NCBI GenBank assembly: GCA_016778895.1
Contig: JADHOR010000004.1
Location: 1-64,000, forward strand
From: Candidatus Puniceispirillum sp.
GTDB lineage: Bacteria; Pseudomonadota; Alphaproteobacteria; Puniceispirillales; Puniceispirillaceae
Direction: 5' to 3'
Length of the DNA: 64,000 nt
Shown here piece after piece: positions 1-64,000 of this stretch; within the stretch, counting starts at the first letter, position 1, and each line of letters opens with the position of its first letter. Both the position numbers and the translations under genes were made by a program. The notes under the pieces are model-generated. The model did no database searches, was not told the origin of the DNA, and saw nothing but the letters and a program-made list of their open reading frames with translations.

Positions 1-61
1 GCAGTTGTTTTTTGGTTAAGCTAAATCAGCTTAAATAACTGTTATTTATAAGGAAAAATGG

Positions 62-135
62 TCGGAGCGGCGGGATTTGAACCCACGACCCCTACACCCC
101 CAGTATAGTGCGCTACCAGGCTGCGCTACGCTCCG
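62..135 (-). tRNA. tRNA-Pro (anticodon GGG)
   Basis: The reverse complement folds as a cloverleaf with 7-bp acceptor arms CGGAGCG/CGCTCCG, a GCGC D-stem, anticodon stem CTATA/TGTAG enclosing loop CTGGGGG, and a T-arm with TTCAAAT. The anticodon GGG reads CCC and CCU proline codons. CCA is not encoded at the 3' end (ACC follows). It lies downstream of the ihfA-merR pair on the same strand. Confidence 0.95.
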
Positions 136-201
136 GCCAACGCTGGTTATAGCCGCGCCAACATATCTAGGCAATCAGCTTTTCACCAAAATAATATAAG
201 C

Positions 202-573
202 TTATGCGTTGAGTTGTCGTTTTATGTTCGCGAGGCGCATTTTCACGTCATCAAGCATCGCAATCGCGTCTTGCAGAGTTGGTGCCGGCATATCTTCAGT
301 GCTGGCAACGGTAATGTGAGCACTGGCTGATGCTTTGCTGCGCACCAGCTTTTGTGCTCCCTTGATGGTAAATCCATCAACATAGAGAAGCTTACGGATA
401 CGGCGCAAAACAGCGACATCATCGGGGCGGTAATAGCGCCGACCACCGCTTCGTTTTAACGGGCGAAGGCTGCTGAATTTACTCTCCCAAAACCGCAAAA
501 CATGCTGTGGCACATCGAGCATCGCAGAAACTTCTGAAATTGTTTTGAAAGCGTCGCTGGCCTTATCGTTCAT
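202..573 (-). CDS. MerR-family transcriptional regulator
   Basis: A 123-residue protein with an N-terminal MerR-type winged helix-turn-helix at about residues 10-75 ([11 protein letters not shown], then the RFWESKF and [10 protein letters not shown] stretches typical of the family). There is only a short C-terminal helix, with no effector-binding domain and no metal-binding cysteines. Its ATG overlaps the ihfA stop (ATGA), so the two are translationally coupled. This small MerR protein downstream of ihfA is a common alphaproteobacterial arrangement. Regulator function is inferred from the fold; the target is unknown. Confidence 0.85.
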
Positions 574-860
574 TTCGCGCCGGCTACCCGGTCCTTAAGG
601 ATATGCGAAGGGCGGAAGGCCAGCACACGTCGCGGTGTGATCACCGCTTCGATCCCGGTTTTGGGATTGCGGCCAACACGCTCACTTTTGGATTGAACTG
701 AAAATGTGCCGAATGATGACAGCTTTACTTCTTCGCCAGTCTCTAAACAAGAGCAAATTTCCTCAAGCACCGCCTCAACCAGCTCGGAAGATTCGTTACG
801 TGAAAGGCCTATGTTGCGATAGACTGATTCGGTTAAATCTGCGCGTGTTATTGTTCCCAT
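570..860 (-). CDS. ihfA: Integration host factor subunit alpha
   Basis: A DNA-bending nucleoid protein of the HU/IHF family that works as a heterodimer with IhfB. The sequence opens with [12 protein letters not shown] and carries the arm motif GRNPKTG, followed by RRVLAFRPS, which favours IHF-alpha over HU. The track ORF has 34 extra residues. I start at the ATG of MGTITRAD, giving 96 residues (family about 100); an ATG six codons upstream is the alternative. No strong Shine-Dalgarno sequence decides between them. It follows fabH on the same strand and overlaps the downstream MerR gene. Confidence 0.92.
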
Positions 861-1000
861 AAAATGAACGCTAACCATTTTTCTGCGACTGGTCAATTCA
901 GAAAACCCGCGGAAACTATGCTTTACACCGAATTTTAAAAAAAAATTTAATTTCGGTATCAAAAAGCAATGGTATTTTGCGCAATCCTCGGGTCAGCAAC

Positions 1001-1978
1001 CTATGGGCGACCAAATTTTACCAGTGCTGCACCCCAGACAAGGCCACCACCAATCGCTTCCATCGCGATAATATCACCATTCTTGATTCGCCCGTCACCA
1101 ACCGCCGTCGCCAACGCTAGTGGGATTGATGCGGCGGATGTATTTGCGTGCTGTTCCACCGTCCGCACGACGCGGTCTGACGGCAGGCCCATTTTTTTCT
1201 GCATCGCATCAATAATCCGGATATTCGCCTGATGCGGCACCAACCAGTCAATTTCATGCGCCTGCATATTGGCAGCCCCAAGCGCCTCGTCCATTACCGA
1301 TGCCAGCTTTTCGACGGCGTGGCGGAAAACTTCTTTGCCTTCCATACGCACATGACCAACCGCAGCATTCACTGACGGCCCACCGTCAACATAAAGAATA
1401 TCGCGGTAGGCACCATCGGAATGCAGCACCGATGAGCGTATGCCCCATGCATCGGCATTATCGGCCACTTCGAGCACAACCGCCCCAGCACCATCACCAA
1501 ACAAAACGCAGGTTGTCCGGTCTTCCCAATCTAGCAATTTTGAAAAGCTTTCTGCCCCAACCACAAGGGCCCGTCGCCCGCGCCCCGATTGCAACATCGC
1601 ATCTGCAATATCAAGGGCATAGACAAATCCGGCGCACACCGCCTGCACATCAAAAGCAATTGCCCCCTTTGCCCCGATCATATTCTGCAATTTCGTCGCG
1701 GTTGACGGAAACGTGTTATCGGGCGTTGTTGTAGCAACAATAATCAGATCAATGTCAGTGCCCGTCAGACCGGCGTTTGCCAGCGCTTTTATTGCGGCAT
1801 TATTTGCAAGGTCAGCTGTGGTTTCACCATCAGCAACAAGGTGGCGCTGGGAAATGCCGGTCCGACGCCGTATCCACGCATCATCCGTGTCAACAAAGCT
1901 CGAGAGCGCCTCATTCGTCACTATGTTTGCCGGCAAATAGGATCCAACAGCGGTCATCAAAACCCTTTGACTACTCAT
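1001..1978 (-). CDS. fabH: Beta-ketoacyl-ACP synthase III
   Basis: Starts fatty-acid chain synthesis by condensing acetyl-CoA with malonyl-ACP in the cytoplasm. The Cys-His-Asn triad is visible: Cys115 in VQAVCAGFVY, His249 in PHQANIR, Asn279 in EQHANTSAAS; the glycine-rich GAGAVVLE loop is also present. I use the ATG at 1978, which overlaps the plsX stop (ATGAGTAG) and gives 325 residues, the usual FabH length; the track begins seven codons earlier at a GTG. It sits between plsX and ihfA in a conserved block. Confidence 0.96.
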   Translation of the reverse strand: MSSQRVLMTAVGSYLPANIVTNEALSSFVDTDDAWIRRRTGISQRHLVADGETTADLANNAAIKALANAGLTGTDIDLIIVATTTPDNTFPSTATKLQNMIGAKGAIAFDVQAVCAGFVYALDIADAMLQSGRGRRALVVGAESFSKLLDWEDRTTCVLFGDGAGAVVLEVADNADAWGIRSSVLHSDGAYRDILYVDGGPSVNAAVGHVRMEGKEVFRHAVEKLASVMDEALGAANMQAHEIDWLVPHQANIRIIDAMQKKMGLPSDRVVRTVEQHANTSAASIPLALATAVGDGRIKNGDIIAMEAIGGGLVWGAALVKFGRP

Positions 1979-3029
1979 TGACAATCTTTCTTTGTTCACG
2001 GATTAACCCCGCCTTTTCGATCGCGGCGCTTACATCAGGAATAAACCCATGATCAACAAGGTTGGCTGCAACATCAATAGCGTTTGAAAAGCCAAGGGCG
2101 TCAGTGCCGCCGTGTGATTTCACCGCAATCCCGTTCAAACCAAGAAACACCGCTCCATTGTAGCGCCGTGGGTCCATCTTTGCGCGAAAAACCTTAAGCG
2201 CGCTGCGCGCAAACAGATAGCCGATCCGCGAAAAGATCGATGCCCTGAAACTGCGACGCAACATCAGCGCGAACAGGCCGGCAACGCCCTCAGCCGTTTT
2301 AAGCGCGATATTACCAGAAAATCCATCCGTAACGACAATATCAACCGTACCCTTGACCAAATCAGAGCCTTCGACGAAACCGTGGTAATTAACCGCCAGA
2401 TCTGGATTTGAAAGTTCTTGGGCTGCCAGCCGCAGATATTCATGCCCCTTTTGTTCTTCTTCGCCGACATTCAACAGACCCACTGTTGGATTGTCCTTGC
2501 CCATCAATGACAGATAGAACGCCTGCCCCATCAGAGCGAACTGAACGAGGTTTTCCTCGTCACATTCAAGATTCGCACCGAGGTCAAGCATACACATTGG
2601 GCTGTGTTCGGTAGGAAAAAAACCAGCAATAGCGGGCCGGGTAATGCCTGGCATTGAACGAAGCTGTAATTTTGCCATCGCCATCAGCGCGCCAGTATTG
2701 CCCGCCGACACCACAGCATCAGCGCGCTTTGCCGCAACTTCGGCAATCGCCAGCCACATCGAGCTATCACGCCCACGGCGCACCGCTTGCGATGCTGTAT
2801 CACCGGATGAGACTGCGTGTTCGGTATGCAGAACCTCAGCGTCTTTGACATGCTTTGATTTTGCCAGCATCGGACGGATCACCGTCTCGTCACCGACAAA
2901 CAATATCTCAATATGCGGAGATTTTGCCTTGGCAATATCAGCCCCATGAACCACTGACGCCGGCGCGTTATCCCCGCCCATTGCATCAAGCGCAATCTTA
3001 ATTACTCCAGACAGGGTAAGTCCTCCCAA
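1971..3029 (-). CDS. plsX: Phosphate acyltransferase PlsX
   Basis: Makes acyl-phosphate from acyl-ACP, the first step of phospholipid synthesis by the PlsX/PlsY route. The N-terminal IALDAMGGDNAP signature and the mid-protein VGLLNVGEEEQKG and DGFSGNIALKT motifs are diagnostic. The start is uncertain: the only canonical start upstream of the signature is TTG at 3029, and GGAGGA lies immediately after it, which suggests a non-ATG start a few codons further in. DUF177 is 12 bases upstream, and fabH overlaps the end. Confidence 0.95.
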   Translation of the reverse strand: MGGLTLSGVIKIALDAMGGDNAPASVVHGADIAKAKSPHIEILFVGDETVIRPMLAKSKHVKDAEVLHTEHAVSSGDTASQAVRRGRDSSMWLAIAEVAAKRADAVVSAGNTGALMAMAKLQLRSMPGITRPAIAGFFPTEHSPMCMLDLGANLECDEENLVQFALMGQAFYLSLMGKDNPTVGLLNVGEEEQKGHEYLRLAAQELSNPDLAVNYHGFVEGSDLVKGTVDIVVTDGFSGNIALKTAEGVAGLFALMLRRSFRASIFSRIGYLFARSALKVFRAKMDPRRYNGAVFLGLNGIAVKSHGGTDALGFSNAIDVAANLVDHGFIPDVSAAIEKAGLIREQRKIVNE

Positions 3030-3041
3030 CCTGCTCTAACA

Positions 3042-3551
3042 TTATTTGGGGGGCTGGCGTTTTAACGCGGCAAGCCCAGCAAATGGATGATCGGGCAATT
3101 CCTCGCCACTTGTGAACATGTCCGGCGCTTCTGGCGCACGCGGCCATGGGGTTACAGCAACCGCAAGCGATTGCGCCAACATCTCGCCAATTCTGATCGC
3201 CCCATTTTCAAGAGGCTCTGCCTCATCTAAATGGACCTCAACCTCGTCGGCTTTGCCAGCGATGCGAACATAACGCTCTTCGACCAGAAAATCTATAGCC
3301 TCGCGCAGCGGGACACCGGTTGCGCCACAGGCCTGTACAACATCGCCCTTCAGCATGCCAGAAACATCCCAGCAATCGCGTGCCACCTTGCGAACCCGCA
3401 GTTCGGCCGACAATGATGTGACCTCGATGAAATCAAACCGCGCAGCCAACGACTGGCACTCCTCCTTGCTGGCAACAAATTTGTAAAAATTGCCGCTATC
3501 AGGCCGGATACGCTCAACATCTATCTCGGAGTCCAATGTTATCAGAGGCAT
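3042..3551 (-). CDS. DUF177 (YceD-type) domain protein
   Basis: A 169-residue soluble protein of the DUF177/YceD family. The central CGATGVPLREAIDF segment resembles the conserved core of the family, with an acidic stretch (EVEVHLDEAEPLENG) and a proline-rich C-terminus. In many bacteria the homologue lies beside rpmF (ribosomal protein L32) and plsX and has been linked to 23S rRNA maturation. Here plsX follows directly and no rpmF lies between them. Function is inferred from family and context only. Confidence 0.85.
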   Translation of the reverse strand: MPLITLDSEIDVERIRPDSGNFYKFVASKEECQSLAARFDFIEVTSLSAELRVRKVARDCWDVSGMLKGDVVQACGATGVPLREAIDFLVEERYVRIAGKADEVEVHLDEAEPLENGAIRIGEMLAQSLAVAVTPWPRAPEAPDMFTSGEELPDHPFAGLAALKRQPPK

Positions 3552-3674
3552 AATAAAACCATCAAGAAACTTAGTTGTAGGCAGAGAAAAGCGCCCAAAT
3601 TCGCAGGCTAAAATCTATCGTAAGTCAAAACAAACCCGAAAAAATAACAGCGCGCAGATTCGCACACTCAAAGT

Positions 3675-4226
3675 CTATTCAATATCCAGCCGTCCCGAAA
3701 GAATTGCCTCAGGGGACAGGTTATCTATTTTCTGAACCAGCACAAACAGATAATCAACCAGCCCATTTGCTAGCGGATCAACCGCTTCCTGGCCGCGGAA
3801 CAGGTTACGCTTCAATGCTGATGCAAGGTCATTTTTATTATGATTATCAATTGCATGAACGTAGGATTCAAGGCGCCCCATAAAGGCCTCGGCCATCACC
3901 CGAACGCGTTTGGAAACACCGATATCACCTGCGCCCATTTCGCGGAGTGACAAATCCATGTCGGCAAACATCGCATCAAACAATTGCTGGCTTAACGTCT
4001 TGCCTTCATCGCCAAGAGATTTAAGCCGGCGCATCACCAAAATCACAATCAGGCTCAGCGCGTCAAAACGACCATCTACATTGTCAGCAACGCCATATTG
4101 ATCAAAAAAAACAGGGTTTCGCGCCAAATGCACAGCCTCGGCATACAGCGTTTCTGCATCACCGGCCTGACGCCGCTGGCCCCAACCAAGTAAATTACCC
4201 AGCCATGCTTGTGCTTTTCCGCTCAT
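3675..4226 (-). CDS. Ubiquinol-cytochrome c chaperone (CBP3-like)
   Basis: Belongs to the Ubiq_cyt_C_chap family, homologous to mitochondrial CBP3, which helps assemble the cytochrome bc1 complex. Recognisable features are an N-terminal amphipathic segment (AWLGNLLGWGQRR), the block RNPVFFDQYGVADNVDGRFD, and the helical core around QQLFDAMFADMDLSLREMG. I start at MSGKAQAW (184 residues) rather than the track start, because the upstream 34 residues run into the divergent bamE promoter region and do not look like the family. bamE diverges 87 bases away. Confidence 0.88.
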   Translation of the reverse strand: MSGKAQAWLGNLLGWGQRRQAGDAETLYAEAVHLARNPVFFDQYGVADNVDGRFDALSLIVILVMRRLKSLGDEGKTLSQQLFDAMFADMDLSLREMGAGDIGVSKRVRVMAEAFMGRLESYVHAIDNHNKNDLASALKRNLFRGQEAVDPLANGLVDYLFVLVQKIDNLSPEAILSGRLDIE

Positions 4227-4312
4227 TGTTGCAACATCCCGCATTATTGACCAAACTCGTTGACGCAACCAAAATAGCCGCGTGGCCCTCTCTATATCGC
4301 AGGAACCCAGTA

Positions 4313-4795
4313 ATGACCAGTGTCTCATTAACCAGTAACTACATCACGCGCCGAGTAAAGCACATCTTCGGCGTGATCGGCATCAGCCTTCTTTCAATCG
4401 GGCTTTTGGCGGGATGCGGCGAGCGGATCCGCGAACATGGCCAGTTTATTAACCAATCCGAGTTAGACGTGATCAAAATCGGCCAGACCAATCGCAGCGA
4501 TATCGTTGCTATGCTGGGCCGGCCAAGTTTTGAGGCAGCATTTGATAGCCGAAAAATCTACTATACCAGCCAGATCATGGAACAACCGGTCGCCGGGATC
4601 AACACAACCAAATCTCGTATGATTTACGCTTTTACTTTTAACTCGAACAACATTCTAAAAGAAATTGATTTAATTGATGAAAAAAGCAGTCTTAATGTTG
4701 CTCATATTGACGAAAAAACACCAACGCCCGGTGATACATTCGGGGTCGTTGAACAGATTTTTTCTAATCTGAGGCGTCGTCAGGCCAATGAATAA
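4313..4795 (+). CDS. bamE: Outer membrane assembly lipoprotein BamE (SmpA/OmlA)
   Basis: Component of the BAM complex that inserts beta-barrel proteins in the outer membrane. From the ATG at 4313 there is a lipoprotein signal peptide: a hydrophobic stretch, then LLAGC with the lipidated cysteine. AGGAA lies upstream at Shine-Dalgarno distance. The SmpA/OmlA fold is indicated by IKIGQTNRSDIVAMLGRPS and the KIYYTSQIMEQP strand. The 36 residues before this start in the track are not signal-peptide-like and overlap the divergent gene's promoter. It converges on nusB. Confidence 0.9.
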   Translation: MTSVSLTSNYITRRVKHIFGVIGISLLSIGLLAGCGERIREHGQFINQSELDVIKIGQTNRSDIVAMLGRPSFEAAFDSRKIYYTSQIMEQPVAGINTTKSRMIYAFTFNSNNILKEIDLIDEKSSLNVAHIDEKTPTPGDTFGVVEQIFSNLRRRQANE

Positions 4796-4833
4796 CCTGC
4801 TGAACGGCGGTATCCGCAGGCTTTAAAAATTGC

Positions 4834-5313
4834 TTACCCGCCCATCTCGATAACACGTGCGCTATGGGCAAGCCGGTCAAGAACGGCGTTTACAAACCCA
4901 ACATCACAGCCACACGCATCACTCAACCCGGCATATTCACTAACCGCTGCGCGGGCTGGAATATGCGGCATTGACCGCAATTCATAAGCGCCGCACCGCA
5001 ATATCGACAACTCAATGCGCGCCAACCGGTCTAGGGACCAGCCGTCGGCGAGCTGCGCCGCAATCGCCGCGTCAATATAATCCGTGTCTTTTTCCACCCC
5101 GGCATAAAGGGCATTTAAATGCCCCTCATCCAGATCCTTCACCTTAAAGGATTTGGCCGCATCGCCAGCGTAATGCGCCAGAAATTGCGGGGCAAAATTG
5201 AGTGCAGACTTTCCGGTAATCAATGATTGATAGATAATCTGCACAGCCGCCAGACGCGCCGCAGACCGGCGGCGAACCGGAACCGCCTTTAATCTCTGTT
5301 TGTCATCACTCAT
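4834..5313 (-). CDS. nusB: Transcription antitermination protein NusB
   Basis: RNA-binding protein that, with S10/NusE, supports antitermination of rRNA transcription. The 159-residue form starts at MSDDKQRLK, four bases after the ribH stop. RRRSAARLAAVQIIYQ is the typical arginine-rich N-terminal helix, and RIELSILRCGAYEL plus VNAVLDRLA close the domain. The track start adds 40 arginine-rich residues that are simply the ribH gene read in another frame. It ends the riboflavin gene run, as ribH-nusB does in many proteobacteria; thiL does not follow. Confidence 0.94.
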   Translation of the reverse strand: MSDDKQRLKAVPVRRRSAARLAAVQIIYQSLITGKSALNFAPQFLAHYAGDAAKSFKVKDLDEGHLNALYAGVEKDTDYIDAAIAAQLADGWSLDRLARIELSILRCGAYELRSMPHIPARAAVSEYAGLSDACGCDVGFVNAVLDRLAHSARVIEMGG

Positions 5314-5317
5314 CAGA

Positions 5318-5749
5318 TCAACCACAAAAATCCTGTTTGAGCGCAGCCATCGCCATCGCGGCACGCGCCGCATCGCCGCCCTTGTCCTTGCGCGTCGCAT
5401 CCGCACGCGCCCAAGCCTGATCCTCATTTTCAACCGTCAGAATGCCATTACCAATGGCCAGAGCATCAGCAAGCGACAAATCCATCAATCCACGCGCCGA
5501 CTCATTGCAAACCGTGTCATAATGGCTGGTCTCACCACGGATAACACAGCCAAGCGCAACATAGCCATCAAAATGCCGGTTACCGATAGATGCCATAGCG
5601 ATGGCAGCCGGTATTTCCAGCGCCCCTGGCACCGCCACACGCTCATAGCTGGCGCCAGCAGCCTCGAGAGCGGCGATTGCCCCGGCCGCCTGCGCATCGG
5701 CGATTTCGTCATAGAACCGTGCCTCAACGATCAAAAAATGCCCGGCCAT
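5318..5749 (-). CDS. ribH: 6,7-dimethyl-8-ribityllumazine synthase
   Basis: Condenses 5-amino-6-ribitylamino-uracil with 3,4-dihydroxy-2-butanone-4-phosphate, the penultimate step of riboflavin synthesis. Motifs: RFYDEI near the N-terminus, [24 protein letters not shown] with the catalytic His, and [11 protein letters not shown]. The start [10 protein letters not shown] overlaps the stop of ribB by one base (TAATG), giving 143 residues. It is part of the ribD-ribE-ribB-ribH-nusB run. Confidence 0.96.
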
Positions 5750-6885
5750 TATGATTGCTCCTGATGAATACGCTGCCAATCGGTGATTTCAAGGTCATAG
5801 CCCTCAAGGCTGACCACGTTTGGACGAGTGTCCGATAATAGGATCATCTTGCGAATACCGAGATCGGCAAGGATTTGCGCACCAACACCATAGTCCCGTA
5901 ATTCGCGATTATTGCTTGTCTCACTTGACAGTTTTAGTTTCTGACTAACCATCGATGACAGGCTTGCCGCGATTGATTCGCGCAAAACCACCACAACGCC
6001 ACGCCCCGCCTCGGCAATTGCCGCCATTGCCGCCGCCAGTTCGTCGCCTGCCCGCTTTTCCGAGACTGCCCCCAGAAGATCGGCCATCAGATCGAGCGCG
6101 TGCATCCGCACCATTACCGGTTCACCCGCGCTGATATCACCCTTCACCAGCGCAATATGTTCAATGTCCGAGATTGTATTTACATAAATAATCATACGCC
6201 AGTCACCGCCAATGCGGGTCGTTATCGCGCTTTCGACGGTGCGCTGCACAAGCGACTCGTTACGCCGGCGCCACGCAATCAAATCGGCAATCGAGGCAAT
6301 TTTCAATCCATGCTCTTTGGCAAATCCGATCAAATCGGGAAGCCGCGCCATTTCGCCATCATCTTTCATAATCTCACAGATGACACCAGACGGATTTTCC
6401 GAACCGCAGGCACGCGCGATATCAACCACCGCCTCGGTATGGCCTGCACGTACCAGAGTACCGCCATCACGCGCGATTAACGGGAAAATATGACCCGGCG
6501 TGGTGATATCACGCTCGCCACAATTAGAATCAATCGCTGTTTTGATGGTAAGCGCACGATCCGCCGCCGAAATACCGGTTGTCACCCCTTCACGCGCCTC
6601 GATCGAAACGGTAAATGCAGTTTCATGGCGCGACTCATTGCGCCGTTCCATCATCGTCAAGCCCAACTGTTCCGTGCGCAAACGGGTTAAGGCAAGACAG
6701 ATCAGCCCGCGACCATATTTCGCCATAAAATTGATCGCCTCAGCTGCAGCATATTCACCAATGATACATAAATCGCCTTCATTTTCACGATCTTCATCAT
6801 CAACAAGGATGAACAGCTTGCCGGCCTTCGCATCGGCGATCACCTCCTCAATTGTCGACAAACCATTGCGGTTTGGTGGCGTCAT
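5749..6885 (-). CDS. ribB: 3,4-dihydroxy-2-butanone-4-phosphate synthase with degenerate GTP cyclohydrolase II domain (RibBX-type)
   Basis: The N-terminal half (about residues 10-205) is a full DHBP synthase: [11 protein letters not shown] metal/substrate loop at 29-39, [10 protein letters not shown], and [13 protein letters not shown] with RAGHTEA. The C-terminal half (about 215-378) keeps the layout of GTP cyclohydrolase II but has none of the three zinc cysteines (no CDC or similar) and has lost the substrate loop. Only the DHBP synthase reaction is therefore expected, with GTP cyclohydrolase II encoded elsewhere. The start is [10 protein letters not shown], five bases after ribE; the upstream 24 residues in the track overlap ribE. 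Confidence 0.93.
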
Positions 6886-6889
6886 CGTT

Positions 6890-7498
6890 CTAATCCTTGT
6901 GAAATTCTGTGTGCTCAAACCCGGTAAGGCGAGCAACATAGCGCGCCAACATATCAATTTCCATATTCATCTTCCGCCCGACTGCGACACTGCCCCAACT
7001 GGTAACATCCCAGCTATGCTGGATGATATTGACGCTAAAACTGTTGCCCTTTACCGAATTTATCGTTAGCGACACACCGTCGAGCGCAACCGAGCCTTTC
7101 GCCGCAACAAAGCGCGCCAGAGACTGCGGCGCGTCTAGCCAGACTACATGACTGTTACCATGCGGCGTGATTGACGTAATCACAGCCAAACCGTCAACGT
7201 GGCCCGAGACAATGTGACCGCCCAATTCATCCCCGACACAGAGCGCCCGTTCCAAGTTAATTCTGTCCCCTACCTGCCAGCCACCAAGCGTAGTCACCGC
7301 TATGGTTTCGGCTGATGCGGCAACTTCAAACCAGTGGTCCTGACGGTCGGTAACGGTAAGGCAAATCCCTGAGCAAGCAATCGAAGCACCTATGTGAATA
7401 GTTGCACAATCCCACCCGCAGCCGATCCGGACAAGGCGGTCTCCCTTGTCGGCAATCGCCTCAACACGGCCAATCGCTGTAATGATACCGGTAAACAT
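6890..7498 (-). CDS. ribE: Riboflavin synthase, alpha chain
   Basis: Dismutates two lumazine molecules to riboflavin. It begins MFTGIITAIG, the signature N-terminus, and has the two internally duplicated lumazine-binding barrels: GASIACSGICLTV in the first and GSVALDGVSLTINSV in the second, each preceded by a GGHIVSGHVDG or similar segment. 202 residues is normal. It is three bases downstream of ribD and five upstream of ribB, so it belongs to the same transcript. Confidence 0.96.
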   Translation of the reverse strand: MFTGIITAIGRVEAIADKGDRLVRIGCGWDCATIHIGASIACSGICLTVTDRQDHWFEVAASAETIAVTTLGGWQVGDRINLERALCVGDELGGHIVSGHVDGLAVITSITPHGNSHVVWLDAPQSLARFVAAKGSVALDGVSLTINSVKGNSFSVNIIQHSWDVTSWGSVAVGRKMNMEIDMLARYVARLTGFEHTEFHKD

Positions 7499-7501
7499 TA
7501 T

Positions 7502-8755
7502 TTAAGCCTGTGCCTCACCTGAATTGACGGGTTGTTTTCGTAAAATGGTCAGCCGGTCGTTGCCAATCACCTGATGGTGCGACTGGATATACTTGTTTTC
7601 AACAAAGATTGCCACCGTGTTGATAGCACTTCTGTCGGTTACTGTGCCGTGAGGGGGTGGCGAGCTGGTTGGCGACATTAACACGCCAATTGCGGGCAAG
7701 GCATCCGATCCTAAAATATGGTCTGATTGCGTCCAGTAAATATGATCAACCGCATCTGCAGCTAAAAAACTGGTTACAAGACCGGTGCCGGCCTCAACCA
7801 GCACATTGTTAACCCCGATATCGCCGAGATAGCGCAGAGCCGCCTCGACATCAGGCTTGCCATTTGCATCATCCGGCAAAACCACAATGACACAACCGGC
7901 AGCGCTTAGCTGATCACGGCGATCAGCCGGCGCACCCGCACCGCAAAACAGCGTCACCGGATGCTGACTTTGAAACAATGCCGCATCGCTCGGTATTCGC
8001 AAAAACCGATCAAAGACAAAGACCGGCGGGCTGAAATCCTCCAGCCCCGCAATGCGGCAATTCATCTGCGGATTATCGGCAAGAACCGTTCCAATGCCGG
8101 TAATGATTGCATCGGCCTGACTGCGCAAAAGATGCACATAGCGGCGCATTCCCGGCCCGGTTAACCATCGCTTTTTACCATCAGCAAGCGCAATCTTACC
8201 ATCAATCGACGCTGCTATCTTTAATGAACAAAGTGGTTTATTATACTGAATTTTATTAATAAAACCACGCATAACATCATAGGCCTCATCTGCCTTAACC
8301 CCAAGGCAAACCTCAATCCCAGCCGCCGCGATCCGTTGCATCCCAGCACCGTTAACCCGCGTGTCAGGATCTTTTATGGCGACCACCAGACGCGCAACGC
8401 CGGCCGCAATCAACGCATCCGCGCAAGGCGGGGTTTTACCAAGATGCGCACATGGTTCCAGCGTAACATAAGCTGTTCCGCCCCGAATGGCCGAAAGGCC
8501 CATATCATCAAGCGATGCAAGTGCTGCGGCCTCGGCGTGCGGCACGCCCTCAATACCCGTATGTCCACTTGCCAGCAGCTGCCCCCCTGCCGTCACCAGA
8601 ACACAGCCAACCGGCGGGTTCACCCCACTATTGCCAACAGCGCGTCGCGATTCTGCAATAGCAGCACCCATCCACCTCGCGTCATTCGGGCACGCAGCAT
8701 CATTCGTGAAAACTGGGTTTGCGATAAAATCCCTAGACTTGACCGCTTTACTCAC
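7502..8755 (-). CDS. ribD: Bifunctional riboflavin deaminase/reductase RibD
   Basis: Carries out steps two and three of riboflavin synthesis. The N-terminal deaminase has the zinc site HAEAAAL and [11 protein letters not shown]; the C-terminal reductase has the [15 protein letters not shown] substrate segment and a Rossmann-like [13 protein letters not shown] stretch. The track start would overlap nrdR by more than 80 bases, so I start at GTG 8755, which overlaps the nrdR stop by eight bases and gives 417 residues, still somewhat longer than typical. The ATG of RWMGAAIAE is another possible start. Confidence 0.93.
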
Positions 8756-9200
8756 CAAGCTCTTTTTCGACAAAGGCTTCAAAATCCTTGGCCTCTCGGA
8801 AGTTGCGATACACCGACGCATACCGGACATAGGCGACCTGATCTAGTTTATGCAGTGTGGCCATCACCAGCTCGCCAACACGCGCACTTGGCACGTCCCC
8901 ATCCGCATGGCTTTCAAGCTGACGCACGATCTCGTTGATTGCCATGGCGATTTGTTCGGCATCAACATCGCGTTTGCGAAGGGCGATATCGAATGAGCGT
9001 TCCAGCTTTTCACGGTCGAATAATGACTTTCGGCCATCGCGTTTGACTAGGGTGATTTCACGAATTTGCACACGTTCAAACGTGGTAAATCTCGCATCGC
9101 AATTGCCGCATAACCGGCGCCGCCTAATCGCTGCGCCATCTTCGGCCGGACGCGAATCCTTTACTTGCGTATCTTCATTCCCGCAAAACGGACAAATCAT
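8748..9200 (-). CDS. nrdR: Transcriptional repressor NrdR
   Basis: ATP/dATP-sensing repressor of ribonucleotide reductase genes. The zinc ribbon is intact: CPFCGN at the N-terminus and CGNCDARF, followed by TTFERVQ. The ATP-cone domain covers the rest, from [15 protein letters not shown]. 150 residues is the standard length. It is placed between glyA and ribD, the usual alphaproteobacterial location. An inverted repeat (GGCTGGC/GCCAGCC) lies in its leader at 9232-9253 but has no adjoining T-tract. Confidence 0.96.
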
Positions 9201-9298
9201 CGTATCACGCTAACCCAATCTGTAACCGGCTGGCTGGCAAAACAATGCCAGCCCCGCCTTTTGCGACCTATATCTAGTGCTGGACGCGAGTGTACACA

Positions 9299-10603
9299 CT
9301 ATTGATAGATTGGGAAAGCCCGACATAATGAGCGAACTTCCTCGCGGACACGCGCCTCGACCGCTTTATTATCTTCGGGGTTTTTTGCCAGCCCATCAAG
9401 AACATCTCCGATCAAATGACCGATTTTGACAAATTCTTCATTACCGAAGCCACGTGTTGTTCCAGCCGGCGTTCCCAAACGCACTCCTGATGTAATTGCT
9501 GGTGGCTGCGGATCAAACGGAATGCCGTTCTTGTTACAGGTGATGCCGGCCTCTTCAAGCGACAGTTCTGTGACATTACCGGTCAGCCCTTTTGGCCGCA
9601 GATCAACCAGCACGACATGCGTATCGGTGCCGCCCGAAACAATCGCAACTCCACGTGAAATCAGAGTTTCCGCCAAAATTCGAGCGTTGCTGACAACTAT
9701 GTTTGTATAAGCCTTGAATTCAGGGCGAAGCGCCTCGCCAAAGGCCACGGCCTTGCCAGCGATCGCGTGCATCAATGGCCCGCCCTGCAACCCGGGAAAA
9801 ACCGCCGAATTGAACTTTTTCGCAAGCGCCTCATCATTGGTCAGGATTAAGCCACCCCGCGATGCACGCAGGGTCTTATGCGTAGTGGATGTCACCACAT
9901 GCGCATGATCGATCGGGCTTGGGTGCGCACCAGCAGCAACCAGACCTGATATATGCGCCATATCCACCATGAAATAGGCTCCAACCGAGTCTGCAATCTT
10001 GCGGAAAGCGGCAAAATCAAGCGTCCGCGGATAGGCCGACCCACCGGCCAGCAGCAGCTTTGGCTTATGTTCCAGCGCCAATCTTTGCAATTCGTCAAAA
10101 TCAACCTGCGCGGTGCCTTCGTCAACGCCATACTGAACTGCATTAAACCATTTACCCGATAGATTTGGCGCCGCGCCATGGGTGAGGTGACCGCCAGCGG
10201 CAAGCGACATCCCAAGGATTGTGTCGCCAGGCTTTAGCAGGCTGAGAAACACTGCCTGATTGGCCTGTGCGCCCGAATGCGGCTGCACATTCACAAAATT
10301 ACAATTGAACAGTTTCTTGGCGCGCTCGATTGCCAATGTTTCGATAACGTCAACATGCTCGCAGCCCCCGTAGTAACGACGCCCCGAATAACCTTCGGCA
10401 TATTTATTCGTCAGAATCGATCCCTGCGCTTCCATGACGGCATTACTGACGATGTTTTCCGATGCAATCATCTCGATCTGGTCTTGCTGCCGCACCAGCT
10501 CATCCTTGATCGCGGCGGCAACTTCGGGGTCACTCTGCGCCAATGCATTACTGAAAAACCCGTCCATCCTCATACCCGCTTTCGCGTTACCGAACTCATC
10601 CAT
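9299..10603 (-). CDS. glyA: Serine hydroxymethyltransferase
   Basis: PLP enzyme interconverting serine and glycine with tetrahydrofolate, the main source of one-carbon units. Visible motifs include [28 protein letters not shown], the PLP-lysine segment [16 protein letters not shown], and [18 protein letters not shown]. 434 residues is normal. GAGGAG lies at Shine-Dalgarno distance before the ATG at 10603. It heads the nrdR-rib-nusB run but is separated from nrdR by about 100 bases. Confidence 0.97.
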
Positions 10604-10715
10604 CTTTTATCTCCTCAAATAACTTGCCGCACCAAATAAAACCCGCTACGCAAGCACCCATTATCCTGTTATAAACATCATCAACACGGCGACAATCGTT
10701 ATAAGCCTGAGCTAT

Positions 10716-11171
10716 TTAAGCGCGACCTCCAGTGATCGCGGTCAATTTATCTACACGGCGCTGATGCCGTCCGCCTTCAAATTCTGTCGCGAAAAACATA
10801 TCCACACATGTAAGTGCTATTGCCGGTTCAATCAACCGTTCACCCAATACAAGAACATTAGCATCATTATGCTGGCGGGAAAGACTGGCTGCCTCGGCGG
10901 TTGTTACCAGCGCCGCCCGCACCCAGGAAAACCGATTTACCGCAATCGAAATACCGATGCCGCTGCCACAAATGGCAATGCCGCGCGCGTCAGGGTTGTT
11001 TTCGAGCGCCATTGCCAGCTTGGCACCAAAATCAGGATAATCGGCGGCTTCCCCATCTTCCGGCCCAAGGTCTACAACATCACGGCCGGCAGTCTGCAAC
11101 CGCGCGCGAATCGTTTTCCGCAGAACACAGCCCGCATGATCAGACGCCAGATATATCGTATTCGGCTGCAT
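10716..11171 (-). CDS. rpiB: Ribose-5-phosphate isomerase B
   Basis: RpiB/LacA family sugar isomerase of the pentose phosphate pathway. The start MQPNTIYLASDHAG gives 151 residues, the family length; the 32 residues before it in the track have no family resemblance. Catalytic features: SDHAG at the N-terminus, CGSGIGISIAVNR with the base-acting Cys, and the HNDANVLVLGER block. It lies upstream of glyA on the same strand, separated by 112 bases. Confidence 0.94.
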   Translation of the reverse strand: MQPNTIYLASDHAGCVLRKTIRARLQTAGRDVVDLGPEDGEAADYPDFGAKLAMALENNPDARGIAICGSGIGISIAVNRFSWVRAALVTTAEAASLSRQHNDANVLVLGERLIEPAIALTCVDMFFATEFEGGRHQRRVDKLTAITGGRA

Positions 11172-11402
11172 TATCCCGTCGCTGCTCCTGCCAGACTGCC
11201 AGATTGCGGTTTCGCCAATATTCGTCTGATACCATGATTTTTTAACAAAATACAAAGATAATGGCACAAAAGGTACGCCGTGAAACGATCCTGATCCACA
11301 ATTATTGAATTTTCCTCAAACTCCAGATGATCGTGACGATTTTTTGTCAATTTTTTTAATTTTTTGTGACTTTAGTATCGACAAAGCCAACCATCTTTCC
11401 TA

Positions 11403-11504
11403 ACGTTTGTGTAACAGGTTGCGAAGACCGAGTTTAGGGAGAGCAAACGTCGGCAAAAAGATCGACGCTTGAAAAAGGCAAGGCGAAAGCCTTGCTTTTC
11501 TTTT
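11403..11504 (+). ncRNA. Candidate small structured RNA (unverified)
   Basis: On the plus strand, three potential hairpins follow each other: ACGTTTG/CAAACGT enclosing 34 bases, GTCG/CGAC, and the strong terminator ending in TTTTCTTTT. This order resembles a small RNA with its own terminator. No clear promoter was found upstream, and the terminator could equally serve the minus-strand nuo operon. The evidence is structural only. Confidence 0.25.
11472..11504. terminator. Bidirectional rho-independent terminator
   Basis: Perfect stem GCAAGGC/GCCTTGC with a GAAA tetraloop (11478-11495). On the plus strand it is followed by TTTTCTTTT; on the minus strand the same stem is followed by CTTTTTC. 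The minus-strand orientation fits termination of the nuo-birA-coaX-rnj-mce-DUF1467 operon, whose last stop codon is about 125 bases away. Confidence 0.8.
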
Positions 11505-11627
11505 GGGCAATATCTGCTTTTATCCGAGATCCGGTTTTAGCCAAAATCATGCGTCGCAAACCATCCCGGCCGCCTCCGATAATCGGCTAATCGCAATCTG
11601 CCAGTTTCGCCAGCGGCAGAGTTCCCT

Positions 11628-11864
11628 CTACAGTTGATCTAGCGAGATCAACTTAGAGTCAATAATCCAGTAAACAAAGCCAAACAGAATTGTGGCAATG
11701 CCTGTTGCAATCATCGCCTTGCGCCACAGCATCGGCTTTTCTGGTGCTGAAGTTGCATGACCAGGCTCGACCTGATCCGGCGTTTTCACACCGAATGGCA
11801 ATGTCATAAAGAACACCCACCACCACAAAAGGATAAACACCACAATTCCCGAAACAAGATCCAT
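11628..11864 (-). CDS. DUF1467 family membrane protein
   Basis: A 78-residue protein with two predicted transmembrane helices (residues about 3-22 and 50-70) separated by a short polar loop. The FILLWWWVFFMTLPFGV opening is typical of the DUF1467 family found in alphaproteobacteria. Its ATG directly abuts the mce stop codon, so it is the last gene of the long nuo operon. The function of the family is unknown. Confidence 0.85.
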   Translation of the reverse strand: MDLVSGIVVFILLWWWVFFMTLPFGVKTPDQVEPGHATSAPEKPMLWRKAMIATGIATILFGFVYWIIDSKLISLDQL

Positions 11865-12287
11865 CTAATTCGCCCCGCCTGCAGCAATTTGTTCGAGTTC
11901 AATCAGCGTTCCGTTAAAGTCCTTTGGGTGCAAAAACAGAACTGGATTGCCGTGGGCACCGGTTTTGACCTTTCCATCACCAAGCACCCGTGCGCCTTTT
12001 GCCTCAAGGTGCACCCGTGCATCATCGATGCTGCTAACCTCATAACAGATGTGGTGCATACCACCATCGGGATGACGCTTTAAAAAGCCAGCAATCGGAG
12101 AATTCTCACCGTAAGGCTCCATTAACTCAACCTGACCATTGGCCGACCGCACAAAAGCGACGCGAACCCCATGTTCGGCTATTGTCTTCGGGGCGCTGAC
12201 TGCAGCCCCCAGCATGTCACGCCAATGCGCCGCTGCCCCATCAAGATCAGGGACGACAATTGCGATATGATTAATTCTGCCGATCAT
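11865..12287 (-). CDS. mce: Methylmalonyl-CoA epimerase
   Basis: Vicinal-oxygen-chelate fold enzyme converting (S)- to (R)-methylmalonyl-CoA for propionate catabolism. Metal-binding residues are in place: His in INHIAIVVPDL, His in GGMHHICYEV, and Glu in TLIELEQ. 140 residues matches the family. The start overlaps the RNase J stop (ATGA). Methylmalonyl-CoA mutase is not in the window. Confidence 0.93.
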   Translation of the reverse strand: MIGRINHIAIVVPDLDGAAAHWRDMLGAAVSAPKTIAEHGVRVAFVRSANGQVELMEPYGENSPIAGFLKRHPDGGMHHICYEVSSIDDARVHLEAKGARVLGDGKVKTGAHGNPVLFLHPKDFNGTLIELEQIAAGGAN

Positions 12288-13960
12288 GCGCGTAAATCCT
12301 CTTCACCTACGCGCATGATATGAACCTGGGCAATCGGCCGCAAGCCAAACATGGAGCGCGCGACCCGCCTCACCGCCTGCGAGACAACCTCTTCAACCGA
12401 GGCGTCATTTCGCCGCGCTGTCTTACCCAAGATTTCGACCGCATCTTCAACCGCGATTGTAGCAGCGGCAACATAATCACTAGCCGCGTCTCCATCACCA
12501 AGACCAGTTTGGACGATGCTTGGCAAGGTGCACAGCGCGCCAGACTTGTTCAGGATGACCGATGCAGTTACAACACCGTTCCACAGCATCCGGCGACGCG
12601 CCCGCATCATATCGGCTTGCAATTCGATGATATTACCCTTTTCCGCCGTCATTGCACCGGTATGGACATTATCAATGATTGTTGCTTTATTGCCGTTTAA
12701 GCGTATCACCACACCGTTATCAGGCAGGATTGTTTGCGGCACCTGACACGACTCTGCCAGCGCCGCATGAGCCAGCAGATGGCGTGCGGTTCCATGCACG
12801 GGAATCGCAATTTTAGGCCGGATCAGACCATACATTTCGATCATTTCATGACGTGACGGATGACCCGAAACATGAACCGGTGCATCTTGATCGGTGATCA
12901 GATTAATCTTTCGGCGAATCAGCATATCCTGTACCCGCGCAATCGCATTCTCGTTACCCGGAATTTGCCGAGACGAATAAATAACCGTATCGCCGGCTTC
13001 GAGACTGATTGTTTCATGATCCGCCGCCGCAATACGTGCCATCGCGGCGCGCGGCTCGCCTTGGGTACCAGTACATACGATCACAATCGCATTGCGTGGC
13101 AATAAATCAACATCACTCTCAGGCACCAAATCAGGCAGATCAGCAAGATAACCAACCTCACGCGCTGCCGAAATAGCCCGGTTTAATGCACGCCCCACAA
13201 CCGCCACCGACCGGTCGTTAGCCTTGGCCGCCTTGCAGATTGAGTCAATCCGCGCAACATTGCTGGCAAAACAGGTAATGGCGACCCGCCCACTTGCCTT
13301 GGCAATGGCAGCGATTAGCCCTTCTTTGGCATCATTCTCAGAGCCGGTACGCCCCTCCACCATCGCATTTGTTGAGTCGCCAACAAGCGCCAAAACCCCC
13401 TCATCACCAATGGCGGCAAGTCGTGCTGAGTCAGTGTCACTACCAAGAACCGGCGTCTTATCAAACTTCCAGTCACCAGTGTGAAGGATGGTGCCAGCAT
13501 CAGTACGTATTGCAAGCGCCGCCGGATCAGGGATCGAATGGTTCAACGCAACCATTTCAATTTCGAAGGCACCAAGCTTAAACGGTGCATTCATTCCGAT
13601 CTCATGCAGCTGGACATCAAAATCACCGCGTGACTCGGCAAGTTTGCGCCGCAAAAGTGCAAGGGTAAACGCGCTGCCATAAATCGGACAACCAAGCTGG
13701 CTCCATAGATACGGGATCGCCCCAAGATGGTCTTCATGCCCGTGCGTTAGCACCAGACCTGCCAGCCTGTCACGGCGATCGGCGATAAACTTTAGATCAG
13801 GCAGAATAACGTCAACGCCGGGGGTACTTTCATCAGGAAAAGAAATTCCAAGATCAATCATGATCCAGCTGTCCTGATAATGGTAGAGATTGACGTTCAT
13901 GCCAATTTCGCCCGACCCACCAAGAGGCGCAAACAGCAGGTCATCCTTTGAATAGTTCAT
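12284..13960 (-). CDS. rnj: Ribonuclease J
   Basis: Metallo-beta-lactamase/beta-CASP ribonuclease with endo- and 5'-exonuclease activity in mRNA and rRNA processing. Zinc motif HGHEDH lies at residues 73-78, a further His in LNHSIPD, HTGDWKFD, and the beta-CASP residues GTQGEPRAAMARIA and SGHPSRHEM. 558 residues fits the alphaproteobacterial form. The C-terminal domain is present. It is located between coaX and mce in the nuo operon tail, a conserved place in this class. Confidence 0.95.
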   Translation of the reverse strand: MNYSKDDLLFAPLGGSGEIGMNVNLYHYQDSWIMIDLGISFPDESTPGVDVILPDLKFIADRRDRLAGLVLTHGHEDHLGAIPYLWSQLGCPIYGSAFTLALLRRKLAESRGDFDVQLHEIGMNAPFKLGAFEIEMVALNHSIPDPAALAIRTDAGTILHTGDWKFDKTPVLGSDTDSARLAAIGDEGVLALVGDSTNAMVEGRTGSENDAKEGLIAAIAKASGRVAITCFASNVARIDSICKAAKANDRSVAVVGRALNRAISAAREVGYLADLPDLVPESDVDLLPRNAIVIVCTGTQGEPRAAMARIAAADHETISLEAGDTVIYSSRQIPGNENAIARVQDMLIRRKINLITDQDAPVHVSGHPSRHEMIEMYGLIRPKIAIPVHGTARHLLAHAALAESCQVPQTILPDNGVVIRLNGNKATIIDNVHTGAMTAEKGNIIELQADMMRARRRMLWNGVVTASVILNKSGALCTLPSIVQTGLGDGDAASDYVAAATIAVEDAVEILGKTARRNDASVEEVVSQAVRRVARSMFGLRPIAQVHIMRVGEEDLRA

Positions 13961-13985
13961 CTATTGTGCCTAACGTTTTTGGTGA

Positions 13986-14780
13986 TCAGTCTTGTTTGAA
14001 TTTGGCTTTATTTCGGGCGTGAATTTGAACCAGCCCCTTTAATGTCAAATCTTGGTCAACGATCGATATTGCTGAAACATGCTCGGCAAATAATGGTGCC
14101 AGGCCACCCGTTGCAATGGCCGGCAAATCCGCGCCGTGATCACGCCGCAACCGGGAAATTAGCCCTTCAACCATGCTGACATAGCCCCAGAAAATACCCG
14201 AATGCATCGCACTAACTGTATCCTTGCCAAGGACCGGCATATCGGCCGCCCATGGCTGAACCGCAAGGCGCGGCAGACGTGCAGCCGCAAGAAACAGGGC
14301 CTCAAGCGAAAGATTAACCCCGGGGGCGATGATGCCGCCCTCATAGGCGCCATTTTTGCCAACAAGATCAAATGTTGTTGCCGTGCCAAAATCAAGAATG
14401 ATTGCCGGCAAATCATAAAAATCACGCGCCGCAACCGCATTAACCAGCCGGTCAGCACCAGCCTGATCAGGGCGATCGATACGGATATCAATCCCGAGGT
14501 CAATATTCGGATCACCAACAACCTGCGGAACAAGGCTAAAGCCACGCGCCGCTAGATTGATCAGTTTCGGCTGAACTTCAGGCACGACGCTCGCAATAAT
14601 CATTTCGGCAATTTCACCAACCTCAATCGATTTTAGGGCCATCAATTGCGCTAGCCAGACGAGATATTCATCCGCGCTACGCTTGGGGTCGGTGCTAATC
14701 CGCCAGTTAGATCGCTGGGTTTCACCATCATAGAGGGCGAATACGATATTGGTATTGCCGCAATCTACAGCCAAGAGCAT
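13986..14780 (-). CDS. coaX: Type III pantothenate kinase
   Basis: First enzyme of coenzyme A synthesis, of the ASKHA superfamily and using monovalent cations. Motifs: MLLAVDCGNTNIVFALYDG at the N-terminus, the GADRLVNAVAA pantothenate-binding segment, and DFGTATTFDLV. 264 residues is normal. It sits three bases after birA and 25 before rnj. The birA-coaX pairing is a common arrangement. Confidence 0.96.
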   Translation of the reverse strand: MLLAVDCGNTNIVFALYDGETQRSNWRISTDPKRSADEYLVWLAQLMALKSIEVGEIAEMIIASVVPEVQPKLINLAARGFSLVPQVVGDPNIDLGIDIRIDRPDQAGADRLVNAVAARDFYDLPAIILDFGTATTFDLVGKNGAYEGGIIAPGVNLSLEALFLAAARLPRLAVQPWAADMPVLGKDTVSAMHSGIFWGYVSMVEGLISRLRRDHGADLPAIATGGLAPLFAEHVSAISIVDQDLTLKGLVQIHARNKAKFKQD

Positions 14781-14783
14781 CGG

Positions 14784-15551
14784 TTAACTGCCTAAAAGTT
14801 TCACATCACCTGTACCGATATGGTGTGTTTGGCCCGAATCATCAAGCAAAAGCATCGTGCCGTCCATGCCAAGATCGTGAAAAACCCCCGAAATCATGGT
14901 TTCGCCCCGCGCGACAGCAACCTGCTGCCCCAAAAACAGAGCATTTTGCAACCACGCCGTCCGTATAGGAGCAAAACCGGACTGACAGAAACTTTCATAC
15001 CATACCGCCAGCCGGTCAATATATGCGGCGGCAAGGTCATGCGGGCTAGGCAACGCGGCGCGATCAATTGGCCATATATCAGCCAAGGCCACCGGCGCAA
15101 TCCGCTGCGCGCCAACCGCCCCCACCGGAGCAATATTAATCCCGCTGCCAATAATCAGATTCTGACCATCCACCTCAAGCAGAATGCCGGCAATTTTACC
15201 GCCAGCCAGCATCACGTCATTCGGCCATTTCAATCCGGTTTGCGGCATATGCGCGCCCGGCATATGCGCCTCAATCTGCGCGCGCACGGTCTCCAGAACG
15301 GCCAGTGATGCGGCAAATGAAAGGGCAAACCACTGGCTGAGATCAACCGGTGGCCGCAGCAGCACCGAAAGGTACATTCCGCCCTTTTGAGAGGACCAGC
15401 TGCGCCCATGTCGCCCGCGCCCGGCGGTTTGTTCAACCGCTAGAAACGCGCTGCCGGGAGGCGCCCCGCCAGCAGCGGCCAGCTTGGCAAGATCAGAGGT
15501 AGATGTTGCGGTTTGTTCGGTTGTTAGCGACCAGATTAGCGGTTCGGCCAT
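14784..15551 (-). CDS. birA: Biotin--[acetyl-CoA-carboxylase] ligase
   Basis: Attaches biotin to biotin-dependent carboxylases. The catalytic domain shows TAGRGRHGRSW (biotin-binding GRGRxGR loop), GLKWPNDVMLAGGKIAGILLE, and IGSGINI. At 255 residues it lacks the N-terminal DNA-binding helix-turn-helix of E. coli BirA, so it should be a ligase without repressor function. It starts six bases after nuoN. Confidence 0.95.
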   Translation of the reverse strand: MAEPLIWSLTTEQTATSTSDLAKLAAAGGAPPGSAFLAVEQTAGRGRHGRSWSSQKGGMYLSVLLRPPVDLSQWFALSFAASLAVLETVRAQIEAHMPGAHMPQTGLKWPNDVMLAGGKIAGILLEVDGQNLIIGSGINIAPVGAVGAQRIAPVALADIWPIDRAALPSPHDLAAAYIDRLAVWYESFCQSGFAPIRTAWLQNALFLGQQVAVARGETMISGVFHDLGMDGTMLLLDDSGQTHHIGTGDVKLLGS

Positions 15552-15557
15552 ACGCGC

Positions 15558-17012
15558 CTAAAGCTGTGCCATCAGCGCGTCCGCAGCAAACCCAGCTGTT
15601 TCCAGCAACGGGCTAAGCCCGATAAAGAACAATAAAATCACCGCAATTGAAACCCCGAGGACAAGCTTATTGGCAACCGGAATTTCCGCATCAAGCGGCT
15701 CATCAGCATCCTCAAAATACATGATCTTGATGATACGCAGATAATAGAACGCTCCAACGACACTCATTACAACACCGATGACGGCAAGCGGAACCAGACC
15801 AGCATTAACCGCCGCCAAAAACACATACCACTTGCCAAAAAATCCGGCCAGGGGCGGAATGCCGGCCATCGAGAACATCATAATCATCAGACCAAGTGCC
15901 AGCGTTGGGTGGGTCCGCGACAACCCCTGCAAATCGGCAACGCGGGTCGCCGACTGACCGTCACGGCGCATCAGTAGGATGATCGCGAATGCACCTGCGC
16001 CCATAAAGATATAGCCAGTCATATAGATCATCACACCAAGCGCACCTTGCTGGGTTCCTGCGGCCAGACCCGCCAGCGCATAGCCCATATGCGCAATTGA
16101 TGAATAGGCCATCATGCGCTTGATATCGGTTTGCATAATCGCACCAAGCGCACCAACCACCATTGAGGCAATCGAAAGCGCGACCAGCACTTGCGACCAT
16201 TCGGCTTCGATCGAGCCAAAGGCTCCATAGGTCAGCCGCATCATCAGTGCCATTGCCGCCACTTTTGGCGCAATTGCAAATAATGCTGTTACCGGGCTTG
16301 GTGAGCCCTGATAAACATCAGGTGTCCACATATGAAACGGGGCTGCCGAAATCTTGAATGCAATTCCTGACACCATAAACACCATGCCCACGATAAACAC
16401 CACTGGCAGCTGGTCGGCCGATACAGCCGCCGCGATACCGGAAAAGCTGGTCGTGCCCGCAAAGCCGTAAACCAGTGAGGCGCCATACAGCAGCATTCCT
16501 GATGATAATGCGCCAAGCAGAAAATATTTCAATCCGGCTTCAGATGACCTAAGGGAATTGGTTCGCATTGCCGCAACCACATAAAGCGGCAGCGACTGTA
16601 ACTCTACCGCCATATAGAGCGACATAAGGTCATTTGCCGAAATCATCAGCATCATGCCAACAAGCGCAAGCATTACCAAAAGCGCAAATTCTGGCTTGTT
16701 GATATCGTCTTTGGCAAGCGGCGTAATCGACATATAAAGCGCGCAAAATGTGCCGAGCAGAACAAGGATCTTCATGTAACCGGCAAAGCTGTCAGCTCTG
16801 AACATCCCGCCAAAAGCCGTCTCGTTACCAACAGAGCTAGACCATATCAATGCCAGCGCAAGCACAATACCGCCAAGCGCAATCCGCGTCACGCGCTGCG
16901 CATTCCTAGCACTCTCGCCGCCATAGGCTGCAACAAGAACCAGAACAAGCGCCAATGTCGCCAGAATCATTTCGGGCAAGGCAGGCAGGATATCGGTTAG
17001 ATCAAATACCAT
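15558..17012 (-). CDS. nuoN: NADH-quinone oxidoreductase subunit N
   Basis: Antiporter-like membrane subunit of complex I that takes part in proton pumping. 484 residues with about 14 hydrophobic helices. Typical motifs are VELQSLPLYVV with the conserved glutamate, KYFLLGALSSGMLLYG with the lysine, and IKRMMAYSSIAHMGYAL. Last nuo gene of the operon; birA follows closely. Confidence 0.97.
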   Translation of the reverse strand: MVFDLTDILPALPEMILATLALVLVLVAAYGGESARNAQRVTRIALGGIVLALALIWSSSVGNETAFGGMFRADSFAGYMKILVLLGTFCALYMSITPLAKDDINKPEFALLVMLALVGMMLMISANDLMSLYMAVELQSLPLYVVAAMRTNSLRSSEAGLKYFLLGALSSGMLLYGASLVYGFAGTTSFSGIAAAVSADQLPVVFIVGMVFMVSGIAFKISAAPFHMWTPDVYQGSPSPVTALFAIAPKVAAMALMMRLTYGAFGSIEAEWSQVLVALSIASMVVGALGAIMQTDIKRMMAYSSIAHMGYALAGLAAGTQQGALGVMIYMTGYIFMGAGAFAIILLMRRDGQSATRVADLQGLSRTHPTLALGLMIMMFSMAGIPPLAGFFGKWYVFLAAVNAGLVPLAVIGVVMSVVGAFYYLRIIKIMYFEDADEPLDAEIPVANKLVLGVSIAVILLFFIGLSPLLETAGFAADALMAQL

Positions 17013-17030
17013 TTTATTTCCTCAACACCC

Positions 17031-18536
17031 CTAATTTTGTGCCAAAACTGACAAGCCGTTTGCCGACAGGCCATCCAGAACAAACTGGATGGATACTGCC
17101 ATCACATCAAGAAGCGCCATCGGATAAACACCAAACAGCAGAACCAAAAATGACAGAGGTAGGAAAATTGTAAATTCACGCATTTGCATCGGCTCCATAT
17201 TCTTGACCGCGTCATTAACGATCGCCCCAAACATCACGCGCCGATAGAGCCACAGCATATAGGTGGCGCCAAGCACCAGACCTGTTGCAGTGAAAAAGGC
17301 AACCCAGCTGCTGACGTGCCAGGCGCCGACCAGCACCAGCATTTCGCCCACAAAACCGCTCGTTCCCGGCAAGCCAACCGATGCCAGCATCATAAACATA
17401 AAAAACACTGCATAGCGCGGCATTACCGTCGCAACACCGCCATAGGCGCTGATATCGCGCGTGTGCAGCCGGTCATAGACAACCCCGACGCAAAAGAACA
17501 AGGCAGCCGAAACCAGACCATGGCTGATCATCTGGAACATCGCGCCGGCAATACCCTGCTCGGTCAAGGTGAAGATGCCAATTGTCACAAACCCCATATG
17601 CGCAACCGACGAATAGGCGATCATCTTTTTCATGTCAGATTGTGCCAGCGCCACCAACGAGGTGTAGATCACCGCAATAATCGACAATGTAAAGATTAAC
17701 GGCGCAAAATACTCGGACGCCATCGGGAACATTGGCAATGAAAAGCGCAGAAAGCCGTAACCGCCCATTTTCAACAATACGCCCGCCAATATCATCGAGC
17801 CAGCGGTCGGTGCCTCAACATGGGCATCAGGCAGCCATGTGTGCAACGGCCACATTGGCACCTTCACCGCAAATGACGCAAGGAAGCCAAGAAACAGCCA
17901 GGTCTGCATCGACTCAGAAAACCGGTGTCCAGCAAGCACCGGAATATCGGTTGTGCCAGCGTCGATATAGATTGCCAGCATACAGACCAGCATCAGCACC
18001 GAACCTAGCAGCGTGTATAAAAAGAACTTAAAAGCCGCATAAACTCGGCGTGGGCCGCCCCAGATACCAATAATCAGGAACATCGGGATCAGAACTGCCT
18101 CGAAAAACAGATAGAACATCAGCATATCAAGCGAGACAAACATGCCGACCATCATGGTTTCCAGCACCAGGAACGCGATCATATATTCACGCACCCGAAC
18201 GGTAATCGCCTGCCAGCTTGCCAAAATCGCTAGCGGAGTCAAAAACGTGCTAAGCAGGACAAAGGGCATTGAAATGCCATCAACACCCATATGATAGCCA
18301 ATTCCAGTACCAGCTAGCCAGACCGCTTTTTCTTCAAAATGGTAGCCGGTTAAAGTGCTGTCAAACCCGATTAAAATTGGCAATGACACCAAAAAGGTAA
18401 AGCTTGAAACCCATAATGCCACATAACGCGAATTTTGCGCGATGCTTCGCTCATCGCCCCTAATCAGCAACAAGGACAGCACACCAGCCAGTGGCAGGAA
18501 GGTGATAATAGATAAAATAGGCCAGTTATCAATCAT
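17031..18536 (-). CDS. nuoM: NADH-quinone oxidoreductase subunit M
   Basis: Antiporter-like proton-pumping subunit of complex I, 501 residues, mostly transmembrane. Family motifs include [20 protein letters not shown] with the essential glutamate, the [19 protein letters not shown] loop, and [16 protein letters not shown]. It lies between nuoL and nuoN with very short spacers (3 and 18 bases). Confidence 0.97.
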
Positions 18537-18539
18537 CGC

Positions 18540-20474
18540 CTAAGCCCCTTTAAACCGAAGATAGTACCAGCTGACCAGAACAACGACGCCAATTAACATG
18601 GCAAAGGCATAATGGAAAACAAAGCCAGTTTGTACCCGCGAGCAAAATCCAGACAAGCGGTAAACCAAGGCTGACATACCGTCAGGCCCAAAGCCGTCAA
18701 TCGTATCCCGGTCACCGCGCTGCCAAAGATAAGCACCGAGGCGCACCGCTGGGCGGACGAAAACAGCGTCATAAATCTCGTCGAAATACCATTTATTGTA
18801 GAACAGCTGATGAATCGGCCGAAACGCCGCCGCAATTCGCGCCGGCATCGACGTCCAATAGCCATAAAAAAGTGCCGCAAGTGCCACACCGCTGGTCGCC
18901 AGAACGATCGGCAGAAGCTTGACCCACGTCGGGACATGATGCGCGTCTACCATTGCCGTATTATTTGGCAGGATGAAGATTGATGCGCCCCAGAACTGGG
19001 CCATGTCCTTGCCGACAAACATCTCGTAACCAAGCCAGCCCGCAAATACCGCACCAATCGCTAATACCAGCAATGGCAGGGTCATAACCCGCGGCGATTC
19101 ATGCACATGTGCCATAACTTCGGCGCTGGCGCGCGGCGCACCGTGGAATGCCATAATCAACAAACGCCAGCTATAAAACGCGGTTAGGAAGGCTGCCAGA
19201 CAGCCCAGCCAGAACGCCATATTGCCAACCCCGCTATTAGCAGCATAGGCAGCTTCAAGGATCATATCTTTTGAGTAATAGCCGGCAAAGAACGGGAACC
19301 CTGCAAGCGCTAGCGAGCCGATCCACATCATCGCATAGGTCACGGGCACTTTTTTCCAAATACCACCCATATTGCGCAGATCCTGCTCATCCGACATCGC
19401 ATGGATAACCGACCCTGCACCAAGGAACAGCAACGCCTTGAAAAAAGCGTGGGTGGTCAGGTGGAACATCGCCGCCGGATAGGCAGAAACCCCCGCAGCA
19501 AAGAACATATAGCCAAGCTGCGAGCAGGTTGAATAGGCGATCACCCGTTTTATATCAAACTGAGTCATGCCAACTGTCGCCGCAAAAATTGCAGTCAAAG
19601 CGCCGATTACAGTGATTACATCCAGAGCGAGCGGGGCAAATTCCAGCATCGGTGACAGGCGGCAAATCATAAAGACACCAGCAGTCACCATCGTCGCCGC
19701 ATGGATAAGAGCAGATACCGGTGTCGGCCCCTCCATCGCGTCGGGCAACCATGTGTGCAGGCCAAGCTGAGCCGATTTACCCATGGCGCCGATGAATAGC
19801 AGAATGCCAGCGACTTCCAGTGCTGGCAGACGATAGCCAAGGAAATTCATTTCGGTCGCGGCAATCACACTTGATTGCGCAAAAATATCGTCAAACTGAA
19901 CCGAACCAAACAGCGCATAAACCGCCAAAATACCGAGAGCAAAGCCAAAGTCACCAACCCGGTTCACGACAAAAGCCTTCATCGCGGCAGTATGTGCCGG
20001 CTCTTTCTTGTACCAGAAGCCGATCAGCAGATATGAGGCCACACCAACGCCTTCCCAGCCAAAGAACATCTGCACCAGATTATCGGCGGTGACAAGCATC
20101 AGCATGGCAAAGGTAAACAGGCTGAGATAGGCCATAAATCGTGCCCGCGCATTATCATGCGACATATAGCCAATCGAATAGATATGCACCATCGACGACA
20201 CGCCGGTCACCACGATCAGCATCACCGCGGTCAATGCATCAAACCGCAGGCTCCAATCAGCAATAAACGTGCCGGAGCTGATCCAGCGCGCGACAACGAC
20301 CGTTTCAGGTACCCCGCCGATTGCCACATTGGCAAAGGCAATTATCGAGAACAGCAACGACAATAAAAGGCCTGAAACCGTCACAATTTCTGCCGCGCGA
20401 TCGCGGTTATAAAGGCTTAGAAAGCCGGCGATTACAGCCCCTAGCAAGGGAAGGAAAACAATGAGCGAATACAT
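18540..20474 (-). CDS. nuoL: NADH-quinone oxidoreductase subunit L
   Basis: Largest antiporter-like subunit of complex I, 644 residues, including the C-terminal amphipathic lateral helix region. Motifs: MFFGWEGVGVASYLLIGFW, TWLPDAMEGPTPVSALIHAATM, and DIKRVIAYSTCSQLGYM. The C-terminus (RVQTGFVFHYAFAMLIG) closes with a transmembrane helix. It is eight bases after nuoK. Confidence 0.97.
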   Translation of the reverse strand: MYSLIVFLPLLGAVIAGFLSLYNRDRAAEIVTVSGLLLSLLFSIIAFANVAIGGVPETVVVARWISSGTFIADWSLRFDALTAVMLIVVTGVSSMVHIYSIGYMSHDNARARFMAYLSLFTFAMLMLVTADNLVQMFFGWEGVGVASYLLIGFWYKKEPAHTAAMKAFVVNRVGDFGFALGILAVYALFGSVQFDDIFAQSSVIAATEMNFLGYRLPALEVAGILLFIGAMGKSAQLGLHTWLPDAMEGPTPVSALIHAATMVTAGVFMICRLSPMLEFAPLALDVITVIGALTAIFAATVGMTQFDIKRVIAYSTCSQLGYMFFAAGVSAYPAAMFHLTTHAFFKALLFLGAGSVIHAMSDEQDLRNMGGIWKKVPVTYAMMWIGSLALAGFPFFAGYYSKDMILEAAYAANSGVGNMAFWLGCLAAFLTAFYSWRLLIMAFHGAPRASAEVMAHVHESPRVMTLPLLVLAIGAVFAGWLGYEMFVGKDMAQFWGASIFILPNNTAMVDAHHVPTWVKLLPIVLATSGVALAALFYGYWTSMPARIAAAFRPIHQLFYNKWYFDEIYDAVFVRPAVRLGAYLWQRGDRDTIDGFGPDGMSALVYRLSGFCSRVQTGFVFHYAFAMLIGVVVLVSWYYLRFKGA

Positions 20475-20482
20475 GAACTGCC

Positions 20483-20794
20483 CTACCCCTTCAAAATATT
20501 CACATCTTCAACCGCGATCGAACCACGGTTGCGGAAAAACACCACGAGAATGGCCAGACCAATGGCCGCCTCAGCCGCCGCAACGGTCAGGATAAACAGC
20601 GAGAAAATCTGCCCTTCCAGGTTATTTCCGTAAGCCGAAAAGGCGACCATGTTTATATTGACCGCAAGCAGCATCAGCTCAATTGACATCAGGATCGTGA
20701 TGACGTTTTTCCGGTTTAAAAAAATACCAAAAATACCAAGCGCAAACAAAATTGCCGATACGGCCAGATAATGATTAAGCGTTAGTTCCAACAT
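20483..20794 (-). CDS. nuoK: NADH-quinone oxidoreductase subunit K
   Basis: Small membrane subunit of complex I, 103 residues with three transmembrane helices. It carries the two conserved membrane glutamates in IELMLLAVN and [13 protein letters not shown]. Gene order nuoJ-nuoK-nuoL is standard, with 12-base and 8-base spacers. Confidence 0.97.
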
Positions 20795-20806
20795 GACGCC
20801 GTCCCC

Positions 20807-21472
20807 CTATTCATCACTGGCACTGCCAGTGGCAGCCCGGTCATTTTCCCGAATGTTTTCCTGCGCTTCTGGCTGATCTTTTGCCCTCGTCTTCGCCGAC
20901 GGCATTTTAACAATTTCCATTACATCTTCACGCCGGCGGTTATTTTGGTCGGCAATCGACTGTCGCCGCACCCCGACCCGTTTGCGCATGGTCAGCGAAA
21001 TCGCGCCAATCATCGCCACCAGCAGGATCAACCCTGCAATCTGGAATAAAAAGGCATATTTCGTGTAAAGCACGCCGCCAATCTGGGTCGTATTGGCAAT
21101 ATCCGACGCGGCTGGCAGGCTGGCATTCGAAAACGCATCGCTATACATCGCCGCCACCAGTTCAAACACAAGGATACCGCCAACAATCAGTCCAAGCGGT
21201 AAGTATTTTTGGAAACCGGCGCGCATTTCGGCAAAATTGATATCCAGCATCATCACAACAAACAGGAACAACACCGCCACTGCGCCGACATACACCACAA
21301 CTAGCAGCATCGCCAGAAACTCGGCACCAATCAGCACAAACATTCCTGCCGCGTTGAAAAATGCCAAGATCAGAAACAGCACCGAATAGACCGGGTTGCG
21401 TGACACCACCACCATCAAACCACTGGCAAGCATGACGCCAGCAAAAAGGTAAAAGAACAGGGCTTCAATCAT
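20807..21472 (-). CDS. nuoJ: NADH-quinone oxidoreductase subunit J
   Basis: Membrane subunit of complex I with five transmembrane helices, including VVVYVGAVAVLFLFVVMML with the pi-bulge region. At 221 residues it is longer than many homologues. The last 50 or so residues form a strongly charged, non-membrane tail (RRREDVMEIVKMP, then DQPEAQENIREND). The tail may be lineage-specific; its role is unknown. nuoI lies 47 bases upstream. Confidence 0.95.
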   Translation of the reverse strand: MIEALFFYLFAGVMLASGLMVVVSRNPVYSVLFLILAFFNAAGMFVLIGAEFLAMLLVVVYVGAVAVLFLFVVMMLDINFAEMRAGFQKYLPLGLIVGGILVFELVAAMYSDAFSNASLPAASDIANTTQIGGVLYTKYAFLFQIAGLILLVAMIGAISLTMRKRVGVRRQSIADQNNRRREDVMEIVKMPSAKTRAKDQPEAQENIRENDRAATGSASDE

Positions 21473-21519
21473 TATATAGCTGTCTTTCTTTTAAACATCG
21501 CCATGCCGCACCTTGACGC

Positions 21520-22008
21520 CTAACGCCATTTTGCGTCTGCGGCGAGGTTACGAGCGATTTCGGTTTCCCAGCGGTCACCATTCGCCAACAGCTTGTCTTT
21601 ATCATAATACAGCTCTTCACGGGTTTCGGTGGCAAATTCAAAATTCGGGCCCTCGACAATCGCATCAACCGGGCAGGCTTCCTGACAAAAGCCACAATAG
21701 ATACATTTGGTCATGTCGATATCATAGCGAGTTGTACGGCGGCTGCCATCGTCACGCGGCTCGGCCTCAATCGTGATGGCTTGCGCCGGGCAAACTGCCT
21801 CACATAATTTACAAGCAATACAACGTTCTTCACCATTCGGATAACGGCGCAAAGCGTGCTCACCGCGAAACCGTGGGGACAGGCTGCCTTTTTCATAAGG
21901 ATAGTTGATCGTAACTTTCGGCTTGAAGAAATACTTCAAGGTCAAGAACAGCCCCTTACCAAGCTCAAGAAGCAGAAACGAGCGAACGGCATTTACCAAA
22001 GCGGACAT
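21520..22008 (-). CDS. nuoI: NADH-quinone oxidoreductase subunit I
   Basis: Peripheral-arm subunit of complex I holding two [4Fe-4S] clusters (N6a, N6b). Both ferredoxin motifs are intact: [12 protein letters not shown] and [12 protein letters not shown]. 162 residues is the alphaproteobacterial length. AAGGAG stands at a good distance before the ATG. Located between nuoH and nuoJ. Confidence 0.97.
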
Positions 22009-22021
22009 CCGGTATATCTCC

Positions 22022-23050
22022 TTAACCCAAGGTCACAGCAGGCAGGCGGTCGGTCACCAGCAGGAAACTGGCGGTCAGCACCACATAGAGCAGCGAAAAT
22101 GGCAAAAAGATCTTCCAACCAAGTCGCATCAGCTGGTCATAACGATAACGCGGCGTTGTTGCCCGCACCCATAAGAACACGAACAACACCAGCATAATCT
22201 TGATAATAAACCATAACGGCCCCGGAATAATATTCAGCGGCCAGACATCAAACGGTGGAAGCCATCCGCCCAGAAACAGCACAACGGTCATGCTGCTCAT
22301 CAAGATCATATTTGCATATTCACCAAGGAAGAACAGCGCAAACGACATTGATGAATATTCAACGAAATAACCGGCGACCAATTCAGACTCGCCCTCGGGC
22401 AAATCAAAAGGCGCACGATTGGTTTCGGCAAGTGTCGAAATAAAGAACACCACAAACATTGGCAATAAAGGCAGCACAAACCACATCCCGCGCTGAGCCT
22501 CGACAATCTCGCTCAGATTCAGGGTTCCCGCACATAACAGCACATTGATGATGACAAGCCCCATCGACACTTCGTAGGAAACCATCTGTGCCGCCGAGCG
22601 CAATGCGCCCAAAAACGCATATTTCGAATTACTGGCCCAGCCCGCCATGATCACGCCGTACACGCCAAGCGATGAAATGGCAAACAGGTACAAAATGCCA
22701 ACATTGATATTCGCAATCACCAGACCTTCGCCAAAAGGGATGACCGCCCATGCCACAAGCGACAGGATAAAGGTAAGCATTGGCGCAATCATAAATACAA
22801 TCTTATTTGCACCGGCTGGCATGATGGTTTCTTTTGCCATCAGCTTTAGCGCATCGGCAAATGGCTGGAAAAGGCCAAACGGGCCAACCACATTCGGCCC
22901 TTTGCGAAGCTGCATAAAGCCAATGACCCGGCGCTCGGCAAGGGTTAGATAGGCAACCGCAACCAATAAAGGCCCAACCACAACCATAATCTTAGCCAAA
23001 ATCCAGCCAAGCTCCAAAATCCAGTCCTGCGTTAGAAAATCCATCATCAT
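22022..23050 (-). CDS. nuoH: NADH-quinone oxidoreductase subunit H
   Basis: Membrane subunit at the quinone-binding junction of complex I, about eight transmembrane helices. Motifs: [21 protein letters not shown] and [21 protein letters not shown], both highly conserved quinone-site loops. The track begins at a GTG; three ATG codons follow at once, and I use the first, with GGAG five bases before it. nuoG ends two bases upstream. Confidence 0.96.
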
Positions 23051-23052
23051 CT

Positions 23053-25113
23053 TCACTCCGCTGCAACCGCGGCGCCACTATCGGCCGCGCTGGCGCGGAC
23101 ACAGTCCGCCATCGTTTCAGATGCACGGCTAATCGCACAGGTCATATAAAAATTGTCGAACGCCTGACCAACCGGCTCGGCAGACAGCTTTGCCCGCCCG
23201 CCAAATGTCGTCCATTTCGGCGGAACAATCTCATCAGCATCGGCAAAATGCGGGAATTCAGTGCATAGAGCCTCACGCAATTCAGCAAGCGTGTCAAAAC
23301 CGATGGACTTGCCGACAGCACCAGAAACGGCGCGGATAATTGTCCAGTCTTCGCGCGCATCACCGGGCGGAAATGCAGCCCGGCTGGCATATTGCACACG
23401 GCCTTCAGTGTTCACATAGATTCCATCTTTTTCAGTATAGGCGGCACCCGGCAAGACCAGATCGGCATGATGCGCCCCTTTATCACCGTGATGCCCCTGA
23501 TAAATCACAAAGCTAGCGGCAAACGGTTCAAAATCGAGCTCATCAGCACCTAGCAACCAAACAAGATCCAGCTTGCCAGCCTTGGCCGCCTTGGCCATTT
23601 CCGCAACATCCATGCCGCCGCGTCCCGGCACAAACCCAAGATCAAGCCCGCCAACACGCGCTGCCGCGTTATGGAGGACGTTAAAGCCATTCCATTCTTT
23701 TGTCACAACGCCACACGCCTCGGCAATCTGCCGTGCCTTGCCCAGTATCGCCGCCCCATCCGCACGCGCCAATGCGCCCATGCCAATGATGATCATCGGA
23801 CGTTTGGCTTTTTTCAGCTTGGCGGCAAATTTATGGCTGCCATCGGCAAGCGATCCCAGAATTGCCGGATTTTCCCCAAGAAACTCAGTATTATAGGTTA
23901 GATCAACCTTTGGGCCCACCACCGCAATTGGTAACCGGCTGGCCAGCCAGTTACGCCGGATGCGCGCATTCAGCACAGCCGCTTCGATGCGTGGGTTACT
24001 ACCGATCATCAACACCGCATCAGCATCATCAATACCGGCAATGGTCGAATTAAACAGATAACCGGCGCGTTTACCACCAATTTTAGCACCATCCTGACGG
24101 CAATCAATATTCGGACTGCCAAGGCGGGTCATCAGGCTTTTCAGCGCATACATTGCCTCGACATCAACCTGATTACCGGCAATTGCCGCTATTTTATTTG
24201 GTTTGGCTTTGCGCAACGCTGTTGCAACAATTTTCAGCGCCTCGTCCCAGCTTACCGGGTGAAGCCGGCCATTTTGGCCTCGCGCATATGGCTTGTCGAG
24301 CCGCTGCCGGCGGAGGCCATCAATCGCATAGCGGGTCTTATCGGAAATCCATTCTTCATTAATATCTTCATTGAGGCGCGGCAAGACCCGCATGACCTGC
24401 GCACCTCTGGCATCAACGCGGATATTGCTGCCAAGCGCATCCATCACGTCAATAGTCTCAACCTTGTTCAACTCCCACGGCCGCGCGGTAAAAGCATAAG
24501 GCCGCGAAGTCAGCGCCCCAACCGGACATAAGTCAATCACATTCGCAGACAGCTCAGACGCAAGCGTTTTTTCAAGATAGGTCGTGATTTCCATCGTTTC
24601 ACCGCGGCCAATCGCGCCCAGTTCAGGCACTCCGGCAACCTCGGTGGCAAAACGAACACAGCGTGTGCAATGGATACAGCGGGTCATAACCGTGCTGATC
24701 AACGGTCCCATATGTTTATTGTCGACCGCGCGTTTATTCTCGGCAAAGCGTGATCCGTCCAGACCATAGCCCATCGCCTGATCCTGCAAGTCGCATTCGC
24801 CGCCCTGATCACAGATCGGGCAATCAAGCGGATGGTTGATTAGCAGAAATTCCATCACGCCTTCACGGGCTTTTTTCACCCGGTCAGTGTCGGTTCGGAT
24901 CACCATACCGTCACCGGCTGGCATCGCACATGCCGCAATCGGCTTGGGCGCGCGTTCCATATCAACAAGGCACATCCGGCAATTACCGGCAATCGACAAG
25001 CGATCATGATAGCAAAAGCGCGGAATTTCCACACCAGCCGCCTCGCAAGCGTGAAGTACGGTGGAGCCGTCTTCAACTTCCACTTCAACATCATTTACCG
25101 TCAGTTTTGGCAT
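23053..25113 (-). CDS. nuoG: NADH-quinone oxidoreductase subunit G
   Basis: The 686-residue iron-sulfur subunit of the complex I peripheral arm. The N-terminal ferredoxin domain has [15 protein letters not shown] and CRMCLVD, then the His/Cys motif [18 protein letters not shown], and the [4Fe-4S] motif [10 protein letters not shown]. The rest is a molybdopterin-oxidoreductase-like domain with no evidence of cofactor binding. Fifteen bases separate it from nuoF. Confidence 0.97.
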
Positions 25114-25128
25114 GGTGCTGTCCGTTTC

Positions 25129-26421
25129 CTATTCTGCCGCATTCACAGCGTCAACCGCATGGCGCGCCGCAATCCGTCGTTCGATTTCGGGCCGGAAATG
25201 TTTGATAAGCCCCTGAATTGGCCATGCCGCAGCATCCCCAAGCGCACAGATTGTATGACCCTCAATCTGGCGTGTTACCTGCTCCAGCGTGTCGATCTCA
25301 TGGCTTTCCGCCTCGCCGCGGACAAGCCGCTCCATCATCCGCCACATCCAGCCAGTGCCTTCACGGCACGGCGTGCATTGCCCGCAGGATTCATGCTTGT
25401 AAAAATATGAAAGTCGCGAGATTGCCTTGACTATATCGGTGCTTTTATCCATCACGATAATGCCCGCAGTACCAAGACCGGTTCCGGCATTGCGAAGCGC
25501 ATCAAAATCCATCGTCATGTCGGCACAGACATCTTTTGGCATCAGCGGCGTTGAAGACCCGCCCGGTATAACTGCCAGCAAATTATTCCAGCCGCCGCGA
25601 ACCCCACCAGCGTGCTTTTCCAGCAGTTCACGAAGCGGAATGCCCATTTCTTCTTCAACATTACACGGGTTATTCACGTGACCAGAAATACAGAAGAGCT
25701 TGGTGCCGGTATTGTTTTCCTTGCCGAGACCAGCGAACCAATCCGGACCCCGGCGCAAGATTGTCGGCGCCACAGCAATCGATTCGACATTGTTAACCGT
25801 GGTAGGACAGCCATATAGGCCAACCCCGGCTGGAAATGGCGGCTTTAGGCGCGGTTGGCCTTTCCGACCCTCCAGCGATTCGAGCAATGCGGTTTCTTCA
25901 CCGCAGATATAAGCCCCCGCCCCTCGATGCAGGTAAATATCGAAGGCCCAGCCCGATTTTGCCGCATCTTTGCCGAGCAGGCCCGCGTCATACGCCTCGT
26001 CAATCGCGGTTTGAAGACGGCGCGCTTCATTCACAAACTCGCCGCGGATATAGATATAGGCCGCATGGGCGCGCATCGCAAAGCCGGCAATCAGACAGCC
26101 CTCGAGCAGTTTATGCGGCTCATGACGGATAATATCGCGGTCTTTACAAGTACCAGGTTCGGACTCGTCGGCATTAACCACCAGATAATGCGGCCGATCC
26201 TTCACCTCTTTTGGCATAAACGACCATTTCAGGCCGGTTGGAAAGCCAGCACCGCCACGTCCACGCAGACCCGAAGCCTTCATCCGTTCGACAATTTCAT
26301 CAGGCCCAAGCGCCAGTAAGGCAGCGGTCTTATCCCAGTCACCGCGTGCCTTTGCGCCGTTAAGCCCGGCATCACCCCAACCATAGATATTGGTGAAAAT
26401 ACGGTCTGCATCATTAAGCAT
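25129..26421 (-). CDS. nuoF: NADH-quinone oxidoreductase subunit F
   Basis: Carries the NADH and FMN sites and cluster N3 of complex I. Motifs: [20 protein letters not shown] (NADH/FMN-binding glycine loop), [14 protein letters not shown], and the cluster ligands [11 protein letters not shown] start at MLNDADRIF, whose ATG overlaps the nuoE stop by eight bases; the nine extra residues in the track are nuoE sequence in another frame. 430 residues. Confidence 0.97.
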
Positions 26422-27070
26422 TGGCTTGGCTCCGCTTTTTTGTTGCACCAGACGCCGCGGGTTTTGGCTTTACTGCCGCCAGTGTTGTTGCACCGGTCGT
26501 TGCCTCGGATCCAGACCGGCCAAGAACTGAGCCAACTGGCAACGGCGCATCAGCTTCAAGCGAATCGAGAAGCGCACCGGTCGACTGATAGTCCAAATCC
26601 TCGTAAAAATCGTCGTTAACCTGCAGAATAGGCGCATTTACACAAGCGCCAAGGCATTCAACTTCAAGCAAGGAGAATTTACCGCAAGCAGATGTCTCGC
26701 CCGACGAAATCTGATAGCGATCTTTGATCGCGCGCATCATCTCATCCGAACCACGCAGCCAGCACGGTGTGGTGGTGCAGGCCTGCAGGAAATATTTCCC
26801 CACCGGTTTCAGGTTGAACATCGTATAGAAGGTTGCAACTTCAAGCACGCGAATCTCGGCCATATCCAGCTTTTTTGCGATTAATTCAATCGCCTTCATC
26901 GGGATCCAATTATCATGCTGGCGCTGTGCCAGATCAAGCAGCGGCATCACCGCACTTGCCTGACGCCCTTTTGGATATTTTGCCAAAATCCGCTTGATCT
27001 CAGCTTCGTTTTCCTTGGAAAAAGCAAAGCTGTCAGGCTGGTCACTGGCAATGCGGGCTTCAATGCTCAT
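26414..27070 (-). CDS. nuoE: NADH-quinone oxidoreductase subunit E
   Basis: Thioredoxin-like subunit with the [2Fe-2S] cluster N1a. The ligands are in [10 protein letters not shown] and CLGACVNAP. The conserved core ends near residue 180. After it comes a low-complexity Ala/Thr/Lys/Pro tail of about 35 residues that is not part of the fold. The ATG overlaps the nuoD stop (4 bases). Confidence 0.95.
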
Positions 27071-28245
27071 CGGTCAATCTCACCAAAAACAATATCAAGC
27101 GATCCAATAATCGCCACTGAGTCGGCCAGCATATGACCGCGCGACAAATGATCTACCGCCGCCATGAAATAGAATCCCGGTGCGCGAATTTTACACCGGT
27201 AAGGCTTATTCGTGCCATCCGATACCAAATAAACACCAAATTCCCCCTTTGGCGCCTCGACCGCTGTATAGATTTCGCCTTCAGGCACACGAAATCCCTC
27301 AGTATAGAGTTTGAAATGATGGATCAGGGCTTCCATCGAATTCTTCATTTCACCGCGATTGGGCGGCGTTACCTTATGATCTGGTGCCATTACTGGACCA
27401 TCCGGCATACCGGCAATCGCCTGCTCGATAATCCGAAGCGACTGGCGCATTTCTTCAATCCTGACCAGATACCGCGCATAGCAGTCGCCGGTTTTGCCAA
27501 TGGGGACATCAAAATCCATCTCATCATAGGCATCATAAGGCTGGGTCTTGCGCAAATCCCACGCAACCCCTGACCCACGAAGACAAGGGCCGGTCATGCC
27601 AAGCGATAATGCATCTTCCTCGGAAATCACCCCAATATCGACGGTACGCTGTTTAAAGATACGGTTCTCACTTAACAGGGTTTCCATATCCTGAATAAAG
27701 GCGGGAAATGTCTTCGCCCAATTATTGATATCGCGTAGCAAGTCATCAGGCAGATCCTGATGCACCCCGCCCGGGCGGAAATAGGCAGCGTGAAGACGCG
27801 CCCCACAAGCGCGCTCATAAAACCCCATCAGGTGCTCGCGCTCTTCAAAACCCCACAAAAGCGGCGTCATCGCTCCAACATCAATCGCAAAGGTAGTCAG
27901 GTTCAAAAGATGGTTCAAAATCCGGCCGATCTCGCAGTAAAGAACCCGGATATACTGGGCCCGACGCGGCACAGTGATGCCAAGCGCCTTTTCAACCGAC
28001 AACGCCCAGGCGTGTTCTTGGTTCATCGGCGATACATAATCAAGCCGATCAAAATACGGCAAAGCCTGCAAATAGGTTTTATGCTCAATCAGCTTTTCCG
28101 TGCCGCGATGCAGCAGCCCGATATGCGGATCGGCGCGTTCAATCACCTCACCATCCATCTCAAGGACAAGCCGCAAAACACCATGCGCCGCCGGATGCTG
28201 GGGGCCAAAATTCATGGTAATCGGTTTGATTTGCATCTCTGCCAT
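27067..28245 (-). CDS. nuoD: NADH-quinone oxidoreductase subunit D
   Basis: 49-kDa-type subunit of complex I, related to the large subunit of NiFe hydrogenases, forming the quinone site with NuoB. Motifs: [49 protein letters not shown], and the C-terminal DIVFGEIDR. 392 residues is standard. It is separate from nuoC (18-base gap), unlike the fused nuoCD of enterobacteria. Confidence 0.97.
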
Positions 28246-28263
28246 GATGGTTTCTCTAACCCC

Positions 28264-28923
28264 CTATTTCGCCGTCTTATCAGGATCAGATGCAGATGGC
28301 TTGCCGCCAAGCTCGCTATGCATCCCTTCCCACGGGCTAAGGAAATCAAAATCGCGGAATTCCTGCACCAAATGAACCGGCTCGTTGATCACACGGCGCT
28401 GTGCATCATCATACCGCACCTCGACATGACCAGTTAGCGGGAAATCTTTGCGCAATGGATGACCTTCAAACCCGTAATCGGTAAGCAGCCGGCGTAGATC
28501 GGGATGTCCTGCGAAAAATATGCCGAACATATCCCAGACTTCACGCTCGGCCCAGTTTGCTGACATGAACACGCCGGTAACCGACGGCAAAGTCTGCCCT
28601 TCAGCAACCGCAGCAACAACGCGCAACCGCATATTATTTTCCATCGACAGCATTTGATAGACGACATCAAACCGATATTTACGCTCGGGATAATCAACTG
28701 CAGTCAGGTCGATCAATTGGGTGAAGGCGGCCTGCCGATCATCGCGGAGCAGCATCAGCACCTGCGCTACATCAGCAGCGTTCACCTGCAATTCAATCTC
28801 GCCGTGAACGACCTTCGACGACAGCGACAGCCCCTGCCCAATATCACCAAGGTGATCAGCCATCAGCTGGAGGGGCGACTCGCTAATATTGCCAACATTG
28901 TCAATTAGGTCATTGTCATTCAT
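28264..28923 (-). CDS. nuoC: NADH-quinone oxidoreductase subunit C
   Basis: 30-kDa-type subunit of the complex I peripheral arm. The signature is WAEREVWDMFGIFFAGHPDLRRLLTDYGFEGHPLRKDFP; other features include LTAVDYPERKYRFDVVY. 219 residues. It has no metal-binding site of its own and binds NuoD and NuoB. Confidence 0.97.
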   Translation of the reverse strand: MNDNDLIDNVGNISESPLQLMADHLGDIGQGLSLSSKVVHGEIELQVNAADVAQVLMLLRDDRQAAFTQLIDLTAVDYPERKYRFDVVYQMLSMENNMRLRVVAAVAEGQTLPSVTGVFMSANWAEREVWDMFGIFFAGHPDLRRLLTDYGFEGHPLRKDFPLTGHVEVRYDDAQRRVINEPVHLVQEFRDFDFLSPWEGMHSELGGKPSASDPDKTAK

Positions 28924-28972
28924 TGCAGCGCCCTCTCAAGGCTAGATAACATAAAACGTTACGAGAATTGGC

Positions 28973-29521
28973 CTAACTGCGTGCAATCGTTGAGGTGCGG
29001 CGAATCTTTTTCTGTAATTGCAACAGGCCGTAAATCAGTGCTTCGGCGGTTGGCGGGCAACCCGGTACATAAACATCAACCGGAACAATCCGGTCACAGC
29101 CACGAACCACAGCATAGGAATAATGGTAATAACCGCCACCATTCGCGCATGACCCCATCGACAGCACCCAACGCGGTTCTGGCATTTGATCATACACGCG
29201 GCGTAACGCTGGTGCCATTTTATTGGTTAGCGTACCGGCTACAATCATTACATCTGACTGGCGCGGGCTTGGGCGGAACAACATCCCGTACCGGTCCATA
29301 TCATAGCGGCTTGCGGCTGAATGCATCATCTCAACTGCGCAGCAAGCAAGACCAAAAGTCATCGGCCACAATGAGCCAGACCGCGCCCAGTTAAACAGCT
29401 TGTCAGCTTTAGCAATGACAAAACCACGGTTGGTAATTTCATCACTGACGGCGCGAAGAATAACGTCCTGATCGGCGCCCGGCGGTATTGGCGGTGCCAA
29501 TGATGGATCCATCACTCCCAT
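28973..29521 (-). CDS. nuoB: NADH-quinone oxidoreductase subunit B
   Basis: Carries cluster N2, the last iron-sulfur cluster before quinone. Ligands: the tandem cysteines in [11 protein letters not shown], Cys in [10 protein letters not shown], and Cys in [11 protein letters not shown] use the ATG at 29521 because AAGGAG lies seven bases before it; the start overlaps the nuoA stop by ten bases and yields 182 residues. The ATG three codons later, overlapping as TGATG, is an alternative. Confidence 0.96.
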
Positions 29522-29877
29522 TCCAGCGCTCCTTTTTTCCATTCATAAATGAACCCGATGGTCAATACAGCCAGAAACAGCATCATTGACCAGAAACCAA
29601 ACAATCCAATACCGCCAAGCGCGACCGCCCACGGAAACAGGAACGCCACCTCAAGGTCGAAAATAATAAACAGAATGGCAACGAGGTAGAACCGAACATC
29701 AAATTGACGCCGCGAGTCATCAAAAGCATCAAAGCCGCATTCATAAGCGGTCATTTTTTCACTGTCAGGACGCTGATTTCCGAACACAAAAGCGGTCAAA
29801 ACAAAGGCGACGGATAGGCCTATTGCAATGGCAAAAAAGACTGCGATCGGCAGATATTCACCAAGAAACAAATCCAA
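29512..29877 (-). CDS. nuoA: NADH-quinone oxidoreductase subunit A
   Basis: First gene of the complex I operon; a 121-residue subunit with three transmembrane helices. The conserved loop [24 protein letters not shown], with its cysteine, and the second-helix [15 protein letters not shown] are diagnostic. About 260 bases of noncoding sequence separate it from the divergent DUF3429 gene and must hold the operon promoter, which I could not place with confidence. Confidence 0.97.
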
Positions 29878-30140
29878 TGGGGGCTCCCAGATTTCATGCT
29901 TGAAATTTACCCCTTCGGGAATAATTCAGTGCCGCTCTAATTGCAAGCTACAAAGCAGAAAAATATCGGATAAAAGCCAAATTTCTGGCGATTGCCTTAC
30001 ATCACCAGACCGGCCCGCTGCAACCGGCAGTTAGACGGGTGATTTCGGGGGGGCTTAAGACAGACGGTTGCGTCCGGCATTGATCATTGCCTAAGCTGCG
30101 ATTAAACATCTAGCGCGATGACGAAATAAGGATCAGCCCG

Positions 30141-30584
30141 ATGCCAAGCCCATCCTCATCAAATCAAATCCCAGATATGCCAGCCCTACTTGGCTGGGGT
30201 GGCCTCGTTCCTTTTGGGCTGGCTGCTTTGGGCACGCATAGCGGCGTTGATCCGCTGGTGCTTTATGGCTTTATCGGCGGTACGGCGTATGGCGCAATAA
30301 TTCTCAGCTTTCTTGGTGCGGTACACTGGGGACTGACAATGCAGGATGATCGCAGCCCCTATTGGTATGTCTGGTCGGTTACGCCGGGTTTACTGGGTTT
30401 TGCCAGCTTACTGATCTTTGATGTAAATTACCGGATAATGGCGTTGATCCCGCTTTTTGGGCTGGCCTGGTCGGTTGATTATCAGGCCGCCATCCGCGGC
30501 TTAATCCCGGCCTGGTATATGCGGCTTCGTACGCTATTGACAGCAGGCGCAATTATCAGTCTTGCGGCGATGTTTTTGGCCTAA
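30141..30584 (+). CDS. DUF3429 family membrane protein
   Basis: A 147-residue protein with about five hydrophobic segments. The pattern LLGWGGLVPFGLAAL near the N-terminus, then LSFLGAVHWGLTM and YVWSVTPGLLGFASLL, fits the DUF3429 family of small inner-membrane proteins of unknown function. The gene is divergent from nuoA and converges on the EamA transporter gene, with eight bases between the ends. Confidence 0.8.
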   Translation: MPSPSSSNQIPDMPALLGWGGLVPFGLAALGTHSGVDPLVLYGFIGGTAYGAIILSFLGAVHWGLTMQDDRSPYWYVWSVTPGLLGFASLLIFDVNYRIMALIPLFGLAWSVDYQAAIRGLIPAWYMRLRTLLTAGAIISLAAMFLA

Positions 30585-30592
30585 AAAAGCGC

Positions 30593-31459
30593 CTAGCGCG
30601 CACGGATCATGATCAGGTTACCACTAACAACAAGCCCAAGCCCGATTACCCCAACCACGCCCCATTGATAATTTTCGAAAACTGTTGAAATGAGCAGCGC
30701 AAAAACCGGGAATATAACGGTTGCATAGCCGGCACGACTGGCGCCGATCCTGCCAATCAAAAGCAGGTAACAGCTAAAGGTCAGCACCGACGAGATAATC
30801 GTCAACCACAGTAATGAGCCGACATAGCGCGGTGTTTGCTCGATGATGAATTCATTTCCCATAACAAGTGATCCAAGCCCCAGATAGCAGGCACCGTAAA
30901 CCATTCCCCATGCGGCTGAGGCAAAAACCGGAATGGCTTGCCGCTGGCTATCTGCCGAGACCATATTGCCACTGCAAAAAAACAACGTGCCAATCAGGCA
31001 CAGGATAAGGCTTGGCAGGGCGGCGTCTGAAACCTGTAATTCCGGCCAGTAGAGCAGCGCAACGCCGCTAATGCCGACAATGGCTGCCAGCAAATGCAAC
31101 GGCGCGGGGCGCTGCCGGCCAAGCACCGCCGTCATCAGCACATTGACCAGCGAAGCGGTTGAAAACACCACTGCCGGCAAGCCCGACGCGACACCATTAG
31201 CGGCATGATAGAACAGGGTGAAATTGCCGGAAAAGATAAACAGACCAAGTGCGGCAAACCGCCAGTGCAAGCGCCAGTGAAATCGCAATGGCTGACCCGC
31301 AATATAGGCCAACAGAAACATCATCGGCGCCGCCATCAAAAATCGCCAGAACAGTGATATTTCAGGCGCAACAACCCCCAATTGCCATTTCAGCGGCAGC
31401 CAGCTGGTCGACCAGCCAAACACCACGCCGGCATAGAGCAGCAGGTCAAACGGTGTCAT
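30593..31459 (-). CDS. EamA/DMT-superfamily transporter
   Basis: 288 residues with ten predicted transmembrane helices in two repeats of five, the drug/metabolite transporter layout. The first EamA repeat opens at YAGVVFGWSTSWLPLKW and the second around LILCLIGTLFFCSGNMV. Substrate is unknown. It lies 26 bases after the second Lin0512 gene on the same strand, so the three genes may form one transcript. Confidence 0.87.
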   Translation of the reverse strand: MTPFDLLLYAGVVFGWSTSWLPLKWQLGVVAPEISLFWRFLMAAPMMFLLAYIAGQPLRFHWRLHWRFAALGLFIFSGNFTLFYHAANGVASGLPAVVFSTASLVNVLMTAVLGRQRPAPLHLLAAIVGISGVALLYWPELQVSDAALPSLILCLIGTLFFCSGNMVSADSQRQAIPVFASAAWGMVYGACYLGLGSLVMGNEFIIEQTPRYVGSLLWLTIISSVLTFSCYLLLIGRIGASRAGYATVIFPVFALLISTVFENYQWGVVGVIGLGLVVSGNLIMIRAR

Positions 31460-31485
31460 AGTGCACCCTCACCGGCAGTCTTAAG

Positions 31486-31842
31486 CTAGGCCGCCACCCA
31501 GTCATCTGGATTGATATCAAGATAGGCCTCGACTGCCGCTGTGGCGATAACGGATCGTGTGTTATGCACGTCATCAACGACATCCAAACCGCCTTTAACC
31601 AAAGTGACAAAAGCTTTGCCGCGTGGCAGCTTGCCTGCAACAACCGCGGTATCGACCTTCGACGGGTCCTGCACCGCAATCGTAACCCGTACCTCCATAT
31701 CAGCATGATCATAGCCAAGCGAGCGAAACAGAATCAGCGAGCTGTGATGCAGCGCATCATCAACGGCGCGGCACGCCGCCTTGGTATAGTCCTCGCCATA
31801 AAGATCATTGCCAGTGCCCATTTCAAGAATAATACGTTTCAT
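31486..31842 (-). CDS. Lin0512 family protein (copy B)
   Basis: 118 residues of the conserved-hypothetical Lin0512 family. It shares with its upstream neighbour the motifs EMGTG, DYTKAACRA, ALHHSSL, KVDT..VA..LP.G, GGLDV and VIATAAVEAYLD. Neither copy has a recognised catalytic signature. The ATG overlaps the stop of copy A by four bases, which suggests coupled expression and possibly a heteromeric complex. The function is not known. Confidence 0.8.
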   Translation of the reverse strand: MKRIILEMGTGNDLYGEDYTKAACRAVDDALHHSSLILFRSLGYDHADMEVRVTIAVQDPSKVDTAVVAGKLPRGKAFVTLVKGGLDVVDDVHNTRSVIATAAVEAYLDINPDDWVAA

Positions 31843-32195
31843 GACGCGGCTCCTGCTGGCTCAAGATCAAGATAAACCACAATTGCTGCATTTGCGATCA
31901 CCGTTGCCCCGCCATCCGGCTTTGGCACATCAAGGCCGCCATGAACAGCACGAACCACTGCCTGTCCATAAGGCAACAGTGCCGCAACCTTGTCGGTATC
32001 GACGGAATCAGGCTTCTGCACACCAATTTCCACCTCGATAATCATCGCTGAACGATCAAGGCCAAACGCATCGGCAATAGATAATGAATTATGCCATAAC
32101 GCGTTTTCAATCGCGCGGCAGGCGGCACGTGTGTAATCCTGCTGGCGAAGCGAACTGCCCATGCCAAGCTCCATCACCATCCGTTTCTTTGCCAT
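31839..32195 (-). CDS. Lin0512 family protein (copy A)
   Basis: 118 residues starting at MAKKRMVMELGMG; the 34 residues before this in the track lack family resemblance. Motifs matching copy B: ELGMG, DYTRAACRA, ALWHNSL, SVDTDKVAALLPYGQA, HGGLDV, VIANAAIVVYLD. The two are divergent paralogues rather than a recent duplication, judging by many substitutions between the shared motifs. It is the first gene of the presumed Lin0512-Lin0512-EamA transcript. Function unknown. Confidence 0.8.
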   Translation of the reverse strand: MAKKRMVMELGMGSSLRQQDYTRAACRAIENALWHNSLSIADAFGLDRSAMIIEVEIGVQKPDSVDTDKVAALLPYGQAVVRAVHGGLDVPKPDGGATVIANAAIVVYLDLEPAGAAS

Positions 32196-32407
32196 GAATA
32201 AAAGCTTTCCTAAATTAAAAAAACCAGCTTGATAACTGATATATGGCCCCAGTTTTGACCAGCAATAGGCTCGACTGGCACTAGCTATGCCAATCACCTC
32301 TGCCTCAACCTCTCACAAAAAGCCTGTCCAAGCGGCAATGGCCGCCACCAGCAGCGCGATATGTTTGAATTATAATCCTTTGTTTTGGCAAAACCAACTA
32401 AAGAAGC

Positions 32408-32740
32408 TCAATCAAGTCCCAGAGCTGCCCTAACAGTAGCTGTCCAGCCAATAAAGCTGGCGCTATCTGTTACAATAACCGGCCGCTTTATCAGGGTTGG
32501 ATGAGCCTGTAGCAAGGCGAGTGAAGGCTGGTGGCGCGCCGCATCATCAAGGCCGCGCCATGTCGTTGATTTGCGATTCACCACGACATCATCACCATGC
32601 CCATCAAGCCAGTTTGCCAGCTGGTCACTGGCAACCGGATTTGCCCGCAGATCCACAAATTCAACGCTTTTACCCGCAGCTTGCAACGCTTTTAGCGCCT
32701 TTTTACAGCTATCACAATTCTTCAGCCCGTATAGTTTCAA
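32408..32740 (-). CDS. Spx/ArsC-family (YffB-like) thioredoxin-fold protein
   Basis: 110 residues with the ArsC/Spx fold: LYGLKNCDSCKKALKAL with a CxxC pair near the N-terminus, TWRGLDDAAR, and the LIKRPVIV cis-proline segment with the conserved Arg. I choose the TTG at 32740, giving MKLYGLKN, because GGAGG stands seven bases ahead; the track start adds about 54 residues of unlikely sequence and an ATG five codons upstream would place the Shine-Dalgarno inside the gene. A reductase role is possible, but true arsenate reduction is not established. Confidence 0.82.
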   Translation of the reverse strand: MKLYGLKNCDSCKKALKALQAAGKSVEFVDLRANPVASDQLANWLDGHGDDVVVNRKSTTWRGLDDAARHQPSLALLQAHPTLIKRPVIVTDSASFIGWTATVRAALGLD

Positions 32741-32883
32741 CAACCCACCTCCCATAACTGTTGCCAGCTTAACGATTGGCTTTGATACTGCCAAGCCCGG
32801 ATACTGCCAAGCCCAGTATTGAAAAACCGTTTTATCGCGCCTAGCCAATTGACCAGCCGATCGCAAGACCTTGCAACAGCAAA

Positions 32884-33603
32884 GTGAAACGCGCAAATTC
32901 AACCTGCCAGATTAGTCTGCCAGACAGCCGATTTAATTACCGCCGGGAGAGAAACCTGCTTCGCCGATTTCTTTATGCCAGTTTTGAGCGCCAGATAAAC
33001 CGCGCCTACCGCAACAGGCTAGCCGATCGCGGGACGACCGCCCAAGGCGTTTTCTGGCGTTCAGAAACGAGTCAAATTGCGCGTTTTGATGCGTTATTAT
33101 CGCTGGCACACGAACTTGCACCGCAAAAACCGGTCACAATCGCCGATATCGGTTGTGGTTATGGGGCGATGTTTGATTTTATCAAAACCAAGCCAGCCTA
33201 TGCGCAGACAATCTATTGCGGCGTCGATATCAATGCCGCGATGGTAAGTGCATGCCAGAAAAAACACCCGACCGAGCAAGCCCTGTTCAAATTGGGAAAT
33301 GCGCCGCAAACCACGGTTGATTTTGCAATATTTTCCGGAACGTTCAACCTGACCCATTGTGATGATCCAGCGCTATGGATGGATTACATCTTTAACAGCC
33401 TTGAACGCTGCATGCGTAAAACCCGTTATGCGCTTGTGCTGAACTTACTCACCGCGCCACAGACAAAAATTACCCAGCAGATATTTTATGCTAACCGCGC
33501 CGCCTTTATCCGCCGTGCCAAGCAACAGCTTGGCCCCACATACGCTCGATCAACCAAATATGTGTCAGGTGATGTCAGCTTTGTGATCACGAGGCCTAGA
33601 TGA
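32884..33603 (+). CDS. Class I SAM-dependent methyltransferase
   Basis: 239 residues with a Rossmann methyltransferase core: motif I IADIGCGYGAMFD at about residue 86, an acidic residue in IYCGVDINAAMV that should hold SAM ribose, and DFAIFSGTFNLTH as a motif-IV-like stretch. The N-terminal 60 residues are basic and helical. The substrate cannot be told from the sequence. It is divergent from the Spx-like gene and convergent with the MBL hydrolase gene. Confidence 0.85.
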   Translation: MKRANSTCQISLPDSRFNYRRERNLLRRFLYASFERQINRAYRNRLADRGTTAQGVFWRSETSQIARFDALLSLAHELAPQKPVTIADIGCGYGAMFDFIKTKPAYAQTIYCGVDINAAMVSACQKKHPTEQALFKLGNAPQTTVDFAIFSGTFNLTHCDDPALWMDYIFNSLERCMRKTRYALVLNLLTAPQTKITQQIFYANRAAFIRRAKQQLGPTYARSTKYVSGDVSFVITRPR

Positions 33604-33625
33604 TTCTTTGGGCCATTCCTTTGGG

Positions 33626-34498
33626 CTAGAAATCAATCACCATGCCGTCACAACCAACCGAGCAACGTCCATCAAAACTGCGGCTGACTTCGGCCTGCCA
33701 TTCCTCATCATTGCAAATGTTACGCTCGGGCGGGATAAGATGATGCAGCACCAGATGCCCAACATTGGCTGCACTAGCAATACGCCCCACATCCTCTGCC
33801 AGGCTGTGCGACGTCAAAAGATGCTGTTTCAACCGTTCATCCCCGGTTTTTGTTTTTGCCACAGCATGTTCAACGCCTTTTGCCAGCATCGCCTCATGCA
33901 CCAGAACATCGCTGTTTCTGGCAAAATCAGCCAACGCCGGTACATAGCGCGTATCGCCGGAAAATGTGACCGATTTTCCCACTGCATCAAAACGTAGCGC
34001 ATAGGAGTCATCAATCGGCGGATGGTCATTTCGCATCGCCGAGACACAAAACCCGTTATCGTCAACAAGCTTTACCGGATCTGGCGTTTTCGCATGATAA
34101 ATACTCACCGTAACCAGCGGCGCAAGTGACGGCCTGCCTTCGTCCTTGATGCGAATCGCTATATCAAATTCCATCATCTCGCAAAACCGCTGCCAGATCA
34201 GCTCAAGGCCAGGCGGCCCATAGACCGGAACCTGATGATCAAGTCCGGCTGTCCACGCCGTATGAAGCAAGCCGCCAAATTCCAGAACATGATCAGAGTG
34301 ATAGTGCGTGATAAAGACGTCAGTAAGGCCGGTCAGCGGGTAGCCAGCCTTAACCATGCCGGCGGTAACGCCAAGGCCGCAGTCAATAATGATCGACCGG
34401 CCAGCGATCGAGAGATGTGATGATGTTGGCAGGAAAGATGCGCCCGAGGCGCGAAGCGATGGGCCGCCCTTTGTGCCAAGTAGAACCAGCCGTGCCAT
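33626..34498 (-). CDS. MBL-fold metallo-hydrolase (RNase Z/arylsulfatase-like)
   Basis: 290 residues of the metallo-beta-lactamase superfamily with a complete metal site: HYHSDH at 65-70, His in RNDHPPIDD, the Asp in FSGDTRYVP, and a C-terminal His in VLHHLIPPE. The overall layout resembles RNase Z-like hydrolases, but the RNase Z exosite is not evident. Substrate unknown. It stands alone on its strand. Confidence 0.86.
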   Translation of the reverse strand: MARLVLLGTKGGPSLRASGASFLPTSSHLSIAGRSIIIDCGLGVTAGMVKAGYPLTGLTDVFITHYHSDHVLEFGGLLHTAWTAGLDHQVPVYGPPGLELIWQRFCEMMEFDIAIRIKDEGRPSLAPLVTVSIYHAKTPDPVKLVDDNGFCVSAMRNDHPPIDDSYALRFDAVGKSVTFSGDTRYVPALADFARNSDVLVHEAMLAKGVEHAVAKTKTGDERLKQHLLTSHSLAEDVGRIASAANVGHLVLHHLIPPERNICNDEEWQAEVSRSFDGRCSVGCDGMVIDF

Positions 34499-34855
34499 GA
34501 TGTCTTATATTTGCCCCATAATAGCAGCGCCAATCACTACAATCTTTATCTTGCTATTCGTCATACTCCCCCCAAAGAAATGATGCCAGAAAATCACAAG
34601 AGAACAAACGCCAAAAAGGCTGGCCAACGCCTGAACAGTCTGAAGATTCGGCGATTATTGAGATTTGAATAGTCTGGGCCAGTTCTGGTTAGGAAGCAGT
34701 GGCGGCAATAAGGTAGCGGGCTGAAATATCGCGCTATCACCGGAACTAATGGCGCATCCTAACGATCAAGCGCGCGCGAGCGCCATACTAGCCTCAACAG
34801 CTGCCATCCCAGCTAAAAGCAGTAACAGGCTGATTGATCCGAAATCCACGATTAT
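34499..34855. other. Noncoding interval
   Basis: 357 bases between the MBL hydrolase start and the end of the broken MFS gene. I see no gene with family resemblance, no strong hairpin and no tandem repeat. A short hydrophobic reading frame on the plus strand (MMSYICPIIAAP) overlaps the MBL start but has no Shine-Dalgarno sequence. Confidence 0.5.
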
Positions 34856-35897
34856 TCAACCCGCTACCAGCGGAAACCCGAAAATACCGGCAAAATAAGT
34901 AAATGCGAAAAGCTGTAACGTTTGGGCAACCAGCCCACCCGATGCATCCCTCGCCGTCATAGTCACCAAAATCGGATGAGACACGCCGTATCCGATGCCA
35001 AAAAGCACAGCAAACAGCCAGTAAAGATACTGATCACCAGTTATAAAGCAGAACAAAACAACGCTTCCACACACTACATATTGCAATAAGGCAATTGTAA
35101 AGTATGGATTTTTCCCGCCGCTAAAGCGTGCCAGCACCAGGCTGAACATCACCACCGTCACCGTATAAATGAGGAAATGATCTGCGTAATTGAGCCCACG
35201 TTCATCTGCATAAACGGTTTGAAAATTGTTCATACCCGCAAAAACGCTAGCACCGATGAACACCATTGTAACCGGCCGCCATGCGGGCGAACGCCAAATC
35301 GCCCTTATTGGCGCCAGCGTAATCTTGGATTGTTCTGGAGACCTCGCACGTACGATGTGATTTTTAATCGGTTTCGCAAGGCAGAAAAACATTATCGCCA
35401 CAAAAAAAACACAGTGCCGACGTCAACATGAAAGCCGCAACCACCGTCTGACCAGCAACCTCTAAAAACGCGGCAAGGACTAGCGAAAGTCCGAAACCAG
35501 CCATCACAGCGACTGAAAGTAATGTGAAAAAACGTACCCTAAATTCATCTGCTACAAGTTCGGTTAGCACAATTGGGCAAAGCGCATAGGTCGTGTCCCA
35601 GCCAAACCCAAGCAACAGACTAGCTGCCAACATCAGACCGCCAACCGCTGTGGCATTGCCGTAAAATGTCAAAGTAAGCGCGATCGCCAAACAGCCGATG
35701 GCGAGCATTTTAACCTTGCCGAAAACATCCGATAGATGGCCGCAATAATAAACGCTACACAGCGTCGAGATAGCGGTAAACATCAGCATTGTGCCCACCA
35801 CCTTCTCATTAGCGCCCAGCCCTTCAAACAACCGAGGCAGCATAAAGGTCAACCCATATGCGCCGGCCTGCAGAAAGACGGCAAGGTAAAAGACCAT
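34856..35897 (-). pseudogene. MFS transporter interrupted by a frameshift
   Basis: Two overlapping reading frames together make one major-facilitator transporter. The upstream half (35364-35897) has six transmembrane segments and the loop GHLSDVFGKVK, similar to the MFS motif A; the downstream half (34856-35401) supplies the rest to GIFGFPLVAG. The break falls in a run of eight T (minus strand) at 35402-35409; seven T would join the frames as LCFFVAIMFF. Sequencing error, replication slippage or true decay are all possible. Upstream, in-frame GWKGLFLSRN has no ATG/GTG/TTG start, so the N-terminus may also be damaged. Confidence 0.75.
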
Positions 35898-36057
35898 TAA
35901 TTTGGTGTTACGGCTCAGAAATAGGCCCTTCCAGCCCGGTTGAAGGCAAGACCTACACGCAGTTTGTCAGCTTTAAAAGATTTATCAATACGGCCAGAAG
36001 ATGGGCGCGCAACGGCCGCTTGATTTGAGAAACCCGCGATGACACGGCTTCATCCCG

Positions 36058-36079
36058 GATGATCTCAATCCAGATCATC
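36058..36079. repeat. Inverted repeat between MFS pseudogene and tRNA-Asp
   Basis: Perfect 8-base arms GATGATCT and AGATCATC flank CAATCC. There is no T-tract, so it does not look like a terminator. It could be an operator or a remnant in a decaying interval; no adjacent regulator gene was found. Confidence 0.45.
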
Positions 36080-36171
36080 TCATGACAGCATAACCCATGA
36101 AAGAGTCTCGCATAAGACAATAACGAGGACGGCCAGATGCCAGATGTCAGATTTTTGTTGGGAAAAAATGG

Positions 36172-36245
<74 letters not shown>

Positions 36246-36461
36246 TCAAAACAAGGGCTTGTTGTGGAGCGTTTGTAGCATGGATTTTCTATCGGACAAC
36301 CCCAAAAATGCGTTCCAACAGGCATGAAATGTAAAAATTTAACCGTGCCAGCGAGCCATAGCGCCACGTCATACATCACAAGAAAAAAACTCACCAGCGC
36401 CGCTCGCCTTTATCCAGCGTCCGGGTTATTATTGTTTTTTTTTGGATATTAGAAACATGAA

Positions 36462-36537
36462 TGGTGGGTGGTGAGGGGTTCGAACCCCCGACCTACTCGG
36501 TGTAAACGAGTTGCTCTCCCAGCTGAGCTAACCACCC
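36462..36537 (-). tRNA. tRNA-Val (anticodon TAC)
   Basis: Acceptor arms GGGTGGT/ACCACCC, anticodon stem ACTCG/CGAGT with loop TTTACAC, T-loop TTCGAAC. The 3' CCA is encoded in the DNA, unlike in the neighbouring tRNA-Asp. It is placed downstream of hupB on the same strand. Confidence 0.96.
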
Positions 36538-36579
36538 TAGACATTCCGTCGCCACTCAGTACGCCAGCAGCATAGATAA

Positions 36580-36604
36580 CGCCGACCCTTATATAGGGCC
36601 GGCG
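36580..36604 (-). terminator. Strong hairpin between hupB and tRNA-Val
   Basis: On the minus strand, CGCCGGCCCT pairs with AGGGTCGGCG (one G-U) around a five-base loop. Only TTATCT follows, so the T-tract is weak. It could terminate hupB transcription or act as a processing structure ahead of the tRNA. Confidence 0.4.
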
Positions 36605-36625
36605 CTAAAAAAGAAAGGCTAAAAT

Positions 36626-36901
36626 TTAGCTATTTACGGCGTCTTTCAAAGGGGCACCAGCTTTGAACTTAGGCTGCTTTGACGCCTTAATCTGGATCGT
36701 TTCACCAGTTCTAGGATTCCGGCCAGTTGTCGCTGCACGATGCGCAACAGAGAATGTGCCAAAACCAACAATGCGGACATCACCGCCCGCCTTAAGCGCA
36801 CCCGCGATGCTGTCAAAAACACCATCCACGGCGCGGCCAGCGTCAGCTTTGGTAATGCCTGCCGCATCAGCCACTGCAGAAACGAGATCATTCTTATTCA
36901 T
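36626..36901 (-). CDS. hupB: DNA-binding protein HU (beta type)
   Basis: 91-residue nucleoid protein. It opens MNKNDLVSAVADAAG, has the beta-arm motif GRNPRTGETIQI and ends FKAGAPLKDAVN, all typical of HU. It follows lon on the same strand by 134 bases, the usual alphaproteobacterial and gammaproteobacterial lon-hupB order. An IHF-alpha gene is also in this window. Confidence 0.96.
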   Translation of the reverse strand: MNKNDLVSAVADAAGITKADAGRAVDGVFDSIAGALKAGGDVRIVGFGTFSVAHRAATTGRNPRTGETIQIKASKQPKFKAGAPLKDAVNS

Positions 36902-37035
36902 GGGAGCCCCCTATATAGATTTCGATTTGATAAATGTTAATTAAAAACTACACTGAATTCTGACTTCGATCAAAGGATTTTCTTTTAGAAACAGCCAAAA
37001 AATGGCTGTTTAACTCTCGATATATCACAAAACCA

Positions 37036-39450
37036 TTAATGCGCGACGATATCGTTTTTATTTTGACTTTTTTCGCCAACCGCAACCGCAGAGTCATCAA
37101 CAACGGCGGTTTCAAGCGCTGCCGGAATAGGTTCACGCACTAGCGCAACCGATAACGCCTCATCAACCATTGCTACCGGCACGATTTTGAGCGCACCCTT
37201 GATATTATCTGGTATCTCGGCAAGGTCTTTTTCGTTCTCTTTGGGAATTAGCACCGTGTTCAATCCGCCACGTTGTGCCGCCAACAGCTTTTCCTTCAAT
37301 CCGCCAATTGGCAAAACCCGACCACGAAGCGTGATCTCACCAGTCATCGCCACATCACGGCGCACCGCAATGCCGGTAATGGCTGAGATAATTGACGTTG
37401 CCATTGCCACACCGGCAGAAGGGCCGTCTTTTGGCGTTGCCCCCTCAGGCACATGGACATGGACGTCGTGCTTGGCCAGATCACCCAGATCAATCCCATA
37501 GGATTGGGCGCGTGACTTGATAAAGAATTCAGCCGCCTGGATTGATTCCTTCATCACGTCGCCCAGTTTACCTGTGGCACTGGCCTTACCCTTGCCCGGC
37601 ACCTTTACCGCCTCGATATTGAGCAACTCTCCGCCCACTTCAGTCCAGGCAAGACCGGTAGTGACACCAATCTGATCATGATCTTCCATTTCGCCAAAAC
37701 GGAACCGGCTTACGCCAAGATAATTCTCCAGATTGTCTGGTGTCACTTCGGCTGAGGTTTTTTCACCGGCAACAATCGCTGTTACCGTCTTGCGCACGAT
37801 TTTGGCAATTTCTCTCTCAAGATTTCGCACCCCTGCTTCACGCGTATATAGCCGGATAATCGCGCGCACTGTGTCATCAGTAATGGTAAGCTCACCAGCT
37901 TTCAAACCATGATCTTCAAATTGCTTTTTCATCAGGTGACGCTTAGCAATTTCCAGCTTCTCATCTTCGGTATAGCCAGACAGGCGGATAATTTCCATCC
38001 GATCCATCAGCGGCTGCGGCATATTAAGCGTGTTTGCTGTTGTGACAAACATTACATTCGAAAGGTCAAAATCAACCTCCATATAGTGATCTTGGAACGC
38101 ATTATTTTGAGCCGGATCAAGCACTTCGAGAAGCGCCGATGTTGGGTCACCACGCCAGTCGGCACCCAGCTTATCAACCTCATCAAGCAGGAACAGTGGA
38201 TTATTCATGCCAGCTTTTTTCATCCCTTGCAAAACCTTGCCAGGCATTGATCCGATATAGGTACGACGATGCCCTCGAATTTCCGCCTCATCACGAACGC
38301 CGCCGAGCGCCATGCGCACATATTGCCGGCCGGTTGCCTTGGCGATTGATTTGCCAAGCGAGGTTTTACCAACACCCGGCGGCCCAACAAGACATAAGAT
38401 CGGGCCTCGCATTGCTTTGGTGCGCTGCTGTACCGCCAAAAACTCGATAATCCTGTCTTTTACCTTGTCCAAACCGTAATGATCCGCATCAAGCACGACG
38501 CGAGCAGCGACAATATCCTTTTTCAAGCGGCTAGCCTTTTTCCACGGCAACGCAACAATCCAGTCAAGATAGTTCCGAACAACGGTGGCCTCGGCACTCA
38601 TTGGACCCATGTTACGCAATTTCTTCAGCTCGGCATTTGCCTTGTCGCGAACCAGCTTGGGCAACTTCAGCGCGGTAATTTGCGCCTCAATCTCGTCCAG
38701 CTCATTGATGCCATCCTCGCCCTCACCAAGCTCTTTCTGGATGGCCTTCATCTGTTCGTTTAGGTAATATTCGCGCTGGGTCTTCTCCATCTGCCGCTTT
38801 ACCCGGTTACGCACCCGCTTTTCAACATGAAGCGCGCCAATTTCGCTTTCCATAAAGCCGAAAACCTTTTCCAGCCGCTCATGCACGTCAAGCGTCTCGA
38901 GCAAATCCTGTTTTTCTGAAATTTTCACCGCCAGATGCGAGGCGATCATATCGGCAATCTTATTGGCGTCCTCAACCTGCTCGACTGCACTCAGCACTTC
39001 GGTGGCAATTTTCTTGTTCAGCTTGATATATTGTTCAAACTGCTGGACTGTCGCACGGCCAAGCGCGGCGGTATCGGCACCGCGATCACCAGTTTGCTCA
39101 ACCAGTTCAGCCTCTACAAAAAGATAGCCCTTGTCGTCGGTCAATGTCTCACGACGCAACTGCAACCGCTCACCACCTTCGACCAGCACTTTGACTGCCC
39201 CATCCGGCAGTTTCAATAGCTGTAAGATTGTTCCAAGCGTGCCGGTTGTATACAGACCACCAGCATCCGGATCTTCAATACCGGCCTCGGTCTGGGTCGC
39301 AAGAATAATCTGCTTGTCATCTGCCATAACAGCCTCAAGCGCCTTGATCGATTTCTCGCGACCAACAAATAGTGGCACGATCATGTGTGGAAACACTACA
39401 ATATCACGGAGGGGAAGAACTGGAAGCGCAGTTACTGACAAATCAGTCAT
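37036..39450 (-). CDS. lon: ATP-dependent protease Lon
   Basis: 804-residue quality-control protease. The N-terminal substrate domain begins VLPLRDIVVFPHMIVPLFVGR. The AAA+ module has Walker A GPPGVGKTSLGKSIA and Walker B LFLLDEVDK; the C-terminal serine protease has PKDGPSAGVAMATS with the catalytic Ser and the Lys in GLKEKLLAAQRG. A heat-shock-type promoter lies 60-90 bases upstream (separate entry). clpX is the upstream neighbour. Confidence 0.98.
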   Translation of the reverse strand: MTDLSVTALPVLPLRDIVVFPHMIVPLFVGREKSIKALEAVMADDKQIILATQTEAGIEDPDAGGLYTTGTLGTILQLLKLPDGAVKVLVEGGERLQLRRETLTDDKGYLFVEAELVEQTGDRGADTAALGRATVQQFEQYIKLNKKIATEVLSAVEQVEDANKIADMIASHLAVKISEKQDLLETLDVHERLEKVFGFMESEIGALHVEKRVRNRVKRQMEKTQREYYLNEQMKAIQKELGEGEDGINELDEIEAQITALKLPKLVRDKANAELKKLRNMGPMSAEATVVRNYLDWIVALPWKKASRLKKDIVAARVVLDADHYGLDKVKDRIIEFLAVQQRTKAMRGPILCLVGPPGVGKTSLGKSIAKATGRQYVRMALGGVRDEAEIRGHRRTYIGSMPGKVLQGMKKAGMNNPLFLLDEVDKLGADWRGDPTSALLEVLDPAQNNAFQDHYMEVDFDLSNVMFVTTANTLNMPQPLMDRMEIIRLSGYTEDEKLEIAKRHLMKKQFEDHGLKAGELTITDDTVRAIIRLYTREAGVRNLEREIAKIVRKTVTAIVAGEKTSAEVTPDNLENYLGVSRFRFGEMEDHDQIGVTTGLAWTEVGGELLNIEAVKVPGKGKASATGKLGDVMKESIQAAEFFIKSRAQSYGIDLGDLAKHDVHVHVPEGATPKDGPSAGVAMATSIISAITGIAVRRDVAMTGEITLRGRVLPIGGLKEKLLAAQRGGLNTVLIPKENEKDLAEIPDNIKGALKIVPVAMVDEALSVALVREPIPAALETAVVDDSAVAVGEKSQNKNDIVAH

Positions 39451-39509
39451 TGGAACTAACCTTTAATTTTGTATACTGGATTGGCCGCAAGATACGCCGC
39501 CACTGTTTG

Positions 39510-39538
39510 ATATGGGGCTTGTGTGACCTGCTTTCAAC
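39510..39538 (-). promoter_or_regulatory. Sigma-32-like promoter of lon
   Basis: On the minus strand, GTTGAA (-35) and CCCATAT (-10) are separated by 16 bases, close to the RpoH consensus CTTGAA-N13-15-CCCATNT. Its distance of about 60 bases to the lon start is plausible. lon is a classic heat-shock gene, which supports the call. Confidence 0.55.
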
Positions 39539-39566
39539 CTCCCAATCACACAAACCAATAGGCCAA

Positions 39567-40829
39567 TTAGGCGCCCTGCTCTGCGCCTTTCGGGCGTTTC
39601 GCATGAACGACCAACGGTGCGGCACCATTATCGACAACATCAGCATTAATCACCACCTCTTCGATATCCCCTGCGGTAGGGATATCAAACATTGGTTCCA
39701 TTAGGATATTTTCCATTATCGACCTTAATCCGCGGGCACCAGTCTTGCGTTCAATCGCCTTAGCAGCAACCGCTTTCAGGGCATCCTCGCGGAATTCGAG
39801 ACGGACATCATCCATTTCAAACAGCTTTTGATATTGTTTCAAAAGCGCATTTTTTGGCTCAGTCAGGATCTGGATCAGCGCTTCCTCATCAAGATCCTCC
39901 AGCGTTGCCACCACCGGCAAACGCCCGACAAATTCAGGAATCAAACCAAATTTGATCAAATCCTCCGGCTCAAGATCGGTAAGAAGCTCACCAATTTTAC
40001 GGTCATCTGGATCACGAACGTCAGCCCCAAAGCCAATGCCGGCACCGGTGCGACGGCCGGAAATCAACTTATCGAGTCCGGCAAAGGCGCCCCCACAAAT
40101 AAACAGGATATTGGTTGTATCAACCTGCAAAAACTCCTGTTGTGGGTGCTTGCGCCCCCCTTGTGGCGGCACCGAGGCGACAGTCCCTTCCATAATCTTC
40201 AACAGGGCTTGCTGCACACCTTCACCCGACACGTCACGGGTAATTGACGGATTGTCTGATTTGCGCGAGATTTTGTCGACCTCGTCAATGTAGACAATGC
40301 CACGCTGCGCACGTTCAACATTGTAATCAGCGGCCTGTAACAGTTTTAGAATGATGTTTTCAACGTCCTCACCAACATAACCGGCCTCGGTCAATGTGGT
40401 GGCATCGGCCATGGTAAATGGCACATCAAGCATCCGCGCCATGGTCTGCGCCAGCAGCGTCTTGCCACAGCCGGTTGGACCGACAAGCAGGATATTTGAT
40501 TTCGAAATCTCGACATCACCAGTGCGGCCAGCATTTGCCAGACGCTTGTAATGATTGTGGACAGCCACCGCCAGCACCCGCTTGGCGCGTGCCTGACCGA
40601 TTACATATTCATCCAGAACATTTTTGATATCCGACGGTGCTGGCACACCATCATGACTTTTTGACAATTGCGTCTTATGCTCTTCACGTATGATGTCCAT
40701 GCACAGCTCAACACATTCATCACAGATGAACACAGTCGGGCCGGCAATAAGTTTGCGCACCTCATGCTGACTCTTTCCACAAAAAGAACAAAACAAGGTT
40801 CCCTTTTCAGCATCATCTTTTTTTGCCAT
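39567..40829 (-). CDS. clpX: ATP-dependent Clp protease ATP-binding subunit ClpX
   Basis: Unfoldase that feeds substrates into ClpP. Start [10 protein letters not shown] gives 420 residues; the track adds 16 basic residues. N-terminal zinc-binding domain with Cys14, Cys17, Cys36 and Cys39; Walker [13 protein letters not shown]; Walker [11 protein letters not shown]; the pore loop with GYVGEDVE and the [13 protein letters not shown] block. In the tig-clpP-clpX-lon order. No clear heat-shock promoter of its own was found. Confidence 0.97.
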
Positions 40830-40981
40830 TTTACGGCTCCTGCGCTTGGTCTTTTGGCCAGCATTACCGCCCGCCAATGGAATGATTGAAGCCCTAGTGT
40901 AGAGCGCGACCGTGATTAGTTACAAACAAATTCTGTGCCAAATCCTCAAACAAAAACGCGCCACGCATCAGCATCAATGGC

Positions 40982-41647
40982 TTAGCTGTCTGATTTTGGC
41001 GCGGGCCGCTTTTCGACCACCTGATCAATGAGACCAAAGGTCTTTGCATCTTCGGCGGTCATGAATGTGTCACGATCCATGATCTTTTCAATTTGCTTGA
41101 TCGTCTTGCCAGAATGTTTTTCATAAATTCCGTTCAACCGTTGACGCAAATCAAGGATTTCCTTGGCATGAATTTCAATGTCTGTTGCCTGGCCCTGAAA
41201 CCCGCCGGATGGCTGGTGAGTCATAATGCGCGCATTGGGTAGGCAATAGCGTTTTCCAGCTGCGCCGGCTGTCAGCAACAAAGATCCCATAGATGCGGCC
41301 TGCCCCATACAAACGGTCGATACCTCCGGCCGAATGTATTCCATTGTGTCGTAAATCGCCAAACCAGACGTTACAATGCCGCCAGGCGAGTTAATATACA
41401 TCGAAATATCCTTGGTTGGATTTTCCGACTCCAAAAACAGTAATTGCGAACAAATCAGCGCTGCAACGCCGTCATCGATCGGCCCGTTTAGAAAAATAAT
41501 CCGTTCTTTTAACAGGCGCGAGAAAATATCATAAGCGCGCTCGCCACGATTGGTTTGCTCAACCACCATCGGCACAAGATTGGCCTGCACAGGGTCGCTG
41601 ATCCAGTCTTGCGCGCTGAAAGTAAAATTTCCGATATTTTGGCTCAT
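40982..41647 (-). CDS. clpP: ATP-dependent Clp protease proteolytic subunit
   Basis: Serine peptidase that forms the double-heptamer chamber. Catalytic Ser in [11 protein letters not shown], His in [10 protein letters not shown], and Asp in [12 protein letters not shown]. The N-terminus reads [31 protein letters not shown]. 221 residues. A sigma-32-like promoter is found about 135-160 bases upstream. clpX follows. Confidence 0.97.
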
Positions 41648-42116
41648 TCACTGTCTCCTAGGACATCTTGCAAGACCGCAACCTGCAGCCCGTTTTTATT
41701 TTTACCACACAGTCATATCAATCCGGCGCTACCAAGCCCCCGCAAGGGCATTACGCCACCACAGATTACCCACACGTTAATATATGGGCATCGGCAAAAG
41801 TGGTTCAAGCAAAACCTTAATGAAGCACGGCCGATTTGCAGATTTTTTGAGGAGTAAAGCTAGCCTGTTTGGCATCACCTAGACCCACAGCGCCGCGCAA
41901 TTGACCCGCAAATCATTAATCAAGCGAGGCGCATTAGCGCCGGTGAATACTATAAGATCAGACGATAACTCCAGCGGGGCACCACAGAATTAGGGCACAA
42001 GGGCCGCCATATTCTGGCAGCCCCAATTATTTACTGATCCTGACGAGTAGCGTTAGGTAGTTGCACCACCGGTCATTTGACAAATCTGCCCGCCTTAAAT
42101 TAGCACAGCTATTTAC
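41648..42116. other. clpP leader and tig 3' region
   Basis: 469 noncoding bases between tig and clpP. The only element I can support is the sigma-32-like promoter at 41782-41809, which leaves a 5' leader of about 130 bases for clpP. No ORF with family resemblance and no convincing terminator for tig was seen. Confidence 0.5.
41782..41809 (-). promoter_or_regulatory. Sigma-32-like promoter of clpP
   Basis: Minus strand CTTGAA (-35), 15-base spacer, CCCATAT (-10), followed by ATTAAC: an almost exact RpoH consensus. It lies upstream of clpP, a standard heat-shock gene, and has the same architecture as the element upstream of lon. Confidence 0.65.
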
Positions 42117-43577
42117 TTACTTCTTCGCGGCTGGCTTTTTGGCAGGGGCTTTCTTTGCAGCTGGCTTTTTGGCAGCGGCTTTCTTTGCAGCTGGCTTTTT
42201 CACCGGCGCCGCCTCTTCTGGCTGTTGGTAAAGCGCTTCAGCGTCTACCGTTACCTCAGTCACCTTCGCGATTTCTAAAATAAAATCAATGACTTTATCT
42301 TCAAAAATCGGGCCAGCTATTTGCTGCATTGCCTGCGGATTTTTCTGGAAATATTCCAACACCATCTGTTCCTGACCGGGAAAACGGCGTGCTTCTTCAA
42401 AAACAGCACGGCGTGTGTCTTCTTCAGTAACCTCAATTTTGTTTTCACGGCCAAGCTCAGTCAGCAACAGACCAAGACGCACGCGGCGTTTGGCAACAGC
42501 CTCAGCCTCGGCCTTGGCGTCGTCATCCATTACGTCATCAGCCGCCGCATGGTCGTGCTCATGGCTGTGCTCATGGTCGTGCTCATGGTCGTGCTCATGG
42601 TCGTGTTCAGCTGCCCTTGGGTTCATTGCCCGTGCAACTGACTCATATTCTTGCTTGAACAGTGATGGCGGCACCTCAAAGGCTTCACCTTCGGCCAGCG
42701 CATCAAGAACATTCTTCTTCACCAGTTGGCGTAACGCTGTTTGGTGCTGACCGTTTATCTGCTCAGCAATCGCATTTTTCAAACCATGAAGGTTCTCAAA
42801 GCCAAGACGTGTCGCCAGTTCATCGTCAATGCTGGCATCGGTCTTTTCGTGAAGCTCGTTAACCTTTACCTCAAAAACAGCCAGTTTACCGGCCAAATGG
42901 GATGCCTGATAATCCCCGGGGAATGTCACTGGGACATCAACAGTCGTCCCCGGCTTCGCCCCGACCAGACCATCTTCAAAGCCCGGAATAAAGCTGTTTG
43001 AGCCAAGCTCTAGCGAGTGCCCCTCAGCCGACCCTCCCTCAAAGGCTTCACCGTCGATGCGGCCAATGAAATCAATGATAGCAACATCGCCCAGCTTGGC
43101 GGCACGCGCCTTTGCGATTGGCGCTGTTGGACGATTTTCATCGGCAATCCGTGCCAGTGTTTCTTCAACCTCTTTTGGGTCACTTTCGATCTTCGGCTTT
43201 TCAACTCTCAATTTGCCAAGATCCGGCATCGTGATCACTGGCATTACCTCACAGGCAAGTGACGCCTCAAGGTCTTTACCGTCATCATATGCTTTAATGT
43301 CCAGCTGCGGCTGGCTTGCGAGGCGAAGGTCATTGCCTTCCACTGCCTGACGAGCGCCCTCGTCAAGAGCTGTTTTAATGGCATCGCCCCTAACCTGGTC
43401 GCTAAACCGTGATTTGACGACTGACATCGGCACTTTACCCGGGCGGAATCCGGGCATTTTCACCGTTTTTGCGATCTCTTCCAGCTTTTTGGAAACTTCG
43501 GCGTCAATCTCGGCCGCTGTGATTATGATTTGATACTCACGCAGTAGGCCTTCTGATTTGGTCTCAGAAACATTCAT
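42117..43577 (-). CDS. tig: Trigger factor with His-rich insert and Lys/Ala/Pro tail
   Basis: Ribosome-bound chaperone and prolyl isomerase. Domains: ribosome-binding N-terminus with GFRPGKVPMSVVKSRF, FKBP-type PPIase around GDVAIIDFIGRIDGEAFEGG, and the C-terminal chaperone arms. At 486 residues it is longer than usual because of a His-Glu/Asp repeat (HDHEHDHEHDHEHSHEHDH, about residues 321-345) inside the C-terminal domain and a tail of repeated KKPAAKKA units in the last 27 residues. Both are encoded by tandem DNA repeats. It is followed by clpP. Confidence 0.95.
   Translation of the reverse strand: MNVSETKSEGLLREYQIIITAAEIDAEVSKKLEEIAKTVKMPGFRPGKVPMSVVKSRFSDQVRGDAIKTALDEGARQAVEGNDLRLASQPQLDIKAYDDGKDLEASLACEVMPVITMPDLGKLRVEKPKIESDPKEVEETLARIADENRPTAPIAKARAAKLGDVAIIDFIGRIDGEAFEGGSAEGHSLELGSNSFIPGFEDGLVGAKPGTTVDVPVTFPGDYQASHLAGKLAVFEVKVNELHEKTDASIDDELATRLGFENLHGLKNAIAEQINGQHQTALRQLVKKNVLDALAEGEAFEVPPSLFKQEYESVARAMNPRAAEHDHEHDHEHDHEHSHEHDHAAADDVMDDDAKAEAEAVAKRRVRLGLLLTELGRENKIEVTEEDTRRAVFEEARRFPGQEQMVLEYFQKNPQAMQQIAGPIFEDKVIDFILEIAKVTEVTVDAEALYQQPEEAAPVKKPAAKKAAAKKPAAKKAPAKKPAAKK
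42121..42203 (-). repeat. 30-bp tandem repeat encoding the Lys/Ala/Pro tail of trigger factor
   Basis: Units containing GCTGGCTTTTTGGCAG and GGCTTTCTTTGCA recur with little change about three times. They encode the KKPAAKKAAAKKPAAKK pattern at the trigger factor C-terminus. Confidence 0.75.
42551..42609 (-). repeat. 12-bp tandem repeat encoding the His-rich stretch of trigger factor
   Basis: The unit GTCGTGCTCATG occurs four to five times in direct succession, with one variant (GCTGTGCTCATG). On the coding strand it gives His-Glu-His-Asp units. The near-identity of copies suggests recent slippage-driven expansion. Confidence 0.85.
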
Positions 43578-43790
43578 CGAACCATCTATCCTTTATCTTT
43601 CCATGACCGGGTTTTCGGTCGTTTTGTGATATAGCAGCACGGCCATATCGGTTTTTCCAGACCAGCATTAACAGCAGCAAACCAAGTGCCATGACCGATC
43701 TCACTATATACTTCAGGGGCTGCTGGCGATGCCGCCCAGCCCGTGACCCTTGACCGCAAATACGGAGGATCATTCGGTTCCGTCAGATGG

Positions 43791-43872
43791 TGCGGGCGGA
43801 GGGACTCGAACCCCCACGACTCTCGCCACTGGTACCTAAAACCAGCGCGTCTACCAATTCCGCCACGCCCGC
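43791..43872 (-). tRNA. tRNA-Leu (anticodon TAG)
   Basis: Class II tRNA with a long variable arm. Acceptor arms GCGGGCG/CGCCCGC, anticodon stem CTGGT/ACCAG enclosing TTTAGGT, T-loop TTCGAGT. The anticodon TAG reads CUA-type leucine codons. CCA is not encoded. Confidence 0.94.
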
Positions 43873-43964
43873 GCTTCTTCATCTGCTTCAGTATGCTCGG
43901 AGTGCCTAATCCGCAGCAAAGCGCGGCCAAAGACCCCGGTTTCCCCATCAATTGTCAGGAGAAA

Positions 43965-44041
43965 TGGGGCGAGTGACCGGTTTTGAACCGGCGACCTCCA
44001 GTGCCACAAACTGGCGCTCTAACCAACTGAGCTACACCCGC
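43965..44041 (-). tRNA. tRNA-His (anticodon GTG)
   Basis: Acceptor arms GCGGGTG/CACTCGC, anticodon stem CCAGT/ACTGG with loop TTGTGGC, T-loop TTCAAAA. The C at position 73 can pair with a G at -1 (encoded at 44042), the hallmark of tRNA-His. A 3' CCA is encoded. Confidence 0.95.
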
Positions 44042-44214
44042 CATCAGCAACACGGCCATGCCCCCTCATTTGAGAACACTACGACCCGAAGCTGGGCGCG
44101 AACATAATCCAAGCCTTGCCAGCATGCAAGGGGGTTTTACAGCTCTTCGTTCGGAGGAAATAAAACACTCTTGATAGGTCTGGCAAGGCTTGGCAAGCCA
44201 GCCCACATCACGTA

Positions 44215-44661
44215 TCAGGCGCTTGGTGGCCGTCCGGGCTTGAACACACCAGACGCACTTGCAACCAGTCGATCATTCGGCGCCAAAATCTCGCCTTCAG
44301 CAAAAAACAACGACCGACCGGCACCAATACGCCGCGCCCTTGCCGTTGCAAACCCATCATCCAGCCGCATCGCCGACAGATATTGCATGGTTAAAGAAAG
44401 TGTCAATCCAGGATATAAATCATCTGGCTCGGGCCGAAAACTGCCACACATCGCCAAAGCCACATCAAGCATACTGTTATAAAGCCCGCCATGCACCAGT
44501 CCCAGCGGGTTCAGATGATCAGCGGTAAGGTCAACCCGCAACAAAGCCATACCATCTTGCCAGTCAAGTATCACAATACCATTTACCCGGTTAAACCCGC
44601 CCGCTCGGTTCAGCGCATCAATGCGCTTGTCTTTAGCGGCGCCTGTCATCGGCTGGCTCAT
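44215..44661 (-). CDS. PaaI-type (hotdog fold) thioesterase
   Basis: 148 residues with the hotdog signature LVHGGLYNSMLDVALAMCG, where the HGG loop and following acidic residue form the acyl-CoA thioesterase site. It also has the GDG-like RARRIGAGRSLFFAEGEI strand. It overlaps the end of the AhpD-like gene by 29 bases; an ATG four codons later (MTGAAKDKR) is an alternative start. Substrate is unknown, likely an acyl- or aryl-acyl-CoA. Confidence 0.83.
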   Translation of the reverse strand: MSQPMTGAAKDKRIDALNRAGGFNRVNGIVILDWQDGMALLRVDLTADHLNPLGLVHGGLYNSMLDVALAMCGSFRPEPDDLYPGLTLSLTMQYLSAMRLDDGFATARARRIGAGRSLFFAEGEILAPNDRLVASASGVFKPGRPPSA

Positions 44662-45307
44662 ATTGCTGGCTCATCGGCTCGTTCACTTTAGGCTTATTTG
44701 TTAGCGCTTGCGTTGCAATTGGATCCGCAATAGGGAAATCACGGCCAATGGCAAAAAATTCAGCATTAGGGCGCATCGAGGTCAGGCTGGCCATACGGTT
44801 TGACAAGGCAAACAGGCCGGTAATGGCGGCAATATCCCAGATATCGTCATCGCTGAACCCATACTGGTAAAGCAGGGTAAAATCTTCTTCGCCAATATCT
44901 TGCGAGCGGTTGCAGGTCTTAATGGCAAAATCCAGCATGGCCTTTTGCCGATCACTGATATTGGCTTTTTTATAGTTCGTTGCAATCTCGTCGGCAATCA
45001 CTGCCGATTTTTCATAAATGCGTAAGATTGCTCCATGCGCAACCACACAATAAAGACAGTTATTTTCCGCGGAGGTCGCCACGACAATCATCTCGCGCTC
45101 GCCTTTACTGAGGCCGGATACACGCCGCATAAGCGCCTCATGATATGCCCAAAAAGCGCGCAATTCATCGGGCCTGTGCGCCAATACCCAAAACACGTTT
45201 GGAACAAAGCCCGCCTTTTCCGAGACATCGTAAAATAATTGCTGAATATCGGCCGGTAAATCTGCCAAATCCGGTACCGGAAACCGGCTGATCGCGTCTG
45301 ATGTCAT
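44633..45307 (-). CDS. AhpD/carboxymuconolactone decarboxylase-like peroxidase-related protein
   Basis: 224 residues of the uncharacterised peroxidase-related branch of the AhpD-like fold. The redox motif ENNCLYCVVAHG (E-x3-C-x2-C-x3-H) is complete. The N-terminal RFPVPDLADLPADIQQLFYDVSEKAGFVPNVF is typical of this branch. A peroxide- or thiol-linked activity is a family inference. It is coupled to the downstream thioesterase gene by overlap and is divergent from glnB. Confidence 0.86.
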   Translation of the reverse strand: MTSDAISRFPVPDLADLPADIQQLFYDVSEKAGFVPNVFWVLAHRPDELRAFWAYHEALMRRVSGLSKGEREMIVVATSAENNCLYCVVAHGAILRIYEKSAVIADEIATNYKKANISDRQKAMLDFAIKTCNRSQDIGEEDFTLLYQYGFSDDDIWDIAAITGLFALSNRMASLTSMRPNAEFFAIGRDFPIADPIATQALTNKPKVNEPMSQQYEPADDRRR

Positions 45308-45959
<652 letters not shown>

Positions 45960-46055
45960 CCAACCGTAGGCCCGTGAATTGAGTGGCCAAACTCAACCAG
46001 ACCATGACTTCTTTGATTACGTAACTGTATAGACAAAACGGAAGGATACCTAACC

Positions 46056-47465
46056 ATGTCTGACGCAAAAAAAATTCTTGAAATGATTAAAGAGCACGAT
46101 ATCACGTTTGTCGACTTGCGCTTCACTGACCCGCGCGGAAAAATGCAGCATGTCACACAGCACATTGACACTATCGATGAAGATGCGTTGAACGAAGGCT
46201 TTATGTTTGATGGCTCATCCATTGCTGGCTGGAAAGCCATCAACGAGTCAGACATGACTTTGATGCCTGATCTCTACCGCGCCTACGTGGACCCATTCTT
46301 CGCTCAACCAACACTGGCTCTTTTCTGTGACGTTTTGGAGCCATCAAGTGGTGAGGCTTATGACCGCGACCCCAGAGGAACTGCTAAAGCAGCGCTGACG
46401 TACCTGGAAACTACTGGTATTGGAGACACAGCATTCTTTGGCCCTGAAGCAGAGTTCTTCATTTTCGAAGATGTCAAAATCGACGTGTCAATGAATCGTG
46501 GCCTTTACTCGGTCGACAGCGTTGAGGGCCCATATAACAGTGCTCGCAAGTATGACGAAGGGAATCTTGGTCACCGCCCCGGCGTAAAAGGTGGTTATTT
46601 TCCTGTGCCACCGATTGACTCAGGACAGGACATCCGGTCTGAGATGCTATCAGTAATGGCCGACATGGGTGTGCCCGTTGAAAAGCATCACCATGAGGTT
46701 GCGCCATCTCAGCACGAGCTAGGCATGAAATTTGGGACACTTTTAGAAACCGCCGATAACATGCAGCTTTACAAATATGCAGTGCAACAAGTAGCTCACG
46801 CGTACGGTGTCAGTGCGACATTTATGCCAAAGCCAATTTCCGGCGATAACGGATCAGGCATGCATGTCCACCAATCTATCTGGGCTGATGGTAAACCGCT
46901 ATTTGCCGGCAATCAGTACGCGGATCTGTCCGAGAATGCCCTTTTTTATATCGGCGGCATCATCAAGCATGCCAAGTCTCTGAATGCGTTCACCAACCCT
47001 TCAACCAATAGCTATAAGCGGTTAATCCCGGGTTATGAGGCCCCCGTTCTTCTGGCCTACTCATCACGAAACCGGTCAGCATCATGCCGCATACCTCATG
47101 TGAATTCACCGAACGGCAAGCGTGTTGAAGTCCGTTTCCCAGATGCGACAGCGAACCCATATCTGGCATTCTCAGCCATGCTGATGGCTGGCCTCGACGG
47201 TATCCTAAACAAAATTCATCCTGGCGACGCAATGGACAAAGATCTCTATGACCTTCCACCAGAGGAGCTGTCGCAAATCCCAACTGTTTGCGGCTCCCTT
47301 CGTGAGGCACTTGATGCGTTAAATGATGATCGTTCGTATCTCACTCAAGGTAACGTCTTCACTGATGATCAGATTGATGCCTACATAGCCTTGAAAATGG
47401 AGGACGTCATTCGCCTCGATCATACACCAGCACCTGTGGAATTTGATATGTACTACTCATATTAA
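46056..47465 (+). CDS. glnA: Glutamine synthetase type I
   Basis: Assimilates ammonium into glutamine. 469 residues, with [14 protein letters not shown], the metal site [10 protein letters not shown], the [16 protein letters not shown] loop, and the adenylylation-site tyrosine in [17 protein letters not shown] lies upstream of the ATG. A strong terminator follows 25 bases after the stop. Expression is probably tied to nitrogen status together with glnB. Confidence 0.98.
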
Positions 47466-47487
47466 ACGATTGGGTAATAGACTGAGG

Positions 47488-47515
47488 AAAAGGCGGGGCG
47501 TTGCCCCGCCTTTTT
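47488..47515 (+). terminator. Rho-independent terminator of glnA
   Basis: Stem GGCGGGGC/GCCCCGCC with a GTT loop, preceded by AAAA and followed by TTTTT. It is located directly after the glnA stop codon. Confidence 0.92.
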
Positions 47516-47714
47516 AATGCCTGACAATTTTAAAACACCGCCTGTTACCAGCCGACCGCAGCAGACAGATCACAATTTATGGCACCAATCACAATATATT
47601 GGTATTTACGCACCGGGTCATTGCTAGATACGGTAGACAGACGCTATCCTACGCCGATATAGTGACGACGCGCCGCATCCCGCCAGGCGCCACTTTTAAA
47701 CCGATGAGTGACTG

Positions 47715-49697
47715 ATGGCTGATCTTTTTGGCAATACTGCAAAAACTAATGATTATGATGCATCCAACATCGAGGTGTTGGAGGGATTAGAGCCGGTTCG
47801 CCATCGTCCGGGGATGTATATTGGCGGCACGGATGATCGTGCGCTACACCATCTTGCTGCGGAAATTCTGGACAATTCGATGGATGAGGCGGTTGCCGGC
47901 CATGCGACCCGCATCGATATTCATCTGGAGAGTGCCGACCGTCTGACCATCCGGGATAACGGCCGCGGTATGCCGACCGGAAAGCACCCCAAATTTCCCA
48001 ATCAGTCAGCGGTGGAAGTTATTATGACAACCCTGCATGCCGGTGGAAAATTTTCCGGTAAAGCCTATGCCACATCAGGCGGGCTTCACGGTGTTGGCGC
48101 GTCAGTTGTGAATGCTCTGTCCAGTGATCTGCTGGTCGAGATTGCGCGCGATAAAATTCTGCATCAACAGCGGTTTTCACGCGGCAAGCCGCTTGGCCCG
48201 CTGGTTGAAATTGGGGCCGCACCAAACCGGCGCGGCACCTCGGTCAGCTTTACCCCTGATACTGAAATTTTTGGTACTGGTGCAAAGTTCCGTCCGGCGA
48301 CATTGTACCGAATGGCGCGCTCCAAGGCCTATCTTTTTGCCGGTGTTGAGATTCGCTGGCGCTGTGATCCGGCCTTGCTTGGCAATGATAATGCGGTTCC
48401 GGCTGAGGCGAGCCTGCATTACCCGGGCGGTCTTGCTGATTATCTGCATGATGTGACGACTGATAAAGCCCTGATGATTTCGGCGCCTTTTGCCGAGGTG
48501 GCCGAACTTGATGGCCAGAAATTTGAATGGGCGATCACCTGGCTTGGCCACGGCGAAGACGGTTTCTTTCATAGTCATTGTAACACTGTGCCCACCCCAT
48601 CTGGCGGCACGCATGAAACCGGCTTTCGGCAGGCGATTGTCCGCGGCCTCCGCAGTTTTGGCGACCTGATCGGCAATAAAAAAGCCGCCGACATCACCGC
48701 CGATGATGCGCTGGCCGGTGGTGCCATCATGCTGTCAGTGTTTTTGCGCGATCCACAATTTCAGGGCCAAACAAAGGACCGGCTGGTCTCGAATGATGCA
48801 ATACGGCAAACCGAACAGGCGGTTCGTGACCGGTTTGACCAATGGCTATCCGCAGATGCCGGACGCGCCACATTCCTACTTGAGGCGGCCATTGAGCGCG
48901 CGGATGAACGCAAACGGCGCAAAAAGGAAAAGGAAGTTGCCCGCAAATCGGCAACCAAACGGTTACGGTTGCCGGGAAAACTGGCCGATTGCTCATCAAG
49001 CGATAGTGAACTGACAGAATTATTTCTGGTCGAGGGTGACTCGGCTGGCGGTTCGGCGAAACAGGCGCGTGACCGTAAAATTCAGGCGGTACTTCCACTT
49101 CGCGGAAAAATCCTCAATGTCGCCAGTGCGTCGACTGAAAAGCTGAGTGGTAATCAAGAATTATCAGACCTGTCGCTTGCTCTTGGGGTAAAGCCGGGCA
49201 AGGATTTTAAGCTAGATGATTTGCGCTATGGCCGGATCATCATCATGACGGATGCCGATGTTGACGGTGCGCATATTGCCGCGCTGCTGATGACCTATTT
49301 CTACCGCGAGATGCCGCAGCTTGTTGAATCGGGGCGTCTTTATCTGGCACAGCCGCCACTATACCGGCTTACGCAAGGCGGCAAAACCGTATACGCGCTT
49401 GACGAAGAACAGCGGGAGGAAAGCCTGAAAAACGCCTTTGACAGACGCAGCAAGGTCGAAATCAGCCGGTTTAAGGGTCTGGGTGAGATGCCACCGGCGC
49501 AATTGAAAGAGACGACGATGAACCCTGCCAGCCGCCGCCTGTTGCAAGTATCACTGCCACTGCGCGACTCGGTTGGAGCAGATTTGCGGCGGCATACAGA
49601 TCAACTGGTGAATACATTGATGGGCAAAAAGGCGGAATTACGCTTTGGTTATATTCGCGATCACGCCGAAGATGTGCTGGCTAATCTTGATGTGTAG
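47715..49697 (+). CDS. parE: DNA topoisomerase IV subunit B
   Basis: ATPase subunit of the type IIA topoisomerase that unlinks daughter chromosomes. GHKL ATP site: EILDNSMDEA, RDNGRGMPTG and GGLHGVGASVVNALS. TOPRIM: FLVEGDSAGGSAKQARDRKIQAVLPLRGKILN, and MTDADVDGAHIA. 660 residues and the KLSGNQELSDLSLALG segment favour ParE over GyrB. No parC is nearby. Confidence 0.95.
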   Translation: MADLFGNTAKTNDYDASNIEVLEGLEPVRHRPGMYIGGTDDRALHHLAAEILDNSMDEAVAGHATRIDIHLESADRLTIRDNGRGMPTGKHPKFPNQSAVEVIMTTLHAGGKFSGKAYATSGGLHGVGASVVNALSSDLLVEIARDKILHQQRFSRGKPLGPLVEIGAAPNRRGTSVSFTPDTEIFGTGAKFRPATLYRMARSKAYLFAGVEIRWRCDPALLGNDNAVPAEASLHYPGGLADYLHDVTTDKALMISAPFAEVAELDGQKFEWAITWLGHGEDGFFHSHCNTVPTPSGGTHETGFRQAIVRGLRSFGDLIGNKKAADITADDALAGGAIMLSVFLRDPQFQGQTKDRLVSNDAIRQTEQAVRDRFDQWLSADAGRATFLLEAAIERADERKRRKKEKEVARKSATKRLRLPGKLADCSSSDSELTELFLVEGDSAGGSAKQARDRKIQAVLPLRGKILNVASASTEKLSGNQELSDLSLALGVKPGKDFKLDDLRYGRIIIMTDADVDGAHIAALLMTYFYREMPQLVESGRLYLAQPPLYRLTQGGKTVYALDEEQREESLKNAFDRRSKVEISRFKGLGEMPPAQLKETTMNPASRRLLQVSLPLRDSVGADLRRHTDQLVNTLMGKKAELRFGYIRDHAEDVLANLDV

Positions 49698-49717
49698 CAC
49701 CGAAAGGATGTAAGATT

Positions 49718-50101
49718 TTGATCCGTCCCCAGACAGCAATTCGCATCATTGGCGGCGGCTTGGTGCTGCAGGGGCTGCTGTTCTATGGCTTTGCCACGCC
49801 ATTAACGATGCAGATATTTCCCGGCGCAAGTGACGAGGCTGTTCATGTCGGCATGATTATGCGGCGCGGGCTTGCGGCAATGTCCTTTCTAGCAGGTCTG
49901 GTGATTTTTCTGGTTCGCGATGAAACTGACCGCACCACCAAACGTGTGCTGTTCGGCTGCGGCATTGGCTTTGCAGCAATCACCCTGTCGATGTTTAAAA
50001 TCATTGCCGATAAGGGCGCAGTCATCCCGCTGCCAGCAATCACGCTTTACGGGCTGGTTGCGGTCGGCGCGCTTTATCTCGCATTGCGCAAACAGGGTTA
50101 G
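49718..50101 (+). CDS. Small four-helix membrane protein, function unknown
   Basis: 127 residues starting at TTG with AAAGGATG upstream. Four hydrophobic segments: LVLQGLLFYGFA, AMSFLAGLVIFLV, VLFGCGIGFAAITLSMF and LYGLVAVGALYLAL, linked by short charged loops. I do not recognise a family. It follows parE by 20 bases and overlaps the 3' end of the convergent hydrolase gene by four bases. Its coding nature rests on good membrane periodicity and fit with the neighbours. Confidence 0.65.
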   Translation: MIRPQTAIRIIGGGLVLQGLLFYGFATPLTMQIFPGASDEAVHVGMIMRRGLAAMSFLAGLVIFLVRDETDRTTKRVLFGCGIGFAAITLSMFKIIADKGAVIPLPAITLYGLVAVGALYLALRKQG

Positions 50102-50799
50102 ACTACAATTCTCTCAAACAGCGCCTTAAGCGCATTCCCCACCGCTTCGGGTGCTTCCATTGATGACAGATGACCAACCCCGTCAAGCAGACATAACTCG
50201 GCCTCAGCTGCAAACCTGGCCATTTCAACCGATAATGCTGGCGGCGTCAGAATATCAAGCGTACCGCATAATACCAAAAGCGGCGCGGTAAAACTGGTCA
50301 GCGTGTCATGCTGTGCCCGCCGCCCCATAATTGCAGTTTGCTGCTGCACGAAACCTTGCCGCCCGATATCTGCCGCCATCGCCAGAACATCCGTGACCAG
50401 TGCATCATCTCTGATTGCAGCGGGTGATAACAACCGCGGCATCAGGTGGCGGGTAACGCCCTGAAAGCCCTTGTGCTGAGCAAGGGTAATCGCGCGCTGG
50501 CGCTGGGCTTTACTGGCCTCACTATCAGGCTGACAATTGGTGCTGAGCAATGCCATACCGGCCATGCGCTGTGGTGCAAGCCGGGCCATCTCCAACGCCA
50601 CATAGCCGCCCATCGAGAGGCCAACAGGCACCAGCGGCCCATAACATAGCGCGAGCGCGGCACTGGCCATATCATGGATCGAGTCATGGCGCGTCGTATC
50701 TGCAACCAGCCCCGCATCCGGCAGCATATTGCGCTGTTTGGCAAACAATAATTCGGTGCATAAAAGGCCGGGAATAAAAATTGGCGTGAACGGTAACAT
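50098..50799 (-). CDS. Alpha/beta-fold hydrolase
   Basis: 233 residues. Nucleophile elbow GLSMGGYVALEMAR with Ser, an oxyanion-side FIPGLLCTELLF at the N-terminus, the acid residue in LVLCGTLDILTPP, and the catalytic His in DGVGHLSSMEAP. This arrangement is typical of small esterase/lactonase-type hydrolases. Substrate not predictable. It converges on the small membrane protein gene. Confidence 0.86.
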   Translation of the reverse strand: MLPFTPIFIPGLLCTELLFAKQRNMLPDAGLVADTTRHDSIHDMASAALALCYGPLVPVGLSMGGYVALEMARLAPQRMAGMALLSTNCQPDSEASKAQRQRAITLAQHKGFQGVTRHLMPRLLSPAAIRDDALVTDVLAMAADIGRQGFVQQQTAIMGRRAQHDTLTSFTAPLLVLCGTLDILTPPALSVEMARFAAEAELCLLDGVGHLSSMEAPEAVGNALKALFERIVV

Positions 50800-50960
50800 G
50801 TCAGGCTCGATGCGGTAAGCGAATGAAAGATTGACCTATGCGGCATTCATCTGTATCACCAGCAACGTTGAAAGCCCATGAAAACCTGTCGAAAAGATGT
50901 GTAAAATCCCCGGATGTGGCGCCAAGACGTTTCTAGTCAATATCAGTAAGGACATAATCC

Positions 50961-52457
50961 TTGAAATTTTCAGATCTTGGCCTCAGTGACGAACTAAGCC
51001 GCGCTGTAGCAGATTTAGGCTATATAAGCCCAACACCAATTCAGGAAAAATCCATTCCTGTAGTTCTTATGGGGCGCGACATCCTTGGCTCTGCGCAAAC
51101 TGGCACCGGCAAAACCGCGTCATTCACCTTGCCAATGATTGATATTCTAGCGTCAGGCCGTGCCAAGGCCCGTCTGCCTCGCTCACTAATCCTTGCACCA
51201 ACACGCGAGCTAGCTGCGCAGGTGGCTGAGTCATTTGAAAAATTTAGTTCATACCACAAATTAAGTATGGCTCTACTAATCGGCGGCGTCAGTTTTGCCG
51301 ACCAGAATATCGCGTTGAGCAAGGGCGTTGACGTGTTGATTGCAACTCCGGGCCGGCTGCTTGACCATTTTGAGCGCGGCAAAGTGTTGTTAAACGACGT
51401 CAAAATTCTGGTGATCGACGAAGCTGACCGGATGCTCGACATGGGTTTTATTCCTGACGTTGAGCGGATTGCTGGGCTATTACCCCGGATGCGCCAGACA
51501 CTGTTTTTCTCGGCAACATTGTCCGATGACATCCAGAAACTCGGGGCAAAATTCGTTATGAATCCAAAAATCATCGAAGTTGGCCCACCGGCGTCAACCG
51601 CCGACACTGTTGCCCAGCACCTGATCTGGACGGAGCTGAAAAAGAAACGGCAGGTTCTGCGTGATATTCTGCGTCATGAATTGGTAAAAAATGCGGTGAT
51701 CTTTTGCAATCGCAAACGCGATATCGCCGACTTGATTAAGTCGCTAACACGGCATGGGTTTTCCGCCGTTGCCCTGCATGGCGACATGACCCAATCGGCC
51801 CGGCTTGAGGCCTTGAAACGGTTCAAAGATGGCGATGTGCCATTGATGATCGCCTCAGATGTAGCAGCGCGCGGTCTCGATATTGCCGGTTTGAGTCATG
51901 TTTTTAATTTTGATGTGCCAAGCCATCCCGAGGATTATGTTCACCGGATTGGCCGCACCGGACGTGCCGGTAATTCGGGACGTGCCTTTACCATTGCGGC
52001 AAGCAAAGATGATGTTAAATACATCGGCCTCATCGAGAGATTGATTGGCAAGCCAGTCCCGAAAATCACCATTATTGACGGAAAAGTTGTTGAAGAAGAT
52101 GCAGCGGACTCAGCCAAAACAGCAGAGTGCGACGGCGGCACTGCGGGCAACACCAGCAATAACGGCGGCACAGTCCAAGCCACAGGTGATGGGGAAAAAA
52201 CCGCGCCAAAGAGCCGGTCACGCAATGGCCGGGGGAAGAAAATGCCCGAAAAAGCAGCTGAAATATCAGCCATAAAATCAGCGAAAAAGTTACCAAAAGG
52301 CGCTTCAGCCGCATCAAAATCAGCCGATCCTGCGCCGGATAAACCGCCAGTTAAGAGTAAAAACCGCAACCGGAATGATGAATTACCCTCGCCGCCGGAC
52401 TGTTCCGGGAACACGCTGTTGGAAACCGGCCATGTGCCAGCCTTTTTGCGACGCTAG
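50961..52457 (+). CDS. DEAD-box RNA helicase (RhlE-like)
   Basis: 498 residues starting at TTG. Helicase motifs: Q motif PTPIQEKSIP, I AQTGTGKT, Ia PTRELAAQ, II DEAD in VIDEADRMLDMGF, III SAT, and VI HRIGRTGRAG. The last 120 residues are a charged low-complexity tail rich in Lys, Ala, Asn and Pro, as in RhlE-type enzymes, probably for RNA binding. Roles in RNA decay or ribosome maturation at low temperature are common for the family. Confidence 0.92.
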   Translation: MKFSDLGLSDELSRAVADLGYISPTPIQEKSIPVVLMGRDILGSAQTGTGKTASFTLPMIDILASGRAKARLPRSLILAPTRELAAQVAESFEKFSSYHKLSMALLIGGVSFADQNIALSKGVDVLIATPGRLLDHFERGKVLLNDVKILVIDEADRMLDMGFIPDVERIAGLLPRMRQTLFFSATLSDDIQKLGAKFVMNPKIIEVGPPASTADTVAQHLIWTELKKKRQVLRDILRHELVKNAVIFCNRKRDIADLIKSLTRHGFSAVALHGDMTQSARLEALKRFKDGDVPLMIASDVAARGLDIAGLSHVFNFDVPSHPEDYVHRIGRTGRAGNSGRAFTIAASKDDVKYIGLIERLIGKPVPKITIIDGKVVEEDAADSAKTAECDGGTAGNTSNNGGTVQATGDGEKTAPKSRSRNGRGKKMPEKAAEISAIKSAKKLPKGASAASKSADPAPDKPPVKSKNRNRNDELPSPPDCSGNTLLETGHVPAFLRR

Positions 52458-52470
52458 ACCAATCGGGCGT

Positions 52471-55092
52471 TTATGCTGGTGGCCGCAGGTCAGCCAGCGC
52501 CTTATCAACAACCTCACGAAGATCGTTTGACTGCGCCTGTTTTTGCAGCTTTTGCAGGACCGAGCTCATTTGCGCCCGCCGTTTGGGCGCATAGTGCGCC
52601 ATCCGCGTCAACGGCAACGCCATCCGCGCTGCAAGCTGGGCATTGCGTGCATCAATATCGATAAGGCAATCACCGATAAAATCAAAACCAGACCCGTCCT
52701 CAGCATAGAAACGCAGCGGATTTCCTGTCATAAACGCCCCCAGAACCGAGCGCAGTTTATTCGGATTATTCGGATCGAAGGCGGGATGCGCCATCAATTC
52801 GCCAAGCCGCCTAACCGTGCCTGAAATGCTGGACATTGCCTCCATCATGAACCATTTTTCCATGACAAGCGGGCTATGTTGCCAGCGATCATGAAACACC
52901 TGCAACGCGGCCCCACGCGCCGAATGATTACAATGGTTCAGGGCCGCCAGCGCGCCTTGTGACAAGGTCATGTTTTCGTCATGTACCTGTGCCGATGCCT
53001 GGTTAATCGCATCCCCGTCGCCAGCCGCAACGCCAAGCGCCAACAAGCGATTCAGCAAGGCCCGCCCACCCGCAGTAGTAGCGAGATTTGCAGCGTTTTG
53101 AGACAAAAGCTCAGCCGTGATCTGCGGCGCCAGTAGCCGGCCTAGCCCCGCCTCAACCGCACGCCGTGCATTAAACAGAGCCACCGGATCAGCAGGCTGC
53201 ATTCGGCTTTCCAGCACTGAGATAGCCGGCAGGGTTAAAAGGCCAGATTTGAACATATCCAGCAAATCAGGGTCAGCAAGGCTGTTTGCATAAGCCTTCG
53301 CCAGCGCCGCAATCGCCGCCTCATCAACAAGGTGTGCAGGGTCATTAGCCACCGCAAGAATAAGGTCGGCAAGCAGCGTTTGCGCCGCATCCCAGCGATT
53401 GAACATATCCGCATCAAAAGCCATCAGATGCAAGCGTTCAGCCGATGACAAATCATCCTTTAGAATAACCGGCGCAGAAAAATTACGCAGTAGGCTCGGC
53501 ACAACCGGCGAAGCGGTTGCCGGATAGAGCGGCTGTAGATGCACCGCTTCGCTGATCAGGATAACCTGCTCGTCGCTTAAGGGGCCATCGGGGGCAAGGC
53601 AAAATGGAACGATCTCGCCAGCGTCACCAACCAGCCCGATACGCACCGGAATCGGCAATGGTAAGCGGGGCGTCTTTGCCATGGTGTCCGGGATCGTTTG
53701 GGTAAACTCAATCGCGAGTTCGGTATCATGGGCGCTAGCAACCCTGCGGGCCGTAAGTTCAGGGGTTCCGGCTTGTGAGTACCAGCCAGAAAATGCTGTC
53801 AGATCAACTGAATTTGCATCAGCAAGCGCAGTGATAAAATCATCACAAGTGACCGCGTCGCCGTCATGCCGCTCAAAATAAAGATCGGTTCCACGGCGGA
53901 ACCCGTCCTGACCAAGATATCCGGCAAGCATTCGGATAACTTCAGCGCCTTTTTCATAAACGGTTGCAGTGTAGAAATTATTTATCTCACGATAACTTTC
54001 CGGCCGGATCGGATGCGCGGTCGGGCTACGATCCTCGGGGAATTGCGCTGCACGCAGCATCGAAACATCATCTGCACGCTGCAGACCAGAATCATGCATA
54101 TCCGCCGAAAAACACTGATCCCGAAATACCGTCAGCCCCTCTTTCAGGGTTAGCTGAAACCAATCGCGGCAGGTTACGCGATTGCCCGTCCAATTATGGA
54201 AATACTCATGCGCGATAATCGATTCAACACGATGCAAATCGGTGTCGGTTGCAGTTTTTGAGTCAGCAAGAACAAATTTGCTGTTAAAGATATTCAGCCC
54301 CTTATTTTCCATCGCCCCCATATTGAAATGGCTAACCGCAACGATCTGGAACAGGTCAAGATCATATTCAAGACCATAAACCTCCTCGTCCCAGCGCATC
54401 GAGCGCTTTAGCGAATCCATCGCATGATGGGTCAGGTCAAGATTGCCCTTTTCAACATAGATGTGAAGATCGACCCGGCGCCCCGACATGGTGACGAAAT
54501 GATCAATTGCGCAATCAAGATCACCGGCCACGGCAGCAAACAGATAGCTGGGCTTCGGATGCGGGTCGTGCCAGATCGCAAATTGTCGACCATTGCCGCA
54601 ATCGCCGGTTTCAACAAGGTTACCATTCGACAGCAATTGCGGATAGCGCTGCGCCGCCTCCAGCCGAACAGTAAAGATGCTCATAACGTCGGGGCGATCC
54701 GGATAAAACCCGATCCGGCGGAACCCCTCAGGCTCGCACTGGGTGCAATACATGCCGCCAGAAAGGTACAGCCCTTCCAATGCGGTATTGGTTTCGGGGT
54801 GGCACTCAGCAATCGTCTCAATGACGCAATTCCTGTCAATGCCATCAATGTAAAGGCCGGTTTGATCCAGCCGATACGCATCTTTGGCAAGCGGCTTGCC
54901 ATCAATCGTAACAGTATGAAGCGTTAAATCGCGGCCATCAAGCTGCAACGTTTGCCCGCCAGTAACCGCAGGATTGGGCGTAATTTGCAATTTGGTCGTG
55001 ACCATTGTTTCTTGGTTATGAATATCGATATTCAGATCAACATTCGTCACCAGAAAGGCCGGCGGCATATAGTCTTCGCGGCGTTTCAACAT
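52471..55092 (-). CDS. pepN: Aminopeptidase N
   Basis: M1-family zinc metallopeptidase that trims N-terminal residues of peptides in the cytoplasm. GAMEN exopeptidase motif at 259-263, zinc motif HEYFH at 295-299 with the distal Glu in KEGLTVFRDQ. I start at MLKRREDYMPP, five bases after the gcrA stop; the track's first 19 residues overlap gcrA. 873 residues is the proteobacterial PepN length. Confidence 0.96.
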   Translation of the reverse strand: MLKRREDYMPPAFLVTNVDLNIDIHNQETMVTTKLQITPNPAVTGGQTLQLDGRDLTLHTVTIDGKPLAKDAYRLDQTGLYIDGIDRNCVIETIAECHPETNTALEGLYLSGGMYCTQCEPEGFRRIGFYPDRPDVMSIFTVRLEAAQRYPQLLSNGNLVETGDCGNGRQFAIWHDPHPKPSYLFAAVAGDLDCAIDHFVTMSGRRVDLHIYVEKGNLDLTHHAMDSLKRSMRWDEEVYGLEYDLDLFQIVAVSHFNMGAMENKGLNIFNSKFVLADSKTATDTDLHRVESIIAHEYFHNWTGNRVTCRDWFQLTLKEGLTVFRDQCFSADMHDSGLQRADDVSMLRAAQFPEDRSPTAHPIRPESYREINNFYTATVYEKGAEVIRMLAGYLGQDGFRRGTDLYFERHDGDAVTCDDFITALADANSVDLTAFSGWYSQAGTPELTARRVASAHDTELAIEFTQTIPDTMAKTPRLPLPIPVRIGLVGDAGEIVPFCLAPDGPLSDEQVILISEAVHLQPLYPATASPVVPSLLRNFSAPVILKDDLSSAERLHLMAFDADMFNRWDAAQTLLADLILAVANDPAHLVDEAAIAALAKAYANSLADPDLLDMFKSGLLTLPAISVLESRMQPADPVALFNARRAVEAGLGRLLAPQITAELLSQNAANLATTAGGRALLNRLLALGVAAGDGDAINQASAQVHDENMTLSQGALAALNHCNHSARGAALQVFHDRWQHSPLVMEKWFMMEAMSSISGTVRRLGELMAHPAFDPNNPNKLRSVLGAFMTGNPLRFYAEDGSGFDFIGDCLIDIDARNAQLAARMALPLTRMAHYAPKRRAQMSSVLQKLQKQAQSNDLREVVDKALADLRPPA

Positions 55093-55097
55093 GGGCG

Positions 55098-55496
55098 TTA
55101 GTTTGAGTCGCGCGACGTTGTATAGGCCTCTTGGCAATGTGTCAGACAATAGGGCTTGCCCGGAACAATCACATCACCGCAAAACACAAAACCGTTTTTC
55201 TTTGGATCGCCGGTCGGCCAACAGCATTTACTGCGCGACCATTCAAGCTGGCGTAACTCAAGGCGCAACGGCAGATTTTCAACCGGTTCAGGCACAACAA
55301 CCTTCGGCTTTTCAACCTTTGGCCGGCTAATAGGTGATGGGCGCTTGGGCAGCCCCATCCGATGCGCCTTACCTGCAATCGCATTACGCGAAACTCCAAG
55401 AGCCTCGCCAATTTGCGAAATGGACAAGCCTTGTGACCACAGCTCTTTTAACTTTTCAAGGCGGTCATCAGTCCAAACATTTGCAGTATCAGTCAT
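55098..55496 (-). CDS. gcrA: Cell cycle regulator GcrA
   Basis: Alphaproteobacterial transcription cofactor that works with sigma-70 at promoters carrying methylated GANTC sites. 132 residues. The N-terminal helix-turn-helix WTDDRLEKLKELWSQGLSISQIGEALG, then VSRNAIAGKAHRMGLPKRPSP, is the family hallmark. The C-terminal sigma-interacting part has CCWPTGDPKKNGFVFCG and CLTHCQEAY. It is the strongest single sign of an alphaproteobacterial host. Confidence 0.95.
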   Translation of the reverse strand: MTDTANVWTDDRLEKLKELWSQGLSISQIGEALGVSRNAIAGKAHRMGLPKRPSPISRPKVEKPKVVVPEPVENLPLRLELRQLEWSRSKCCWPTGDPKKNGFVFCGDVIVPGKPYCLTHCQEAYTTSRDSN

Positions 55497-55587
55497 TCAC
55501 ATCCTCGTTTTCAACAACCATGCCATCGTTGGTTGCCCAGTTATAGCGGTCTGATCCGGCGAACTCAATGACCGAATCGGTGTTTAG

Positions 55588-56427
55588 CTATAGCGCGCCA
55601 ATAAATTTCCCTATCAGGTCGATCTGGTAATCCAGCATATGCCGCCCATAATGCACCTTATGTCCAGCCATTTTTGCCGCTGCCAGCCATCTTGTCTCGG
55701 CTGGTACCATGATAATATCGGCAATCACCGTTTCCGATCGCACCGCATCCAGTGCCAACGGCAAATCATCATCAGGCTTCAGGCCAAGGCTGGTGCCATT
55801 AATGATTATATCAGCATCCACGCCGTTACAATCGGCAAGCGGCATCGCAACTACCGCGGTAAAGCCAGTTTTTTCACCTAGCAACCTAGCTAGTTCCTCG
55901 GCCTTTTCAAGGCTCCGGTTGGCGATAATCAATTTGCCAATCTTTGCTTCGGTCAATGCCACCGCAATCGCCCGTGCAGCCCCACCAGCGCCAATTAGCA
56001 GAATTGTCTGGCCAGCCAGCTGATATCCATTGCCAATACAGCCGGCCACGAATCCGGCGCCATCAAAATTATCACCATGCATCAGGCCATCAGCATCAAA
56101 GCGAACCGCGTTGACCGCGCCGGTTAACTGCGCCGCCGTGCCCAGCGTATCGCATAAATCAGCCAGCGGCATTTTATGCGGAATTGTCACCGCCAGCCCG
56201 CCAAAATTAGGCATCGCACGCAAACCGTCAATCACCATAGCTAGCTGATCTGGCGGCGCCTCAATCGGTACCATGATATGCGGCAAACCAGCCGCGGCAA
56301 AGCGCGGGTTAAACACCATTGGCGCCCGAACATGATCGACCGGATGCGCAATAACGCCAAAGATGCGCGTCGCGCCCTCGACCCATGGCATATCATCTGG
56401 CAATTTATGTTCCGGTGGCAAAGACAT
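55588..56427 (-). CDS. Shikimate dehydrogenase-like protein (AroE family)
   Basis: 280 residues starting at MSLPPEHKLP. The C-terminal Rossmann domain has LIGAGGAARAIAVAL, and ANRSLEKAEEL binds the NADP ribose phosphate. Of the catalytic pair, Lys85 (TIPHK) and Asp122 (NFDGAG) are kept. However, the shikimate-binding S-x-S of true AroE is replaced: AHPVDHVRAP instead of the expected HSxSP pattern, and NTDG is NFDG. So it is probably an AroE-family paralogue with another substrate (such as quinate-like or amino-shikimate-like) rather than the biosynthetic enzyme. Independent of its neighbours. Confidence 0.82.
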   Translation of the reverse strand: MSLPPEHKLPDDMPWVEGATRIFGVIAHPVDHVRAPMVFNPRFAAAGLPHIMVPIEAPPDQLAMVIDGLRAMPNFGGLAVTIPHKMPLADLCDTLGTAAQLTGAVNAVRFDADGLMHGDNFDGAGFVAGCIGNGYQLAGQTILLIGAGGAARAIAVALTEAKIGKLIIANRSLEKAEELARLLGEKTGFTAVVAMPLADCNGVDADIIINGTSLGLKPDDDLPLALDAVRSETVIADIIMVPAETRWLAAAKMAGHKVHYGRHMLDYQIDLIGKFIGAL

Positions 56428-56788
56428 TAGCTCTTTTCTCATTGCGTGAACGCCGTGGCACGGCGCTTGTCTTGAACCCACGCTAAGGATTCATCATCAA
56501 CCGGCCAAACAACCGACCACTAAACTGTCGTCAAGCTATGCGCGCTATTGATGAAATGCAAGTCATGCCTGCCTTAATCCTAGCAAATCTTGGCCATATT
56601 TAGGCCAAGCTATGACCCCGAAATAAGCATTAGCAAGCCTATTTTTGGCCTCTATTCCACATGATTATATGCTGGTGACACCGGCATTGGCTGGGGCATC
56701 ACCCACAGTCTTAGCGGGTGCCGGTGTCAACATGGACATCTCCAGCAATGACAATTCTATGACAAAACACGGCCAAAGGAACATCTTT
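56428..56788. other. Noncoding leader with two inverted repeats
   Basis: 361 bases between the AroE-like and EF-hand genes. It contains a 7-bp inverted repeat CTTGGCC/GGCCAAG with seven-base loop (56589-56609) and a 10-bp inverted repeat GACACCGGCA/TGCCGGTGTC with a 32-base loop (56677-56728). Inside that loop, TGGG/CCCA can pair. The second lies 60 bases before the EF-hand start, so it may form a structured 5' leader. Confidence 0.5.
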
Positions 56789-57166
56789 ATGGAACAGCGT
56801 TATTCTCCCTACATCATTGGCGCAAGCTTGCTTATCTCTGGCAGTATTATCACCGGACTTGCCAATGCTGATATCGAAACGCCTGCGCACAAACACGCCA
56901 AGGTCATGGCAAAGAAACTCGATACTAATAATGATGGTCTGATCACGCTTGATGAGCTGACCAGCCGTCAGGACCGGCGCTTTCAGCATCTCGACCTTGA
57001 CAGGAATGGCACCCTCGACAAGTCCGAGTTTAACGCCCGTATGATCGCGATGTTTAACCGCATGGATATGAATGGCGATGGCGCCTTGGATGACAATGAA
57101 ATGTCACAGATCAAACAGCACCATCATGGCAAAATGAACGGCAAGACAGGCCAGCATAACAGCTAA
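56789..57166 (+). CDS. Secreted EF-hand protein
   Basis: 125 residues with a signal peptide (YIIGASLLISGSIITGLANA) and three EF-hand loops: DTNNDGLITLDE, DLDRNGTLDKSE and DMNGDGALDDNE. All keep the Asp/Asn at positions 1, 3, 5 and the Glu at 12, so calcium binding is likely. A His-rich C-terminus (QHHHGKMNGK) follows. The ATG at 56789 has AGGAAC upstream; the track start is 48 codons earlier in the hairpin region. Likely periplasmic; role unknown. Confidence 0.85.
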   Translation: MEQRYSPYIIGASLLISGSIITGLANADIETPAHKHAKVMAKKLDTNNDGLITLDELTSRQDRRFQHLDLDRNGTLDKSEFNARMIAMFNRMDMNGDGALDDNEMSQIKQHHHGKMNGKTGQHNS

Positions 57167-57219
57167 GCCGGCACCCGGCCTTTCCATCTAACGGCCCAGC
57201 TAACGGCCTTGGCGTAACG

Positions 57220-57624
57220 CTAATCGCGAGTGTCATCAATAAAATCGAGTGACGCAGAATTAATGCAATAGCGAAGGCCGGTTGGTTGCGGGCCATCGGG
57301 GAACACATGGCCAAGATGCGCATCACAGCGATCACAATGCACCTCAGTACGGCGCATAAAAAAGCTTTCATCTACGGTTTTGCCGATATTAGCCTCGTCA
57401 ATTGGCGCGTAAAAACTAGGCCAGCCTGATCTTGAGTCAAATTTCGTATCGGATGAAAATAGCGGCGTTCCACAACAAATACAGTGATAGCTGCCCGCCT
57501 CATAATGCTTGTCAAGACGCCCGCTAAACGCTCTTTCGGTAGCTTGATTACGGGTAACCTGATATTGCTCCTCTGTCAGCTGCGCGCGCCACTCATCATC
57601 TGTTTTGACGATTTTTTCACTCAT
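57220..57624 (-). CDS. msrB: Peptide-methionine (R)-S-oxide reductase
   Basis: Repairs oxidised methionine R-sulfoxide in proteins. 134 residues. The structural zinc is held by CICCGTPLF and CDRCDAHLG; the catalytic Cys is in [11 protein letters not shown] and the substrate loop is [10 protein letters not shown]. It ends close to the CoxL-like gene on the same strand. Confidence 0.96.
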
Positions 57625-57627
57625 ATT

Positions 57628-59955
57628 CTACTCTCTTTCATCATTGTGCCCTCGGGCCTGTTTGGCTCTCATGGCATTGAAAATCGCCAATGGTGTCGCT
57701 GGCATATCAATATGGGTTATGCCAAGCGCATCACAAATGGCCGAAATTATCGCTTGCGGCGCCCCAATGGCACCGGCCTCACCCGCCCCCTTAATGCCAA
57801 GCACATTATTTGCACAAGGCGTATTGCGCATACTGATCTTGAAACCGGGAAAGTGATCGGCACGTGGAAGCGCATAATCCATTAGCGAACCTGAGATAAG
57901 CTGACCCGAATCGCCATAGACAACATTTTCCAAAAGCGCCTGACCGACCCCTTGGGCAATGCCGCCATGTATCTGGCCAGCAAGCGTCATCGGGTTAATC
58001 ACAAGCCCAAAATCATCAACCACATGATAGCTGACAATTTCAACCGCCGCGGTGGCCTGATCAATTTCCACCTCGACAATATGGCATCCATAGGGATAGG
58101 TTGCCCCGTCGGTCTCATAAGGCTGCGCGCAATTCAGCCGGTGTAATGCCCCCGGCACTGCAAGATGCCGAACAAGCTCTTCAAGCGCGATTGACTGGTT
58201 CGTATCCGCCCGCAAGAACAGGCCATCATCAAACCGCAAATCATCCGGATCACAACCCAGATGTTCGGCTGCAAATGGCGTCGCGAGATCAATGATTTTT
58301 GCCGCCGCCAGTGCCGTAGCTGAACCAAGCACCGCAGTCATACGCGCACCGCCGGTTGTGCCGCGTGGGCTGCGGTTGGAGTCGCCTTGAATGACGGTAA
58401 TAAGATCGGCATCATACCCAAGCCGGTCCGAGAGAATCTGCGTTACTGTGGTTTTGTGCCCCTGCCCGTTACATTGCTGCGAGCCGTGAAGAATAATCCG
58501 CCCATCATCCTGAAACTCGACATCAACACCGTCATCAGCACCTCCGCCACACTGTTCAAGATACATCCCAAAGCCGATCCCGCGTAGCTTGCCCCGCTCA
58601 GCTGACGCCGCCTTGCGGTCGGCAAAACCGGCAACATCAGCGGTGCCGATTGCCATCTCGAACAATTCCGCCATTTCACCGGAGTCAATCACGCCGCCCG
58701 AGACCATTTCATAGGGAATTTGGCTTGATTTGATCAAATTGACCCGGCGCACATCCATCCGGCTTTTGCCGATTTTAGCGGAGATATGATCCATCAGCCG
58801 TTCCATCAGATAATTTGCCTCCGGCCGACCAGCACCACGATAGGCGTCAACGGCTGGTGTGTTTGTCATCACACCAATCACCCGCAGGCTCGCCGCTTGG
58901 ATATCATAATTGGTGGTCAGGGTTCGGCTTCCCGACAAGGTTGGAATATAAGTGGAGTAATTCGACAGCCACGCACCAAGATTAGCGTGCGCAGTAACCT
59001 GAAGCGCCAATATACGGCCATCCTTATCAAACGCCGCACGCGCCCGTGACCGGTTATCACGGCCATGCAGATCAGATACGAACGCGTCAGACCGTGCCTG
59101 CTGCCAGCGCACCATTTGCCCAAGGCGTCGGGCCGCCCACGCAATGCAAATTTGTTCAGGATGCAGAAAAATCTTGAAGCCGAAACTGCCTCCCACATCG
59201 CCGGTTTGCACCCTCACATCAGCGCGGTCCATTGATAACGCTGTGGCGATCTGTTCGGCAATGCCAACAACGCCCTGGGTTCCACACCAGATATTCAACG
59301 TGCCATCACGCGCACCCGGCGCGGCAACCATCGAGCGGGTTTCAATCGAATTAATGACAATGCGGTTATTCACGACATCGATTTCAATGATTTGATGCCC
59401 GGCCTTGGCGGCGTCATTCATCGCCCGCTCGGCCTCGTCAACCTTACCCGCCCCCCATTCAAAAGCGACATTATTAGGATAACAGGGATATAGTTGGGGC
59501 GCACCGTCCTCAAGCGCGGCGTATATGTCGGTCACCGCTGGCATGGTCTCGAACTCTGCCTCGATCAGCTCGATTGCCGAAGTGGCAATCTCCTCACTTT
59601 CGGCTACCACCATCGCCACGATATCACCGGCATGACGATTAATGTCACGCACCATGGCTGGTTTGCTAACCAGCTGCATCTTGCCACCACCGATCAATGG
59701 CGGCCGGTATTGACACTGTATATCGCCAACCTTGTCAGCATCGAGATCGGCTTGTGTTGCGACAAGATGAACACCGCTCTGATGCCGTGCCACTGTTACG
59801 TCAAGCCGCACCAGCCGGGCATGTGCGTGTGGGGCACGCAGGAACGCAACACGCAACCCCAGCCCCGGAGCAACATCATCACTATAGCAACCAGCCCCGA
59901 CCAGCAACCGGCGATCCTCGATTCGCGCGGTTGATTGTCCAATTCCAAATTTCAT
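57628..59955 (-). CDS. Form II CoxL-like molybdopterin hydroxylase large subunit
   Basis: 775-residue member of the xanthine oxidase/aerobic CO dehydrogenase large-subunit family. The diagnostic loop reads AYRGAGR (about residue 370), the form II signature; form I true CO dehydrogenase has AYxCSFR. Other family marks: GQSTARIEDRRLLVGAG, TGDVGGSFGFK, and the C-terminal GAGEAGAIGAPQAI with the active-site Glu. No FAD (CoxM) or 2Fe-2S (CoxS) subunit gene is adjacent, so partners must be elsewhere or it is an orphan. Substrate unknown. Confidence 0.88.
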   Translation of the reverse strand: MKFGIGQSTARIEDRRLLVGAGCYSDDVAPGLGLRVAFLRAPHAHARLVRLDVTVARHQSGVHLVATQADLDADKVGDIQCQYRPPLIGGGKMQLVSKPAMVRDINRHAGDIVAMVVAESEEIATSAIELIEAEFETMPAVTDIYAALEDGAPQLYPCYPNNVAFEWGAGKVDEAERAMNDAAKAGHQIIEIDVVNNRIVINSIETRSMVAAPGARDGTLNIWCGTQGVVGIAEQIATALSMDRADVRVQTGDVGGSFGFKIFLHPEQICIAWAARRLGQMVRWQQARSDAFVSDLHGRDNRSRARAAFDKDGRILALQVTAHANLGAWLSNYSTYIPTLSGSRTLTTNYDIQAASLRVIGVMTNTPAVDAYRGAGRPEANYLMERLMDHISAKIGKSRMDVRRVNLIKSSQIPYEMVSGGVIDSGEMAELFEMAIGTADVAGFADRKAASAERGKLRGIGFGMYLEQCGGGADDGVDVEFQDDGRIILHGSQQCNGQGHKTTVTQILSDRLGYDADLITVIQGDSNRSPRGTTGGARMTAVLGSATALAAAKIIDLATPFAAEHLGCDPDDLRFDDGLFLRADTNQSIALEELVRHLAVPGALHRLNCAQPYETDGATYPYGCHIVEVEIDQATAAVEIVSYHVVDDFGLVINPMTLAGQIHGGIAQGVGQALLENVVYGDSGQLISGSLMDYALPRADHFPGFKISMRNTPCANNVLGIKGAGEAGAIGAPQAIISAICDALGITHIDMPATPLAIFNAMRAKQARGHNDERE

Positions 59956-60029
59956 TTATCTGGCGCTCCCAATTGATTTAGCATCGTCTCAACCGCCAAC
60001 GAGGCCCGCCATTAACCCAAGACCCGTCT

Positions 60030-60635
60030 TTAGTCGTTAAATTGGCGGTATGCCGCATAAATACGGGTGCCCGTTGTTACCCAGCACAGCAACCCGAACA
60101 GCAGTGCCATGACTATGAAATAGTCAGGCCAGATAAGCATTGCAAGGAAAAGCAATATGGTTTCCGCACCTTCGGTTAGGCCACCAAGATAGTAAAATGC
60201 TTTCTTACCGCGAATATCAGTCGTGACATGATGTTTTTCGGCAAGGATGGCAAAGCCGAGAAAGCTGCTCGCGGTGCCGATAAAGCTGAAAATCAGGAAC
60301 GTGGCAGCGACCGCATTTTCCGGACGCGCCAGCGCGAATGTAAACGGGATTGAACTGTAGAAGATAAAGTCACTAACAATATCAAGATAGCCGCCAAAAT
60401 CGCTAGACTGGCTGGCGCGCGCCACAGCCCCATCGAGCCCATCAGCGACACGGTTTAGCAACACTAGCCATAAGGCGGGTTGAAACATCTCGGCTGCCAC
60501 ACAACCTGCCGCCAGCAGCCCAAAACCAGCACCGGCGAGGGTAACCTGATTGGCTGTTACCCCTAGCCTGACAAGACCGCGTCCAAGCGGATTTAGTAGC
60601 TGGTCAATCACTGGCCGGATTTGGGCGTCAAACAT
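60030..60635 (-). CDS. CDP-alcohol phosphatidyltransferase family protein
   Basis: 201 residues with about six transmembrane helices. The active-site motif D-GL-DG-AV-AR, then G-GYL-D-IVS-D, is present, with seven instead of the usual eight residues between AR and the glycine; all four aspartates are kept. The family uses CDP-diacylglycerol or a similar donor. The neighbour five bases upstream is the Psd homologue, which suggests phosphatidylserine synthase-like chemistry, but the acceptor cannot be read from the sequence. Confidence 0.85.
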   Translation of the reverse strand: MFDAQIRPVIDQLLNPLGRGLVRLGVTANQVTLAGAGFGLLAAGCVAAEMFQPALWLVLLNRVADGLDGAVARASQSSDFGGYLDIVSDFIFYSSIPFTFALARPENAVAATFLIFSFIGTASSFLGFAILAEKHHVTTDIRGKKAFYYLGGLTEGAETILLFLAMLIWPDYFIVMALLFGLLCWVTTGTRIYAAYRQFND

Positions 60636-60640
60636 CGTCT

Positions 60641-61342
60641 TTAGTTCTGTCTGGATGAAGGTCTGCGGGCGAATTGCGCCACCACCGTCTCACCAGCAAT
60701 CATATGCTGGCCAGGCGTTATCATGATTTTACACCCAGCAGGCACATAAAGATCAACCACACCGGCGATGCGCGCCATCCCGATCGGGCTACCAGCCAGC
60801 ACCCGCTTTCCTTCGGCCAGACGGCAAACCAGCTGACGCGCGGTCTTGCTGCCAAGCTGTACCAGCACAATATCGCGGTTAAACGCATCACGAATGCAGA
60901 TCTCGCGCCGCTCATTTACTTCGCGCGCGGACTGCCAGCTTGCCGGATTATCACCCCAGGACGTAAAAAGCCCCGGAAAAAGCACATTCTCAACGATATG
61001 GCCGGTAATCGGGCTAGTTTGCAGTTGCATATCGCTTAGGCGTGTCCGAATAGTGATGCATTTCGCCGCGACAGCCGCATCAGTCATCATGCCATCCGGA
61101 AAATTTGTGGTAACAATGTCCAGAACCACGCCATCTGCAGGCGCATAGATCGACTGCCTGTCACCTTCGGTTTGCCGGTTTGGCACCCGCAAGCCATGCG
61201 CCAGCCACAACATGAGACCAAGCGCAAAACACCCTAGCGGTAAAGAAATCACGCTGGTTAAGATTGTTACAACCCCTGCTATGGCAAGCACCGGCCAGCC
61301 ATCATCAGCAATTTTCCAGTCAGATCCAGATATCATCTTCAT
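60641..61342 (-). CDS. Phosphatidylserine decarboxylase-like protein lacking the self-processing serine
   Basis: 233 residues that match short (Psd-A type) decarboxylases along the full length: N-terminal membrane hairpin, YAPADGVVLDI, and a C-terminus DLYVPAGCKIMITPGQHMIAGETVVAQF. In active enzymes the last block is preceded by F-G-S-R, where Ser is cleaved to make the pyruvoyl group. Here it is RIAGVVD, with Gly194 at that place. The conserved His of the NCHVNRAP-like block is also missing (MQLQTSP, residues 105-111). Ordinary decarboxylase activity is therefore unlikely. It is paired with a CDP-alcohol phosphatidyltransferase. Confidence 0.85.
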   Translation of the reverse strand: MKMISGSDWKIADDGWPVLAIAGVVTILTSVISLPLGCFALGLMLWLAHGLRVPNRQTEGDRQSIYAPADGVVLDIVTTNFPDGMMTDAAVAAKCITIRTRLSDMQLQTSPITGHIVENVLFPGLFTSWGDNPASWQSAREVNERREICIRDAFNRDIVLVQLGSKTARQLVCRLAEGKRVLAGSPIGMARIAGVVDLYVPAGCKIMITPGQHMIAGETVVAQFARRPSSRQN

Positions 61343-61461
61343 GCCTCATTCACGACACTAGGTTCGTTTCCGGCCCAAAAACCAGCCCCAGTATAAGCTT
61401 CAGTATAAGCTCCAAAACAAACCAACTGATGCCCGATGCCCTTTAAAGGATGCTGACCGGT

Positions 61462-62706
61462 TTAATTTTGGCCAGCGATTGGGCTGGTCGCGTTTGGAAC
61501 TGCAAAAATCTGCTTTGGGTAAATCAAGTTTGGATCACTGATATCCTGCCGGTTTCGCCGCACGATATCGACATATTTCACCCCTTCACCCAGCTGATGA
61601 TAGGCGATACGCCACAAAGCATCACCTTTATTCACAACGATCAGAGGCGATCCATCCTGACCTTTGGCAAGGTCGCGCGCGCTTATCGGCAGATCATAAT
61701 GCGCAATCACCCGATTAGCCTCATCATATAGCTCAAAGCGTAGATGGTTCACCGTCAAACTCATATCAAAACTACCGGCAATTTGCCAGTCGCCATCCAC
61801 CAGAACCAACGCCTCACCAAAGCTGCGCTTTGGATCAGTTGCCGTTACTTTAATGCCGCCGCGCGATGTGCCTGATATCAGAATACTGCCTGCATCGCGC
61901 CAGACAATGGCAGTTGGCGTCAAAGCAGCGAGCTGGGTTGTAGCGATGTCCGGTTGCGGTTTGGCAGGAGACGGTGTCACAGTAACCTTCGCTGTGGTGC
62001 TGGCCGGTTGTGGTTTGGCAGGAGACGGTGTCACAGTAACCTTCGCTGTGGTGCTGGCCGGTTGTGGTTTGGCAGGAGACGGTGTCACAGTCACCGTCGC
62101 TGTGGTGTTTGCCGGTTGCGCCGGCTCGACATCATCCGGCGACTGAATCAGCACCGGCACGTCGGTGGCTGTTTCTGGCAATAGCGCCACCAAGGGCTTT
62201 GACTCGGCATCTTGGTATATTTCTACTGCCAGACTGCGATCGGCAAGCTCGGTAGATCCGTCCGGGCGTTCCATTGCAACCGAGATCAGATGCTGGCCGG
62301 GCGCCAGCATTTTTTCTAATACAATGACCCATTCACCACTGCCATTGGCAATCGTTTCACCAAGCAAAATATCACCTTCAAAAATACTAATTTTTGCATT
62401 CGGGGCAGCTGTACCGGCAAAGACCGCCGCACCATCAGGCTTGACCCGAGCCAGATCAATAATCAACGGCGGCAGCGTGGCAGCAACAGTGCGCAAGTTT
62501 GCTTGCGGTGCAATTGACGGGTCCGTTTGCGTTGGTTCAGCCGCCAGCGGCGCTGGTTGCGCCCCAACAGGCGCTGGCTTTGACAGATCAATTGACTGGC
62601 TTTGCGGCTCTATCTGCTGGGTTTCATCATCAAGAATCACCATCGAGAGCGCAATCGCAACGAGAACTCCACCAACTGCAAAAAGAATGTAGAGTATCCA
62701 GCGCAC
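61462..62706 (-). CDS. LysM-domain protein with Thr/Pro/Ala repeat linker
   Basis: 414 residues. An N-terminal transmembrane anchor (ILYILFAVGGVLVAIALSMVIL) is followed by a Pro/Gln-rich region, an Ig-like segment (AVFAGTAAPNAKISIF), about three 18-residue repeats (KVTVTPSPAKPQPASTTA), a second Ig-like part, and a C-terminal LysM domain (VVNKGDALWRIAYHQLG...YPKQIFAVP). LysM binds peptidoglycan, so the protein may link the inner membrane to the wall. The function is unknown. Confidence 0.88.
   Translation of the reverse strand: MRWILYILFAVGGVLVAIALSMVILDDETQQIEPQSQSIDLSKPAPVGAQPAPLAAEPTQTDPSIAPQANLRTVAATLPPLIIDLARVKPDGAAVFAGTAAPNAKISIFEGDILLGETIANGSGEWVIVLEKMLAPGQHLISVAMERPDGSTELADRSLAVEIYQDAESKPLVALLPETATDVPVLIQSPDDVEPAQPANTTATVTVTPSPAKPQPASTTAKVTVTPSPAKPQPASTTAKVTVTPSPAKPQPDIATTQLAALTPTAIVWRDAGSILISGTSRGGIKVTATDPKRSFGEALVLVDGDWQIAGSFDMSLTVNHLRFELYDEANRVIAHYDLPISARDLAKGQDGSPLIVVNKGDALWRIAYHQLGEGVKYVDIVRRNRQDISDPNLIYPKQIFAVPNATSPIAGQN
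61952..62117 (-). repeat. 54-bp tandem repeat in the LysM-protein gene
   Basis: Three nearly identical 54-bp units begin at 61952, 62006 and 62060, with a partial fourth. They encode the 18-residue Pro/Thr/Lys repeats in the linker. The high identity suggests recent expansion and possible length variation among strains. Confidence 0.85.
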
Positions 62707-62812
62707 TGATGTGGTTTCCTGTCCAATATAGATTGATTGTTAACAGAGTAATCCTAATTGCGTTAGGGTTCAATGTTAGTTAGGTACAAGCCGGATATTA
62801 AAAGGATTCTAA

Positions 62813-63388
62813 ATGAAAAAAGTTTGTGTATTTACCGGCGCCGCAGCCGGCATCAACCCAGCCTATAGGGAGGCTGCCTTTCAATTAGGTCAGATGATCG
62901 GATCGCGCAGTTTGGGGCTGGTCTATGGCGGCGGTAAAAGAGGCCTGATGGGCGCTGTCGCTGATGGCGTATTGGCGGTCAATGGCCGCGTTACCGGCAT
63001 TATTCCGCAGTTTCTGGACAATGTAGAGGTTGGGCATAAAGGGGTTACCGACCTTCATATCATCGATTCAATGCATGAGCGCAAAGCCATGATGTATGAT
63101 ATGGCCGACGCCTTTATCATTTTTCCAGGAGGACTTGGCACGCTTGATGAAACCATGGAGATCATCACATGGCGACAATTGGGACTGCACACAAAACCAA
63201 TCATAATCGTCAATCTAAACGGCTATTGGGATTTAATGCTAGCGATGTTTAAGAACATAATTGATCAGGGCTTTATGCATCACGGTCATACTGGTCATTT
63301 TGATCAGGCGAATGACCTGGACAGTTTAATGGACAAGCTTGATGCGATTTTCCGGCCAGATGAAACATCTATCGAACGCCAGCCATAA
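62813..63388 (+). CDS. LOG-family protein (TIGR00730 type)
   Basis: 191-residue Rossmann-fold protein of the lysine-decarboxylase-like/LOG family. Signature VYGGGKRGLMGAVADG and the catalytic motif PGGLGTLDETMEIITWRQLG. LOG enzymes release the base from nucleoside monophosphates (e.g. cytokinin riboside 5'-phosphate or AMP). The bacterial substrate here is uncertain. It is followed by a terminator and converges on the isocitrate dehydrogenase gene. Confidence 0.9.
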   Translation: MKKVCVFTGAAAGINPAYREAAFQLGQMIGSRSLGLVYGGGKRGLMGAVADGVLAVNGRVTGIIPQFLDNVEVGHKGVTDLHIIDSMHERKAMMYDMADAFIIFPGGLGTLDETMEIITWRQLGLHTKPIIIVNLNGYWDLMLAMFKNIIDQGFMHHGHTGHFDQANDLDSLMDKLDAIFRPDETSIERQP

Positions 63389-63486
63389 AGCCATGGAAAC
63401 CGCCAATAATGACGATTGGATGGCCACTCAAACCTGTCCAAATATGATTATCGAGGCAATGTCACGTAAATATCGGGGCAATATCA

Positions 63487-63505
63487 CCCGGTGATCCGGG
63501 CTTTT
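63487..63505 (+). terminator. Rho-independent terminator after LOG gene
   Basis: Stem CCCGG/CCGGG with TGAT loop followed by CTTTT. It is placed about 100 bases after the LOG stop, between two convergent genes. Confidence 0.65.
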
Positions 63506-63559
63506 AACTTATCCGCCACATCGGCAAGAGGCCAACCCTTTTCCGTTAGCGGCAATTCC

Positions 63560-64000
63560 CTATCCAATGATGCTGTTCAAGGTCGCACTTGGCCGCATGA
63601 CTTTTTCCACCTTAGCACTATCGGCGCGATAATAACCGCCAAGATCGCACGGCTTGCCTTGAGTTGACGCCAATTCAGCGACGATTTTATCTTCATTTTG
63701 TGACAATGATGCCGCCAGCGCAGTAAAATCGTCACGCAAATCCTGATCGTCAGTTTGTGCAGCAAGCGCCTCAGCCCAATAACGTGCAAAATAATAATGG
63801 CTGTCACGCGTATCGGTCTGGCCAGCACGTCGGGCTGGCGACTTATCATTTTCTAATAGCCGTTGCGTTGCAATATCCACTGCCTTTCCAAGAATACCAG
63901 CTTTGCTGTTACCCGTTGACTCGGCAATGAAATTCAATGACTCACCCAAGGCACAGAACTCACCAAGCGAGTCCCAGCGTAGATGCCCCTGCTCAACCAA
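63560..64000 (-). CDS. icd: NADP-dependent isocitrate dehydrogenase, monomeric type (C-terminal part)
   Basis: Only the last 146 residues are in the window; the gene continues beyond 64000, so the start is unknown. The family features are clear: LRWDSLGEFCALGES, KSPARRAGQTDTRDSHYYFARYWAEALAAQ and the end MRPSATLN. Monomeric IDH converts isocitrate to 2-oxoglutarate with NADP. It is unrelated in sequence to the usual dimeric Icd. Confidence 0.93.
   Translation of the reverse strand: MVEQGHLRWDSLGEFCALGESLNFIAESTGNSKAGILGKAVDIATQRLLENDKSPARRAGQTDTRDSHYYFARYWAEALAAQTDDQDLRDDFTALAASLSQNEDKIVAELASTQGKPCDLGGYYRADSAKVEKVMRPSATLNSIIG

Follow-up and report, generated by a model that had tools for sequence, protein, structure and literature searches.

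A phosphatidylserine decarboxylase homologue without the pyruvoyl site in the Puniceispirillaceae (SAR116), a candidate partner of a YnjF-type CDP-alcohol phosphatidyltransferase

Among pyruvoyl enzymes, the textbook example is phosphatidylserine decarboxylase (Psd), which yields phosphatidylethanolamine (PE). In archaea, archaetidylserine synthase and archaetidylserine decarboxylase work as pairs. The S254A variant of the E. coli Psd remains uncleaved, and all decarboxylation is lost in the H144 mutants (PMC7952604). The AdoMetDC prozyme of the trypanosomatids is a dead paralogue of another pyruvoyl enzyme and is kept beside the live copy (PMC5201418). YnjF is a widespread CDP-alcohol phosphatidyltransferase without a known product, and no papers on it were found in the literature searched; neither was a paper that joined Psd with the term 'pseudoenzyme'.

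The window, i.e., the whole stretch of 64,000 nucleotides analysed here, comes from a SAR116-type genome of 2.17 Mb that is 99.6% complete. On the minus strand, positions 60641..61342 encode a Psd-like pseudoenzyme of 233 amino acids, hereafter Psd-v, which can start at Met1 (61342) or at Met3 (61336); the orthologues begin at the Met3 position, and Met3 may thus be the true start. Psd-v matched Pfam PF02666 with an E value of 8e-18 (65.3 bits, cut-off 22), and its residues 11-224 matched the short-type NCBIfam Psd models. However, its best NCBIfam score was 115.4 bits against an equivalog cut-off of 252, and it stayed below every Psd equivalog cut-off. The AlphaFold2 model, made from a 49-sequence alignment, had a mean pLDDT of 89, and the eight PDB structures matched with E <= 0.001 were, without exception, pyruvoyl enzymes of the PSD family, including PsiD, the E. 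coli PSD, and a fungal arginine decarboxylase. By sequence and by predicted fold, Psd-v is therefore a full-length homologue of the short-type Psds, and the end-to-end alignment reported in the initial annotation is borne out. Like the short-type Psds (PRK05305/PF02666), it has the same fold, an N-terminal hydrophobic hairpin of two helices (residues 15-50, 61193..61300, minus strand, from the predicted structure and conservation), and the triad Asp, which alignment and conservation place at Asp70 (codon 61133..61135, minus strand; E. coli D90). Unlike them, it has neither the Gly-Ser nor the essential His, its hairpin carries different conserved residues, and its gene lies in a different locus.

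The alignment with the canonical Psds of the same order set Gly194 of Psd-v (codon 60761..60763) against the pyruvoyl-forming Ser and Ala193 against the Gly preceding it; the Gly-Ser autocleavage site is thus replaced by Ala-Gly (60761..60766, minus strand). Where the essential His is expected (E. coli H144, PMC7952604), Psd-v has Gln106 (61025..61027, minus strand). When 21 Psd-v orthologues from 10 genera were inspected residue by residue, none had the Gly-Ser site. The Ser position was filled by Gly, Ala, Pro, or Ser, and three orthologues of one genus had the Ser, but after Arg, Cys, or Gln. The site was Ala-Gly or Gly-Gly in the genus of the window and in three other genera, and it varied in the others. 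The His was present in 3 of the 21, in which Pro or Gly stood in place of the Ser, and Ser and His occurred together in none of the 21. An alternative nucleophile at the site was rejected, since none was conserved; nor was a replacement for the His conserved across the genera of these orthologues. Because the clade has no member with both Ser and His, and because the E. coli S254A and H144 mutants fail, Psd-v is almost certainly not a Psd enzyme. The initial annotation, whose residue numbers (Gly194 and the others) agreed with this alignment, had proposed that the protein is inactive as a Psd, and this is strongly supported. As the pyruvoyl group cannot form, the chain would stay uncleaved, and Psd-v would be a single membrane-anchored polypeptide. 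Psd-v-type proteins pass the Pfam cut-off yet, without the pyruvoyl site, should not be annotated as phosphatidylserine decarboxylase.

We searched 37 Puniceispirillaceae genomes, and ynjF was found in 33 of them. The Psd-v gene was directly upstream of it in 33/33, a count that includes one locus split by a contig end (G028). The remaining four genomes, which are 51-70% complete, had neither gene. The dN/dS ratio was 0.08-0.20 across 14 pairs of orthologues. Residues conserved at 80% or more in Psd-v only were A22, G23, L34, G37, and L47, all inside the membrane hairpin, together with R146, E147, G164, and P186. The residues restricted to the canonical Psds were lost in Psd-v, and the pocket-frame residues R145 and R169 were kept, besides Asp70. 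The divergence of Psd-v between genera was strong, with 22-33% identity to the distant ones. These sequence data indicate that Psd-v is a selected protein with constraints of its own, and it very probably has a selected function other than decarboxylation. The gene was frameshifted in the draft assemblies of two relatives (G010, L014/L038; G015, L009), as a decaying pseudogene or an assembly artefact might be. However, most of the 33 genomes had it intact, the dN/dS ratio was low, and orthologues existed in 32 other genomes, with the Gly-Ser replaced in all of those inspected. Therefore, error or decay was rejected, being scarcely conceivable as an explanation of Psd-v, and the neofunctionalised rather than decaying protein suggested at the outset is favoured by the low dN/dS, the retention in 33/33, and the clade-specific conserved residues.

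The stop codon of Psd-v and the next start codon are only 5 nt apart (60636..60640, minus strand, read from the sequence), and the two genes are likely to be co-translated. The downstream gene (60030..60635, minus strand) encodes a CDP-alcohol phosphatidyltransferase of 201 amino acids (PF01066, E value of 1.5e-8) with 49% identity to E. coli YnjF over 197 aa. Its catalytic motif, D65xxDGxxAR...G...D85xxxD89 (60369..60443, minus strand), is intact like that of E. coli YnjF and falls in invariant alignment columns; DxxDGxxAR...GxxxDxxxD was invariant across 19 sequences, except for one Arg-to-Cys change (L039). PgsA and PssA are encoded by genes separate from ynjF; the neighbour resembles YnjF rather than either of these and can be named a YnjF-family enzyme, which is more precise than the CDP-alcohol phosphatidyltransferase of the initial annotation. 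In MtPgsA1, R94, which follows the last Asp of the motif, is required for inositol phosphate (PMC6506517). The aligned position of the YnjF-type protein holds Phe90, and a phosphatidylinositol-phosphate synthase was rejected on this ground; a phosphorylated polyol of that type would therefore be an unlikely acceptor for YnjF. The ynjF of E. coli differs from that of the window in lacking a Psd-like neighbour. On the other side of Psd-v, across a gap of 119 nt, lies the gene for an Ig-like/LysM protein (61462..62706, minus strand; Pfam LysM and Big_6). It shares the strand of Psd-v, and its presence upstream is constant, almost to the degree seen for ynjF. The LysM gene contains a 54-bp tandem repeat in frame (3.1 copies, window positions 61950-62118).

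The neighbourhood of icd, the LOG protein, the Ig/LysM protein, ynjF, msrB, and aroE is common to other families of the order. In the sister families, ynjF begins -1 to 18 nt after the LysM gene, without Psd-v (L090, L091, L094, and L096), and no Psd open reading frame was found in any of the sister-family loci L090-L098. The same adjacency without Psd-v was seen in a family outside the order (L101). Since the sister families keep the LysM-ynjF order without Psd-v, Psd-v was most likely inserted between the LysM gene and ynjF a single time, in an ancestor of all Puniceispirillaceae; less simply, Psd-v may have been lost in the sister families. In the Psd tree, Psd-v formed one clade (support 100/98) and the canonical Psds of the order a separate one (support 99/95), and thus a recent duplication of the resident psd as the source of Psd-v was not supported. 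The inserted gene would be an ancient Psd copy, whose exact origin is not fixed by this tree with its long branches.

The genome of the window also has a canonical Psd elsewhere, a point raised by the initial annotation. This Psd, with FGSR and DVHVN, is encoded beside PssA at G000:C11:143582-144199. A canonical Psd-PssA pair separate from Psd-v was found in most genomes of the family, and Psd-v and the canonical psd were unlinked. The genus g7 (G021 and G034) lacks PssA, and its canonical psd locus holds a gene that has lost the Ser, the His, and the Asp; in G034, the degenerate psd is syntenic with the canonical psd locus. Between the two degenerate copies (L187:7727-8374 in G034; L114 in G021), pN was 0.34 and pS 0.75, with dS saturated. 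In G025, neither PssA nor a canonical Psd was found. Nevertheless, Psd-v and ynjF are both present in these three genomes, which are 92-95% complete, so that Psd-v occurs without a live paralogue, and PgsA and YnjF are their only CDP-alcohol phosphatidyltransferases. The retention of Psd-v without PssA and canonical Psd speaks against an involvement in PE synthesis, and Psd-v appears from these gene contents to be independent of it.

We lean towards the reading that Psd-v is a membrane-anchored pseudoenzyme with the Psd fold, which works as an accessory or regulatory partner of YnjF. Psd-v would be co-expressed with the YnjF-type enzyme, would serve as its accessory or regulatory subunit, and would act through the membrane hairpin and the old pocket, which presumably still binds phospholipid; it may perhaps sense a phospholipid in this pocket or present it to YnjF. 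The unbroken adjacency in the family, the FGG Psds encoded before ynjF outside the order (L159 and L161), and the canonical psd-pssA-ynjF clusters of other Alphaproteobacteria speak for this partnership. The initial annotation had already proposed a lipid-binding protein, perhaps a partner of the phosphatidyltransferase in the making of a non-PE lipid, and gene order and the retention without PssA and canonical Psd agree with the partnership. In a model of a fused Psd-v-YnjF chain (a read-through of the two in-frame neighbours of L019), the domains were good, but the overall pTM was 0.60 and there was no usable interface. Counting against the partnership, the sister families have YnjF without any Psd-v, and YnjF therefore does not need Psd-v generally; moreover, at the low identity between distant genera, a conserved binding surface of Psd-v is not obvious. 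Like the archaetidylserine synthase/decarboxylase pairs, Psd-v and YnjF would couple a CDP-alcohol phosphatidyltransferase with a Psd-type protein, but archaetidylserine decarboxylase is catalytic, and both proteins of the window scored far below the corresponding NCBIfam models. If the partnership is true, a selected, family-wide clade of Ser-less Psds tied to YnjF would be a seemingly undescribed pseudoenzyme of phospholipid synthesis, and Psd-v would open a genetic route to YnjF in one of the dominant bacterial groups of the surface ocean.

Instead of serving YnjF, Psd-v might bind or hand over lipids in the envelope, either with the upstream LysM protein or alone. The constancy of the LysM gene, the predicted membrane hairpin, and the phospholipid pocket expected by homology fit such a role. 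However, the gap to the LysM gene is far wider than that to ynjF, and the Ser-less Psds of L159 and L161 stand before ynjF with no LysM gene in the available flanks; we regard this role as rather unlikely. Psd-v could also activate the cell's canonical Psd, in the manner of the dead AdoMetDC paralogue of trypanosomes, a precedent from another pyruvoyl decarboxylase (PMC5201418). Both copies do occur in most genomes of the family, and dead and live Psd copies stand in tandem in G077 and G208. Unlike the AdoMetDC prozyme, with which it shares the state of a catalytically dead paralogue, Psd-v is linked to the gene of a different enzyme and persists in genomes without the live copy, as in G025 and, with a degenerate canonical locus and no PssA, in G021 and G034. 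The fold families of the two proteins are presumably unrelated. The apparent independence of PE synthesis weakens a prozyme-like role further, as does the lack of linkage between Psd-v and the canonical psd genes, and this role is quite improbable.

There is also a slim chance that Psd-v is an enzyme with a different chemistry in the old pocket, without a pyruvoyl group and acting, e.g., on the product of YnjF. The retention of Asp70, R145, and R169 and the adjoining gene for a headgroup transferase would suit this. Nevertheless, no nucleophile or His is conserved across the genera in place of the lost ones, and the Ser position itself is variable (Gly, Ala, Pro, or Ser).

Ser-less Psds were not confined to Psd-v. 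They occurred at two loci in SAR116, one of which is the canonical psd locus of g7, and, among other Alphaproteobacteria, in the families f50 and f52 and a complete genome of f149. In two genomes of f52, a family outside the order, the only Psd had FGG, lacked the His, and was encoded directly before ynjF (L159 and L161). The Psd of G106 had FGG with the His kept, and the only Psd of G242, a complete genome of 3.7 Mb, had LGG and no His (L160:1279-2178). In two alphaproteobacterial genomes of 0.6 Mb, an IGA Psd with the His kept was in tandem with a live FGS Psd and PssA (L154:845-2157 and L155:839-2172), and this tandem looks like a possible prozyme pair. PssA was absent from the assemblies of several lineages with Ser-less Psds. 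In the incomplete assemblies of f52 and G106, and in that of G134 with its intact Psd, it was not found. The basal forks of the Psd tree were unresolved, so that the independent losses of the Ser could not be counted on it; the tree allowed a minimum of two Ser changes. The synteny of the degenerate psd of G034 with the canonical locus speaks for separate losses of the Ser. It is a tentative possibility that Psd proteins also do something other than catalysis, connected with YnjF or with the membrane, and that this role was retained more than once when the pyruvoyl site had been lost.

Intact Psds were also found next to ynjF. In G134 (assembly 67% complete), ynjF directly follows the gene of an FGS Psd, and PssA does not intervene (L158:805-2364). 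The order of canonical psd-pssA and then ynjF was read at seven loci of other Alphaproteobacteria, and three more fit it by their coordinates. Genes for VTT-domain proteins (DedA/TVP38 type, PF09335) adjoin ynjF or lie near it in L102, L106, L107, and L108, and in E. coli (L089) a VTT-domain gene lies a few genes from ynjF.
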